In this document: positions 1-64,000 of the stretch, piece by piece
How positions within the stretch are numbered: the stretch's first letter is position 1
Layout: every line of letters begins with the position of its first letter
NCBI GenBank assembly: GCA_001599935.1
Contig: BCIJ01000013.1
Location: forward strand, 455,469-519,468
Source: Holtermannia corniformis
Lineage: Eukaryota > Basidiomycota > Tremellomycetes > Holtermanniales
Reading direction: 5' to 3'
Length of the DNA stretch: 64,000 nt
Translations under genes and position numbers: made by a program
The notes under the pieces: model-generated
Databases searched by the model: none
What the model saw: the letters and a program-made list of their open reading frames with translations, nothing else
Told to the model about the DNA's origin: nothing

Positions 1-2520
1 AAGAACACATTGGCCTCGTTGGCCGTCTTGCGCGCCAGAGCTTGGAGCTGGTCGAGCGCGACCTAATAACGTCAGCCCAGTTGCGGCCATGTAGACCCAC
101 CTCGAGCTGGCCCAGGCATACGAGCACGCGGATCGACTTGAACCGGACCATTGCGCTTTCCGGCGCATGCTCGCACGCGGTATCGTACACTCGCAGCGCA
201 CGCTCATAATCGCCCTGGCGTTCATACACCGCGCCAACGCAGCACAGCAACACGGCATTCGTCGGGTTGATCTCGACCGCGCGCGAGAAATGATGCAGTG
301 CATGGCGAAACTTGCCCGTCTTCATGTAGACCAGGCCGAGTCCGTACCTGCACGCTCAGCACGGTCCGTTCAGACACAACGTACCAAGCGTTGTAATGTC
401 GGCCGTCTGCTCTGATGGCCGTCCGGTAGAATGTTGTCGCGCGCTCGTACTCTTCCATCTCGACCGCCTCGTACCCGCACAGGGTCCATGCATACGCGCA
501 ATCGGGATCAATCTGGGCCGCACGCCGAAAGCAGCGCATCGCCTCGTCGTGGTCCGCATTGAGCGAAAAGCAGTTGCCAGCGGCGATCCAAGCTTGCGGT
601 GCCTCGCGGTTGATGGGCATGACGCGCTGTGCGAGGTACGAGAGCGCGGGCGAGTCGTTGACATGCCAGAGCAGTGTCGAGTAGTGCTCCATCTCGTCAA
701 GGCGATACGGCTCGACTCGGATCAGATCCTCGTATGCTCGTTGCGCCTGAGATATGAGCTTGGCTACGACACGCGGACGCACCTTTGGATAGTCTGCCAG
801 CTCATACCACGCACGCGCGACCACGGCCAGCGCCCAGCCCGACGACCGAACCTCCCTTGGCAAGCTCTCGACCTCTGCCAATGCCTCTCGACACAGATAC
901 AGCTTGAGTGCCCGCCAGATCCTCGCGCATGTCCGCACGAGCTCGAGTAACCACTCGTCAGTGGCTTGCTGTGATAACCGGTCGAGCACTTCAGGCGAGA
1001 GTGCATTCTGCGCATCACCAGGCAGTGTCCTTGTTGCTGTCGAGCCGGTAGACGATGTTGCAGACCTAGAACGCGTCGTCCGTGCCGTCCGCTTCTCTCG
1101 CGAAGTGTTGAGCTATAAAGTCAACCGAGTTCTAGGAGGCGGGATCGACTTACTCTCGGCGCAGTCGGTAGCCTGGTGTTTCCGCTGACCTGGCTCAGAC
1201 GACTACTCCGCCGTACGACGCCCGCATCTGCACCCTTGCCCTGCACCTGAGCCTGCGTTTGACCGGTCACCCACTCGCCCTCTTTCCAATTCATGATGCC
1301 GCCTGATTTCGGCCCCAAGACCTTTTCCGCCCGTGGTCGCTTACGGCCGCCTTGCGACTGGGAATCATCAAGAGCATTAGCCCGGGGTGGGTTGAAGAGC
1401 GGCTGCCGGCGCGTTGGCAGGATGCTCGGTTGTGCCGGCCCTGGCGTATCGGCCAGACTCGGAAACGTTGTATCTGCTTGGTACGACGGTGTGTTTCTCC
1501 CCGGGTCAGCTGCGATGTGGATCTAGAGACTTGACTCACTCCCAACCGAGCATCCCTACGCGCGAGTAGGCCGGAACACCCTCGTGCGCAGGGGTGAAGA
1601 AGCTGCCTGCATCTGCAAGAGGACTGAGCTGTTTGCGTGACTGAAACAGCGACAAGCCTGTGATATCAGACGCCGAGCTCCGCGGCAGAGGCAAAGCTGG
1701 TGACGGCCGTGAAGGTGAAGCGGTCGGTGCGGCCAGAGGCTGTGCCAGCGACTGTGCGAATGGCTTGACTGGCGGCGCTGGGAATAGGTTCGAGCTCGCA
1801 GGCGGTAGACCTGTAGAGATGAGCCAGAGCACCTCGACGGCGTATACACTGACCGATCTCGCAAAGCCCGAGGAAAGCCTCCCAGCACCATGGATCATCG
1901 AGCAGCGCTTGCGTATAGTGTTCGCCAGCCGATTGTTGTGATTTGCCTTTGTTTGCCAGTGATGCGAGCAAGAGCTGTGTGTTGGCGGACGAGGCCGCCG
2001 GGTTGGGTGTTGGGATGTCTGCTCGTATTAACAAATCGCCCACCATCACCGACTGACCTAGTGGAAGTCCCCGCGCGGTCGCTCGGATCACTGCTCGCTC
2101 GAGTACAATGCGACCTTCGGTATACCGCCCAAGCTTGTCACAACACCGGCCGAGGATGACTGCACACGTATAGCACCCTTCGAGGTCCTTGGGCTCGACC
2201 CTGCCGCCCTCGACCTCTTCTTCGACGAGATTATCAATATCCTCGCCGTCTGATGTCTCGCGCACCAAGCCAAGGGCGGCATAAGGCTCGTCGTTCGCAA
2301 GCAGTGCGAGAGCGTACAGGTGCAGACCATCGTGAGAGGCGAGATCGAGGTGCGTGCCTGGATCCGGAAGGGTGGAGGATGATGGGGGGAAGATGGCGTA
2401 GTAGAGCTGCGAGTAGAACAGTGAAGACTTTGGCGACGAGGTTAGTGAGAGGTGGCGGAGGCGGCGTTGGAGATGAGGAAGAGACAGAGAGGGGCCGGTA
2501 CCCAGAGCCAAGCTGGCCAT
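1..2520 (-). CDS. CDC27: CDC27/APC3, TPR subunit of the anaphase-promoting complex (C-terminal end off the window)
   Basis: TPR scaffold subunit of the APC/C ubiquitin ligase, which in the family binds CDC20/CDH1-type activators and drives mitotic exit. The start ATG is at 2518-2520 (MASLALGTGP). The N-terminal exon carries the early TPRs, with the stretch DDPWCWEAFLGLCEIG typical of the family. A low-complexity Pro/Ser linker follows (about 1900-1300), ending in RRSSRLSQ. The C-terminal TPR array (about 1000-1) contains LSYLAQRVMPINREAPQAW, GNCFSLNADHDEAMRCFRRA and DGRHYNAWY, all strong Cdc27 signatures. The gene is split by several short introns, so the frame changes along the span. The last TPRs and the stop lie left of base 1. 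It is divergent from the IBtk-like gene. The family call is secure; exact exon borders are not. Confidence 0.9.
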
Positions 2521-3102
2521 GTTGAGTGATCGGCGCTTGTTATGGCGGTGCGGTACGGATCTGACGGGGTGGTGCGTGGGATGTTTGCGAGTCGCGCGCC
2601 AGTTGAATGTCCTGTAGGGGATTCTGCACGCCTGATGAGCGTTTCCGGGTCGCTTGAGAGACTGCTGCAGCAACGATGATCAAGTTCAAGGGGAGCACAG
2701 GGCGCAAACACAGGAGCCACCTTAACACCGCGCCAGCCAGAATTAACACCGCCAACCTGAAAATAGTACCGTGAGCGTGCAAAATAGGCTCGCGACCCGA
2801 TCTCGGTCCCGTTGTCGAGTTGAAGCGATGGCAATCAGCGATAACTCGGTAACCGCCTGCATCCCACTCGTCGCTTCTTGGTAAAGCTACGCGTGAATCG
2901 ATTACAATCATACTGCGCGTATCCAGCGTCCCGACCGGCCATTCGCAACCGTCAAAGCGCAATCAAATCGACACCAGCTCATTCGTCCGATCCTTGCCAC
3001 CCTCGCGTCTCCAACAGAGACACCACGCCAGGTCGAGCCCAGTGCAGTTGAGGTCCCCTTCCTCACTTGCACGCCTCGTCCTCTGCCGCTACCCCACACC
3101 GC
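2521..3102. promoter_or_regulatory. Divergent intergenic region CDC27 / IBtk-like gene
   Basis: About 580 bases between two divergent start codons. It must hold both promoters and 5' UTRs. I see no convincing gene, tRNA or repeat. Open frames here lack family resemblance, and the longest ones run into CDC27 in other frames. Confidence 0.5.
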
Positions 3103-6100
3103 ATGAGCAATCTCCATGCTGCGTTCGCGCTCAGGAATCTCAAGGCGTTCAAGCAAGAGCTCGATGGAACCGCTCAGCCACCGCGCGCAGGCCACGGCCA
3201 CGGCCATGGCAGCGGATCAGCAGGCAAGAGCTGGCAGCTCAGAGAGTTTGCGCCCGCTGCTCCTGTCAAAGCGGATCCCAATGAGCGCGATGCGCTAGGT
3301 CGCACGTGGGTACCCGCCGGGTCGACTTGTGCGCGAGCTGACACGACTCGCGCAGGGTACTGCACTGGTCGTGCTCTGCGGGTGACACGCGAGCCTACGA
3401 GTTTACGCAGGTTCTGTTGCGTCATCCGCTACTCAATGTCAACCTGCAGGATTATGAGAACGGGTACACTGCCCTACACCGCGCGCTGTATGCAGGCAAC
3501 ATCCGTGCGGCGCGAGAGCTGCTCGCGAGAACCGATACCGATGTCGGAATCAAGGATGCCGAGGGCATGACGGCGTTCGACGTTTTCAACGGCACCGTCG
3601 AAGGAGTACGTGCATCCCTTTGAGGCCAAGCTGACAGGTACAGACCAACCCGCCATACGACGCTGCGGGAACAGACCTCTACGTCTGGGGTGTCAACCGT
3701 GCGTATACACATGACGAGATGTATCGCTCTATCGCTCACTTCCGCAGGCAATTTCACGCTTGGCGTCGGCGATCCCAATGACCGGACTTATCCCGACCAT
3801 GTCAATCTACCAAGTCCAACCACCACGCTGGAGCTGAACAAGTTTTCAACCCCACGCATCAAAGACGTTCAGCTGTCCAAGCTGCACTCTGCATGCTTGA
3901 CCACTGCGCCGCGCTCCAATCTCTCGCTGTGCGGGTTCGGTTCAACCGGGCGACTCGGCCGTACGATCCATTCGCAGTATGGATACCAACCGCTGCCAGA
4001 CGCACCGCAAGCTATCACCAGCGTTGCGCTCGGTCAGGACCACACACTTGCTCTAACGAGTGGCGGATACATCTTGTCATGGGGTCACAATCGATTCAGT
4101 CAGCTTGGCTACGAATGTGATACCGAAGTGCAAGTCAGTCCGCGCAGGATCGTAGGGCCACTCAAGAAGGAGATTGTGAGGGGTGTCGCAGCGGGTCGGA
4201 TGACGAGCGCTTGCTGGACGGCGGATACCGTCTGGACTTGGGGTACGAATTCGGGCCAGCTCGGTAGGTCCGTCGTCTGTCTCTTGGACTCTCTTGACGT
4301 CGCATAGGGTACGAGAAAGCGGCAAACCCCGTACAAATCCTCCCCAGAAAGGTGACGGCCATCACGCAGCCGGTCGTCGGCATCTCAATGACAGTAAGTC
4401 GATAAGCGCCCTGTCCACCGCCTGACACCGCAGGACTACGCCATGTGCTGCCTGCTCGACACACACGACGTCGTTTGCCTTCACCACGATGCGCACTTCA
4501 AGATCTCCTTCTCGACCCCTAAAGTCTTGTCCGACGCCTTCCCCTTCCGCCCACCGCAATCGACATTAAAGCCAATGATCAACAAGATCACTTCGTCGGG
4601 CAACACATTCGCCGCTCTGAGCTCGATGGGCGACGTGTTCACGTACGCTCTGCCAAACCCACTCGAAGAGCTTGCCAAAGACGTCCGCGATCGACATGTC
4701 ACGGTCAAACCTCAGCTCATCTGGGCCTTGCGCAAGCACTTTACGGCCGTCAAAGACGTCGCTCTGGGATCGGACGGGACAGTAATCATCTGCACACACT
4801 CGGGCCACGTCTTTGTTCGTCAGCGCACAGGCAAGGGCGGCGCCGGTCAACTCAAGTTTAAGCGGATTCCGTACCTTCAGCGCATCGTCAAGGTTGCGAC
4901 GAATGATACCGGCGCCTTTGCTGCCGTACGGGTGGATGCCATACCACAGCCGATTCCCTTGACCGGTCGACTCCTGGAAGAAGACTTGTCGTCACTCCAA
5001 CCGCATATGCGGCGGTTCGAACATCAAGTCACAGCTGCAGACTTTGACCGCATCAACAGCGTCGACTCGCAGCACGCAGTAGAAGATGACGACGACGAAT
5101 CAACCAACTCGGTTGTCAAGGACACCAAGGTCGCTCTGCAGCTATGCACCATCATGGCCAGGTGGGACGCGCCCAGCCTCGACTCGTTGTTCGCGTGGAA
5201 CGCGCCGTTGCTTGGGAGCAACATGGTGATTTTAGCAGGAGGACGCGAGACGCCGGCGCATATCTCCATCTTGGCTTTACGGGTCCCTGCGCTCGGGTCG
5301 ATTTTGCGGGGTGAGGGGAGCCTTGGCGATGGCCGACTGCGTGCATCGGTCCAGCACGGAGTAGTCCGCTTGGAGATTGACGGCGTTCATCACCTATCGG
5401 TACTGCTCTTCTTGCAGTATGTCTACACCGATGACATTGCCGCCATCTGGGATGCGCGCGTAGCCCGACGGATCCAACAGACGTTTGGAAGCCTCAAGCT
5501 GTCGGTCGTCGAGATCAAGCAGGACTTGAAAGACCTATGTCAGATCCTCGACATCACCGCGCTCGAGCCGATACTCGCATCAGCCGGCAAGAACGCGACA
5601 GCGCCACATACGCTCTCGATCGACCTCTCTACGTACTTTGCCCAAATGCAAACGACGCATGATCACGCCGATCTTGTCATTGAGCTATCCGACCGGTCGG
5701 TCTACTGCAGTTCCTTGCTGCTTCGCTCGCGATGTCCATTCTTCGAGTCCATGCTGGATGACGACGATTGGTTGGCGGCACGGCAGGATGCAGACGGAGT
5801 GGTACGTGTCGACATGCGCCACCTCAAGTGGCGTCCTATGAGGCTGGTATTCCGGTTCATACACGAGGGCACAGAAGAGGATCTATTCGACTACACTCGT
5901 GAGTGCCTTGTACAAGATGTAAAGTGGCTCACGTTTGCAGATCAAGAGACCCTCGACGAGTTCCTAGACTTTGTCTTCGAGGTCACAGCAGCGGCCGTAA
6001 GTCTGCGCATTCGCCTGTGGCAGTACTGATCAGACAGACCGAATTGCTGCTCGACCGCTTGGTATTGGTCTGCTCTCGGGTCATCCTCCGCCACGTCAAC

Positions 6101-7545
6101 ACTTTCAACGCATGCTCGCTTGCGGTCGAGGCGGGCTTCTATCAAGCTAACAAGCTCAAGCAAAGCATTCTCGACTACATCATTGTCTGCTTGGAGACAA
6201 TGCTCGAAAGCGGACTGCTTGACGACATGGACCTCGATACTCTGGCAGAGCTGTCAACAACGGTCAAGGCGCGCCAGATGGAAAGACTACCGGTACCGAA
6301 GAGCGAAGCGCTGGTCAAAAAGGCAATGGAAGCGCACAAAGAGTGGGCCGTATTGCAAGACTACCCACCCCCGCGGCTGCGAGTGCCGCTGCGGCGATGG
6401 AAAGCGCACCATTCGCCAAAGTTGTCGCCTGTCGATTTCATGAGCAGTCGTATCGGCGCAAGAGGCTCACCTTCACCAACGGCGAGTCCGGAGCTTGGTC
6501 CAATCAACACACCGAGTGCAATAGACGAAATCTTCTCCATGGACGATGATGCACTTGTCAAGGGCGTCGAGGACGTGCATGTCGCGGCTCGCCGGACACC
6601 AAGAGCGTCCGGGACGACTACACCTACAGCCAGAGGATCGACGCCCGTTTGGAAGTCCAAGGCGGTCGAGGCGGAAAAGTACGTCGATGTGATTGGCGGT
6701 GTGTCTTTGCGCTGACTAGATGCAGATCTGACATGCGTAGCATCATGGCGGAGGCTGCTGGTGCTTCAAAGCCATCAGTGACCGCGATCACGCCTGTTAC
6801 GCCCCTTTCCAAGCTATCCCAAAAGGACCGTCGGAGGCTGGCCAACCCTCCCCCCGTACCCCTGACCCCTCCCCTCTCCGCACAAGCTGCATCGTTCACA
6901 CCTGGGCCCTCTTCGACCAGTACGAGTCCCTGGCGCAGACCCAGCTTGCCTCCGACCCCTACTTCCGCTGTTGAAGCAGCCCAAGGTCCATCCTTGGCGG
7001 ATTCGCGTGTCAAGCCTGCTGCACCACCACGCATGCAGGGTCCCGCGATCACGCCCATGCGGATGCAGCCAAGTGCGCCTAGGCGAACTTCATCCGATTC
7101 GGCGTGGGTCAACTCGGCGGCGTTTGCCCCGGCACCAATCTCATCCTCGCCTGGCGCGGCGCTGTCTTTGCTCGACATCCAACGTCAGGAACGCGATCAT
7201 TCGCTGACAAGTAAGACGAAGAAGACCAAGACTCTGATCGAGATTCAGGAGGAGGAGCGGGTGGCCGAGGAGGAGAAGGCCGCCGAGGTGGAGTTCATGC
7301 GGTGGTGGGCTGAAGAGGAAGCTCGCGTTGCTGCAGCCGATGCTCCAGGCAGTCTGTCAAAGCGCGGTCGCGGCGGCGGTCGCGGCCGAGGCACACCGCG
7401 TCGAGTGCCTGCTCGAGCGGCACAAGGCGAGCTGCATGGCGGGACGCAGGACGGGTCGAAAGCGCGCAGCAAGGGGAACAAGAGCAACGCATCTCATCAG
7501 ACATCTCGACCGCAGCCACTGGGGGCCAAGGCCGCTGCCTTGTAG
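3103..7545 (+). CDS. IBtk-like ankyrin-RCC1-BTB protein
   Basis: Large multidomain protein of roughly 1.3 thousand residues. It starts at ATG 3103 (MSNLHAAFALRNLKAF). In order: ankyrin repeats (GYTALHRALYAGNIRAAREL); RCC1-type repeats (TDLYVWGVN, GQDHTLALTSGGYILSWG, TVWTWGTNSGQLG); a first BTB around 5200-5450; a second BTB around 5660-5900 (HADLVIELSDRSVYCSSLLL, VDMRHLKWRPMRLVFRFIH); a BACK-like helical region (ACSLAVEAGFYQANKLKQSI); and a disordered Pro/Ser tail. The tail ends with a conserved charged helix (TLIEIQEEERVAEEEKAAEV) and an RGG-like run. This order matches animal IBtk, a Cullin-3 substrate adaptor. A Cul3 role here is inferred from the two BTB domains. Several short introns interrupt it, for example one near 3307 and one near 6678. 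Confidence 0.85.
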
Positions 7546-8225
7546 CCATAGATCGGTCTCTAGATGTATACGCTTCTACGACCGCATCCTGGGATTTTCC
7601 GTGCCAAAGTCTAGCTTTGGGCCGTGGCTGTCGATCTTCCCCTGATCAGGGTCAAACGCGCATCTGACCGACCGTGCGCACCCAGCGTTTCCCAAAGGTA
7701 CCAACACCCACGCAGCAGTCGATCACACGGCAACCTGACCGCATGCGTTCACGACCGTCGGAAAGCATGTCCCATCGCATTGCCTAGCGTGTCAGCTGCA
7801 GCGTGCACCGTGTCGCTAGCCCGGTCCCGCAGCAAGCTTGATACCGCTTCCGATGCCTCGGAAAGGGGTGTCTTGCGCCCTTCCCCTATGACCGGCCGCC
7901 AGCGATCTCGGCGGGTCCCAGCGCAGGACGCGAACTCCAGCTAGTCTAGATCGGCGGGGACCATCAACCAGGCGGCGTACCCTGCGGAGGTTGACCGATG
8001 CAGCCCTACATCTCGACGACCCCACCACCTGGCTCTGTGCGGTTTCTCCACGCCGTTCGAGGCATAAGAGTCGACCAAGCTTGACCTAGTGCAGGGATGA
8101 GACCGTCGTCACTCCTCCTTTTCGCCTTGCGGCCTGAGCGCCGCCAGCCTCCGCTTGGTATAGCGCCCCCGGGTCGTACCCAAACTTGTCTCGAGCAGTT
8201 CTTTGCTGCCTTGACAACGCAGGAA
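7546..8225. other. Intergenic, no supported gene
   Basis: About 680 bases between the IBtk-like stop and the methyltransferase start. The plus-strand open frame at 7624-7944 has no recognisable motif and a composition like its surroundings. The last part (about 8160-8222) looks like an intron, ending in a TTGAC-branch-like site and AG just before ATG 8226. The methyltransferase may therefore have a spliced 5' leader here. Confidence 0.4.
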
Positions 8226-9589
8226 ATGTGGAAGAGCGGCTTCGACGGACCCGACAATGGCTATGGCGCACGCCAAGACGACTCGGGCTACATGGATCTA
8301 CAAGACTTGTACACTGTGCTCAACGGTCGGCCATAGTAAGTCGGGTGCGCAAGACGAAGTATGCCTGACGACGGGTAGTAACAACTCGGTGCCCGAGTAC
8401 CGGCTACCGTCAGACGCGCGAGAGGCGGCGCGTATGGAAGTAGGACACAACCTGGTATTTGGTTCCGTGCTCGTTTGTCAGACTGCTGACGGGACAGAGC
8501 GTGCACGCGCTCGGTGGCCTGTACATTGGGCCGGTCGACGAGGTTCTGGGAGACGGCCAAGGCAAGCGGGTGTTGGACATTGGTTCTGGAACGGTGAGCT
8601 GCCCGTGGGCTCGACCGATTCGCGCTCATCGAGCAGGGTCATTGGTGCGCTGGACGCATCTCTGTGCTAGGCGGGAGCACTGATACAACAGGCTTCGTGG
8701 GATGGCAGTCGAGTTCCCTAACGCAGATTGCGTCGGCATCGATATCATGCCCATGGACAGCGAGTAAGTCTGCTGCAGCATTCACGAAGCGGCTGAGATC
8801 GCAGAGAGGATGCGAGCATTGCCACTCACTTGGTCAAGGCACCTAGCGGCATGAAGGTGTTTGCCGATGAGAGCTTTGACGTCGTACACATCCGAGACAT
8901 GGCTGCATCGGTCAGTGATTCGACAGGTCGATCGATCCGTCCTCAACATGAGCAGCTGGCGAATTACAGCGGCGCTTTACGCGAAGCGCGCCGGGTGCTG
9001 CGTCCAGGAGGCCTACTCCTGATCCACGAGCTGCAACGAGGCATCTCTACGCAATGGGAGGGCTTTGAGGCTCAAGACTTGGTACCTAACTTTACTTACG
9101 TGAGTAGAGGCCATTCGACCGCGCCTGACTTGTCCCAGTACGTGCGACTATGGCGCTGGGCGGCACTGCAGCGGGGACTGGAGTGAGTCGGTGGTGCGCG
9201 CAGCACCTCGGCTGACCATTCGTCAGCGTCGACATTGTCCAAAACATGGTGAGCGCCCTTTGCGACGCCGGCTTCCATCCCGACAACGTGAACGAATACC
9301 ACAGCTGGCGTCACGTCTATGATGCGGATCCGAATTGTAGGCACTGATGCTGTACGAACCGCAACTAATGCCACGGTCAGCTTGGGGCGCATATGCTGCC
9401 CACTGGATCATTGAGACGGTAGATGCGCACAGACAAGGCATCATCGAGGCTGGAGTCGACGCTGCCGAGGTAGACGAAATTGTTGAAAAGTGTCGACGCG
9501 AGCTATCGGGGCATTCAGACGGTTCAGGTGGTGCGACTGCCGCGGCTGGTGTTGTACTGAGCTGGGGCTTTTGGTGGGCTCGAAAATGA
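8226..9589 (+). CDS. Class I SAM-dependent methyltransferase
   Basis: Predicted small-molecule methyltransferase with a Rossmann fold. Motif I is GKRVLDIGSGT (about 8565-8594). Motif II is the acidic-loop region NADCVGIDIMPMDS. The post-motif region FDVVHIRDMAAS is followed by LREARRVLRPGGLLLIHEL, the usual motif III of UbiE/LAE1-like enzymes. The C-terminus ends LSWGFWWARK before TGA 9587-9589. ATG 8226 follows an intron-like acceptor; ATG 8097 is an alternative in the same frame but adds low-quality sequence. The intron right after motif I is hard to place, because the canonical second glycine is not obtained with the simplest splice. The gene is convergent with the Zn2Cys6 factor 43 bases away. 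The substrate is unknown. Confidence 0.75.
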
Positions 9590-9632
9590 CGTCCATGAGT
9601 GTGTCACAACTACAACGGATGATTGCACACGC

Positions 9633-12600
9633 TCAGGACACTTTGATGTTGAACATGTCGGCCCAGAACTGAGACGTCAGCACACGGTTCGTAAGCCCGT
9701 CTGACAAACCTGGTGCAGCGTGAGGGAATCGGTACCATTCATGTTCTCGCCCGGAGACATGTTGTTGAGATGTAGCGAAGAGCCGTTTGCGGCAAAGGGT
9801 TCGATCATGCTTTCGCTGAGAGGGTGAGTTACGGGATTCATGTTCAGAATTGTCGGATCGTTCGCGCATTGCGGTCCAGTCAGTGTCGGGAACGCGCGGA
9901 TTGATGCCGAAGGGCCGCTCAGATACGCGGCAAGGTTGCCATCGCAATTGTGGACAGAGCTATGATGAGCAGCTTTGGCAGACTGTGAAGATGTGGGCTG
10001 CGTCGCCGCCGATTGATGGGGTTTGGCCAGTTCGTTGGCGGCGCTACCGGCCCGTCAGTAAGGTAATGTGAATGTGACCGACTGACCTTGTCGCCAAACT
10101 TTCCAGCTGCACCAATCCCTTGGCTAGCTGACCCTGCACAGGGTGCGCGGTATTCCAAGTCTCGATGCGGTCTTGAAAGATGAGAATCGCGCCACGCAAA
10201 TCCTCCTAGGCAGTCGTGAGCTCCGGTTGACTGTATATGATACAACGTACGAGGCATTCGCGAGCTAGCATTGTACCGGGCTGTCGAATAGCCAAGAACG
10301 CCACGACAGTCTGAGGTCTCAGCAAACGACTTTGTCAACACGGCACGACGCACTCCGGCATGGAACGCCTGGTGAATCAGTCAGCGCGGTCCAGAGCAAA
10401 GTCAAGAACGCACCCTATAGCTGATCAAAGAACAAGTGGATCAGCTTCTTCAATAGGCAAACCCCTCAGCACTGACCTCATTGTCCACCTGCAACTAGTC
10501 AGTATGCTCTGCAATGTGCGATCGACTCACCAGCTCCAAATGATCGACGCCTTTGTCAAAGACATGGCTTTGTATGCCGCCAGAACAATGTGTGCGGATT
10601 CCCAACAGATGGTCGTTGACTTGGGATACGCCTCGACATCCGCGCGCAGATACGGTCGGTGGAGAACGAGGCGTATCATGTGCGTTTTGACGCAAAGTGC
10701 CAGTGTCTGGTTGATGTGCAGTGCTGACCGAGTTGCCAGCAGGTGTTCTGCCGTGTCCACGTCTGGGTCAAAGTGCATCCCGGAGGGGAGCATCGAGTAC
10801 CATGTGCTGATGTCGCGATCGAGCCGAAGCGCATCTTCGTACGTCGTACCCTGGCTTGGAGACTCTGGCAACGATTGCGTTGTCGCTGGCGGGCTGAACC
10901 AGCTGTGAAACCCAGAGCGGCTGTAACGGCGGTCCACATGGAAGAAGCGATGTAACAACTCGAACGTTGGGATGGCGAGCGCAAAGTAGGCCGTGTGGTA
11001 GGTTTGCTCGGTCGTTTCGCCGACAATCACATTCGACGGAGGCAGTGTCGGGATGGGCGAATGCAGGTTTGAGAGGTTGTCGTCTGTCCGATCTTGCGGT
11101 AGGTTGCACGTGTAGAAGGCAATGGATGACGGGCGACCAAACGAGACACATAGCAAGGCATCGAGACCGGCGACCGTCCACCTCGTCAGTGTAAGCGCAA
11201 TCCCGGTGTGGCCATGTCAAGGACGTACCACGCCCGGCGCCGGACTTCGGCCTCCCGAGGAGACATTTTGGGATCGACCGTGGATGGATCGAGGTGCAAG
11301 CCGAGCGCTTGGCATTGCCTGATGAGACTGCCAAGCAGAGGCCACGAATCGCTGATCCTCTCCGAGTTTAGGAGGTAGATGTTGATGAGGATCTGGCACG
11401 ATCAGCTGATACCGTAGCGCCGAGTCAGAGTCTCACCTGCGACTGGATCGTCGCCAGACACGGGCTCGATAGGAACGAGCAAAGCCGAAGGGCCTGGTAC
11501 GCAGCAGACACTAGGCGGACCAGTCAGCCACGCGATGCATTAGCTGGTCTTGACGCACGGTACAGCTCGCTCTGCAACCGACTGCTTGTGAGATCAGGAG
11601 ACTCGACGGTCGTGTCACCCTTGGCTGCTGCCGCCAGGGCGGCCGCACGATCCGTCCGGCCAAACATCTCAGCCAAGGATGCGCGCATCATGATGCCCAG
11701 CGAGCAGATCATGAGGTAGACGGACAGGCACGAGAGCGGAACGCGAGCTTTGACCGAGGGCGAGGAGGCAAAGAAGCGCATGTAGTCGGCTCGCAGCGTC
11801 GGCCTGTGCCGTCAGCTATACTTTGCGGCAGTCGCGGAAACGCACAGATGCCAGGCACTGAAGAAGGCGGCGACCTCGTCGTTGAACGAGTTGAACAGCC
11901 TTGACAGAGGTCAGCTGAGCCGGCTGATGCGTAATAGACTCACAGCTCGGCCTGGTCTGCATTCGGCAGGAGGCCAATGATTTCCGAGCTAAAGTTTTCG
12001 TGGCTCCAAATGGTCGTGAACGGAAACGTCTTGCGCAGGTCGGGGAACACGCCAGTGTAGGCCATGTCCTCTGCTACCGATTGAAAGCGCTCGTCGGTGA
12101 TGGCGCTTGTCCTTGCCGATGTGAGCTCGGCAAGCTGTGGTCCGTGAGCCAACTTGTGCATGTGTGACAGGACTGACCCTGCGAATCATGGACCGCCCCG
12201 CTGGTGGTCCAAGGAAGGCTCGGCGACCCGCGCTATCCTTGACCATGTCTTCGCCTGGGGACAGATAGGCCTTGTATGGTTCTCTTGCATACAGCTCGTC
12301 GTACGCTTCGGACGATTCGGGCGAAGCGCTAGCAAGGTCGGTGGCGAGCGAAGCGGCATAGTCCTTGCGAGCTACCGCGACTTCGCCTTGAGCTTGCCTG
12401 GCGTTGAGTGCGAGGTGTGAATTGCCTTGTTCTGCGGCTAACGCGAGCTCGGCCATGGCGGCCTCGTCCATTTTGAACTTTGCAAAGCGGTCGACAATGA
12501 CGCGCCGACGCTTGCGGTCCGATTCCGACTCGGGGTCGTTGGCGGGTCCGGCACTGGGTGCCGCTTGCTTGCCGGGCTGGCGCTGACGAAGTTCGCGGAC

Positions 12601-13769
12601 GACCTTTTCGAGCTCGGCGACGCGTTGACGGAGTCGATCTGCCTCTGAGACTTCGGGGTCGTCCCTGAGAGCTCAGATGTGTGTCCAACCATGTAAACGA
12701 AACGTACGGGTCACGAGCATGGTCGACCTCGTATACGCACGAGCCTGTCAAGCTGAGAGCTGTGCAGCGCCCACATGGTCGCTTGCGATCGCACTGTCTG
12801 CTTTAGCCGATTCGAGTGCAGCAGGAGCCTGTCGCGACAGACCTTTCGCTTGTTCTGATGACACGGCAAGCAGCTCTGGATCGTACGATTCCGCTTTCGT
12901 TTCCGATGGTCCATCTTGACTTGGCCGTCGTCATCGACAGCGTTGGTGGCCGCATCGGGTTCATGCTTGACATTGACCTTTCCTACAGCCGGTCCACTCG
13001 AGTCCGGGCCGTCCTGGGTGATGTCTACAGCAGGAGGTTTGAGCGCAGGACCCAATTTGACGCCGGCCGCACTCAACCGCTGAGTGGAGTCTGACGAGGG
13101 TGTATTCGTATACACGGCCGGAACGCTAGGTTGGCCTCCCCACGATGCCTGTGCCGGTGGAGTCTGTTGCTGCGGTTGCCTTGGCCACTGCTCGGCTGCA
13201 AACGTTGGGTACGGAGTCCACTGTTGCGACTGGTAGCGGTTAGCCTCGTACGAAGCTGGCGGCTGCGGCTCGGGCGCGGGGATAGACCAAGGCCGATCTG
13301 AGTTTCCGTACGAGAATGCGCGAGGCGAAGGCTGCGTGTGCGACGGGGATCGAGTGTTGGGGTGAGATTCGCGGCGAAGGTGGATCGCAGGGTTGCTCGA
13401 GCCGGCTTCATAGTTGCCATACGGGATCGCGTACCCAAACTGACCGCTCGGTCCACTCGCGGAAGATGGACGAGAGTGAGATGGCGGGTACAGCTCGGTC
13501 GAGGCAGGAGCAGGGCCTGGATAGCCTGAACCTGCGGGATGACTGGATGTACTTGGGGTCGATTCACCGGCCGGGAGCGGGTACGGGTTGAATCCCTGCG
13601 TGTGAGCTTTGTTTGGAGTGGACGAGGTCGGGAGCGGGCGCGAGCCCTGACCGTCATCGTATGCGCGATAGCTCATCTGCTGCTGCTGCTGTTGCTGCTG
13701 GTGTTGAGGATTGCGACCGTCGTGCAGGCTGACGGCGGCCAAGTGCTCCTGGAGTTGACCAGCTGGCAT
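9633..13769 (-). CDS. Zn2Cys6 fungal transcription factor
   Basis: Nuclear DNA-binding regulator. ATG is taken at 13769 (MPAGQLQEHLAAVSLHDG). A long Gln/Pro/Ser-rich N-terminal region includes a polyglutamine run. The binuclear zinc cluster follows at about 12870-12720, with SCLPCHQNKRKCDRKRPCGR spanning an intron, then RCTALSLTGSCVYEVD. Next is a short coiled-coil linker (EADRLRQRVAELEKVVRELR). The fungal-specific TF domain (PF04082-like) covers most of the rest, including RRRAWWTVAGLDALLCVSFG and SNVIVGETTEQTYHTAYF. The C-terminus was traced to FWADMFNIKVS with TGA at 9633-9635. The target genes cannot be told. The gene is cut by many introns of about 50 bases. Confidence 0.85.
13677..13712 (-). 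repeat. CAG/CAA microsatellite encoding polyglutamine
   Basis: A run of CTG on the plus strand (13677-13700) with one TTG and flanking variants. On the minus strand it encodes about eight glutamines near residues 20-30 of the Zn2Cys6 factor. It is likely length-polymorphic. Confidence 0.8.
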
Positions 13770-14192
13770 GCGAGCTCGACCGTCGCCACCCGCCCGCAAG
13801 TAGCAGACTATAAGCCCTTGCGGAATCAGGCGTCTGCAGGGCGCGGCCGTATGACGGGTTACGCTTGATCTCTTCTAGTAGCTCAAACGAGAGCAGGCAC
13901 TCTTGAGCACAGCACCAAACGTTAGGCTGCGAAACCAAAGCAAAGAGTGCGACGCTTTTCAGATGGTGCGATCATGAGGCGTCGACGGCTCGCTCGGCAC
14001 TGTCCCGTCTGTCCCGTCTCGAGCTGCCCAGTCTCTACCCTACGACCTCTACTACCCGACGACTCGACCGGATCCCAGGTTGCAGCTGACGATCAGTGTA
14101 CGCACCCTGACTCCACGTGCAAACAAACCTCCGAGCGATCGCATGCTGTCACCTTGGCTACGATCGAACATGATGCATCCCGGCGCGCTCGC
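13770..14192. other. Intergenic, 5' leader of the Zn2Cys6 factor and 3' end of NAB2
   Basis: About 420 bases between two genes on the same strand. The minus-strand open frame reaching 13938 has no ATG (it would start at TTG), so I treat it as a leader. No other feature was seen. Confidence 0.4.
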
Positions 14193-16160
14193 TCAGACGA
14201 CCTGTTCGACATTGACCTCTTCCTCGTTGACCGCGTCGGCTTTCGGATCGGCAAACGAGCGTTCGCTCAGGTGCGGCTTGGGCGTGAACGCTTTCGCCGA
14301 CGGGTTGGGCGTAAACGTCGACGACTTGTTCTTGGTCCCGTTGGCCGATCGAGAGGCGTGTTGAAACTTGCAGTCGGCTGAGCGAGGCCGTCAGCGCCGG
14401 TCGGGTCTCATCTCACAGAGCGTGCTGACCCCTGTTACACGCCGCGCCAAACTTGCACGGCCGAGCCCAGGCCGAACTCTCCAGCGGCCCATCCAACAAC
14501 CCCTTTGGTTCCTTTGACTCGGCCGCGCCCTCTGATTGCTTTGCTAGAGCCGGGTTCGTCTTGGCCGGCGGTGGGATCTCGTTGCCCTGAGCGTCCTCGT
14601 GCCGGAACGCGCAGTGGGCGTTGGTGCAGTTTTGAAACTTGCATAGCATGCGCGATTGTCCCGCGACCTCGCCTAGGGTGATCATCAGCCATCGTTCAGG
14701 CCCTCTAGTCATTGCACGCACCATGCACGACGGCCGGGCTGACATGGCTTTTGATGCAGTCCTTGTCTGCACACTTGGTCTGCGCCTCGCAGGCTTCGGC
14801 ACTCAGCACGACGCCGCTGATCTCGTCCGCTACCGGGCTCGGGTGACTGTACGGACAGCGCGCGTTCGAGCACCCGACTGAAAACTTGCACAGTGCCGAG
14901 TCGGTCGGCTTTGTCGGGATCGGACCCGTCGACTGCGGTGGTGGGTTCCCGCCCATCGTGTGCGAGCCGAGCTTGACGCCCGCGGGGATGCGTGGTGGTC
15001 GTGCCGGTCGAACGTTGGTTTGCGGCGGTGGTCGCGGCTATACGTTGATCAGCGCATGCAGCGGATTCAAGCTAGAGACATACCCCCTGCATCTGCGCCA
15101 TCGTCTGCATCATGGCCTGCATCTGCATCATCTGCGCCTGTTGCGCCTGCAGCATCTCGGCCATCATCTGCGTCTCGCGCTGGTTGCCACGACCCTGAGA
15201 CGCGGCAGCCACGGCAGCGTTGAAGCCCTGCATCGGTCGGAACCCAGGAGGTCCTCCACGGAACTGACCCGGTCCAGGTCGGAAAGCTGTCCTTGGTCAG
15301 CGCAGGTCACTCCTCGACGCATATATGCACCTCCCGGTCCAGCACCATTCTGAAACTGCGCCTGGCCATGCGCACCAAACTGCTGATGGCCGCCTCGTCC
15401 GCGAATCCCAATCTGCGGTGGCTGTCCCGACCTCGGGCCCGCAGGGACCGACGTGCCCGACACGGCCGCCAATCGCTTGTTACGCTGCTCATCCAGTGGT
15501 CCCGGACCCGGCGAGCGTTTCCGCTTGTTGTCTTCGGCCGTGGCCGAGGAGAGAGCCGTGTTGAGCAATCGAGCATTGGCGGCGATAGGTGGCGGCGCGG
15601 GTGCGGATGAAGCGGTTGGGATCAGTTCGACGCGTGCAGGGGCAACTACAGGCTCTGCCGCCGCAGTCGCAGGCGCAGGCGCGGGCGGCTCGTCGAGGTT
15701 TGCAATCTTGTCAAACAGCCACGTAACAAACGACTCGTCGTATTCCGAGCCAATGACTAAACGCCATGTCAGCATCCCTCGCTTCCAACGTCGCGATCAC
15801 TGACGGTCCACGAGCTCCTCGTTGATTTGAGCTTGACGCGGATTAGTTGTGCGCCGAGACTCCATCGCGCTCACCTCCCGTCTTGCTGTTGGCTGTTCAT
15901 CCGCCATCAGCACTGTGTTCCCGACGAGCGCATACGACTGACCGAGCATGACTGTGATATACTCGGCCATGACGGTATCTACCATTTCGTCAGCTCGCCA
16001 TGACCTCGATGAGACCCACCCGCTGGCTCGGCCCATTCCCTCTCGGCGAGCTCCTTTTGGATCGCGGCCTATCGCTGTCAGCGATCGTCGTGGACCTAGA
16101 ACCGACCTGGAGCCTGGCTGCCTCTGGCGTTTCGAGCTTGATCTGAATCGTCTCTGCCAT
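14193..16160 (-). CDS. NAB2: NAB2/ZC3H14-type CCCH zinc-finger poly(A)-binding protein
   Basis: Nuclear poly(A) RNA-binding protein that, in the family, limits poly(A) tail length and supports mRNA export. Start ATG 16160 (MAETIQIKLETPEAARLQ). The N-terminal PWI-like region includes VIGSEYDESFVTWLFDKIA. A Pro/Ala linker with a basic KRKRSP motif follows, then an RGG-like patch, and then a Met/Gln-rich segment (about 15087-15170). Four C-x4/5-C-x4-C-x3-H fingers are readable: CKFSVGCSNARCPYSH, CEAQTKCADKDCIKSH, CKFQNCTNAHCAFRH and CKFGAACNRADCKFQH (the last spans an intron). The tail NEEEVNVEQVV ends at TGA 14193-14195. Domain order and finger spacing both fit NAB2. Confidence 0.85.
15087..15170 (-). 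repeat. Met/Gln-codon tandem repeat within NAB2
   Basis: Imperfect tandem repetition of CATCTGC-like units. On the minus strand it encodes a Met/Gln-rich stretch (pattern QAQQAQMMQMQAMMQ) between the RGG-like patch and the zinc fingers. NAB2 proteins often carry a Q-rich region at this place. Confidence 0.7.
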
Positions 16161-16336
16161 GATTACGCTGGTGGTGTCGAGGTGGAAGCAGCAGAGTAGA
16201 AGAATGGAACGCTCGACTGAACAGTACTTCAAGGGGGTTAGCGGTGTGCTCCCCGTCATCTCCGCCAGTGGCACTCGCTACATCCCACCCATCTTATACA
16301 ATGTCCACAGCACCTCTACCTCCCCAGCGAGAGCCA

Positions 16337-18575
16337 CTAGCCAGTCCACATCTTTGCAAACGCGCTCGCGAGCCCGCGTTCCTTCTTCTTCTTCTTGCTA
16401 GCCGGCGTCGGGACCGTCATCTCCAAGCCGGAACCACCGCTGCTGCCGCTGTCTTGCGGCTGCGGTTTCGCGTGTGCGGGCGCAGGCGGCGTCACGATCG
16501 CGGCGCTCGATGTTGACGAGAGGTTGGACGGCCGACGGGGACCGAGGTGCGAGCGCTCGTGCGGGATACTGAGCGAGCGCGCGCTCGTGACAGGCGGTGG
16601 CTCCATCGCAGACCCTTCGCTTCGCCTGCGACCTCGATCGTGCGTGCTGGGACCGGGTGCATCAACAGCGTCCTTGAGCGCGACGGATGAACCGCTCCGC
16701 ATCGCACTCGGTGGCGCTGGGCGCTTCATCGCGCTCTTGATCGGTGTCGAGCTGCCATCGCCAATCGATGTCGTAGGGCTAGACGCCGAGGCTTCACCGA
16801 GATCCATCCACGAGATCCGTGTCTGACCAGGCGATTCCCGCAGCGTGACGGCCGTCGCCGACTTGTTCCGACCCAGACTGCCCCGCGGACTCGCTTCCGC
16901 ACTGTTGTATCCAGAGCCAGGCAGGGGCACAGCGGCAGCCGCATAGTCTGCGTCTGTCCAAAACACAGTCTGCGAGCGCTGCATCGGCGCGCGCGGATGC
17001 GCTTCCTTGACGTCGCGCGCAGAGGCCCGGCCAGAGGCGTATCCCAACGACATGGGTCGCTGACGCGGGGAAGCGCGTACAGAGCGCGGCGGCGAGCCAA
17101 CCGACTGGGCGGGAAAGTACGACAGCCCATGGTGCGAGTTGCTTGGCGTGAGCGAGTGCGCTGGCCCAAGCTGCATCGGCATGCCCAACGGCATCGGACC
17201 GGCCACGGCGTGCTGCGCGTACAGCATTGACGGGATCTCGACGCCGCCATCTACAAGCCGCTGGAACGCGAGTAGAGTGTAGAACGCATCGTTGCCTGCG
17301 TTGTGGAGCGGTGCGTGCGGTGGGATTGGGATCTCGAGCACGTTGAGTAGAGCACGGAGCGAGGTGAGCCCGTGGGTGCGTGACGAGGGCGGTGCTGGGC
17401 CTGGTTGATCGGGATCTTGGGCTCGCGCTTGAGCCTCGCGCAAGAGATTGCGCTCGAACGCAAGGACGTCGAGGACGAGCACGTTGGACGGGAGCGCATG
17501 AGATGTCGGCAGTTGCGGGGCAGCATCGCCGAGCGCCAGCAGCACCAGCGTGTTGGCCTGTGACTCGGTATCAGGCGATGCGAGGGCCGAGATGGTCGCA
17601 CTAGACGTCAGCATGATGCAACAAGACCGATGTCACTTACTGTAGCACTCGATCCACCGTCTTTTCTGGGATCACCTGCGACTCGCCAAACGCATACGCC
17701 CGCGGCTGGTTGACGGGTTGACTGTTTGTTCGCTGGCGCCATCAGCACCGCGTTGACGCTGTCCACCCGACCGACCTTGTCCAGCCAATCGGCCACGACG
17801 TAGTGCGCCTTTCTGTAATTCTCGCCTGGGGCCGGCGGCCAGCTGCCCTGAGCGAGCAGGTTGCCACAGCGCATGACGGCGACACCGAGCTCCAACGGGA
17901 CACCCTTGCCACCGGCCATGGCCGCGCGGTCCCACCACGTCGTCTCGAGCACTGCAAACGTCGTCTCGCCTCTAGACCACAGTTTCCTCACGTCGTCGGG
18001 AATGCCAGCCTTGATCCTTGAGCGGAGCGATGAGAGCTCTGCACTTGGCAGAGTGAGTGCGAGCTTGCGATACGCTGCGAGGTCGGACAAAGGACGGAGC
18101 AGGCGGGGTGAGCGTGATGTGGGCGAGATTGGGAGCTGCGATGGGAGTTTCGGGAGGGATTCGCCGAACCTAGCGGAGCTTAGCTGAGATCAGCAGTGAG
18201 CACGCTCGACTGACCGGGTTTTAATCATTTTTGCAAACGCGGCGACTTGGGCCTTGCGCACGGTGATGTGTGCGCGACCTGATTTTTGATCGACAACGAC
18301 TGTCTGTGCTCAACCTGATGCCATGACCGTCGCGACCGACCGACTCACCCATCGTCTCCCAGCCAAAGCCTAGAAAGTCGCCAAACGAGGTAAAGTAGAC
18401 GGCCCATGACGCATCGTACCACGGAATCGTTCGGGCCTCAAAGTAGCCGCTAGCCCGAGTTAACCTAGAGTCCCGTGTGCGTCGGCAGCTAGACGACTCA
18501 CAAGAAGGCGGCATAGACGGCGTGCAAGTCGGTGTCGAATTCCTGCGGGGACGCGTACTTTGCCTGGTCGGCCAT
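16337..18575 (-). CDS. Gfd2/YDR514C-like protein with DEDDh nuclease-like fold
   Basis: Start ATG 18575 (MADQAKYASPQEFDTDLHAV), stop at 16337. The middle region resembles the RNase-H-like domain of yeast Gfd2/YDR514C: ETTFAVLETTWWDR, then LELGVAVMRCGNLL, and in the next exons LVLLALGDAAPQL and the hallmark HNAGNDAFYTLLAFQ. A long disordered Ser/Pro tail follows, ending in a Lys-rich patch and AFAKMWTG. In active DEDDh nucleases the first motif is DxE; here that position reads LET, so catalysis may be lost although the last motif (H and D of HNAGNDA) is kept. Gfd2 is linked genetically to mRNA export; a role here is inference only. Confidence 0.65.
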
Positions 18576-19426
18576 TCTCGGCGGCGCTCAGGGGTCGCCG
18601 AGTGATGGGGGCGGTGCGGGCTGTTTCGTGTATGGCAGCGGCACCGATCGAGACGGGGAGCGAGTGCAGTGGTGTGAGAGCTACAAGACGGGCATATGCA
18701 GACTGCGCCGGGTGGTGTTTGCGATTGCGATCGAGGACGGTGTGGGAGTGATTATATTGAATGCAAAGGGTGGAGCGGCGAGCGTGCTGCGAGTTTTGGG
18801 CCTGGCGAAAGGGAGAGGGAAGCCGACTAGGCCTGACGGGAGAGAAGGGAGGGGGACGGGGACGGGGATGGACTGGCGAGAGACGGGCTGAAGGAGGCGA
18901 CGGCGCCCGGAAGCAGCACCGGCGCGAGTGGACAACCTTTGGTCGCGCCCACGTGAGCGCACGGGTGGCACGCTCGGGCGACGGTTCAAGTGGGTCACCG
19001 TGTGAGTAACAGTACAGCATGCATAGAAACAGCGAGTAGGTGACCGCTCGCAGTGACAGCGCTCAAGTCGTCTGCGCGAGCTCTGCGTTGCCGATCACAG
19101 ACTCTACAGTCGGGCAGTCGCCACTGGGTTTGCCACTGAACTCTGCTTGACCGGGCGCTTGGCGGCCTCGTTGTCCCTTTGTCGCTCCTACTTTGACTAT
19201 GACCACGTATGCATACGGGTGTTCACAGCAGTCGCTGCCATCTGGTCCTGCTCGTCGACCCCACTGCGTCGACTGCAAGCAGCATGGGTGATCGCCGCAT
19301 CGTCTGTGCGCAGTGGACGTGGGAAACTCGCGGCTCGGTCTGGTGCCCCTCACTGCAAACCGCGGATCACAGCGGCCGATCGGACGACAACGTTAACTCG
19401 CAGCTAACACGACCTCACCGAAAACC
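18576..19426. promoter_or_regulatory. Divergent promoter region upstream of the ERG7-TAH18 fusion
   Basis: About 850 bases between divergent starts. No gene supported: the open frames in both directions (for example minus 18460-19020) are GC-rich and featureless. An 11-base inverted repeat TCACCGTGTGA lies at 18995-19005. It could bind a dimeric regulator, but I cannot assign one. Confidence 0.4.
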
Positions 19427-22400
19427 ATGACAGTGCCCGCGCCAGCGTACGCGCCAGAGCGCACAGACCTCTTGCGCTGGCGTCTGATCGTAGGCCACGA
19501 CTCGCACGGCCAGCACAAGTGGGTCTACCTCTCTCAAGAGCACAGCAAAGACTGGAAGCAGTCCAAGGAGGAAAAGTACTGGCTCGGCTTGGAGGTGGTA
19601 AGCCGTTGATCAGCACAGACTCGGCGTGGCGCTGAATAGAGTATAGGATGCTCCAGAGCTCGACAAGCCTCGAACGGCTCTGGACGCGGCGCGATCGGGT
19701 TTCGAGTTTGTAAAGCAGATCCAGTCAACCGACGGCCACTTTTCTGCCGAGTATGGCGGTCAGTCCCTTGCTCGGTTACAGCTAGGTGACTTATACACGT
19801 CAAGGCCCACTCTTTCTCCTCCCTGGCCTCGTCATCGCCTGCTACGTAACGGGCTGCACCCTGCTGAACGAGCAAAAGATTGAAATCAAGCGCTACCTAC
19901 TCAACAAGCGCCGGAAAGAGGGCGGCTGGGGCCTGTCAGTCCTTGCACTCTCCCATCCCTGCTACACCAGTTGACGTCAGTAGCCACACTGCAGGCACCC
20001 CGACCGTCTACGGGACCGTCTTGAACTATGTCACTCTCCGTCTGCTCGGCATGGGACCCGATGAAGGTCCAATGACAGACATCAGAGCGCTGATCCATGA
20101 GATGGGTCCGTTGCCGATGAAACTGCCAAAGTACAAGACTGATCTCGGATGACCAGGCGGCGCAACGGGGATCCCGACATGGGGCAAGGTCTGGCTCAGC
20201 ATCCTTGGCGCCTACGACTGGGCGGGTGTGAATCCGACACCACCCGAGATTCTGTCAGTGCTAGGGGGATGCCGACCGAAGCGCTGCTGATGCTACCTAT
20301 AGGCTGCTGCCGAAATGGGTGCCATTCCACCCGCGGCGCTGGGTACGTGAAGCACTTGCACCAAACAATCACGCTGACCTCGTTGCAGTGGGTTCACGTC
20401 AGGGCTGTGTGTAAGTGGCTGCCCCAGTCTGGTCAATACGCCGAGCTCACGACTTGCAGACTGGCCGATGAGCTATCTCGCCGGCCGGCGTTACGTCGCA
20501 ACCCCGACCCCGCTCGTGTACGCCCTTCGCGAGGTGAGCGCATGCTGTGCCTCAAACTAGGCTGACTCTGCCAGGAATTGTACACACAGCCCTACGCGTC
20601 CATCCATTGGTCGCGCCAGGGCGACAACATCTCGCCTCTGGACGAGTACAGCCCTCACCACCTCGTGCTCCGGATCGCAAACGTCTTTCTGCGCATCTAC
20701 GAATTCATCATCACCTTGCCCTTGATCGCTGCTATCCTGCCCATCCGGCAATGGGGTCTCGCGGCCGCCCTGAACCTCATCACCATGGAAGACGAGGACA
20801 CGGGCTACCAGACGATCGGACCCGTCTCCAAGTCGTTCAACATGGTCGCGCGCTACGCGGCCTCTGGCGGCGAGAGCGAGGCGTTCAAGCAGCACGTGGC
20901 CAAGATCGACGATTTCCTCTGGCTCGGCAAAGACGGCTTGATGATGTGCGGCACCAACGGCTCCCAGCTCTGGGACCTCGCGTTCCTAGCGCAGGCCGTA
21001 ACGGAATCGGGCCTGGCCGAGGACCCGGCGAACCGCGAGTGTATGACGGGGATGCTCGATTGGCTCGATAAAGCGCAGATCAGGACCAACTCGAAGCATT
21101 ACCCGCACGACTTTAGGCATCCCACAAAGGGCGCCTGGGCGTTTTCGACGCCCGAACAGGGATACACTGTGAGCGACACGACGGCCGAAGGGCTCAAGGC
21201 CGCGCTTGCGCTTCAGGGTCTCAGGTCGGTCACCGTCTGTGCTGGAGCGGACCCAACTCGCTGACGACGGTTCACAGTTATACTAAGAAGCCGATCACGA
21301 TTGATCGTCTTAGAGACACCGTCGATATCCTGCTCTCGATGCAGAACCCAAATGGCGGGTTCGCGAGCTATGAGCTCGTCCGAGGCTCGCACAAGCTCGA
21401 GTGGTTGAACGCGGCTGAAGTCTTTGGTGAGCATTCCGCGGAGCCGAGGTGGCATAGTTGACGTTGAGACGCATAGGCAACATCATGACAGATTTTTGCT
21501 ACCCCGAGTGCGTTGCGTGGATGTAGGGTGTGGGAGCTGAAGCGATGTGCAGGTGCTCGACTTCGGCGTTGTCGGGTCTTGTCCATTTCACCAAGCATGA
21601 TCCTGGATACCGCGCCGACGAGATCAAGTGTGTCGTGTGGCGGGCTGAAGCGAATGGAAACTGAAGTGTATCAGGCGGACGGTCAACAAGGCGATCAAGT
21701 ACATTCACGACGTCCAGCGTCCAGACGGCTCGTGGTATGGCTCATGGTGAGCGCGTTACCGCAGCAAGCGCGACGCTAACGCACCCAGGGGCATCTGTTT
21801 CACCTATGCTACGATGTTTGCTCTCGAATCACTCTCGATCGCCGGTGAGACGTTCGCCAACTCTGAGCGTGTACGTCGAGCGTGTGCGTTCCTGGTCGAC
21901 AAGCAGATGGAGGATGGCGGTTGGGGCGAGACGTACATGGTGAGCGTTATGGTGCTAGTGTGAGCAGGCGCTGACGCTACTTGCCTAGTCGTGCGTGACG
22001 GGTGTGTATGCACAGCACGAGCAGTCGCAGGTCGTGCAGACGGCTTGGAGTGTGCTGGCATTGATCTATGCCGATTATCCGGATAAGGAGGTCGTCAAGA
22101 AGGCAGTCGTGCTAATCGTTAGCCGACAGCAGCCGGTGAGTGCATCCCGCGAGCAGCGAGAGGGACTGACTCGCACAGGATGGACGTTGGGAACAAGAGG
22201 ACACCGAAGGCATCTTCAACAAGAATTGCGCCATCGACTACCCCTGTGAGTCTCATCGCCCTAACGTAAGCCTCGCTGACGTTTGCTAGTCTTCAAACTG
22301 GTCTTCACAATCTGGGCGCTGGGTCGAGCCGACAAATACCTTGGACCGCAACATAATACCCTGGAGCTGCACCAGGCCTCGTCGACATCATCCTTTGAAT

Positions 22401-24615
22401 CGGACGAGCTTGTCCCTGACCCCGACTCTGTATTGATCTTGCATGCGTCCGAGACGGGCAACGCGCAGGATGTGGCTGAACGCGTCGGGCGCGAGTTTAG
22501 GCGGCACGGCGCGCGCGCAGGCGTCATGGGCATGGAGGAGTTTGACATTGTGAGTCAACAGGAGCCATAGAGGAGATGTAGCCCTGTTCATGCCGTGTAG
22601 AGTGAGCTCCCACACGTCCCCCTCGTCGTCCTCGTCACCTCGACCCATGGTCGCGGCGATCCACCTCCTGCCATGAAACCGTTATGGTCGGCTCTGCTAC
22701 GAGCGTCGTTACCACCGGATATCCTGGAGGACGTCAGCTTTGCGCTGTATGCGCTCGGTGACTCGGGCTATGAAAAGTTTTGCTACGCCGGCAAGATCTT
22801 GGCACGGCGCATGGTCGGCTTGGGCGCTTTGATGGTGAATGAGCCTGCGTGGGGTGATGAACGGGCGCCAGATGGGTGGGTCTGTTCTTTGCCAGTCGAG
22901 CAGGCAGCTGATACCGCGTCAGGATTGAGGAGACGTTCATTCCTTGGATGGCATCGACGTTGGAGGAGATGCTGCCAATGCTGCCGCCCCCGCCACCGCA
23001 ATTCGTGCCGCCGCCGACGTCTGATATCCCACAGCCTCTGTACGCACTCGTCCCTGTCGCCAAGCATGCGCATGTCGACGGCACACGGACCGTGAGCGAG
23101 CACCGGCTGCCGCAAGGGTGGTCATGGGCGACGCTCAAGTCGGTGCAGCGTGCGACCAAGGAGGGCTGGTATCAGGATGTCCAGCAGATCGAGCTCGAGC
23201 TCGATCCATCATTGTGGGTCGAGCCGTTGGTCTGTCTCAGAGCTAACACTGTGCCGCAGGGATGTTTACCCGGCTGGTGCGATTTGCTCGTTGCAGCCTG
23301 AAAACCTAGCTTCCGAAGTCGACGCCTTTCTCGAGCTCGCAGGATTAGAGGCCGAAGCAGACCGATCGGTCCGTGTACAGTCCCTGTCGCCTGATCAGCC
23401 GCTCCCCGCGCACCTACCAAGCGCAGACACGACGACGACACTCCGGCGACTCTTGACTTTGCATCTGGATCTCAGGTCACCACCGCGCAAGAGCTTCTTC
23501 GAGTGGATGCGGCGATTCACGACGAGTGAGATGGAGCGGGAGCGCCTGGATGAGTTCCTTGCGGATCCAGTGAGTACCACCCGCGGCGTGCAGTGTACAG
23601 ACGGTTGACGATTTATGGTAGGATGAGATCCACGACTATGCGACCCGACCGCACAGGACGGTCTTGGAGACTCTGGGCGATTTCAGAGAGACAAAGATCC
23701 CGCTGTCGCATGTACTCGAAGTCTTCCCGCCGCTGCGGAGGCGGCAGTTCTCCATTGCCAGCAACGGAGCGGTAGGCATTTGGTGATGTCAAAGGATCGC
23801 ACTGACTAGGTGGCCAGACGCACCCAGGGGTTGTGCAGCTACTGGTCGCCATTGTACAGTACCAGACAAACCTCAAGGTCCCACGGCAGGGTTCTTGCAC
23901 CTCATGGTTGAAGACCTTGAAGCCCGGTTGGTCCATTCACCTGACAACGGCGAAGCTGACAACGGCACAGGTGACAAAGTACCTTTGCGGCTAGAGGCGC
24001 CCACCTTGTTCTTGCCAACCGCCAAGGACACTCCCGTCATCCTCGTTGGTCCAGGCACCGGGGTCGCGCCCATGCGGTCCTTTATCGAAGAGCGGGTCAG
24101 GCAAGGTGAAGGAAAAAGTATGCATCTCACACTGGTATGCCTTGTGCTGATTCTGGGCCCTAGACACTGTTCTGTACTTTGGCTGCCGGAGTGCCGAGCA
24201 GGATCTATTCTACGCCGCAGAATGGGCTGCGTACCGCGCGCAAGGGGTGCGCGTCCAAGTAGCTGCATCAAGGGATCAAGTAGGTCGGCCTCAAGTCGCG
24301 GTGTATGTGCTGACACCTTTAGGAGGACAAGGTTTACGTGCAGGATCTCATCAAGCGCGACGCGTCGCTCATCAAGGAGTGGCTGGTGGACCGTAAAGGC
24401 AGCGTCTACATTTCGGGGTGCGTTGCACCTTGTGGCTGCATGTGGAGCTGACACTAGGCAGATCATCCAACGCTATGCCCAAGGCGGTACGTGCCGCGCT
24501 CGCGTGGTGCATCTCGGTCGAGTCTGGCGAGGGCGACTTGACCGAGGAGGACGCGGTGGCGTATGTGACGGATGTCTTTGAGTGTGGTACGAGGGGCGGC
24601 GAGGAGAGTTGGTAG
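19427..24615 (+). CDS. Fused lanosterol synthase (ERG7) - Tah18/NDOR1 diflavin reductase
   Basis: One spliced frame from ATG 19427 to TAG at about 24615. The first part is oxidosqualene:lanosterol cyclase: QW-type repeats ([43 protein letters not shown]), the catalytic motif [10 protein letters not shown] at 21169-21198, and the conserved end [30 protein letters not shown]. After a 27-residue linker the frame runs straight into an FMN-binding flavodoxin domain ([20 protein letters not shown], then [11 protein letters not shown] and [16 protein letters not shown]). FAD and NADPH domains follow ([44 protein letters not shown]; terminal GGEESW). [11 protein letters not shown] is typical of Tah18, not of cytochrome P450 reductase. 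No stop lies between the halves and no in-frame ATG precedes the FMN loop. Tah18 normally passes electrons to Dre2 in cytosolic Fe-S assembly; ERG7 works on ER or lipid droplets. Confidence 0.85.
22346..22426 (+). other. Linker joining the ERG7 and TAH18 domains
   Basis: Twenty-seven codons between the last cyclase residues (ADKYLG) and the first flavodoxin strand (SVLILHAS). They are rich in Ser, Glu and Asp and lie inside one exon (22290 to about 22546). No stop, no in-frame ATG and no good intron pair is visible in it. It is the key region for judging the fusion. Confidence 0.8.
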
Positions 24616-24860
24616 GCATGAGCATGATTGCATCTGTATGTAGCATAGCAAAGGCAGCGCCATGACTGCGACGCCAAAGGAACGCCAAAACTAGTTTGCG
24701 CGCGCCGCAGTCTGGTTCTCGCATGCCGTCACTTGTCCGCCACTTGAAACCAACGACCAACCCGACTTTCGGACGAGCTCACCAGTCGTCGGATGTGACG
24801 GCGTACCAGCGCTCGCTCCAATCCAGCAGCTGACCGATGCTACAGAGCGTCTGACTCGCA

Positions 24861-27013
24861 ATGTACATACCAAACGTCCCGCGGCGTACGGTGCAGCTTG
24901 GACTGTTTGGGATAGTGCCAACACTCTTGCTTGTGTATCTATACTTTGTCCCGTCGGGGCGCTACATCTTTCCAAGCGGCGAGGGACCTACCGACGGCTT
25001 GCTTGATGTATCTGTGGAGGAAAGCCGGTGGAAGGATCGATGCGAGGTCAACCATGACTTTGTGGACGAGTACGGCCGGGCAAACTTGAGGATGAGCCGA
25101 GGGTACGAGGGTGGGTGTAGCCGGATGGCAGTGACCAAGGCTGATCCACCACCCAGGTTCGCACCGAAGAATGCGTCAGGCGATCCAACGAGCGATGCGC
25201 GGGGAGAAGATCACTTTGTCTGCGATCGGAGGTTCAGGTTGGCTTCGGATCGCTTCCTCGGCTCAGAGCTGACATGGGCAGTGACAACGGGACATCATAT
25301 CGAAAAGAACGAAATCTGGTTTCACGTCTTGTCTGAATGGTTCAAGGACGCTTTCCCAACTGCCAAAGTCGAGGAGCGCAATGGTGCTGCCCCCGGTGAG
25401 TCGTGCATGGCAGACACGTTGCTCGCTGACTTGGGCGACAGCGACCGGCTCGGATTATTTCTCGTAGGCTTCACCTTGACCCAAGGTGTTCGTCGTCTGA
25501 CCAACACGCGCCAGTTTCTGCTTTCCTCTGCATATCCCTCCTACATCCGACATTATTTTTATAGAACTGGCTATCAACGACGAACCGCTGCCAGAGCATG
25601 TGGAGAACATGGAGAATCTTTTGCGAGGCCTGTTGGCGCTACCGCAGAAGCCTGCGGTCGTGCTTGTCGAGGTACTGGCGTTCAGTACCGGTGGCATGGG
25701 CGGTGGCGGTGGACGCTACCATTTGTAAGTGTGCCGCGAGTGACAGGGTTTGCTAATGTTTGCGCCAAGGCCTGTTGCTCAATACTATGGTATGTTGCGT
25801 GCCGTGTGACCTAAGCGATGCTGACTGCTGCTGCAGACGTGCCAATAATCAAGTGAGCCATGGCTCGTGGACTCTTGCCTCTGCTTACCGTGAAGCCAAC
25901 GACTTCCCCTTGCCGCGCACTTGGCCCGGCATCCTCAGCTACTCGGCCCATACTTTACCATCAAGTGAGCTCGCATCAGCACCGTGTGCATTGGCTGACC
26001 ACATATAGTGGCTGGGGCTACCCCGACACACGCCACATCAACAGCATCGGCCACCGCGACATGGCCATGCTGCTCGCCAGCTTTATCCACGACGTCACTT
26101 GTGAGATGCTCGCCGAGCCCCACTTTAGCCTAGCAACGGCGCCGGAGATGGTGTTTGCCGGTGACACTGATTGGTTGGCGTCGTGGACTGGTCCCGAAGA
26201 GCAGGTTGTTGCACTGGGAATCGAGCAGAGCGTCCAGTTGCCCGCTCAGGCCAGGCAATGGCGCATGAAGGGAGAGGATGATGAGAGTATACTGATGCCG
26301 GGACGGTGGATGGCAGAGGCCGAGATGGGCATGATCCCGCGGGTGAGTGATAGCGCCGAGACGGTCGCCATGGCGCTGACGCCAATCGCAGTTGCGAGCG
26401 CTCGAAGGCTGGGATCCAAGCCTCGGCCATATCACCGAGCCCTTTCACCCAACATGCCTGAGTACTCGCTCACCTTATCCGACCTACAACCTGACGCCGA
26501 CCGAGAATGACGGCTGGTCAGTACCACGAGCTGCCCAGCGTGCGCGTCGCTGACACCTAGCAGGGAAGACTGGGTCCACCCGGAACACATCGACAAGCCG
26601 TACCTCGTCGCGACCCGAGTCGGCGCCAAAGTCACGTTCGAGCTTGAAACGCATCTCGGTGTTGTTAAAATGTACTCGTTGCGCTCAAAGACGTTTGGTC
26701 TTGGCTCGGTCGAGTGCTGGGCCGACGACGAGCGCGATCGGGCCGTCAAGGTGCCAGGCTGGTGGGACAATGGCAGCGTGTGAGTCTCGCACGGGCGCTT
26801 GGACCGAGCTCAGATTGACAACGCGCAGTAACATTGGACGGTTCGCGACGATCCGCACCGACCTCTCACCGGGCAAGCACCTGATCAGCTGTGAGCTGCT
26901 TGAAGAGACGGCTGATCCGGACGGCGGTCACGGCTTCCGGATGATTTCAATGATGAGGTGCGATCCGAGTGGCATGTCTGACTAGAATCTGACGCGTTGT
27001 GCTCAGCATGTAA
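24861..27013 (+). CDS. Type II membrane SGNH/GDSL-like hydrolase
   Basis: Start ATG 24861. A single N-terminal membrane segment (LGLFGIVPTLLLVYLYFV) implies a Golgi or cell-surface type II protein. The lumenal part carries blocks seen in fungal SGNH-hydrolase-type proteins: LPQKPAVVLVEVLAFSTGG, then VAQYYDVPIIS, and the C-terminal catalytic-type block DTRHINSIGHRDMAMLL. A beta-rich tail follows (VGAKVTFELETHLGVVKMYS, GSVECWADDERDRAVKVPGW). The last intron leaves only a few codons before TAA 27011-27013. Related fungal proteins are suspected to act on cell-surface polysaccharide acyl groups; that is inference. The serine block could not be placed because of uncertain splicing near 25400-25560. 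Confidence 0.65.
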
Positions 27014-27285
27014 CGTGCATCCTGTAGCGACCGTAGAGCATAGACGTGGATGCAGACTGTGACGCAAAGTCGGGCGGCAAACCCCGTCGCTGGCGGCGTT
27101 TCGGCGATTCCGCGAAAATGTTCGCTCCCGGCCACTGTCCGTTTTTGAGCCAAGCTGGTCGCGGTCCTGCCTCACCAAAAGGACTCGTTCGTGCGTATCC
27201 CTCGTCGGCACTGCTTCCAGCTCACAGCATCCAGCATACCCTCCCCTCCGCCACCTCCCTCCACTCCATCTGCGAAAACTACAAA
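27014..27285. promoter_or_regulatory. Promoter of the SSB gene
   Basis: About 270 bases. A cluster of TTC and GAA triplets at 27106-27123 resembles a degenerate heat-shock element, but its spacing is irregular. The 5' leader just before the ATG is pyrimidine-rich, as is common for highly expressed fungal genes. Confidence 0.35.
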
Positions 27286-29408
27286 ATGTCTGCCGAGGAC
27301 GTCTACGAGGGTGCCATTGGTATCGGTCAGTGTTGCAACCGGTCGAGCTGCCGGGTCGGGGCTGATGGCAGCAACAGACTTGGGTACCACGTACTCGTGT
27401 GTCGGTGTCTGGCAAAACGACCGCGTCGAGATCATCGCCAACGGTGCGTTGGCGAGCTCGAGGTGACGGCCGCTGATGAGCTGTGCAACAGACCAGGGCA
27501 ACCGTACCACGCCTTCTTACGTTGCCTTCACCGAGGGTGAGCGTTTGATCGGTGATGCCGCCAAGAACCAGTCGGCGATGAACCCTCGCAACACCGTGTT
27601 CGACGCCAAGCGTCTGATCGGCCGCCGGTTCGACGACCAGGACGTCAAGAAGGACCGTGTCCACTGGCCGTTCTCGGTCATTGACAAGGACGGTTCCCCG
27701 TTCATCGAGGTCGAGTACCTCGGTGAGAAGAAGACGTTTTCGCCTCAGGAGATCTCGGCCATGGTCCTCACCAAGATGAAGGACGTTTCAGAGGCCAAGC
27801 TCGGCAAGACTGTCAAGAAGGCCGTCGTCACGTAGGTTTCTATACGGCGAACGGCTCAACGCTGACGGCGATAGCGTCCCCGCCTACTTTAACGACTCGC
27901 AGCGTCTTGCTACCAAGGACGCCGGTGCCATTGCTGGCCTCGACGTTCTCCGCATCATCAACGAGCCCACCGCGGCCGCCATTGCCTACGGTCTTGACCA
28001 AAAGACCAAGGAGGAGAAGAACGTTCTCATCTTCGACCTCGGTGGTGGTACTTTTGATGTCTCGCTCCTCTCGATCACCGGTGGTGTCTTTGCCGTAAAG
28101 GCCACGGCCGGTGACACCCACTTGGGCGGTGAGGACTTTGACAACACGCTCCTCGAGCACTTCAAGGCCGAGTTCAAGCGCAAGAACAAGCTCGACATTT
28201 CCGAGGACCCCCGTGCCCTCCGTCGTCTCCGTTCGGCCTGTGAGCGTGCCAAGCGCACCCTCTCGTCGGTCACCCAGACCACTGTCGAGGTCGACTCGCT
28301 TTTCAACGTGGGTTGCATCTAGATAATGCCTAGTCGAGACTGACCTTCGCAGGGCGTCGACTTTTCTGCCAACATTACCCGTGCCCGTTTCGAAGAGATC
28401 AACGCGGTCGCGTTCAAGTCGACGATTGACCCGGTCGACAAGGTCCTCAAGGACTCCAAGATCCCGGCCGCCAAGGTCGACGACATTGTCCTTGTCGGTG
28501 GTTCGACCCGTATCCCCAAGATCCAGTCGCTCGTTTCAGAGTTCTTTGGTGGCCGCCAGCTCAACAAGTCGATCAACCCCGACGAGGCCGTCGCCTACGG
28601 TGCCGCCGTCCAGGCCGCCGTCTTGACTGGCCAGACCTCGGACAAGACTGCCGACTTGCTCTTGCTCGACGTTGCCCCGCTTTCGCTCGGTGTCGCCATG
28701 CAGGGTGACGTCTTTGGTGTCGTCCTCCCCCGCAACACGCCGATCCCGGCCAACAAGTCGCGCACGTTCACCACGGTCGAGGACAACCAGACCCAGGTCA
28801 TGTTCCCCGTCTACGAGGGTGAGCGCACCCAGTGCCGTGACAACCGTCTCCTCGGCGAGTTTGAGCTCTCGGGTATCCCTCCTATGCCCCGTGGCCAGGC
28901 CGAGCTTGTGTGCACGTAAGTATCACACGATTGAGTGAGAACCCGAGCTGATAGCACCAGCTTTGAGGTTGACGCCAACGGTCTCCTCAAGGTCTCTGCC
29001 CAGGACCGTGCTTCGGGCCGCAAGGCTCAGATCTCGATCCAGAACTCTGTCGGCCGTCTCTCGTCGACCGAGATTGAGCAGATGATCAAGGACTCGGAGT
29101 CGTTCCGCGAGCAGGACAAGGCGTTCTCGGCCCGCCACGAGGCCAAGTCGGAGCTCGAGTCGTACCTGCACACTGCCGAGCAGACGTGAGTTGCCAGTGC
29201 TGCCTTTGCTCCAACGCTGACCGCACCCAGCCTCACATCACCCGAGTTCTCGTCCAAGATCAAGCGGGGGAACAAGGCCGCGGTCGAGGCCGAGATTGCC
29301 AAGGCGCTCGAGGTGCTCGAGCAGGAGGACTCGACGGCGGACCAGATCAAGCGCGCGCTGCTCGGCTGCAAGCGGAGCCTGCAAAAGGCCATGGCCTCTG
29401 CTCGCTAA
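27286..29408 (+). CDS. SSB1: Ribosome-associated Hsp70, Ssb type
   Basis: Cytosolic Hsp70 that binds nascent chains at the ribosome with the RAC complex. Start ATG 27286 ([20 protein letters not shown], the last part across the first intron). Hsp70 signatures are intact: [31 protein letters not shown] and [16 protein letters not shown]. The subtype is Ssb rather than Ssa: [58 protein letters not shown], and a C-terminus ending [16 protein letters not shown] with no EEVD tail. TAA at 29406-29408. At least five short introns interrupt it, which is many for an Hsp70 gene. Confidence 0.95.
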
Positions 29409-29648
29409 CGGTCGTGTAGAGTGCTCGGCCTTTGGGATGTAGTGTATGCCTTTCACGATCGACGACCAAAAGTAGCAAGGTGCCGGTTGAGGCAAATTGG
29501 CGTCGGCTGATCGCGTCAGGCTGTCGACCGAGCGGCCAGCCAACCGTCCGTCTGGTGTTCATCCACCATCTCGGTCTCTTCTTGCTCACTTGATCGTTAC
29601 TATCCTAGTGCATCCATCACCTAGCTGCACTCGAGCCCAGCCACCGCC

Positions 29649-31481
29649 ATGCGTTTCACCCTCGCCCTGCTCGCAGGCGCCCTAGGGACAGCTCTCGCCA
29701 CCCCGACCCCAGCTCAGCCGACGGCACCCTTGCACTCTGACGACGGCGCCGAGCCGATCCCAGACGCCTACATCATCCGCTTCAAGCAGGATGTAGCCCT
29801 CAACCAGATCCAGGCCCACACGCAAATGGTCCAAGGCCTCCACGGCCTCGACGTGAGTCCCTTATCGGTCCCGGTGGCGACGACGCGCGGCCTCTCGGGG
29901 CTGGTGCATGGTCTCGCTGCTGTGCCGAGCGACCTCGAGCTGTACATCGACTGCTTGCGATGGCGCTGACGCACTCCTTTGATAGCCCCTGTTCGCGTTC
30001 ACAGCCGACGGCGAGCAGGTTGCATCCGGTGGCATCCAGCATGTCTACACCCCCTCGGCATCTGGCTTTGGCTACTTTGGTTACGGTACGTCTCCCATCT
30101 CAGCCACAGACTGACGACCCCTATCAGCCGGCAAGTTTACATCCGAGACGCTCGATGCGATCCGCGCCGCGCCAGAGGTCGATTACGTCGAGCGCGACCA
30201 GATCGTTTACACCCAAGAGATCGCCCAGGGCGTCTCGGACCTCGATCCCGAGTTTGAACCCGCCTCGGCCGGGATCAGCGTCGAGCTCGGCGCTCCCTGG
30301 GGTCTTGCCCGGATCTCGCACCGGCCCGAGCTCAAGCTCTCGACGTTTACAAAGTACGAGTACGCGACCGATGGCGGTCTCGGCGTCGACGCCTATGTGA
30401 TTGATACCGGGATCAACATTGATCACGTTGAATTCGAAGGCCGCGCGTCGTGGGGCAAGACGATCCCCAAGAACGACGTTGACAAGGACGGCAACGGTCA
30501 TGGAACCCACTGCGCTGGCACGATTGCGAGCAAAAAGTATGGTGTCGCCAAAGAGGCAAACGTGATCGCCGTCAAGGTCTTGGGCTCGAACGGTTCGGGA
30601 TCGATGAGCGATGTCGTGGCCGGTGTCGTTTGGGCTGCAGAGGCTGCTGCTAAGAAGGCGGCCGACGCCAAGAAGGAACTTGCTGCTACTGGCAAGACCA
30701 AGCACAAGGGTTCGGGTGCGTGCACTGGCTCGTGCTAGACACTGTACTCATGCTCCCAGTCGCCAACATGTCGCTTGGGGGTGGCAAATCGCAGTCACTC
30801 GATGACGCCGTCGACGCCGCCGTCAAGTCGGGTCTCCACTTTGCCGTCGCGGCAGGAAAGTCAGTCGCTCGGTAGCTATCCCGTCCACAGCTCACACCTG
30901 CAGCGACAACAAGGATGCGTGCTCGTACTCGCCCGCCGCCAGCAAGCTTGCCATTACGGTTGGCGCCTCGACGCTCGGTGATGCCCGCGCCTACTTTTCA
31001 AACCACGGCAAGTGCGTCGACGTCTTTGCGCCCGGTTTGAACATTTTGTCGACCTGGACGGGCGGTAACGAGACGACCAACACCATCTCGTGAGTCCCTT
31101 TGCATCATTACCGTCGCTCACCAGACCAGTGGCACCTCGATGGCCTCGCCTCACATCTGCGGTCTTTTGGCCTACCTGCTTTCGATCCACGGCTCGGAAA
31201 CGTTTACGCTTCTCGATGCCGAGTCGGGAACCGACGAGGCCGCGCTCGGCATCTACGACCGCGCCGTCTCGCTCCTGCCCAAGTTTGCCCAGACCTTGCT
31301 CGCGTCCACCGTCGCCCCCGTGCCGCGCAAGGACATTTCGCCCGTTCAGCTCAAGAAGGCGCTCATCAAACTTGCATCGGCAGGTCTCTTGACCGACTTG
31401 CCCGTCGGCACGCCCAACCTGTTGGCGTTCAACAATGCCACGACGGTCAGCAAGAAGTTTGCCGGTGAGGCGAGCTGGTGA
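29649..31481 (+). CDS. Subtilisin-family serine protease (proteinase B / cerevisin-like)
   Basis: Secretory or vacuolar S8A endopeptidase. ATG 29649 opens a clear signal peptide (MRFTLALLAGALGTALA). An I9-type propeptide follows (PDAYIIRFKQDVALNQIQAH to APEVDYVERDQIVY). The catalytic triad is complete: Asp in VDAYVIDTGINIDH, His in NGHGTHCAGTIAS, Ser in GTSMASPHICGLLAYLLS. The oxyanion Asn is in HFAVAAGNDN, spanning an intron. The C-terminus ends FAGEASW before TGA 31479-31481. The overall plan matches vacuolar proteinase B, but a secreted protease is equally possible without localisation data. Five or so short introns. Confidence 0.9.
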
Positions 31482-31674
31482 GCGCTCCGGTGGGAGAAGC
31501 GCGAGAGAGCATACGCCCGTCCCGAGTGGCGCAGCGTAGACTTGTATGCTGGAGATGAGACTGCAGTCAGGAAGAGATGAATCGAATTGCATTGAGACGA
31601 GCGACGAGCTGCAGAGACCTCCACTTGCACTGTACGAACAAGTTTGTTACCAGCGTCTATACTCGACGTGGATC

Positions 31675-33026
31675 ATGCTGACCACTGTATCATTGGGCAT
31701 CGGCGCCGCTCTCGCCTTGTTGCTAGCCAGGCTGGCGAACGCTCCAAACGCAAAGCAATGGCTGGCATTCCTGCTTGCGATCCCGAGCTCGTCAGCCGTC
31801 TTGCTTGGAATGTCAAGGCCGAGCTGATCCAGGTCGGCACAGAGCGCCTCTGTTCCCTCGCAAGCCGCTGTGGACAGTCGACAAGGATATGCCAGACCTG
31901 AGCGGCAAGATCTGCATCGTTACCGGCGGGAACGGTGGGATCGGCTACGAGACCGTCAAGGTCGGTCCGTGAAACGATCCGATCCGGCGCTGACGCCGCA
32001 CAGGCGCTGTACGAACACAACGCGGTAGTCTACCTCGCTTGCCGGAGCGTGTCGAAAGCGCAAGATGCGGTCACGAAAGTGCAAGCTAGCGTCCGAGCCT
32101 CGAGCGGCCGGTTGGAGGTGCTCGAGTTGGATCTGGCGGATCTGCGGAGCGTCGAGCGGGCCGTTGAAGAGTTTAACAAGCGCGAGGGAGCGGTCGATCT
32201 GCTGTTTTGCAATGCTGGCGTTATGGCTTCGTGAGTTGTAGGCCGTTGCAAAGGGCCAAACGCTGACATACGGTAGCCCGAAGGGGATGAAGACGGCGCA
32301 GGGGTACAAGCTGCAGCTCGGGACGAATGTCGGTTATCCTGCCGTTGATCGATCTACGTATATGCGCTGATGCCACCCTAGGGCCTCGGACACCAGCGCC
32401 TCGTCTCTCTCCTCCTTCCCAGCCTGCTCGCGGCAAAGCAGCGCACCGGCTCGCCCGCGCGCGTCATCAGCACCACATCCGTCGGTCACGCATCTGCCGT
32501 CCCTTCCGGGATCGACTACACAAACTACAAAGTCGGCGACGGCCACCGCGAGTACACGCCGTTTGTAGAGTATGGCACGAGCAAGTGGATGAACATTGCG
32601 ATCGCACGATACCTCGATTTGGAGTATGGTACCACTGGGCATCTGATCAGCGTCGCGGTCCATCCTGGTGCGTTGGGTGACGGCTGGTGTGGTAGTGCTT
32701 ATAGACACGGTATAGGCTTGATTACGTCCGAGTTGGGCCGCCACCAGCCTGGGTACGCGCTGTTGAAGGATTTCCTACTGGTGAGCACACGCTGCGGACC
32801 GCCAACAAGCTGACATCCATAGCCCATCCTGACCTGGCCCGCCGCGCAAGGCGCCCTCTCGCAGCTCTACGCCGGCACATGCGAGATCGCAACCGCACGA
32901 AAACTCGCGGGGCAATACGTCGTTCCGTGGGCGCGTCTAGGGGTCATGCGCCCCGATCTGCGGGATGACGCCACCGTCCGCAAAGCTTGGGACTGGATGG
33001 AGGAGCAGGGTAACAAGGTCGCTTGA
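31675..33026 (+). CDS. Short-chain dehydrogenase/reductase with N-terminal membrane anchor
   Basis: NAD(P)-dependent oxidoreductase of the retinol-dehydrogenase/WWOX-like SDR group. Motifs: [19 protein letters not shown] (cofactor binding), LFCNAGVM, and catalytic [10 protein letters not shown] (YxxxK). [15 protein letters not shown] forms after an intron. The first exon is taken as 31675-31790 with an intron at 31791-31842 that keeps phase. It gives [19 protein letters not shown] as a hydrophobic anchor, then [22 protein letters not shown], the usual lead-in to this SDR fold. A shorter start at the internal Met of MPDLSGK (about 31890) is possible. TGA 33024-33026. The substrate is unknown (steroid, retinoid-like or lipid carbonyl). 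Confidence 0.75.
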
Positions 33027-33079
33027 TGTTGACATGGATGCATACGAAAGTATAGGCCAGCTATGGACGAGTGCTTCTT

Positions 33080-34655
33080 TCAGAGCCTGCGGCGGTGACG
33101 CCTCGAGTGGCGCCTGACGACTTGAGTCGTCATCGCTGAGTGCTGTCAGTACAGCCGACACGATTCGACAGTTGACCGTACTCACCCGTAGTGTTCGACG
33201 CAGTCGTCCACGTCCCCGTCTCGACATAGTTTGGATCCGCGACTTTCGGCGTGCCCTCGCCCCACAGCGCGTTATCGCCCGGCAGTTTCGGGATCGAGCC
33301 AGCGTCTCCGATATCCTTGGCTATGTCAGCCCGTGCGCAGGCTCGGTTGACTCACCTCGTCGACCCGTTCGCCAGTGTAGACACAGGCCCTCGCTGCGTC
33401 GCGATCCAAGCTCGGCGTGAACGGCGGGCAAGTGCCCGGATCGCCCGTCTTGCACCCTGGGTCCTCGATCGCCTTTTGCAACAGGTCGACAGGCCAGCCC
33501 ATGGTAAAGTCGGCTAAAGTCGGTTTGTATCAGCCGTTGCCAGCTGTCAGCGTCACGCACCGTGAAGACCGTAGCCGGTGAAATCGCCGCTGGACCAAAC
33601 GCGCGCACCCTCGACGTACGGATAATCGTCCTGTGAACGTCAGAGTCGGGCGGAGAGGTCAAGAGCCTGAACCGACCTCGAAGGAGAACTCGTACTGGAG
33701 CCTGATGATGCGCTTTGGGTGGGTCTTTGGACACTGGTCTGCGTCGGGCCCGCTGGTCTGGTGATAAGCGATATGCTTGGAACCTTCGAGCCATGTGTTT
33801 TCTACAGCCGTTAGTCTGGATCAGGACTGGGCGCTTCCGATCCGTACCGCCATCCCTGCATGCATCAGCCTTGTCAACCCGACACCGTAGCCGCGACTGA
33901 CCAGCAATCCGGGAACACGACTTGAGCGCGTAGATCCTGCGGACACGCCTTTTCCGGGAACGCGTTGGTGTGCGGGCCATCAGTGCCCAGACACGCATAC
34001 GTCATGGCCTTGTCGAGCGCGTTGGACTCGTTATAAGTACTGCGCGTCGCAGAGCCGGCTAGCATCTTGAACCCTTCGGGGAACGCGACAATCTCCTCGC
34101 CTGGCAGACTGGGTGACGGGGTTGTGAGCTGTGGGTTTGGGAATGAGCGAGGGAACGAACCCAGATGCGAAATAGTAGCTGCAGTCTGTCAGCCTGGCGC
34201 CACGGTGGCAGGAGGAAAGACTAACATGTTGGCTCGCTTGAGTGGCGCGATAGTAAAGCTGCCATCGTCGCCTTTACGGTACAGCTGCGGGGTCCAGTAA
34301 TTCGACTTGTCTTCCGTCACGTCGGCCGTTGTGCAGGTACTCGAGCGCGAGCGCTCAAACGTATAGTCCTTGTTGAACGCGTTGCCTGGTCTCGTCAGTG
34401 CCGTGGCAGTGCAGCCAGCAGAGGCGTACCGCCAACGATTGCGTGCTCTACGATCGGTCAGTTGAAGCTATGTGACAAAGATCGAGACAGACCATGCCCA
34501 GACACCTTGCCTGGGTTGACGATCGGATCGGCACGGGTGACGACGAGCTGATCGTTGCCCATGATCCAAAAGTTGCCATCTAGACCCGCGTGCACACGCA
34601 GCGCACCAGCTAGAACCGTCACCAAAGCCCAGAGGGCACCAACGGAGCGAGCCAT
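33080..34655 (-). CDS. Secreted DUF1996 protein
   Basis: ATG 34655 opens a signal peptide (MARSVGALWALVTVLAGALR). It is followed by the DUF1996 (PF09362) start FWIMGNDQLVVTRADPIVNP and GKVSGHG. Later conserved blocks are DKSNYWTPQLYRKGDDGSF, PEGFKMLAGS, ALDKAMTYACLGTDG and YGLHADFTMGWPVDLLQKA. The family is common in fungal secretomes; its function is unknown. The 3' end is my reading: an intron with donor GGTGAGT and acceptor CTCAG leads to a short basic tail ending RRHSRRHRRRL with stop at 33080-33082. A different acceptor would extend the frame to 32937, overlapping the dehydrogenase gene. It is convergent with that gene. Confidence 0.8.
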
Positions 34656-35481
34656 CAGAAGAACGATGAGGAAAACGAAAAGAGGTTAGCTACGGTTGAG
34701 GCCTTTTTCAACGCATGGCGCTTGCCGTCCGTGCCATCCTTTGTGAGTAGGAGATCAGGGGTCAGGGCTGAGGCCAATGGCGAGCGTGCAACGTCAGCAA
34801 AGCAAAGACGCTAGCGATACAGAGGCCCTTGGTGCCCTCACAAGGAGCAAGGGACCGAGGTGATTGCGTTTCACCTCGGTCGCCGATGAGCTTGGACGCT
34901 GCCGGGCCCAAGGATCAGCGGAGGGTCAGGATGCATTATTGCGCTGCTGCTCATGATCAGCCATACGCTACCGAGCGAGATTGATAGATCGTCCTTGTTG
35001 AGCTGATTCGGTAAAGCTGAGGGGATGACGTAAGGACCGAGTTTGAAGTTGCGGTTGAACAACACTTTGCTGCAGCAACCACCACAATGCCAAGAGTGAG
35101 TGTTCAAGCCGAGAGCGTACGTATCCACACCGTAGTCGCTCACCCGACGCAGGCATCAGCACTCAACGCAGATCGTCCGGCGTGCCAAGACCAAGGTCTG
35201 TGCTCTGCTCGCCCGCCCCGGTCACATCTGACGTCGTTCAGCGTGTGCGATCCAGACATGCCTCTCTCGCAGTTCATGGAACGAGTCGAAATGTGCAGAC
35301 TATGTGGTAGCGCTGTACCAGTGCTGTGAAGCGTTCTACAAGAGCGGTGAGGCCGACGGCCGGAGCACGGCCTGCCCGATGAAATCTGTCGTCGAGCGAC
35401 GGATGAAGCGTGAGGGCGGTAACGGCGACGCGAGTCGGAGGAACAAGCTGGAGACGCAGCGATGATAGAGCGCGTATACAT
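34656..35481. promoter_or_regulatory. Long promoter region of the DUF1996 gene
   Basis: About 825 bases between two minus-strand genes, longer than most gaps here. The plus-strand open frame 35087-35329 starts at an ATG but has no recognisable motif. A perfect hairpin lies at 34854-34880 (listed separately). No tRNA or mobile element seen. Confidence 0.4.
34854..34880. repeat. Perfect 10-bp inverted repeat with 7-base loop
   Basis: Arms ACCGAGGTGA and TCACCTCGGT, loop TTGCGTT. It lies about 200 bases upstream of the DUF1996 start. It could be a site for a dimeric regulator or form a hairpin in a long leader. Confidence 0.75.
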
Positions 35482-36642
35482 CTAGTGCCCACCCTCCCTT
35501 TCGACCCCATAGACGTCCTTGCCGACCTTCCACCACTGCCCCTGCTCTCCCCCGACACAGAACCGGCCTGCAAACTCCAACTCGAGAGGGTGCACGCGCT
35601 TGCCCAAGATGACGACCGAGTGCAGTGGCCCACCAAACTCTTGTTCCGGCAACGCCGCGAGCTCGGTTAGCGTACCCGAGATGATGCGCTGAGTGGGCGT
35701 GCCGACGCGCGAGAGGGACATTGCGAGCGTTTGGGACGGGGGGAGAGGCGTCGGTGAGTCTGCAGATGGGGACGGGTGGCGCGAAGACTCGGTGAGGAGG
35801 ATTTGGGAAAACGCAGTGTAAGGGGACATGTATCGTGGTGGCTCGTAGATCAGGCGACCGCTGTGGCATGTCAGCGTCGTGCGAGCAGACACGGATCATG
35901 CCGTGGTTGTACAGTCCACTGTCAGACCGCACAGCCGATCCAGGCGACCAGCACTCACCGCGCCATGTTCTCCTCACTCTGCTCGCGCACTTTGATATCG
36001 AGCAACACGAGCGTATGCAGCCCGATTGCCAGGTTCTCCTCGAGCCGGTCATACCAGCTCTCGGGCGTCCACGTTTCGGTGTAGAACACGAGGCTGATCG
36101 CCTGCCCAAAGTTGTACATTTGCAACCCGGTCGATCCGAGCGCAGTCATGATGGACGCATTGTGGATCGTCTGCGTTGGGATCTTGAGGGATTCGGCGCG
36201 GAGCAGGAGATCCGTATGCGTCGTGGCTCTGTGCAAATGTCAGGGTGCTGTCGAGCTTTGGGATGAGACGGACCCGAGGGGATCACCGACGACGAGAAAC
36301 GCAACGTCGACCTTGTCTGCGTCGCGCAGGATCTCGTCTGATTCCATTTCGACAATCTCGCGGGTCGCGAGGATCACTGGCCGGCCATAGAACTCTTCCT
36401 GTGTGGATTGTCAGCGTAAGCGCGCTTCACGCCATATCAGTGCGCTCGAGACTGACCAAGCGCTCCTTGGATACCATGAGGATGCTAGTGTAGCCTTCGA
36501 GGTAGACTCGCTCGCATCGCTTGATCGCCTGGGAGTAGATGTCAATCAGCCCATGCACCGGATAGGTTAGTCGACGCACCTCGAGCCCCTTGACGGTGAT
36601 ATCCTTTTCATCGCTCAATCCCAGTCCGATCACGTACAGCAT
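35482..36642 (-). CDS. DPH5: DPH5, diphthine methyl ester synthase
   Basis: SAM-dependent tetra-methyltransferase that methylates the modified histidine of elongation factor 2 during diphthamide synthesis. Start ATG 36642 ([20 protein letters not shown]). Family blocks: [120 protein letters not shown] and [13 protein letters not shown]. The C-terminus has [20 protein letters not shown] and [19 protein letters not shown]. An in-frame 51-base intron after KGLEV would otherwise insert extra residues. TAG at 35482-35484. Cytosolic. Very secure. Confidence 0.95.
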
Positions 36643-36707
36643 CTTGGAAGTATAGCCGGGCGTGCTGTCAGCTCTCCACCCCAACTTTTGGGTATTACGA
36701 TTGAATT

Positions 36708-36735
36708 CCTAATGGCATTAGGATAAAGTCACGTG
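36708..36735. promoter_or_regulatory. Inverted repeat and E-box between divergent DPH5 and SLP1
   Basis: CCTAAT-GGC-ATTAGG inverted repeat at 36708-36722, then the palindromic E-box CACGTG at 36730-36735. Both sit in the roughly 180-base gap between the two start codons. CACGTG is a classical bHLH site; binding here is inference. Confidence 0.45.
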
Positions 36736-36823
36736 CGATTAGGATTACCCGTACGCGTTGTTTGGTTACGCTGAGATCGACAGCATCAACTCGACGACGG
36801 TGTACAGGCAGCGGCAGCCCAGG

Positions 36824-39658
36824 ATGAGAGCGGCAACAGTCTTGCACGTCCTCGGACTCGTGTCGAGTACGCTGCTGGCACCTGCTGCTGCCCACGGCGT
36901 TCAAGCTGCAGGTGTGGGTCTGCGGATGAAGACGCCCGTGGATCCGTTTCGAGAGTTTCAAGAGCTGTGCAGGGTTGAGGTGCTGGTCAGTCCGGCACCG
37001 TTGAATCCTACCACGGATGGGAGACAGTCAGAGGAAACGGAAGGACCAGTCGTGCCAGGCGTACCGGATCAGACGGTCGACCCGGACAACCCCGAGTTTG
37101 TCTCGTTTGAAGAGTGGAAGCGACGCCGGCTGTCAGACGAGGCAAAGAAGCAGGACGCTACTACGGACAAGGAGCAAGCTGGACAACCTCAAAGCGCCGA
37201 TCTCGCAGACCAAAGCTCGGACCAAGCGCACAGACCTCGTAAGGACGAAACGCCGTCAGACAACGTCGCCTCCCAGCTCCCACCCATACAACAACCTCCA
37301 GCACCCCCACCAGTCCCCAAGCAGCCAGCACAGCACCACCATCGTTACAACTATGCCTCTCCCGACTGTTCCGCCCGAATCCACAGTGCATCCTCCAAGA
37401 CGCAGAACCCTTCCTCGCTGCTGCACAAGTCGAAAGACCGATACATGCTCACGCCGTGCGCTGCCGCAGAGCACTGGGTCGCCGTCGAGCTCTGTGATGA
37501 GATCCGCGTCGAGGCCGTCGAGCTCGGCATGTTCGAGTTCTTCAGTGGCGTAGTCAGGGACGTCACGGTTTCGGTCGGTGGAGAGGACGGCGACGAGTGG
37601 GATGTCGTTGGGCAGTTTGTGGCGCGCAACGTCAGAGGTGTACAGGTGCGCGTCTCGTGCACCCTATCATCAACAACTGACAGATCCCATGCAGTCATTC
37701 ACCCTACCATCCCCCACGTCGTTTCACCGCTTCCTGCGGCTAGACTTTCCATCCCACTACGGCTCGGAATACTTTTGCCCCGTATCGTCTCTCAAAGTGT
37801 ATGGCCTGAACCAGATGGAAGCGTTCAAGTCGGAACAAAAGCGCGTCAATGCAGAGCGCGAACAGGCCGGCCAGGACGAGCGCAAGCGCGATCAAGAGCG
37901 CGAACGGGAACGTCAGCGATCGGATCAAGACCGAAGAGAATGGGAGCAAGCCGAGGAGAAGCGGAGAGAGGTCGAGCTGGAGAGGTTGGAAAGAGAGGTC
38001 GAACTTGTCCGGAACGAGGTCGAGGTTGAGGTTGGGAAGGCTACGACCACGCTCGCGTCGAGTGCGGTTGCGACGTCGAGTGTGCAAGGAGACGTTGCGG
38101 TCCCGTCGGCGAATGCGACGATTGACAAGAGCGCTGGCAAAGCGCTCAACGCAACCTCTGCGGCTGCGTCGCCGTGCGCCTCGATTGTACCCGCTGTACA
38201 GAACGCCTCCGAGCCTCAGCAGGTCCCACCAAATCAACCAGCCAAGGACACCATGGCAAGCAGCTCAGCCAATGCAAACACCAGCGCCCCCGTATCGACA
38301 TCATCAACAGAGTCAGCCGCCTCTAAAACCCCAACTCAGCCGGCCTCGCAGGCCGCACATCCAAGCCGACAAGCCCAACGTGCCGAGTCATCAGAGTCCA
38401 TCTACGCATTCATCATTCGCCGCTTGACAGCCCTCGAAGGGAATTCGACATTGACAACGCGGTATATCGAAGAGCAGATGCGTAGCACGCGGCAGATGCT
38501 GTCGAGGATCGAGAAAAGCTGGGCCGAGTGGCAGCGCGACAAGGAGGTTGATGAGGTTGATCGACGGCAGGTCGAGGTGCGTGTGGTGTGATCTGGGAAG
38601 ATGGCGAAGCTGACGTAACCCGTAGATGATGCGCACAGAGCAGAGGATCGGAGCAATCATGTCGCAGATGGAACATCAGCGCGTCATGGCCGAGCAGCAG
38701 CGAAGGTCGGTCGAGGCGCAACTCCGAGTCCTGACAGACGAGGTGCGTGGACTCGGCCACAAACGTCGCACTCCGGCTGACAAGTCACAGCTCGCTTTCG
38801 AGCGGCGCCGCGGCATCGCTCAACTGATCATCCTGCTCGTCTTGCTAGTCCTCGGAGTCCTCACCCGCGGCGCCAAAATGGATCAAGTCTTGATGCCGCT
38901 CCTAAATGAAGCACGACGACGCAGCGTGTCACACCGCAAGAACAAGTTCAGCGGACTCAGCTTTGACCTGGGCCGAGGTGGATTGAAGAAACCGGACGAG
39001 CCCGCCGTCTTTGACAAGCCTGCAGCTGCACCCGAGTCATCCGGTGAGTCGGTTGCAACATGACATGGTTGGGCTGAACAACAATGTAGCTATGCCACGA
39101 TCACCTTCCCTACGGATCCGGCCGACTCCGCGCGGTCCCGCCACGCGAAGGCCGATGACACCTACGACGGCCAAGCGACGTTCGACGCCAGTCAGATCCG
39201 CATCCGCCCACGACGACGATTTTGTATCAGCGAGTACGCCAACGCCTATACCGAATCCTCGCCCGCGCACGTCTCTGCCGCCGAGCGGTAGACTCTCGAG
39301 CGGGGGACCACCCCGACGATTGGCGCGCAGCGCGCATCTGCACACAATTGAAGCCGATCGCGTGCGCAGTGATCTTCGTAATGAGCATACGCCAAGTCGA
39401 CGCCCCTCTCAAGCAATCTCGGTCGGTCCCAGTCCCGACTTGCGTGTTACATCACCGCTCTCCACGAGCTCACTGGCGTTTCCGGACATGCCGACCGTTC
39501 CGGGCCCGATGAGCGAAGCGGGTTCGACAGAGTATGATCTCACAGACGCTTCGGCGTCCGAAGTCGAGGATGACATCGCTGGCACCGGCGGCTCGCGAAA
39601 GAGAGACGATCTTAAAGAGGAGCTGCGGGACGTGTGGGGGACGGGGGGCGAGCAATAG
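36824..39658 (+). CDS. SLP1: SLP1/SUCO-type SUN-like membrane glycoprotein
   Basis: ER membrane protein of the Slp1/EMP65 family, implicated in folding and stability of soluble and nuclear-envelope proteins. ATG 36824 opens a signal peptide (MRAATVLHVLGLVSSTLL). The family hallmark FVSFEEWKRRRL follows at about 37095. The SUN-like domain covers about 37350-37810: YNYASPDCSARIHSASSKTQ, KDRYMLTPCAAAEHWVAVEL, VEAVELGMFEFFSGVVRDVT and HYGSEYFCPVSSLKVYGL. A long Glu/Arg coiled coil and Ser/Thr-rich region come next, then YAFIIRRLTALEGNSTLTTR and a coiled coil. One membrane segment is IAQLIILLVLLVLGVLTRG. A disordered tail ends GGEQ with TAG before 39659. Convergent with GPHR. Confidence 0.88.
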
Positions 39659-39715
39659 CCCATGCAATGCAAATACACATCTAGCGAGACCCCAAAAACT
39701 CCCAAAACCAGTCCG

Positions 39716-42121
39716 CTAGTGGTGATACACATCTCCTAGCTCGTCGGCCCCATTGACCTTCTTTGCAACGTATCGGTACAGCGCGGTGCTTGCGGCCGCC
39801 AGGAGGAACATCACGTCGAAGAGTCGACCAAAGACGCGAAAGTCTGGTAAGGACGCCAATAGTGATGGATCTTCTTGGAAAGCCGCCACTGCATCGGCGG
39901 CATCTTGCGGTGCGAAGCCAATGGCGGTCCCGTTGACATCGTACAAGACATCCGGGAGGATCGGAACGGGCGGTAAAGACGTGCGAAGCTGGATCAGCAG
40001 CGAGATCACGTAGGTCGACTGCGAGGCATCAGCTCTGTTGCGCGACAACAGTCCAGCGCTAGCGCACCATGAGCTGGCCCAGACTCAGCAGCAGGAACCC
40101 AACACCGACGCTCTTGCTCGTTAACCTCAGAATGCGCGAGACGCTACGCAGGACCTGCGCGAGGGAGCTGAGAATGAGCAAGCCCGTGAGCAGGAGCGAG
40201 ATCCCGCGTGCCCAGAGTGAGACATCGATAACGTTGTTGGGCAATTGCGAGAGTCCGAGAGCGATCAGGAACGAGATCCAGTCGCCGTTGGTGTTGCCTT
40301 TGGGCTGAGGTCCTGTTGTGGGTTCGGCAAGATTGGCCGTCGAGAGCGGCGCAAACACGAGTGATGTCAAACACTGCGGCGGTCAGCGACCAAGCCGATG
40401 GGTAGTTCATTGACCTACCATCAGGACACGCGCGATACAGTAGGCCGCAAAGATGTAGCCAAAGGCATTGTAGCCCATACCGCGCCAACTACCACCAAAG
40501 TTTTGCCGCCTCTGGTATTCGCACATCAGCATGGCTAGATTCGTCTAGGATGCCAACGAACCTGCCTTGCCTTCATGGCGTCTACGCTGCGCGACACTTG
40601 TGACTCCATGGCCTGCAAGCCCTTGAGCTCGGCATCGAGTGACGCAAGCTCTGAATCGAGATGTCAGAACGTGCGACAACAGTCCAAGCAATCTCACCTC
40701 CGTTGCCACCAAACACCCTGCCCATCCAGTTTGAGGATGACTGTACGCAATTGGCAAAGCTCGATCAGGGCAGATTGAACACTCACTGATGACTGTCCGC
40801 TTGCCTGCTTGGCAACATTGATCTCCTCACGCTTCGCCACTAAATCGTGGCGAACTCGGTACAGCGAGCGCTCCGCCTGCAGGATGTCGTTGTCGGTCAG
40901 CCGACGCCTGCTAGCATCAGCGAATATGCACGACATCAGCATCGACGCACCCGTCGGTGAGTCCGCCACTTTCGAGCGTGACCCAAGCTGTGCGGACAGC
41001 ACCAAGCCCACTGAGCAAGCCCATGACGACCGTGCCGAGTACTACGACACGACCCAAACTCGGCGCAAGCCAGCCACTGCCCTCCCATCCTTCAGGCTGA
41101 GTCGTGTCCCAGCTCGTGAGAGCTTCGAGTGCGCCGACTGAAGTGATAGGTTCTGCTGACGCAGGCAACGCTGCGGGCGCGGACGGCACCGTCGTGACGT
41201 ATGGAGGGATGCGGGTGAAGAGGAAGATGTAGATTGCAAAGGGAAGTAGAGACAGGAGGATCCGTTTTGAAATGGAGAGGTTGAGGCCTTGACGGCGTGT
41301 TGGAGACGTTGTTGATTCTACAGACGGTGAGTTGCGGTGCGTCACGGTCGATCATACACACCTCGTGAGCGGTATGTTAAGAACATACATTGTATCAGAG
41401 GAATGACGAGGAGGATCAGGAGGAGTAGCAGGTGTAGCGAGAACGAGAAGTGTATGTGTCGTGAGCTGGGCGGGGATCAGCCTGTTCTGGGCGTCAATGG
41501 TACAGGATGCCTCACCGCGAATGCAATATGCCGAGCGAGTGGAACATGACCAGCGTGAGCAGAATGCAGGATTCGGCAAAGCACAATGAGAACAACGTTC
41601 TGTATTGTTGCATGTCAACGTCCATTGTGGCCCTGATCGCAGCGATTGACGTACCTCGCAGCTCCTCCCAGCCCCCGCGTCGTCTTTCTCTGCGACCTGC
41701 CCTCATCCACTCTTCCACCATGGTTAAGCACAACGACCTTCTTGGTCCGCTTGGTACCTCTGCTTCCTCCTACGTTCGACATCTCGAACCCGTCTTGCTG
41801 GTTATGCAGCGGCAGGAGTGCGGGCGAGCCCAAGGGCGAGTTCGGGTACGAGCTGTCTACATCAGAGTCCAGCTCGGCGTCCGCCCCGCGTTTGATGGGC
41901 GGCGTTAGATGTACATCTCCATCATCATCATTGAGCGAGACCTGTAGCCCTCGTGGGCTGTTGACTGTTCTCAAGTGTTCTAGCTCGGGTTTTGAAATAT
42001 CGCGCAACGTTGGGGAGACGGTGGCTAGCAGGAACCGTCGCGAGAGAAGAAAGTAGCCGCCGCGGAGCACGAGGAGGAGAGCCGAGTCTATGATGACTGG
42101 CGACTTGACTGCGCTGGCCAT
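39716..42121 (-). CDS. Golgi pH regulator (GPHR/GTG) family channel
   Basis: Multi-pass membrane protein of the GPR89/GPHR family, an anion channel proposed to set Golgi acidity in animals. ATG 42121 (MASAVKSPVIIDSALLLVLR, first membrane segment). Later segments: RTLFSLCFAESCILLTLVMF; SKRILLSLLPFAIYIFLFTR; GRVVVLGTVVMGLLSGLGAV. The conserved loop is NDILQAERSLYRVRHDLVAK. Then GYNAFGYIFAAYCIARVLM, SLWARGISLLLTGLLILSSL and, near the end, RVFGRLFDVMFLLAAASTAL. The last block matches the family's WFDVIFLVSA region. TAG at 39716-39718. Several introns and an acidic Ser/Pro insert after the second segment. The family match is good although overall divergence is high. Confidence 0.82.
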
Positions 42122-42511
42122 GCCCTGCTGCCTTGCCTGCTTGCTTGATGACGGTCACGGTTGATGTCGACGATTGCTGCGGTCTCCCGGAACCAGCTTC
42201 GCCGCGAGCACCAGATAGGCCAGCTTCTAACCAAAAAGGGGTCTGATAGGCTCGTCTGGAGAACTCGGCAATTTAAGCTTAAATCATGTCGATGTGCACA
42301 GTCCAGATAACAACGTACTGTTACGGCGTCGGGTCATCGCAGGACAGCAGTTTTCACAGTACACGAACTTCGGTATAGAAGTGTTCAAGAAGTTTACAAC
42401 TCACTTGTTGGAAGCCGGTGAGAAGCCTGATGCGAAAGCAAACGCAATCACACAAGCCTCGATTCGCAAAGCAGAAGCAAAAGCCAATAACCCGGGCTTG
42501 TGCAGCAAAGC
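42122..42511. promoter_or_regulatory. Divergent gap GPHR / unrecognised gene
   Basis: About 390 bases, more AT-rich than its surroundings. It holds a perfect 14-base palindrome at 42271-42284. No gene is supported. Confidence 0.4.
42271..42284. repeat. Perfect 14-bp palindrome ATTTAAGCTTAAAT
   Basis: Self-complementary AT-rich site about 150 bases upstream of the GPHR start and 230 upstream of ATG 42512. It may be a dimeric binding site or chance in AT-rich DNA. Confidence 0.6.
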
Positions 42512-43051
42512 ATGTACTTATGCCAAGCGAAAAACAAGTCGGACCTCAAGCTAGCCTCGCCGTCTTCGGCCTTTCCTTGGCGCGACTTTTCGCAGTCGAC
42601 CGTGAGACGGTCCCGCTCCAAGCCTCTGAACCCAAGTGTAATCGAAGACCACTCAAGCACCACGACGCCAGTGCCGTTCGCTCAAATCGCGAGCCCGTCT
42701 CTCTCAGTGTCTTCCTGAACACAGAGACGGCATACGATCGCTTACCACACCATTGTTTGCCAGATCCCCAAGCGCTGCCATCCCCCAATTTCAGCTGGAA
42801 ACGTCGATCAGGAAGCGGTCGGAGCACCGTATAGATGGGCTGCGGACGTACATGAGCTTGCCAAAGCATGTCCATACGACCATGAGCTGTCAAGGCTGCC
42901 ATCGATCATTCTCGACCATCCGTTCGTTCAGTACAGGCAAGGACACGCAAAATTCGAACTCGATATCCGCGACGAGTCGGAGCACAAAATCTGCAGCCTG
43001 CGGCTGGGACTGTCGCTGGAGCAAAACGCAAGTGACACAATAGGATGGTAG
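42512..43051 (+). CDS. Unrecognised spliced gene (hypothetical protein)
   Basis: I do not recognise this protein. Exon 1 is 42512-42670 (MYLCQAKNKSDLKLASPSSA...), exon 2 is 42725-43051, with a 54-base GT-AG intron whose CCTGAAC branch-like site sits before ACAG. Removing it deletes an in-frame TGA and gives a 161-residue frame. Exon 2 reads like real protein: GAPYRWAADVHELAKACPYD, then HELSRLPSIILDHPFVQYR and EHKICSLRLGLSLEQNASD. Further coding-like frames continue downstream (ATAILPETSARINGARNDNV before 43220; RDLLPADARVEEAGSDGSLA about 43350-43410; GQFESETGTTTEEALAVDPH about 43530-43590). The true gene may therefore run to about 43680 with extra introns. Function unknown. Confidence 0.4.
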
Positions 43052-44470
43052 TGATGGGCGCGCTGGGCGTCACGGTCGCGTCACTCGCAGCAACCAGGCA
43101 ACGATCGGCCACGGGCAAACTCGAGCATCCTAACCGTCAATCCAAGACCCGCATAACGCTACGGCAATCCTCCCAGAAACATCAGCGCGGATCAACGGCG
43201 CGCGGAATGACAACGTCACCATGAGTAGGTTCGGAACTGGTACGTCGGTGTGACCTCTGTCGCATGCAGAGCTTCCTGTCCAGCAGACTTAATGTCAATG
43301 TGGCTGAATCGAAGTGACAAGTTCTCCAGCGCGACATCATTCCCTCGTGACCTGCTACCTGCAGATGCGAGGGTCGAGGAGGCCGGGAGTGACGGGTCCC
43401 TGGCCGAACGTGACTTGATCATTTACTTGATCTCATCGAACCCCCTGGATCAGACGCTTGCGGCAGCAACCAGCGCTTGTCAGGCTGTAGGATCAGTATG
43501 ACCAGGCCTGGATCCCGCCAGACTTCGGCCAGTTCGAGTCGGAGACGGGAACGACAACGGAGGAGGCTTTGGCTGTAGACCCTCATGTATTGGGTCTTAC
43601 TTCCTACGCACTCATACAACCACAAGTAGCTGCCGGATGCTCCAGAGCTCACTCTTGACACCCGTAGTAACGCGCGAGGTTCATACGGAGTCTGCGTAGG
43701 CGATGATATACTGCAGTCGCTCGTACTCTGCTCTGCGCAATGACAAATGCTGAACACTCTGCTAAGTTAGGCGTTTTTGGCAAAAACCTTCAGTCCCATG
43801 GAAGGATGCATTTGCAATAAGCTTACATGGGCTATATCGCTGCACAGCCGATTCAGCACAGCCAGCGACGTTCCCTTCCATGAAAACGAGGCTCAAGGGA
43901 TGACCTTGTTTTTGCTTTCACAATGATCTGCCGTGAGCTACGCAGCGGGTGAAGGAAAGTGGTGTACCGTACCCCTCAAATCGGGTATGGTCACCGCGCC
44001 GCGCTAATCAGAGAAGCCAGCGATTTCCAAGGCCACGCTGCACGTGCATGCTGCGAAGAGAAGTAATCGCACGGCTTGGGAACTCTTTTCGACAATCTGG
44101 ATGATGCCATGTTCTGAGCATCGGTAGACTGCACGGCTCATCCGCTGCCTTTCGCTGCTTCTCTCACCATGGCAGCGAAGCAGTCGGCGGTGACGCCGCT
44201 TGAAATTTTCCGAAGCTGCACGATGACGCGTAGTCCGAGCACATGCCGTGCCGCGGCGCAGTCCCTGAGATGCACGCACAGATTCTTCGGGCGGGAAAGC
44301 GCAGCGGGCGAATCAGACGGCGCGAGGAGCGAGCACGCACCGAGCAGAACCCTTTGTGCACCTCGTCCTTTATGCGATTCCGAACTCAATCAGGCAGGAG
44401 GCAACGCGGCTGGGAATAGCCAGCCAAGCAGCACTTGCGACTGGCAACCACAAAATCGACCGTAAACAAG
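43052..44470. other. Mostly non-coding region with coding-like fragments at its left end
   Basis: 43052-43680 holds coding-like fragments described under the preceding gene. One pair joins well: ATG 43221 with donor GGTACGT, then an acceptor near 43287 leading to LMSMWLNRSDKFSSATSFPR. From about 43740 to 44470 the sequence is AT-richer, with no convincing gene on either strand. The right part must include the promoter of the cysteine-rich protein gene. Confidence 0.35.
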
Positions 44471-45624
44471 ATGCGCGTGCAAATGAGGACAGTTTTAGCG
44501 GTGCTTGCGACTGCTGTGGGCTATGTAACGGCCAACACGCCAAACCAAGACTGCGTAAACAAGTGCACGGACTACAGCATCGTACTGGGGAATTGCAGGA
44601 ATGAATACGGGAACAACCGTGAGTTGTATGCGATGTTGGTAGGCCAGTGTGCTTGTCCTGGCCTGTCTCGAGACGGGAAGCCTCTCAGCAGATATGTAGA
44701 CAGCTTGCCAGAGTCGCACTCGACAACTGCTGCGAATGGCGTGCTCCCTGTGCAACGCGGCGTGGCATGTAGCACACGTCGCGAGCTATCGCTTAGCCTA
44801 CATAGACCACAAGCTAACCAAACGCAGCTATCTGGCACGAAGACACTGCCAACGAGTTCCTCGCGTGTCTGTGCGACGGCAAAAAGGCCGACGCAGAGCT
44901 CGGCTTCGACGCCATGAACACGGTCATTGGCGTTTGCCAGTCTTGTACTTCAACGCCTCCTGTCGTGCGGAGTGAATTATCGGTGAGTTCTCTTCTCTCC
45001 TCCTCCTCTACCCCAGCTGCTCCGATCTTCCCCTCCTTTCTCCTCCATCTGTCGTCACGGGCTGGACCGGGCAAGGCAATACCAAACCCCCCATGTACCA
45101 ATAGGCTAAGGCAAAGCGCCAACGCAAAATGTGAAGAGCAACACTGCAAAGTCAACCTCAAACTCATCTCAAACTCAATCCTGAGGCGCACAAGGCTAGA
45201 AGCTCACCACCATGTACAACAGCAAGCGCTTGATCTGTGCGCAATCTACAAGTCAGACGGCAGCTCCAAAGACGCCGTCCGCTTCACGCCAACGTCCTAC
45301 AACATCGAGCCCTACTACGACTAGATTTCTCCTCTCCCTCTCTTGTCCTTTCCATTCGATCTACTCCTTCCTTCACTGTATTTGTATGACACCGACTTAC
45401 ACTTCTTCCCTCTGCAGCAACTCAACACGCTCTGTGCAATCTACCAGCAGAACGGGACGGTCACCAATGCCACTTCGTTCGCGCCAACATCGTACACGCC
45501 AACTCCAATCGGATCAGTTGCCAATACAACTGACGAATCGGGTGCGATGCGACTTGGGCTCGGCAATGTCGCCGCTGGTGTCGGCGGTGCTGTGGTTTTG
45601 GCGGTAGGCGTGATCGGTCTCTAG
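44471..45624 (+). CDS. Small cysteine-rich secreted/GPI protein with two alternative last exons
   Basis: Exon 1 is 44471-44618: signal peptide MRTVLAVLATAVGYVTA, then DCVNKCTDYSIVLGNC. Exon 2 is 44828-44982: ANEFLACLCDGKK ... VIGVCQSC. Together they give a C-x3-C ... C-x-C ... C-x2-C pattern seen in small fungal surface proteins. Exon 2 ends in phase 0. Two homologous phase-0 last exons follow: A (45223-45324), ending YNIEPYYD and stop, no anchor; and B (45418-45624), with LCAIYQQNGTVTNATSFAPT, a Ser-Gly-Ala site and a hydrophobic GPI-type tail (AAGVGGAVVLAVGVIGL). Forms would be about 134 (secreted) and 169 residues (GPI-anchored precursor). Intron 1 is 209 bases and stays open in frame if retained. 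Function unknown. Confidence 0.65.
45223..45324 (+). other. Alternative terminal exon A (soluble form)
   Basis: Preceded by acceptor CAACAG, phase 0. Encodes QALDLCAIYKSDGSSKDAVR and 13 more residues, then TAG. It shares 14 of 30 aligned residues with exon B, including LCAIY and PTSY. It has no hydrophobic tail. Confidence 0.65.
45418..45624 (+). other. Alternative terminal exon B (GPI-anchor form)
   Basis: Preceded by a pyrimidine tract and acceptor TCTGCAG, phase 0. Encodes QLNTLCAIYQQNG..., an N-glycosylation-type Asn-Gly-Thr and Asn-Ala-Thr, and a C-terminal hydrophobic GPI-type signal ending VGVIGL, then TAG. Confidence 0.7.
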
Positions 45625-45736
45625 TGCCTGCTGTCATAGATCTTGTACAGATAGAGCGCAATGGACGTTCATTGTTCATTCAGCTTGAGCGATTAATACA
45701 AGCGCAGGTTCTTGCTCGCCCAAGATACCGGTCTTT

Positions 45737-47059
45737 TCACTCCGAAGTCGTAGATGGCGACCATTTGAAGTCCCATTCACTAAGCCCGATTTTGCCGCCC
45801 AAGGCCCTCCATCGTTCGGTATTGCCATGTCGTATATCGATGCACTTTGCAACGAGGTCGGGAAAGTAGGTATCTGGATCGTACTCGAACTGAAGGCGTT
45901 GAGTAAGGGATGTTGCGACGATGGACGGAACTCACTTCGAGTTCACCACCGTACTTTTGGAGCAGTTGTGGTGCTGCTGTTATACCCTCTGTTGCCAAGT
46001 TGACATTCGTTTTGATCTATTGAAGTTAATATCTGCCTCTCACGGGGGAAACGGTCTAAACACTTTAGTCTTTGTCACGGGGCTATGCTGTGTCAGCAGG
46101 CATGTTGTGAAAGCACATACACTCACTCGATGAACGGCCAGAGGAGCGTCAAGAATAGGGACCCAAGCCACGGCATGGATAAGATGGCGGCCACGCCTAG
46201 TCGTTCCTGCCGACCGTCAGATGTAAGGCCATCACTCTCCGCAACAGACTGACGACATAGTGTGTTTGCAATATGCTGAGAATTTGCCGCGAGACGTTCA
46301 TGGCGCCCGAGTGCGTCTTGACCTTTCCAGAGAGATCGACGCAAAAAATCAAGTTCCTGGATTACTTAGACTCTGATCATCTGACAAGTAGNGGTGCGGA
46401 CTGACTCCACGCCGGCCGGCATCAGATCGATGGCCCGTTCCGCCATGAACACTACGAATTGCACCTGGGTTATGCTTGGCATTGTAAGGTTCTTGGCCGG
46501 GATCAGGTAGAACATGGGCTGAGAGTTGACACTGTATCCCACCAAGACTTGTTTGCCCGCTTCTGCCTGTGCTACGTATGAGTTGTAGTCGATATCGACA
46601 CGACCGCACAGACCTCTTCTTTGACCCTATCGGCCGACCGCTGTACATCGTAGCAATCGAATGTACGTCGCCATATAATGTGCTTCTCTAGCCGAGTCTT
46701 GGCAGTCTCTACGTTGCCTTTGACTGCAATAAGAAAGCTGCCCAGCGAGGTCAGTCTGTGCACCAAGACGACGTAGCCGTGCTCACCGAGTCAAACATTC
46801 TCGAGACTAGTCAAACTCAGCTCCCGAGCGTTTATTTAGGAGCTTCCCTCACTAGATATTGCTTCTCAGCGTCGCTCAGCTCGGCCTTCTCTGCACTGCC
46901 CTCTTGAACGGGCAGAGCTCCGATCGCCTCGAAATGCTCCAGGAGGCTTTGGTACTTGCGTTCGCCATCCGCAACGATCTTCAGACGATCCGTCCTTGGC
47001 GGTATCTCGGTGTGTTCCGTCGGGGGTGGTACAATAGCCGTCTTCGACACTGTTGACAT
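45737..47059 (-). CDS. Sec14-like CRAL-TRIO phosphatidylinositol transfer protein
   Basis: Cytosolic lipid-binding protein of the Sec14 family. ATG 47059 (MSTVSKTAIVPPPTEHTEIP). CRAL-TRIO N-domain: NVETAKTRLEKHIIWRRTF. Lipid-binding core: AEAGKQVLVGYDSQSQPMFY, MAERAIDLMPAGVENLIFCV, then DLSGKVKTHSGAMNVSRQIL, SILQTHYERLGVAAILSMPW and FLTLLWPFIDPVTKTKIKTN. It ends PQLLQKYGGELEFEYDPDTY and SEWDFKWSPSTTSE with TGA 45737-45739. These blocks appear only after removing short introns. The ambiguous base 46392 lies in the intron between GVE and NLIF. The specific lipid ligands are not known. Confidence 0.88.
46392..46392. other. Ambiguous base (N)
   Basis: The only N in the window. It lies inside an intron of the Sec14-like gene, so it does not affect the protein. 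Confidence 0.95.
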
Positions 47060-47628
47060 AGCTGGTGCAAACTTGCGGGCAAGTGGACGTCATGCTGTAA
47101 GCTTGATCGCGCCCCGTGCCTGGATCGAGATGTGTCATGTGACCTGCAAAGCTCTGATGCGCTGTAGGTATAGAACAGACGCGGACACGATGCAGCTGCC
47201 TCTGGGCACCTACAAGACGTCCACACTGGGTGTTACGCCTGCTAGGAGCTTTGAAACGACTGGAGTAGGATGGTGACACGGGGATCGGTATACTTCACCG
47301 ACAAAGTGCGCTGGGAACTGTAGGCTGATCGGGAGCTACGGAGGCTGTAGAGCAGTGGGTGTTGTGCTCCTATATGATGGCAGATCCTACAGGCTGGCAG
47401 AACAGCCATACGCATGAACGATCGATTGATGCATCACGGGCGGATCCCTCCACAAAATGCCACAAACATAAATCCTCCCGACAAATCCACCGAACATACG
47501 GTGCAAAGTTGGATGGGTTGGGCGAGGTCCCTGAAACAGCACAAGTCACTTCGTGTGAGTCAGTGCTCTCAGCGATAGACTGAAGGTGACACTGACAGTG
47601 CTACTATCAGCGCTTTTACATCTCCATC
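47060..47628. promoter_or_regulatory. Divergent promoter region Sec14-like / TIM10
   Basis: About 570 bases between divergent starts. No gene supported; open frames on both strands lack motifs. It ends in a short pyrimidine-rich leader before ATG 47629. Confidence 0.4.
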
Positions 47629-48049
47629 ATGTCTTTCCTTTTCGGCGGAGCCAGTACGTCACAGACCCATCGAACGTCCGATAGTCCTCGTCACTGACTT
47701 GCATCCTCTGTAGACCAAAACGCGGGTGCTGTAGACCCTGCCAAGATCGAGATGGCCATGGCTGAGCTCGATATGATCACCGATGTCTTGTACGTCAGCT
47801 CCTACCATTGCCTACTGCGCACCCATTGACCCACTCAGTAACCGTCTTGTGACTTCATGCCACACAAAGTGCATCGCACCCAACCCTCAGCAGACGCGCT
47901 ACGCCGAGCCGGATCTCAGCAAGGGCGAAGCTGTCTGCATTGATCGGTGTACGGCCAAGTTCTTTGCCGTGAATGCCAAGGTCGGCGAGCGGATGAGCGC
48001 CATGGGCGGTCAGGCGGCTAGCGGCGGTGGCTTTGGCGGTACGCGATGA
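47629..48049 (+). CDS. TIM10: TIM10, small Tim chaperone of the mitochondrial intermembrane space
   Basis: Forms the Tim9-Tim10 hexamer that guides carrier and beta-barrel precursors across the intermembrane space. ATG 47629 (MSFLFGGA, then an intron, NQNAGAVDPAKIEMAMAELD). Twin CX3C motifs are intact: SCHTKC and VCIDRC. They are separated by 19 residues including YAEPDLSKGEAV, the Tim10-specific stretch. TGA at 48047-48049; the Gly-rich end GGQAASGGGFGGTR is typical of fungi. Three exons with two short introns. It is about 100 residues, the usual length. Import depends on the Mia40 relay, known from the family. Confidence 0.95.
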
Positions 48050-48197
48050 GCGGATGCACTGTATGATGACCCGTGCTTGTGTGTTTCGTATGAGAGTGCG
48101 GCAGTCAAGGCGCCAGGAGCTCACCTCACCAACACCTGCTTGGCTTGCTTACGTTGATTGCATTGACAAAGCCCAGCACAGTGTGATGCAATGCATT

Positions 48198-49878
48198 TCA
48201 AGCGTCACCATCGCCAAACGTCATCGCTAGGATCCGGTCATAATCCTCTACGACCGTCTCGAATGTCTTTGCCAGGCCGTCCTTGCGCTCATCAGGCGTC
48301 ATGGTTGATAGGATTTCCTGCAGTCAAGGGCATCAGTGACGGCACAATGACTGCGCGGGACCACAAACATAGTTGAAGCGGAACAATCTGGCTTTGACCT
48401 GTGTGCGTGGTAAGCAACTGCGCACGGGCGCGAATCTACGCCAAGGTCGCTCAACGCACCTGCAACCGCCAAGCCCTGTAAGCCATCCTATCGCTGCGAT
48501 CGAGATCACGCAGCAACAGCATCTCAATCAGTCTCTGGAACTGCCGCTACGAAGTGTCAGTGCCTGCCTACACGCCTCACGCTTCACCGACCTCGGCCAT
48601 CTTCTTCTCCTTCCGCTTGCCCTCTTCCCACTGCGCGCGCGCCTTGCGATCACCAACCCCAACATTCAGCTTGAACCCTTCATCCCGGTCAATCCCAGCG
48701 CGCACGAGCTCGCGCAAGTCGTTGCGATCACGCAAATCTTCAAACGCTTCCGATGGGTCTTCGACGGTCAATTCGGCAACGTCGGTGCGAGACAGGGCGT
48801 GCTTGTACAGAGCCGAGTAGAGGGCTGAGCCGTGGCCTTTGTGTTGGTACGGTGGGAGGATGACGAATTGGCTGGTTCGGTCAGTATGGAAGAGGCGCGT
48901 AGAGAGAAGACGGACCTGAGACGCAGACGGACATGGTCCGGGTAGCACCAAAAAGGATAGGCTGAGACGTAGCCGGCAAAGTGGTACGTGTACGCATCCG
49001 GCGTGTCTGGCCGCCGACGGCGTTCGAACCTAGCCATGTCGGCTCAGCGTGGCTCGTACGTGAAACAGTCAACTTACAGGGTGATAAACTCCCACGCATC
49101 CTCGTCTTCCTGAATATAGCTTCCGCCCTCGATATACAGTAACACGAAGAGCTGCACGCGCCGGTGGTACTCCTTGAAGCCGGGCGTATCCCACGTTGAC
49201 TGTTATGGGACCATCAGCACGATGCAACCGCTGGACAAAGTGCCTCACCTTGTACATCTCAAACACGACTGCTCCATCATCGCCCTCGGTCACATCGCCA
49301 TTCGCCTTGCCCTTGCCCTTGCCTTTGCCGCCGCCATCCCCGCTACGAGAATACGAGCCAATCTTCTCGCCGGGCGGACGGAAAGTGACCGCGTCAGTCC
49401 TGACGGTCGCTTCAAAGTCGGCCAGGCTTTTGGTATAGTCTCAAAACCGGCATTAGCTCGCTGCAGACAAGATGGCATGGACAGGCCTCACCGGACGGAA
49501 TGAAGCTGTACAGTGTCTTTTCGATATCGTCCGCAGGAGTTGCACTGGATGATAGCTTGGCATCGTGGGTTACTTGGAGGAGCTGCTTCAAGCTACCCGA
49601 TGCGAACGAGAGCTACGATGCGTCAACTTGCTACTTCCGCAGCTCGGTGAAGCTGCTCTGCAGCAAAGCGTACGCACCTGGATATCCAAGCCCTTGTATC
49701 CGAAGATCTTTTCTTTGTCTCCAAAGATTGGATAGGTGAACTCTGGGTGAAAGCTCGCACGCTCGCCGCCTTCGCGGACTGCGGTCGTTAGCTATGTTGA
49801 GTTTTGTGACTCGACATTAGCACACGTACCGAGACTGAGCGTGAGCGCCTCGTTCGAGTCTGCAAGCCAGGCGTCCAT
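48198..49878 (-). CDS. HAT1: HAT1, type B histone acetyltransferase catalytic subunit
   Basis: Acetylates Lys5 and Lys12 of newly made histone H4. ATG 49878 (MDAWLADSNEALTLSL) matches the family's N-terminal WxxDxNEAL pattern. Then FHPEFTYPIFGDKEKIFGYK, SDLADFEATVRTDAVTFRP with a Lys/Gly-rich loop, and GFKEYHRRVQLFVLLYIEGG. The GNAT core is QFVILPPYQHKGHGSALYSA (acetyl-CoA loop QHKGHG), followed by VAELTVEDPSEAFEDLRDRN. The C-terminal helical region ends ILAMTFGDGDA with TGA 48198-48200. Several short introns. An open frame continues in phase upstream of this ATG (see separate entry), but the ATG position agrees with the family start. Confidence 0.92.
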
Positions 49879-50391
49879 GTCTGTGGCTCGTGGTCTATGC
49901 AGAGCTGAGAAAGACACGAGAAGAGGCCAGGGTAGACGCGACTTGTTCGCGGTGGGTTTACGATCAGGAGTCTTCACCGGTGCAAATCGATCCATGTCTC
50001 CAATGCGTTGCCATACCGATTGACGGTATCTCTGATCCGTCGCTAGCGATCCGGTACTGACCGCTTGATGACTCTTTGTTAGTGCGGCCCGGCCGAGCTC
50101 TAGCATCGTCTGCATGGTGTGAGGGACATGTTTCAGCTCAACATCAGAGTTATACCAGCCGCGCCGGAGAGGCGTAGAGTCTCCAAATGCATTCAAACAT
50201 CCATGAGCAAGCCACTGTAGGATGCAGCGTTGGCACTGGCGTCGATATGGCTTGCGGGAGACAAAAAGCACGTAACCTGCTGCGTCAGATTTGCCACCGT
50301 GGCACTCTGCGTCTAGTTGCTCAGTCAAGCATCGGGACCGCGCGTCTCTCGATGACAGGGGTCGGCAAGTCTCATCCAGATATAACGCGGT
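49879..50391 (-). CDS. Unassigned coding-like exon upstream of, and in frame with, HAT1
   Basis: From an acceptor (TCTGCAG) at about 50392 the minus-strand frame is open for about 170 codons up to the HAT1 ATG, and in the same frame. It reads like protein: TALYLDETCRPLSSRDARSR, YVLFVSRKPYRRQCQRCILQ, WLAHGCLNAFGDSTPLRRGW, YNSDVELKHVPHTMQTMLEL. Farther upstream a possible first exon begins at ATG 50596 (MAPVSAELVAIVAVAAAGAV, hydrophobic), but I could not join it in phase. It may be a separate small gene whose stop is reached by an intron I did not find, or an N-terminal extension of HAT1. I do not recognise the family. Confidence 0.35.
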
Positions 50392-50880
50392 CTGCAGAGA
50401 ACCCTATCAAGACTACTGAATCGCACGACGTACGCTTGTCGCAGACTTTAATCTCAGTGGGCTACAGTGATTACGTAATAGTCACGTCTCGCACGGTAAA
50501 GCTGAAACGTCTCAGTCGGCGCAAACAGTGAGAAAGGACAGCACCGGCGGCGGCGACGGCGACGATAGCAACGAGCTCTGCTGATACGGGTGCCATTGAC
50601 AAGAGACAGCGCAGGCGCAGGCAAACGGCAGTGACAGAGCGATACGATCATTAGGCGGCGGCGGCGCGAGAACGCTAGGGCGAGCAAAGGCACCGCGCTC
50701 AAGGGCTCAAGCGTACGTGACCCGCGCAACGATTTTCCCATCGGCGACACGTCTGGACCAACATCATTATAATCGAGGACTGGACGGTGTACTGCTTGGT
50801 CAGAGGCATAGCTAGGACGTCCATCGGAGAATCAAGGTCGAACCGGCAGTCAAAGTATCCGATCACGCCACGCAACAATA

Positions 50881-53800
50881 ATGTCCATCGCCTCACGACC
50901 ACCCCCGTCGTCCAACAACAGTCCGCTCTCGCCAGCGCCTACAACGGCGTCATCGATGGGATACAGTGCCTACGCGGCCTCGTCGGCACCTAGCAGGATG
51001 CGGCAACCGTCACGCTCACGCCCAAGCGACGGTGATAGAGTCGATTCGAGGGAGATTGCTAGGGTTCACTGGGCTGCACTGAGAGAGTTTCTTGCGAGCT
51101 GGCTGGCGAGAGGTGTGTAGCGTCCTGTGATGCTGAGATGGGGCTCATACCGGGTAGAATCGCCAACCTCTCGAGCGTCGGCGAGGGAAAAGCTGACTCG
51201 CCTGACCAAACTTCAATTCCAAGAGCTCTCCACCGATGTGTACGATGAGCTTGTACGGCGTCAGGATGCAGAGAGGGGTGGACCCAATGGCGGATCAGGT
51301 CTGTCATCTATCACACGAATGAAAGTTCTCTTCTGACTGCGCCGCAGCGGCTCCTTTCCTACCTGTTCGCGACGACTTTCACCCGAAACGCAACCAGGCC
51401 CGACAGAAGCTTGCAACATTGCCGCGTAACCGGTTCAAGGACCTCGCAAGCGACGTCTTCTATGAGCTTCGCAGGCGATATCCCGAATTTGAAGAGGCAG
51501 AGAACCCATCGGACGCTCGATCTGAAATCTCATTCAATACCCCTCCTCCCGCACCAGGCCCTATTTCGGGCCACTCGTCCCGGCCATCTTATCATAAATC
51601 ATCATCATCCATGTCGCAGCAACAGCAACAACCCCAGCAGCCCGTGCTGAATCGGCTTGCGTCTGGTTCCTCACAGCGCTCTGGGAATGTCTCGATCCCA
51701 CGCGCAGATAGCAGGGAACAACAGCTGCAGGCGAGTGCGGCTGCGAATGAAGTCGTCGTGCCGAACAAATCACGACTACGGGAGGAAGAGATTGAAGTGC
51801 CGTATGCTCGCGAAAGCATGGCGCACTCGAGTTCGCGAAGGAGCAGCCTCGCAAGGGAGAGCTATGCTTCTGCTGGCCAGCAACAGCGAATCAGCCGTGC
51901 TCAGTCACAGGAACAAGAAACGTCGCCGGTCCCGACAGAGAACAAGGACTACTTTGATCGCATGTCGTTCAGCTCCAACGTGACAGGCGCTTCGAGGAGC
52001 CGAAATGTGAATGGCGGTGGTGGTTCTGGCTGGGACGAGGAGAGGGTCGATGCGATCCGCCGAGATTACGAATTGAGGATTGCTGGACTTGAGCGGCGGT
52101 TGACGGCTATCGAGGGTGAGAGGGATGAGGCGCGGCGGGTGGAACGCTTGGAGAAGGAGCGGGCGCGGGATCTCGAGGATGAAGTCCGAGGTATGAAGGA
52201 GGTGAGTGCGCCGCGTCTGTGTCGAAGCGGCAACTCATGCCATCAGCGCGCTGCAACTCATGCGAACGCGCTGCGATCCGTTCAGCATGAGCTTGATGTC
52301 GCCAACGACGCAGTCAATGCCGCACGGCGGCAAGGCGAGCAGAGTGTTCACGACGCTCGTGAAGAAACGGATCAATGGCGCGATCGCTGCGCTCAACTCG
52401 AAGATGAGCTACAACGACTCGAGGCCTCTGGTGGTCACGCCCGGGATGGAAGTAGCGACGAGGCCGTGCAGCTCAATCATGAGCTGCAGAACGAGGTCGT
52501 CAGTCTCCTGGACGAGCTCAAGGCGCTCTCGATCCGGCAGGATGAGATGCAGAATGCGCGCGATCAGGACGCAGCCGCCGTGAGGGAACTCGAGGACCGA
52601 GCGGCAGACTACAAACGGAAATGGGAGACGGTGCGGATGGAGCTGCGGAATCTCAAGGGTGCGCTGGGTTCGGCCGCGACCAGATTGTGGCTAATCAGGA
52701 TAGCTACATCAACCATGTTCGTCTCGAAGCCAGTCACGGACGACCACCTGCCCGCATCGGCGGATGGCAATGTTGCAGACGTGCACGTGCATGCGTTCCA
52801 GGCGGCTATTGATGCTTTGTTGACTGCTGCGAGGTCAGTCGAAGCCAGGTTGCCCGAGTTTCCCTGACAGCCGTAGATCGTCAACCCCATCAGGTGTCCT
52901 GCCGGCTATGAAGGGCGTCGTGATCGCAACGGCCGACATCTCCGAAGATGTCAAGGCATTCGAGGGGCACCCAAACCTCGACGTCGATGTCTCCCACCTA
53001 GAATCGCTCAAGCACCAATCCACAGCAACGCTCAACGCCCTCATGCAAGCCGCTCGAAGTCATGCCATGTCTTCCGGCTTGTCGCCCGTCAGCCTACTTG
53101 ATGCCGCCGCAGGGCACGTAACAGCCAACGTGGTGGAGATCATCAAGTTGCTCAAAATCCGTCGAGTTGGCAAGCCCGATCCCCGGAACAGCATCTTCAT
53201 GCGCGACTCCATTTCAGGGCCATCGAGCAAGATGGAGCGCTTGCGTGAGGAACCCGTGCGGCGCGGCTCATCTTCATACGACTCGCCGAGCCGCAGTAAC
53301 ACTGCGTCGCCGGCTGGCGGGTACGCGAATGGCTATGCGTCAGCATCAGCACCTGCCGTGCGGCCTCCTGCTCGAGGCATGAGCTTTCAGAGCGACTCGT
53401 TTGAGCTTGAGCGCAAGCCGTCGGCTGCGAGCGCGACGGATCGCATGCCAGAGCCCCCATCGAGGTCACAGAGCGTCAACAACCGGATTTCGCAAAGTTC
53501 GGCAACGACCTCTGGCGCTTCGAGTGCACCCCCACCGGCTGTTTTCGATACGCCAGTGGTAGCCGAGTACCCGCAGTACGGTCGCTCCAGTGATGAGTCA
53601 CATACACCTGAGCCAGAGCCGGAGCCACAGTTTGTTGACGGGGCTGATGATCGCGAATGGGAGGAGCTCAAGGTATGTAGGCCTGACGTCAGCTGCTTCG
53701 AGCTGATCTGTCGCAGCCATACCTGGAGAAGCAGTCCTCGGCACTCGTCAACTCGATCCAGAACTTGTTGGCTGCCATTCGATCTGGCGGACAAGGTCCG

Positions 53801-54052
53801 GCACTGAACGAGCACCTCTCCGAGGTGATCGCCATTGGCTCGTCAATTGTCGCCGTCGCCACGGATAGCTTACCGGGATCGCTACGGATCGAAGGCGACG
53901 CTCTGCTCAAGGACTTGGTCGAGAACACGGACAAACTGAGCGAGGCACAAAACCAGCCAGAGTTCACAAAGGTCATCCGGCAGCAGATTGCAAGTGCAAG
54001 CTTTGGGCTTGCAAAGAGCTTGAAGGCATTGATGAAGCTTGGGACCGAATAA
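50881..54052 (+). CDS. SPA2: SPA2-like polarisome scaffold
   Basis: Scaffold of the polarisome at growth sites; in yeast it links formins, MAPK kinases and Aip3/Bud6. ATG 50881 (MSIASRPPPSSNNSPLSPAP). Two Spa2-homology (GIT-type) repeats: KLTRLTKLQFQELSTDVYDE and KLATLPRNRFKDLASDVFYE, with LRRRYPEFEE. Then a Ser/Gln-rich linker and a long coiled coil (about 52040-52660, for example RIAGLERRLTAIEGERDEAR). A central helical domain follows (MKGVVIATADISEDVKAFEG). The C-terminal domain holds LNEHLSEVIAIGSSIVAVAT and QIASASFGLAKSLKALMKLG, ending TE before TAA 54050-54052. The domain order is that of Spa2. Few introns relative to its length. Confidence 0.9.
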
Positions 54053-54245
54053 GAGTCTTGATGGATGAGAGGTTGAATCTTGGGCAAGCGGGGTACCATT
54101 GATCTTTACTATGTCACTTGCTGCATGATCACCTTTGCCGCGGGAGCGCTAGCATCCCCAAGTGCTAGTACATTGCTAGCAGAACGATCGGCTATGTTTG
54201 TGCTTGTCTTTTTTGGTTGAAGGTAGGTACAGTACGCAAACGGCG

Positions 54246-55961
54246 ATGGAGGAGCAGCTATGGGCAGCTCTGGCCAACTGGATCAGCACAGAGCATGTCG
54301 GAGTCGAGCTTAATGTCGAATGGAAAACGGTGCCCGGTGCGTCGAAGCATGGTTCATTAGCATCTGCTGACTCTCATGCAAGGTGCCGGTCGAGGCTTGT
54401 TCATCAAAGATGACTTGGACGTGAGCGATCTATATCGAGCTGAGAGAGAGAACAAGCTGATATAGCTGCAGGAGGATCAGGTACTCCTCGGTGTACCCAA
54501 GACGGCCTTGCTCAATCCAGTCACGCTCTCTGCTGCGGGAACGTCAATGCCAGCGGCACTTTTTCATACCCCTGCTCCGATCAAGAACGGCAAGAAGAGA
54601 AAGGTGCCAAAGACAGGATCCTCGAGAACAGCAACGTCGGCCAAGTCAGATATACCACTGCCTCTTACATCTACGGCACTTTTATCGTTACACCTTGCCT
54701 TGACTCGAGATCCACAGAATCGGCATGCTTCACCGTGGAAGCCCTACATTGACGCCCTGCCTCAAGCATTCAGACCCTGGCACCCGCTCAGCTGGGTTGT
54801 GGAGCCTGGTTCCGATAGTGATGATCCTGCGACACTTCAGTGGTCTTGGTGGCATGAACTCGCAGAACAGGGAATGAGCTACGGCGCAAAGAAGAAGCTA
54901 CGCGAGATCAAGGAGAGATGGGACGATGATCACAAGATTCTGGAATCGGTTCTGGTAGGCAGTAGATCGGTGCGCGTGGGTCGTGCTGTTAATCTGGCTT
55001 AGCGCGATATGGAGCCTTTCAAATCTCAGAACATCCTCGAAGTCGTCAATACTGAGGCCCTGCTATGGGGATGGTTGTGCGGTCAGTTTTGGCGCTCTGT
55101 AATGAAGTTGCGCTCAGGCGTATGCAGTCAACACTCGTTCCATCTCCGTCGACCTCGGTCTGCCCCCACCACATCACCTCAACAACCACACGCTCTGTCC
55201 AGTCCTCGATATCGCAAACCACTCGTCTAGTAAAGATCTCATCATCCCATCACCCCGCAGCTTCCTATCACCGACAAATAGTGGACCCAAGGTACAAGGC
55301 TTCGAGATGATGACCCGACGCGGCGGCATGAAGAAAGACGATGAGGTATTGTTCGAATACGGTCGTCATTCACCGGCCACGCTGTGCGCTGAATATGGGT
55401 TCATTGAGGATGTTGGAGAAGATGGCATGGGTGGCCGACTCGGAGAAGTCGACATTGGGCAGTGGGTCGCAGACTTGTGGACCTCTCTACCACCTGAGGA
55501 GCGTGAATGGAAGGAGGAGATCTTGGTCAATGAGGGATACTGGGGGTATGTCAAGGTGCAGATTGAACGACATTCCTGACGTCAAGAAAAGCGATTACAC
55601 TCTACACCCACATCCGTCCCCTGCTCATCCATCGTACCGCGTGCAGGTCATGCTGAGGTGTTTTCATCTCCCACCGAACAAGGGGTCTAATGCGACATTA
55701 CTCTTCTTGCAGACCTTGACAGGGCAGCAAGAGACTGTTTCAGCCAAGAATGAGAACAGTGTTCGCAAGTCCTTGGTGGATGCCTGTGTCGCTGTCGGAG
55801 AGGCGTCCGAGGCGGGCCTGGCGCGACTGCGAGCTCTGATCGTTGATGGTATGGCGCAGACGCGGGTTGACGCGGTACGCATGTTACGGAGCATATGGGA
55901 GCTCGAGGCAGCCATCGCCAAGGGTGTGCGTGCCAGTATAGACGAAGGAGTTGTCTTTTGA
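54246..55961 (+). CDS. SET-domain lysine methyltransferase (LSMT/SETD6/Rkm-like)
   Basis: Protein lysine methyltransferase of the non-histone, Rubisco-LSMT-like class. ATG 54246 (MEEQLWAALANWISTEHVGV). SET start motif GAGRGLFIKDDL lies across an intron, followed by LLGVPKTALLN. The split-SET insert holds WKPYIDALPQAFRPWHPLSW. The AdoMet site is CPVLDIANHSS (consensus NH-C/S), then DDEVLFEYGRHSPATLCAEY with the closing YGF. The C-terminal helical substrate-binding domain runs to EGVVF, TGA 55959-55961. The substrate (ribosomal protein or other) cannot be inferred. ATG 54246 is the first in frame. It is convergent with the formate dehydrogenase gene. Confidence 0.85.
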
Positions 55962-56070
55962 TGCATCGCTTATCATGGATCATCCAGGTGGCACAGCAAT
56001 GTTGTACATGGACGGAAGCGTGGAGTGATGTCCATTCCCAGCATATCTCGTGCAACTGACTATCTTCAGG

Positions 56071-57753
56071 TCACTTCTTGTGCCTCTGTCCATAAGCCTT
56101 CGAGGCGTACTGAGTGGCCGATCAGTCCTGTGACCGTTCGTACCGGTTGACGCTTACCTCGCCGTTGATCACAATTACATTGGCAGGATCCTGCTCCTCT
56201 TGCGCGAGGTAACGCCGAATGATCTCCTTGGCGCCGTTTGCATAGCGCGCTTGCGCGTCCAACGTGGTCCCGCTGTAGTGGGGTACCATACCGTTGCCCG
56301 CACCTGCATTGCATGTCAATCCATGCGGACGCTGCGACCACTCTGTAGCTCACCGTGAGGGTTCCTCATCGTACGCCAGGGGTGGTCAGCCGGCGCAGGC
56401 TGGACATCCCACACGTCGCCAGCATAGCCAAGCAGATGACCGCTCTCAACGGCATTCTTAACAGCTTGCCTGTCGCATATTGCCCCGCGGGCCGTGTTGA
56501 CGAGCCACGAGCCGCGTTTCATCTTGCTGATGAGGGTAGCATCGAAGAGTCCACGCGTCTTCTCATGTAGCGGGCAATTCTGTTTGAGAGTCAGCGGATG
56601 CAGTATCAGAGCCGAGTCGAGACACACGATGGTGACCACGTCGCACTGAGCCACCATCTCTTCGAGTGACTCGACACGGCGAGCCTTGATGCCGCTCTCA
56701 GCCTCTAGATCACTCGTGAGTTGCCGTACACCCCGCAAGATAGCGCATACCAGGCGGGAGATCTGCATAGTCGAACCACAGGAGCTCCTTGCAGTCAAAT
56801 GGCCGGAGTCTCTGTAGGACCCTGTAGCCGATGCGCCCGCACCCAACGGTGCCAACAACTTTGCCTTCGAGATCATAGGCATCACGCGCGATCTTGGCAA
56901 CATGCCAGTCACCGCGAGAGATCATTTCGTGCGCCGGTGTATAGTTGCGTACCTGTCATACGACTTCAACGTCTCTTCTGGGGTGCCCTGTTCACGAGAG
57001 CCGTCATTGCAGACCTACAAGAAGCAGGATGGACATGACGACGTGTCTGAGAGAATGCGTCAGACTTCTCGAAGACGCTCACTGGCTGATCTCACTCGGC
57101 AACCGATACAACGTTGGAGCCAGAGACCTGCAGGTGTCAGATCATGTTGTTTTGAGCCGTACGTGCACAGCTGCCTACCTCAGCCACCGTGATCCTGGCG
57201 TCGTTGGCAGCATTTAGATCGATATGGCTTGGAATGTCAGCTGCGTGTCAACAGTCTTGCGCTACGCACTCGGAGCCAACTCCCGCCGTCACACATAGCT
57301 TGAGCTTCGGCGCCTTCTTGATCAAGTCTGCTGTGAGATACCCGGGATGGAAAGGCGTGGTGATTAGGATCTCCGTCTATTGAACGATCAATGACCGACA
57401 CCAGCGGCCAGGGTGTAAACGCACGTCGGGCAGATGCTGCTGAAACTCGGACTCGGGACCTTCCTTGTCATCTGTGATGACGAATCTGCGTTGTATGTGT
57501 CAGAGTAAAGGACGATACAGGTGGGATGTACGGACTCGTGACCTTCGGCTTCGAGCCACTCCTTGATGCCAAGGGAGTTCTCGATGGTACCAAGCAGGCG
57601 CTTCTCATCCTTCGCGACTGTACGTGTCATCACACACTGTAAACGTGGCGACTTAGAGACTAACCTTGACCCCCACTGTATAGAATAGCTAGAACCTGAT
57701 CGTCCTGTCAGCAACCGCCACTGTGCCCCGGACGGTGCACACACTTTGACCAT
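56071..57753 (-). CDS. FDH1: NAD-dependent formate dehydrogenase
   Basis: Oxidises formate to CO2 with NAD+, in the cytosol. ATG 57753: [20 protein letters not shown] after removing the first introns, then [20 protein letters not shown] and [23 protein letters not shown] fold: [16 protein letters not shown] with an Asp after beta-2 ([11 protein letters not shown]), which fits NAD rather than NADP. Catalytic region: [33 protein letters not shown] and [19 protein letters not shown]. The C-terminus is [15 protein letters not shown] 56071-56073. All key residues of the D-2-hydroxyacid dehydrogenase-type FDH are present. In fungi it serves formate detoxification or one-carbon metabolism. Many short introns. 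Confidence 0.95.
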
Positions 57754-58185
57754 CTTGTTGTAGCTATCATACGAAGCTCTGCTGGGACGTTATATACCAT
57801 CGCATCCGAGCCAGGTCATATGAGGTGCATCCGCAAGTGTACCTCCGACCCGTGCAGCTGACCTGGTTAGTGCCGGGCCACGGACACCGCGGACGACGGG
57901 AGTGGAGGTCGCATCGCCGGTGATGGCGCTTCCCTGGCAAACTGCTATACATATGATCGAAAGGTATGCAGCAAGTCGGATGAGGACCTGCGCTGCGCAC
58001 CTCAGTCCATGTTCGTGGTTGACCGCAGTCAGCACAGACACCTGCCACAAGTGGAGGTATTGACACGTGACTGTCAGGCACACTCTTCGGACACATGAAA
58101 CGCGCGAATCGATGCGATCCGACATCGCCACTTGCAACCACCAACCGGTCTATCAGCAAAACTTCCTTAATTACCTGCATAAGCC
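57754..58185. promoter_or_regulatory. Divergent promoter region FDH / unknown gene
   Basis: About 430 bases between divergent start codons. No supported gene or repeat. It ends in a short stretch directly before ATG 58186. Confidence 0.4.
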
Positions 58186-59788
58186 ATGGCCCTGCGGGAT
58201 CTTGCCTGCTACACGCTTCTGCTTGCACCGCAAGCTGGGAATTCGCGGGTCTTGAACGTGCAAGAGAAAGGAAGGGCAGGCGTCAAATACTGCCGGGTAC
58301 GTGAAGTGGGGACGGAGACGGAGCCATACCAAGCGTCCATCTACGGTATGTGCAGTGGGCGGATACATGACAACAGCTGATATCTATTGAGATGCCCATA
58401 CGCGTGCCAAACTTGCCCAAGTGGGTGCAGCCAGTGGCCTACCGAAAACGCGGCGGTTGGAGTTGCTGAATCCAGAGTTGCTCGTGCCGTTCGCATTCAC
58501 CGGACGAATGTGAGTCGTCCGAGTATAAGCCGTGACATCGTACTGATGTTACTATATAGATCTTTTGTAAGTAGCGGAATGTGCAGACTTCTCCGACTGA
58601 CAATGATCCGAGGAATGGACATTCACTTTCGAGGCGTGAGTGATCATTGAGTGAATGCATGACAGGCACTGAGACTGTACCAGTCAAAAATACCATTGGC
58701 AGCGAGAAACGCTCGGCAAGAATTACATCTGCTGGCTAGACCGCAAGCCGGATCCCTCGGTGCAAATAGCGTTGTGCGCGCGATATCTCGGGTACCCACA
58801 AACTAGTTGACGCAGTCTCAGGGCCACGCCTGCCTACAGGCGTACCCCCGGAATTCTCGAAATCCAAGATTACAACCTCGACCGATTCAAGTATGAGATC
58901 ACGGATCACAAGGGTTTGGAGGTCTTGATGGTGACGACGTGAGTAATGGTGTCGAATTGTAGGCTTGAAAACTGACGCTGCTCATAGCTTGATCGCGTTG
59001 ATGGATGCGGCAGAGGACCGTTTGAGCTCGGCCGGGTCATCTAGGACACCGCCAAAGCCACCGTCCAAGGCTGGTCTCGTTTTGCCGGCGACGATGACTA
59101 GAGTGATCTCAGAAGATGACTTTGAAGCGGTGCGTGGACGATTGTCGAGCGCAAGTTCACATAGCACTTACTATCACGGCAGGAAAATCCGAACGAAGTG
59201 TTTGTGTCGCGCGACGGCTCGACCGATACATATGCCGCGCGCTGTGTCAGGCTGCTAGAGGTGAGTGGCGTGTCATGACTCGAGGCACTTTTCTGAGAGA
59301 GCATAGGACGACTCGATTTTGTTCATCATCATTCGCACACGCACTGCCGAAGCAGCTGGTAAAGCGGTCGAAGCGGCTCACGCTGTCAAGCGGTCGGTTT
59401 CAACGCACAAACTGTGCGTTGTGAGTAGGCTGACCGGCGCAGGATACGGCATCGCGCCGGACTCGACCAAGACGGCGACGAGCTGCATCAATACGTCGTC
59501 GAGGAGCCCGAGAGACCGTCTTTGCCCTCTCCTGTCGGTTCCGGGTCGTCATTGTCGAGCAGAAAGAGCAAAGGCCCCAAGGTTATCAACCTTGATGCGC
59601 CACCCACCCCGTAAGCCGCATCACAGCGATTGACGAAGCTTGACTGAGCCTATCGTAGACCATCACGACCGCCGGGGGTCAAGACCCCGAAAGCATGGGC
59701 GCCGCCGCCTAACATTTCAGTGTATCTGAGCAAGATTGATCTGCCGGATCTGGCCCCAGGTCGACGTGGTGCCGGACTGACCCGGTAG
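58186..59788 (+). CDS. Conserved-looking fungal protein of unknown function
   Basis: Not recognised. ATG 58186 (MALRDLACYTLLLAPQAGNS). After splicing of many short introns it reads: DAHTRAKLAQVGAASGLPKT, LLNPELLVPFAFTGRISFEW, KYHWQRETLGKNYICWLDRK then PDPSVQIAL, TPGILEIQDYNLDRFKYEIT then DHKGLEVLMVTT. The next exon is LIALMDAAEDRLSSAGSS with a Pro-rich loop. A second folded part has EDDSILFIIIRTRTAEAAGK, then a Ser-rich tail (RPSRPPGVKTPKAWAPPPNI) to TAG 59786-59788. Trp/Tyr-rich strands suggest a small beta domain. No membrane segment or signal peptide. The exon chain is consistent in phase over at least four junctions (58544-58735), so a real gene is likely. Confidence 0.6.
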
Positions 59789-60047
59789 GCGGCGATCGTT
59801 GCAGACGGGCCGGCGGTGCTCAGCATCGCTCGTTCAGCCTCGAACCTCCCCCGCCGAGTAACACGAGCATCCTGCCTTGGCGACGACTGACGAAGAGACG
59901 ACCGAATAGATGAATACCCTTGATGACCGATCATCCACAATCTATCCATCCACAATGCACGGGCCTAGTAAAGTACAGCTTTTTGCGCTCCGGGATACGC
60001 TACAATGCACACTCGCTCGCAAAGGCAAAGAAGACATGTCGGGCGCG

Positions 60048-60675
60048 CTACTCCTGCTCTGCGTAGAAGCGACGGAGCCAGCCGCTAGCCTCTTGGTAGT
60101 CTTGCTGAACGATGACGAGGAGTGCACGGATCTTGTCGAGTGCCTGTTGTACCGTCAAGTCGACGCCGGCGGCCTCGTCTCGTTGGTTGCCATAGTGTTG
60201 GATCTTTTCACACGATGCTTGGACCTTCATGACGCCCAGAGCGGCCGATGAGCCTTTGAGGAAATGACCGCGTGACGAGAGGGTCGGGAGATCACGCTCT
60301 TTCCTGCAGGTGGGCCAAGGCGTCAGCGGGCTCCAATACCACCGTCCGTCGGAGAAGACTCACAGGGCCTTTTCCATTGTCTCAAACGTCGCCTCTGCCT
60401 GCTCAAAGAAGCCCCAAACGATCCCACGCGAAAACTGTTCCTCCTCATCCTCGTCCTCCTCCATCCCGTCCATCTCCAAGATCTGTGAGAACACGTCCAT
60501 CTCGATGATGCCGTCTGGTGAGCGTGGGATCTGGCACGGTGCAGGTGAATGATCAGCGGTTGCGTGGCTGCGGCGTGCACAGACGGACCTCTTTGGCGGC
60601 GGCAGCAGCAGCGGGGGCGGGTTTGGACAAGCCAGCGTCGACCGCTGGCGCCGTCGTCGTGGAAGCAGTAGCCAT
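60048..60675 (-). CDS. YPD1: YPD1-type histidine phosphotransfer protein
   Basis: Middle step of the fungal osmosensing phosphorelay, from hybrid histidine kinase to the response regulators Ssk1 and Skn7. ATG 60675 (MATASTTTAPAVDAGLSKPA), Ala-rich leader. HPt domain: IIEMDVFSQILEMDGMEEDE, FSRGIVWGFFEQAEATFETM. The active-site helix is LSSRGHFLKGSSAALGVMKV with the phosphoaccepting His in GHFLKGSSAALG. Then CEKIQHYGNQRDEAAGVDLT and the C-terminal helix ALLVIVQQDYQEASGWLRRF. TAG at 60048-60050. Two introns, one within the HPt domain. Length fits the family. Confidence 0.93.
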
Positions 60676-61166
60676 GGTTGGTAATAAGCTTTGTCTCGAT
60701 CAAAGGCCTCGACGACAGTGAAGGACGGGGGTATGCAATCGACCGTGCCTCGCCGACAGCCTGGGATTCCGATTGCGAGATCAGCCAACTGTCGCCTGCG
60801 TACACGACGTCGCCTGCTCACCGCAGAGTGTCAAGAGACTGTCTAGGAGACCTTGGAGGCGCGGATGGGCTCTAGAGAAGGCAAGGGCAGTGTTCCCCCT
60901 TTTGAGATATTACGATCCACGGTCTCAGGTCGACACGCCACAATGACGTAAGTCGTGCGTGACGCATTCCTGTGCGGCAACGACACGGCGCTCGGTAGCG
61001 TCAACACTGTATCTAGCACCGAGTATACATCCAAGACTGTAACACTGTACAGACGATCACACGATACACACCGACTCGGGGTCAGATACCTCGGACCCAA
61101 ACTTCAAACGTCATGAATCCGGCCGACCATCCGAACCGAGGCACGCGGCACGCGGCCCCGGGTCCG
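60676..61166. promoter_or_regulatory. YPD1 promoter region
   Basis: About 490 bases upstream of YPD1 and downstream of the DENND11-like gene. No gene or repeat supported. The minus-strand frames extending upstream of YPD1 lack motifs. Confidence 0.4.
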
Positions 61167-62956
61167 TTAATCGAGCGACCAGGCGCCAACGAGAGCGTCG
61201 AAGAAGGCGCGATCGCGCTCGGACCAGGCCGAGAGCGCGAGACTTGACATCTCGTGGCTGCTGAGCGTATGCACGCCGCGCTGCGCAATGAGGAGTTTGA
61301 GTCGGGCGTGCAGGTGGTGCGAGTGGTGGAACAGGTGGTTGAGCACTTGTTGGCCGGCTTGAGGGTTTTGCTCGGTTCCGCGTGGGGCGTCGCCATCACC
61401 ATCGTCGTCGTCGCTCGCAAGCAGGCCTTGCCGCTCATCGCCATCGCCGAGACGGATCGGTCCATTGGTATAAGCGCGACCGAGGGCGTATTCGCACACG
61501 CCAAGGCAGAAGCCGTACAGTGCACCGAAAACGGTATACGCCGTCGACCAGAACGCGGTGCTGAGCCCGCCACTGATAGGCGCTTCGGGCGAGTCGAGCA
61601 CCGCCGATAGCGATCGATACAAAGGGATATCTGAGAATGTAAAGGAAACAGGCCGGGCAACGAGTTTGCCGTCTGGCTGAGTGATGGACGCCAGCAATTG
61701 CGGTGGCGTTGGTGCCGATGCTGCATCTGCCTCCGTCTCGAGAGTCGACATGATGAGCGACTCGGGCGTTGGCACGGGAGGCAAGTTTGTATCCGTCAAG
61801 TCGACCAGTAGATCCCAGTACTCTGGTCGAGACTTGTAGAGGGCATCCGAAGTTGCTAGACCAAACTCAGCTCGGCGGCGCAGCTCAAAGTTGCAAACTC
61901 ACTCGCAACCCATCCACCCTGATCCCGCCGCTTCAACTGGTCCATAGAGCTCAGTCCGACATTGCCTAGGTAGCGATGTGGCGCTGGATCACTGGCTGTT
62001 CTTGGCGGCAGTCCGATAGCCCAGGTACACCAAGCAGCTTGCACGGCTGGGTGCAGGGGCGGTTGCGTGTAGAATAGCTGGGGTCGAATGAGCACCGCAC
62101 AGTGGGTCGCAGCTTGTTGTTGACTCACAATGCGCTTGGCCCCGAGCGAGAATTTCCAGAGCGTCAAGAAAGACGGGCCTGTGAGTCTGAACAGTGCAGG
62201 GAGGTATAGTAGCGGATGAGGGATCTACAAGGCGTCAGCAAGCATTCATTAATCCGCACCGTTCGTTGACAACAAGTCGGCGAGCACTTGCGAGAAAGGT
62301 GTCGGAGCACTGACCTGAATTGCAGCGCGTGTGAGGTCTTGTGGGTCTTGGTATGTCTTGATATGCACGTCCGCATCTCGGTCTACTTTGTGCTCGGCCC
62401 AAAACCGCTCGAGGTCGCCATAGTCATCCGTGTCTTCATCCACCAGCTTGACACCACCTTCAGCTGCTTCCAGCGCCGTATGCAGGTCAGCGAGAGGGCC
62501 AGCCAGAGCGAACCCTGCGCCATGACCTTGCGGATCAGCTAGGGCATGATCAGCTGCCTACTCTGGTAGTCGGTGATCCACCAACAGAAGACGACGCCGA
62601 TACTACGCATCCGTCTGCCCCTCGAGCGACCTCCGCTGATCCGATTCGCCTCCTTGAGCTCTGCAGCGCTCAGCTCGTGGTTCCTGAACACCGCGAGGCC
62701 CGGACGACCGCCATGATGGAACGTAAATGTGTCTTCGACCACCAAGTGCAAGCCGGATGGCAGTGCTGCAAACTCTAGTCCGGTGAGATCAAACCCTTTA
62801 TAACGAGCAGTCAGTGGGCGTCGGCGATCTGGATGAAGCCGACGTACCGTCTGTGTTCCGATTCCAGCAGATGGTTTGACCCGTGATGTCGTCGAATACC
62901 GCCAGGAAGAGACAAGAGATCCTGGGTGGATGTCTGCTTGAGCTTGCTGCTGCCAT
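61167..62956 (-). CDS. DENND11/LCHN-like DENN-domain protein
   Basis: ATG 62956 (MAAASSSRHPPRISCLFLAV). The N-terminal longin-like/uDENN module reads FDDITGQTICWNRNTDG, then GFDLTGLEFAALPSGLHLVV and GGRPGLAVFRNHELSAAELK with RMRSIGVVF. The central part is DRDADVHIKTYQDPQDLTRA, GPSFLTLWKFSLGAKRIV, LFYTQPPLHPAVQAAWCTWA, HRYLGNVGLSSMDQLKRRDQ then GGWVAS. The C-terminal exon carries LVARPVSFTFSDIPLYRSLS and ends ALVGAWSLD, TAA 61167-61169. This pattern resembles fungal relatives of human DENND11 (LCHN, DUF4484), likely Rab or trafficking related. Family assignment is by pattern memory, so moderate. Six or more introns. Confidence 0.65.
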
Positions 62957-63132
62957 GATGCTCGCTCGCTGAGTGATCACCGCATCAGCAGCATCAGAGC
63001 CACGCACGGACCGGGTTTTGCTAGACGGTTGCTAGCAAATGACCGGCCACGTGACCATCGGATTTTCTAATCGTCTATACCAGCAGCAGTCGCTCTTTCA
63101 TCGACCACAGACATCTTAGCAAGTGTACCAAC
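62957..63132. promoter_or_regulatory. Short bidirectional promoter DENND11-like / NOP9
   Basis: Only 176 bases separate the two divergent start codons, so the two genes must share a compact promoter. No clear core element was picked out. Confidence 0.5.
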
Positions 63133-64000
63133 ATGCCCAAAGAGGTCGTCAGGAAGCGAGGAAAGCGCAAGCCCAAGACAGATCCGGCCGAAGGGGCGGC
63201 TGAGCCGGTTCAAGCGGTACCGAGCTACGCCGCCGAGCCGTCCACTTCTGCTCCTTCGCAGCCGGCCTTGCACCCTTCGCGTTTGGCCTTACTAGCTGGG
63301 AACGCCAAGTCGAGCTCGAGCTTTATCCCGCCGGCTGCTCAAGAACAAAGCTTCATCCCGGTACCGGGTGACGAACCGGAAGCACAGCTTGAATGGAGTC
63401 GACAGCCTGTATTCGACCCGTCTGCGCCGTTTGGGTTGTTGGACCCAGATGTCAAGGCGTACTTTCGCCAAGTCGAGGAACGGATCGCAGAATGGGAGAA
63501 CGTTCCGGTTCAGCTGGGTGAAGACGGCGAGGAGGAACGCGAGGGTGTGTGATATCAAGGTGTCAGGCCGAGCTGGCTAAATGCTGATGCGCGATCCTTA
63601 GACCGGAAGAACTTTTTGGCCTCTGTACTGTCAGAGCTACGGAATCAAGAGTTGCAAGTTGCGACGGACCCGGATTGTGCTCTCGTGCTCGAGCGGCTGT
63701 TACATAGCATGGGCGACTGGGGTCGGCGCGTTGTTGCCGATGCGTTTGCTGGCAAGTGCGTGCGGATGAGTTCAGACGTGCTATGGCCACTTACGCGAGC
63801 TTCTAGCTACCCGATGTTGATCCAGCATCGCTTCGGGAGTCACGTCTGCCAGACTTTGTTCCTGCTAGGTGCCGAGACTGTCAATCGCGAGGCAAGTCAC
63901 ATTGCGATGGTCCGGTTGCTCTGTGTCTAACACACGTCAGGCCAAGGGCAACTTTCCTCCGCAGCATGTAGCCCAAGCCAAGAATGTCCTCGAAGACCCT
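63133..64000 (+). CDS. NOP9: NOP9, Pumilio-repeat ribosome biogenesis factor (3' end off the window)
   Basis: Nucleolar RNA-binding protein needed for early 18S rRNA processing. ATG 63133 (MPKEVVRKRGKRKPKTDPAE) opens a basic nucleolar-type N-terminus. After a linker comes the family block FGLLDPDVKAYFRQVEERIA. Following an intron near 63540, Pumilio repeats begin: NFLASVLSELRNQELQVATD, LVLERLLHSMGDWGRRVVAD, then YPMLIQHRFGSHVCQTLFLL. Another intron follows GAETVNREA, and the frame continues KGNFPPQHVAQAKNVLED to the edge. Most repeats lie beyond base 64000. Confidence 0.9.

Follow-up and report, generated by a model that had tools for sequence, protein, structure and literature searches.

In Saccharomyces cerevisiae, Erg7 is described as a protein of the endoplasmic reticulum (ER) and lipid particles (PMC7397035), and Tah18-Dre2 is described as essential, Dre2 being bound by the N-terminal FMN/FAD part of Tah18 (PMC4942693). 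Reductase modules joined to another enzyme are likewise described for P450-BM3, NO synthase and the nitrate reductase-sulfite reductase flavoprotein, though the partners in those proteins are redox enzymes, which the cyclase considered here is not. On the sterol side, an Erg7-Erg28 fusion is reported to be active in S. cerevisiae and to restore ergosterol synthesis in erg27 mutants (Layer et al. 2013, cited in PMC7397035), where the partner is the ER-resident scaffold Erg28 rather than, as here, a reductase. In Toxoplasma, the CIA pathway is described as membrane-located, with Tah18 at a membrane-bound organelle and not free in the cytosol (PMC12674569); that organelle is the mitochondrion, as opposed to the ER or lipid droplet proposed below, and no fusion of it to a lipid enzyme is known to be described there. 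The 64,000-nucleotide stretch of Holtermannia corniformis DNA analyzed here (the window) carries a gene in which two unrelated enzymes appear, from its sequence, to be made as one protein. Its first half shares homology and the catalytic Asp with known lanosterol synthases (human OSC 1w6k, TIGR01787) but, unlike these, lacks a stop codon, bears a diflavin reductase as a C-terminal extension and reads DTTAE in place of DCTAE. Its second half shares the FMN, FAD and NADPH domains and the C-terminal Trp with Tah18/NDOR1/ATR3 of the CIA pathway but, unlike the free proteins, lacks a start codon and has a 722-residue cyclase and a linker ahead of its FMN domain. The first-pass annotation knew of no such fusion, and in agreement none was listed in our protein searches; the relatives carry two separate proteins, mostly from different contigs. 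Titles and abstract openings in the literature on lanosterol synthase or oxidosqualene cyclase together with Tah18 or diflavin reductase describe no such fusion either.

Our hand-made, spliced gene model of 26 exons gives a single frame of 1338 residues from ATG 19427 to TAG 24615, with neither stop nor frameshift in its 1338 codons, and orders the product as lanosterol synthase (residues 1-722), a linker of 28 residues and Tah18/NDOR1, a diflavin reductase (residues 751-1338); the principal features are collected in Table 1. Pfam finds the five expected domains on the spliced protein in the expected order. All 25 introns measure 41-53 nt and have GTNNG[TC] donors, and the two halves are alike in mean intron length (47.1 nt over the 16 introns of the ERG7 part, at 41-53 nt, and 46.6 nt over the 9 introns of the TAH18 part, at 43-52 nt) and in GC3 (0.759 and 0.705). 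The donor of exon 11 was placed at 21508 (GTGCGT), which yields YPECSTSA where relatives have YPECTTSA or YPECSTSA; a donor at 21519/21520 was discarded, as GT is absent there. The last intron of the ERG7 part, already recognized in the first-pass annotation, is present in the sequence, and its removal produces a 24-residue segment that closely resembles the C-termini of aligned relatives (e.g., P0238). The same annotation had the ERG7 frame running through a 27-codon linker into the FMN loop; the passage is indeed uninterrupted by any stop, though the linker counts 28 codons, and both other frames of exon 17 contain stops. Scanning the window for Rfam families and tRNAs returned nothing, and two neighboring ORFs have no Pfam match.

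Table 1. Coordinates of the main features of the ERG7-TAH18 gene (positions in the window)
Feature	Position	Strand	Details
ERG7 (lanosterol synthase) part	19427..22345	+	exons 1-16 plus the opening 56 nt of exon 17; residues 1-722
Catalytic Asp457 (GAC), then Thr458 (ACG)	21175..21180	+	VSD-T-TAE versus the usual VSD-C-TAE
Intron 16, last of the ERG7 part	22246..22289	+	GTGAGT...TGCTAG, 44 nt
Exon 17, junction exon	22290..22549	+	ERG7 end, linker and start of FMN domain in one open frame
Linker	22346..22429	+	28 codons; hydrophilic, net charge -6
CTG in good start context	22361..22363	+	A at -3, G at +4
TAH18/NDOR1 part	22430..24615	+	remainder of exon 17 through exon 26; residues 751-1338, TAG stop
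FMN-binding loop SETGNA	22448..22465	+	

The ERG7 half is covered over its whole length by SQHop_cyclase_N and SQHop_cyclase_C (PF13249, PF13243), scores 658.8 bits against TIGR01787 (cut-off 322.7), aligns with human OSC 1w6k over residues 10-718 (E=1.8e-194) and reaches 69% identity to Tremellomycete ERG7. Position 457, which we take to be the catalytic Asp of the DCTAE motif, is Asp in 119 of 120 fungal homologues and a gap in the other, while the following position is Cys in 118, Thr in one (Mrakia frigida) and a gap in one; because M. frigida has Thr, the Cys of DCTAE is a usual but not an absolute feature. Four residues of the half (C458T, Y322L, N331D and P429S) depart from sites fixed or almost fixed in the 120 homologues, and this figure of 4 in 157 near-invariant columns equals the maximum, common to 11 other ERG7s of the 120. 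A neofunctional cyclase was accordingly not read from DTTAE, since Thr also occurs there in M. frigida and other ERG7s show as many departures. Residues invariant in 18 Tremellomycete relatives are kept at 238 of 248 positions (the relatives themselves range over 0.947-1.000), and the half is most likely a lanosterol-forming cyclase, as predicted from these motifs and homologues.

In the TAH18 half, PF00258, PF00667 and PF00175 are found with their motifs intact, and identity to full-length Tremellomycete Tah18 reaches 60%. The FMN domain scores 110.6 bits to human NDOR1 4h2d versus 64.1 to P450 reductase. Searched whole against the PDB, the half returns P450 reductases at the top (217.7 bits), the only NDOR1 chain listed being the FMN domain alone; its best database match is named NADPH-dependent diflavin oxidoreductase 1, and some close matches are named NADPH-ferrihemoprotein reductase. 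We rejected its identification as a P450 reductase (NCP1), since it has no N-terminal membrane anchor, the linker being hydrophilic, and its FMN domain is not of the CPR type. The C-terminal Trp is Trp in 114 of 117 sequences and a gap in three, and residues invariant in 24 Tremellomycete relatives are retained at 162 of 168 positions (0.944-1.000 in the relatives themselves). Reduction of Dre2 is the most likely predicted activity of this half. That both halves are complete and keep their motifs, as initially proposed, is borne out by the five Pfam domains and by retention of ~96% of the relatives' invariant residues.

Intact stand-alone genes elsewhere would undermine a one-gene reading, and a search of the 20.2 Mb genome found no second copy of ERG7 or TAH18. 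Two reductase-like genes were set aside as candidates for a second Tah18: that on contig C26 is a separate P450 reductase (yeast CPR 2bf4, 355.7 bits), and that on C38 combines a flavodoxin with a nitrite/sulfite reductase domain. No long ORF is listed at a further locus, on C14. The genome also holds one DRE2/CIAPIN1 gene as well as squalene-epoxidase-family and ERG4/ERG24-family genes. The trees of the two halves differ in detail on where the window belongs, the ERG7 tree placing it basal to Tremellales plus Trichosporonales (that split supported at 85/85) and the TAH18 tree placing it sister to Filobasidiales (95/90). This conflict was not taken as the mark of a chimeric contig, because in both trees the window sits on a deep branch without sampled members, close to where Filobasidiales and Tremellales part.

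At the junction, an uninterrupted 84 nt would by itself be weak evidence, because 402 of 1859 overlapping 84-mers in local noncoding DNA are stop-free. The in-frame codon score of the linker is +2.7, which is reached by 3 of these 402; among 1255 in-frame coding 84-mers from this gene, 133 score no higher than the linker, and the linker scores about -10 in each of the other two frames. The linker, with a mean Kyte-Doolittle value of -1.0, thus reads like coding sequence in the fusion frame only. Free ERG7s end 2-7 residues past the KYL position (20 compared), and free Tah18 relatives start 8-40 residues ahead of the SETG loop (26 compared, P0121-P0146). The initial claim that no in-frame ATG precedes the FMN domain can be widened, as there is no ATG in any frame within 22246-22440; the nearest downstream, at 22443, is out of frame and within the first strand of the FMN domain, and the in-frame ATGs at 22526 and 22532 lie downstream of the FMN loop. 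The Tah18 half consequently has no Met of its own just before the FMN domain, unlike the free soluble protein. We rejected an unrecognized linker intron as a way of regaining a stop or a start, as none of the five GT sites in 22290-22440 fits GTNNG[TC], and one using in-frame acceptors fails for want of such a donor 41-53 nt upstream. Were intron 17 retained instead, the ERG7 frame would still extend far into the FMN domain before meeting a TAG within this intron. The proposal of a single gene for lanosterol synthase and Tah18 is thus well supported by the DNA, the single-copy status and the relatives, and we consider it probable that a natural gene fusion has produced one gene for a bifunctional cyclase and reductase whose halves keep their ancestral reactions.

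The fusion might have arisen by a deletion between head-to-tail neighbors that took out the stop of ERG7, the start of TAH18 and the intergenic DNA between them. The 22-residue tail of the linker scores 118 against the N-terminal extensions of the eight relatives that have one, compared with a shuffle mean of 75.8, and 15 of 300 shuffles reach 118; the second half of the linker weakly resembles a free Tah18 N-terminus, a likeness that is suggestive only, and because of it a single deletion could have sufficed. The CTG at 22361 is possibly a relic or near-cognate TAH18 start.

It is conceivable, though unlikely, that the fungus makes free Tah18 in addition to the fusion, through an extra transcript from a promoter inside ERG7, through a CUG start at 22361, or through splicing that joins an upstream ATG to sequence beyond the end of ERG7. 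The context of the CTG noted above would suit such a start, the TAH18 frame has AG acceptors that end at 22366, 22375 and 22408, and splicing from donor 22246 to 22375 behind the out-of-frame ATG 22180 would open a Tah18 start. That intron would, however, be 130 nt long versus the 41-53 nt of the 25 modelled, and the in-frame acceptors have no consensus donor at the usual distance. The fusion would still be made even with free Tah18, because ERG7 would still have no stop. Very unlikely, in our judgment, is an assembly or sequencing artefact in which the true stop and the intergenic region were collapsed or lost from two separate genes. The relatives' two separate proteins and the failure to find another genome with the fusion speak for it, but there is no ATG between the halves for a single-base error to uncover, and ATG 22443 with a one-base insertion behind it would place the start inside the FMN fold and lose the first strand. 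A collapse, moreover, would have needed breakpoints only a few codons away from each coding end, with the frame kept, and the codon-like linker and the shared intron style and similar GC3 of the halves also argue against it. That the locus is decaying, the fusion being non-functional and the fungus dependent on neither product, we regard as extremely improbable: the four ERG7 departures could be cited in its favor, but they are no more than other ERG7s show, the frame is intact throughout, the catalytic Asp is retained along with the motifs for FMN, FAD and NADPH, and these are the only copies found of genes essential in yeast, ERG7 among them. Equally remote is the proposal that the tethered reductase feeds squalene epoxidase (ERG1) or CYP51 (ERG11) as an early-sterol electron hub, since, although the ERG7 step sits between Erg1 squalene epoxidase and the P450 Erg11 (PMC7397035) and diflavin reductase domains are described as fused to a P450 in P450-BM3 and to a haem protein in NO synthase (PMC2257935), the genome has its own P450 reductase gene, Tah18 is described as partnering Dre2, the reaction of the cyclase itself consumes no electrons and nothing in the sequence suggests a new partner. 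The fusion may also be lineage-specific and neutral.

Under the favored reading of a natural fusion, the product would have an oxidosqualene:lanosterol cyclase at its N-terminus, an NADPH-FAD-FMN reductase at its C-terminus and a flexible acidic linker between the two. The cyclase half would convert 2,3-oxidosqualene to lanosterol, and the reductase half would pass electrons from NADPH through FAD and FMN to Dre2 for cytosolic Fe-S assembly; we infer that these ancestral reactions are kept because the motifs are retained and squalene-epoxidase-family, ERG4/24-family and DRE2 genes are present. Since yeast Erg7 resides at the ER and lipid droplet, the cyclase would carry the CIA reductase to that site, and the ratio of reductase to cyclase would be fixed at 1:1 under the ERG7 promoter. 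Such a tether, which follows from the known location of Erg7 if the fusion is translated, was one of the possible roles put forward in the first-pass annotation, beside electron supply to sterol-pathway oxygenases and a coupling of sterol output to Fe-S and haem status. Contact with Dre2 could be hindered by the 722-residue N-terminal partner, because it is the FMN/FAD part of Tah18 that binds Dre2. A further step, in which electron donation for cytosolic Fe-S assembly has been moved to the sterol-making ER or lipid-droplet membrane, so that the loading of Dre2/Nbp35 is coupled in space or in amount to the provision of sterol enzymes that depend on iron and haem, or in which squalene epoxidase or CYP51 receives electrons from the reductase as well, seems to us unlikely.

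To our knowledge, known diflavin reductase fusions join the reductase to a redox partner, and a non-redox cyclase in that position is unusual by comparison. Our findings predict a single polypeptide that unites two yeast-essential enzymes of unrelated pathways, neither of which was found as a free copy in the genome, such that the donor to Dre2 would have to act while attached to a membrane cyclase and at a fixed 1:1 ratio. The locus thereby offers a natural test of two questions: can the electron step of the CIA pathway take place at the ER or lipid droplet, and does Tah18 tolerate a large N-terminal partner?

Our findings place lanosterol synthase (ERG7) and the diflavin reductase Tah18/NDOR1 in a single gene of Holtermannia corniformis, within the stretch 455469-519468 of contig C13 in a genome of 20.2 Mb and 55 contigs. 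The gene model was built exon by exon from the DNA and spliced in silico, and its 26 exons and 25 introns (19427-24615) give one 1338-residue frame that closes with the TAG at 24613-24615. Every intron measures between 41 and 53 nt, and each of the 25 donors matches GTNNG[TC]; two apparent stops in the cyclase, TGA at 20150 and TAG near 21525, both fall inside introns of this pattern. Five Pfam domains follow one another along the spliced protein, each scoring above its cut-off: SQHop_cyclase_N, SQHop_cyclase_C, Flavodoxin_1, FAD_binding_1 and NAD_binding_1. This upholds the claim of the first-pass annotation that the cyclase runs into the reductase with no stop. TIGR01787 scores the cyclase half at 658.8 bits (cut-off 322.7), and human lanosterol synthase (1w6k) aligns with it across residues 10-718. 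The FMN domain is nearest to human NDOR1 (110.6 bits vs 64.1 for P450 reductase); for the entire reductase half the top PDB matches are P450 reductases (217.7 bits), in a list whose sole NDOR1 chain is an FMN domain.

Features of the fusion gene and its product
Feature	Position	Strand	Basis or content
Lanosterol synthase part	residues 1-722	+	gene model
Linker (28 residues, acidic)	residues 723-750	+	gene model
Tah18 part	residues 751-1338	+	gene model
VSDTTAE (usually VSDCTAE), Thr458 adjoining the catalytic Asp	21175-21180		alignment of 120 fungal homologues
Exon 17	22290-22549	+	last cyclase residues, linker and start of the FMN domain; stops in both other frames

The junction itself reads as coding sequence. 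As had been claimed, no in-frame ATG precedes the FMN domain: none occurs in any frame within 22246-22440, the ATG at 22443 is out of frame within the first strand of that domain, and the in-frame ATGs at 22526 and 22532 lie downstream of the FMN loop. None of the five GT sites in 22290-22440 matches the donor pattern, and none of the three in-frame AG sites has a consensus donor 41-53 nt upstream. Were intron 17 retained, the ERG7 frame would continue to a TAG within it, far into the FMN domain; were intron 16 retained, the frame would stop within that intron and ERG7 would be without its last ~19 conserved residues. An open stretch of 84 nt alone is not rare: of 1859 overlapping noncoding 84-mers, 402 contain no stop. 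A codon score as high as that of the linker (+2.7) occurs in 3 of the 402, and in 1 of 1207 stop-free 84-mers taken out of frame from coding sequence; the score falls inside the in-frame coding range (133 of 1255 equal or lower). These counts serve as a guide and not as probabilities because the noncoding pool is small and its 84-mers overlap.

Both halves appear sound. The cyclase half retains 238 of 248 columns invariant in 18 ERG7 relatives and the reductase half 162 of 168 invariant in 24 TAH18 relatives, partial or aberrant rows having been dropped beforehand (the homologues P0251 and P0256 for ERG7; P0001, P0145 and P0146 for TAH18). Relatives scored likewise retain fractions of 0.947-1.000 and 0.944-1.000, respectively; both halves keep their motifs, as originally read from the DNA. 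Position 458 is Cys in 118 of 120 fungal homologues, with Thr in one (P0268, Mrakia frigida) and a gap in one, while Y322L and N331D alter sites fixed in all 120. The cyclase departs at 4 of 157 near-invariant sites, joint highest with 11 other sequences (median 1). Judged from these alignments, the cyclase may be somewhat altered, and we see no sign of decay of the fusion gene.

No second copy of either half was found in this assembly, a result bounded by the assembly, as the genome may be incomplete. The cyclase half gave 12 genome-wide matches, all exons of the fusion locus on C13, and PF13243 occurs in one place. The reductase half gave nine matches at the locus and four distant ones (28-30% identity) on contigs C14, C26 and C38; FAD_binding_1 occurs on C26, on C14 and at the fusion locus. 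As candidates for a second Tah18 both C26, a P450 reductase (yeast CPR 2bf4, 355.7 bits), and C38 were rejected. The C38 gene (L002, 50580-51023) joins a flavodoxin, which shares 30% identity with the FMN domain of Tah18, to a nitrite/sulfite reductase half-domain and is probably a sulfite reductase haemoprotein subunit. The sterol and Fe-S pathways both look alive, since the genome holds one CIAPIN1/DRE2, squalene-epoxidase-family exons and two ERG4/ERG24-family loci.

Related proteins combining a cyclase with FMN-, FAD- and NADPH-binding domains, which the first-pass annotation proposed seeking, did not emerge: none with both parts lies among the best 120 of 189 matches to the reductase region (proteins of ~736-2343 residues), of 412 to the reductase alone and of 2633 to the cyclase (~490-1570 residues). 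This absence is strong, though not exhaustive, because each search took the best 120 matches from ~8000 scored candidates; the window's own protein was not among the matches. The longest cyclase among the best 120 of 2633 has 792 residues. Among the matches listed, the closest relatives are Tremellomycetes with two separate proteins, the best being Cryptococcus sp. DSM 104549 (ERG7 69%, Tah18 60% identity). Paired by eye, the longest listed contigs for ERG7 and Tah18 differ in 16 of 17 Tremellomycete species, a rough guide in that some clusters pool strains and some assemblies are fragmented; in Vanrija pseudolonga (Tah18 P0141, ERG7 P0253) the listed length of the longest contig is 4,733,269 for both.

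A single deletion, beginning immediately past the end of ERG7 and reaching as far as the TAH18 start, could have created the junction. In the comparison, 20 free ERG7s terminate 2-7 residues past the KYL position, and 26 free Tah18s (P0121-P0146) have a Met 8-40 residues ahead of the SETG loop. Many of these begin with only a few residues (MIPxILYA); several carry a Ser-rich acidic N-terminal extension resembling the second half of the linker, a likeness that is suggestive only, as 15 of 300 shuffles score at least as high against eight relatives with extensions of at least 15 residues. The CTG at 22361, which has an A at -3 and a G at +4, might represent the TAH18 start after mutation. In trees of 18 rows per gene, the cyclase half is basal to Tremellales and Trichosporonales (85/85; end branch 0.56), and Filobasidiales are the sister group of the reductase half (95/90; 0.57). 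Both positions lie near the split between these groups and would suit Holtermanniales, an order within Tremellomycetes. The cyclase and reductase halves resemble each other in GC3 (0.759 and 0.705) and in mean intron length (47.1 and 46.6 nt), which speaks against a chimeric contig.

Tah18 passes NADPH electrons to Dre2 for cytosolic iron-sulfur assembly (CIA), as described in PMC12674569, PMC6006210 and PMC3721309; the C-terminus of Dre2 is bound by the N-terminal FMN and FAD domains of Tah18, a contact that is essential in yeast according to PMC4942693. Erg7 is placed at the ER and lipid particles in PMC7397035, which also describes an Erg7-Erg28 fusion that rescued ergosterol synthesis in erg27 mutants; every yeast lipid-droplet proteome in the comparison of PMC4076087 contains Erg7. 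A translated fusion should therefore carry the CIA reductase to the ER or droplet surface, at a 1:1 ratio to the cyclase, and the linker would leave space for Dre2. Translation, location and the activity of each half we infer. Toxoplasma offers a precedent for membrane-sited CIA parts: its Tah18 lies at the mitochondrion, to whose outer membrane NBP35 is anchored (PMC12674569). It is quite possible that the fusion is neutral and restricted to one lineage. It is conceivable, if unlikely, that the fused reductase supplies electrons to ERG1 or ERG11, the steps flanking ERG7, though the genome has its own P450 reductase gene on C26.

We found no description of an ERG7-Tah18 fusion in the open-licence PMC literature, and since both halves come from known families we call this a new domain architecture. 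Other joined Tah18 proteins are annotated. Among 21 from Aspergillus and Penicilliopsis (P0012-P0032), 14 are annotated with an electron-transfer-flavoprotein domain, C-terminal in all six scanned, and seven of the 14 share the junction RYKQETC-GLRIL. This looks like a splice into the next gene from a GT donor made by TGG-TAG at the Tah18 end; the protein sequences suggest either read-through splicing or recurrent annotation merging. The Holtermannia gene ends in the same arrangement (TGG-TAG-GC, 24610-24617), GTAGGC across the stop matching the local donor pattern, and an ORF without a Pfam match follows at 24855-25814. The ten best Tah18 matches of at least 736 residues (P0001-P0010), a length filter that favours joined proteins, are all annotated with an additional domain (exonuclease, zinc-cluster regulator, SWIB, P450, kinase and others), and most of these joins probably reflect the merging of gene models. 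A wider survey of Tah18 in fusions may be worthwhile.
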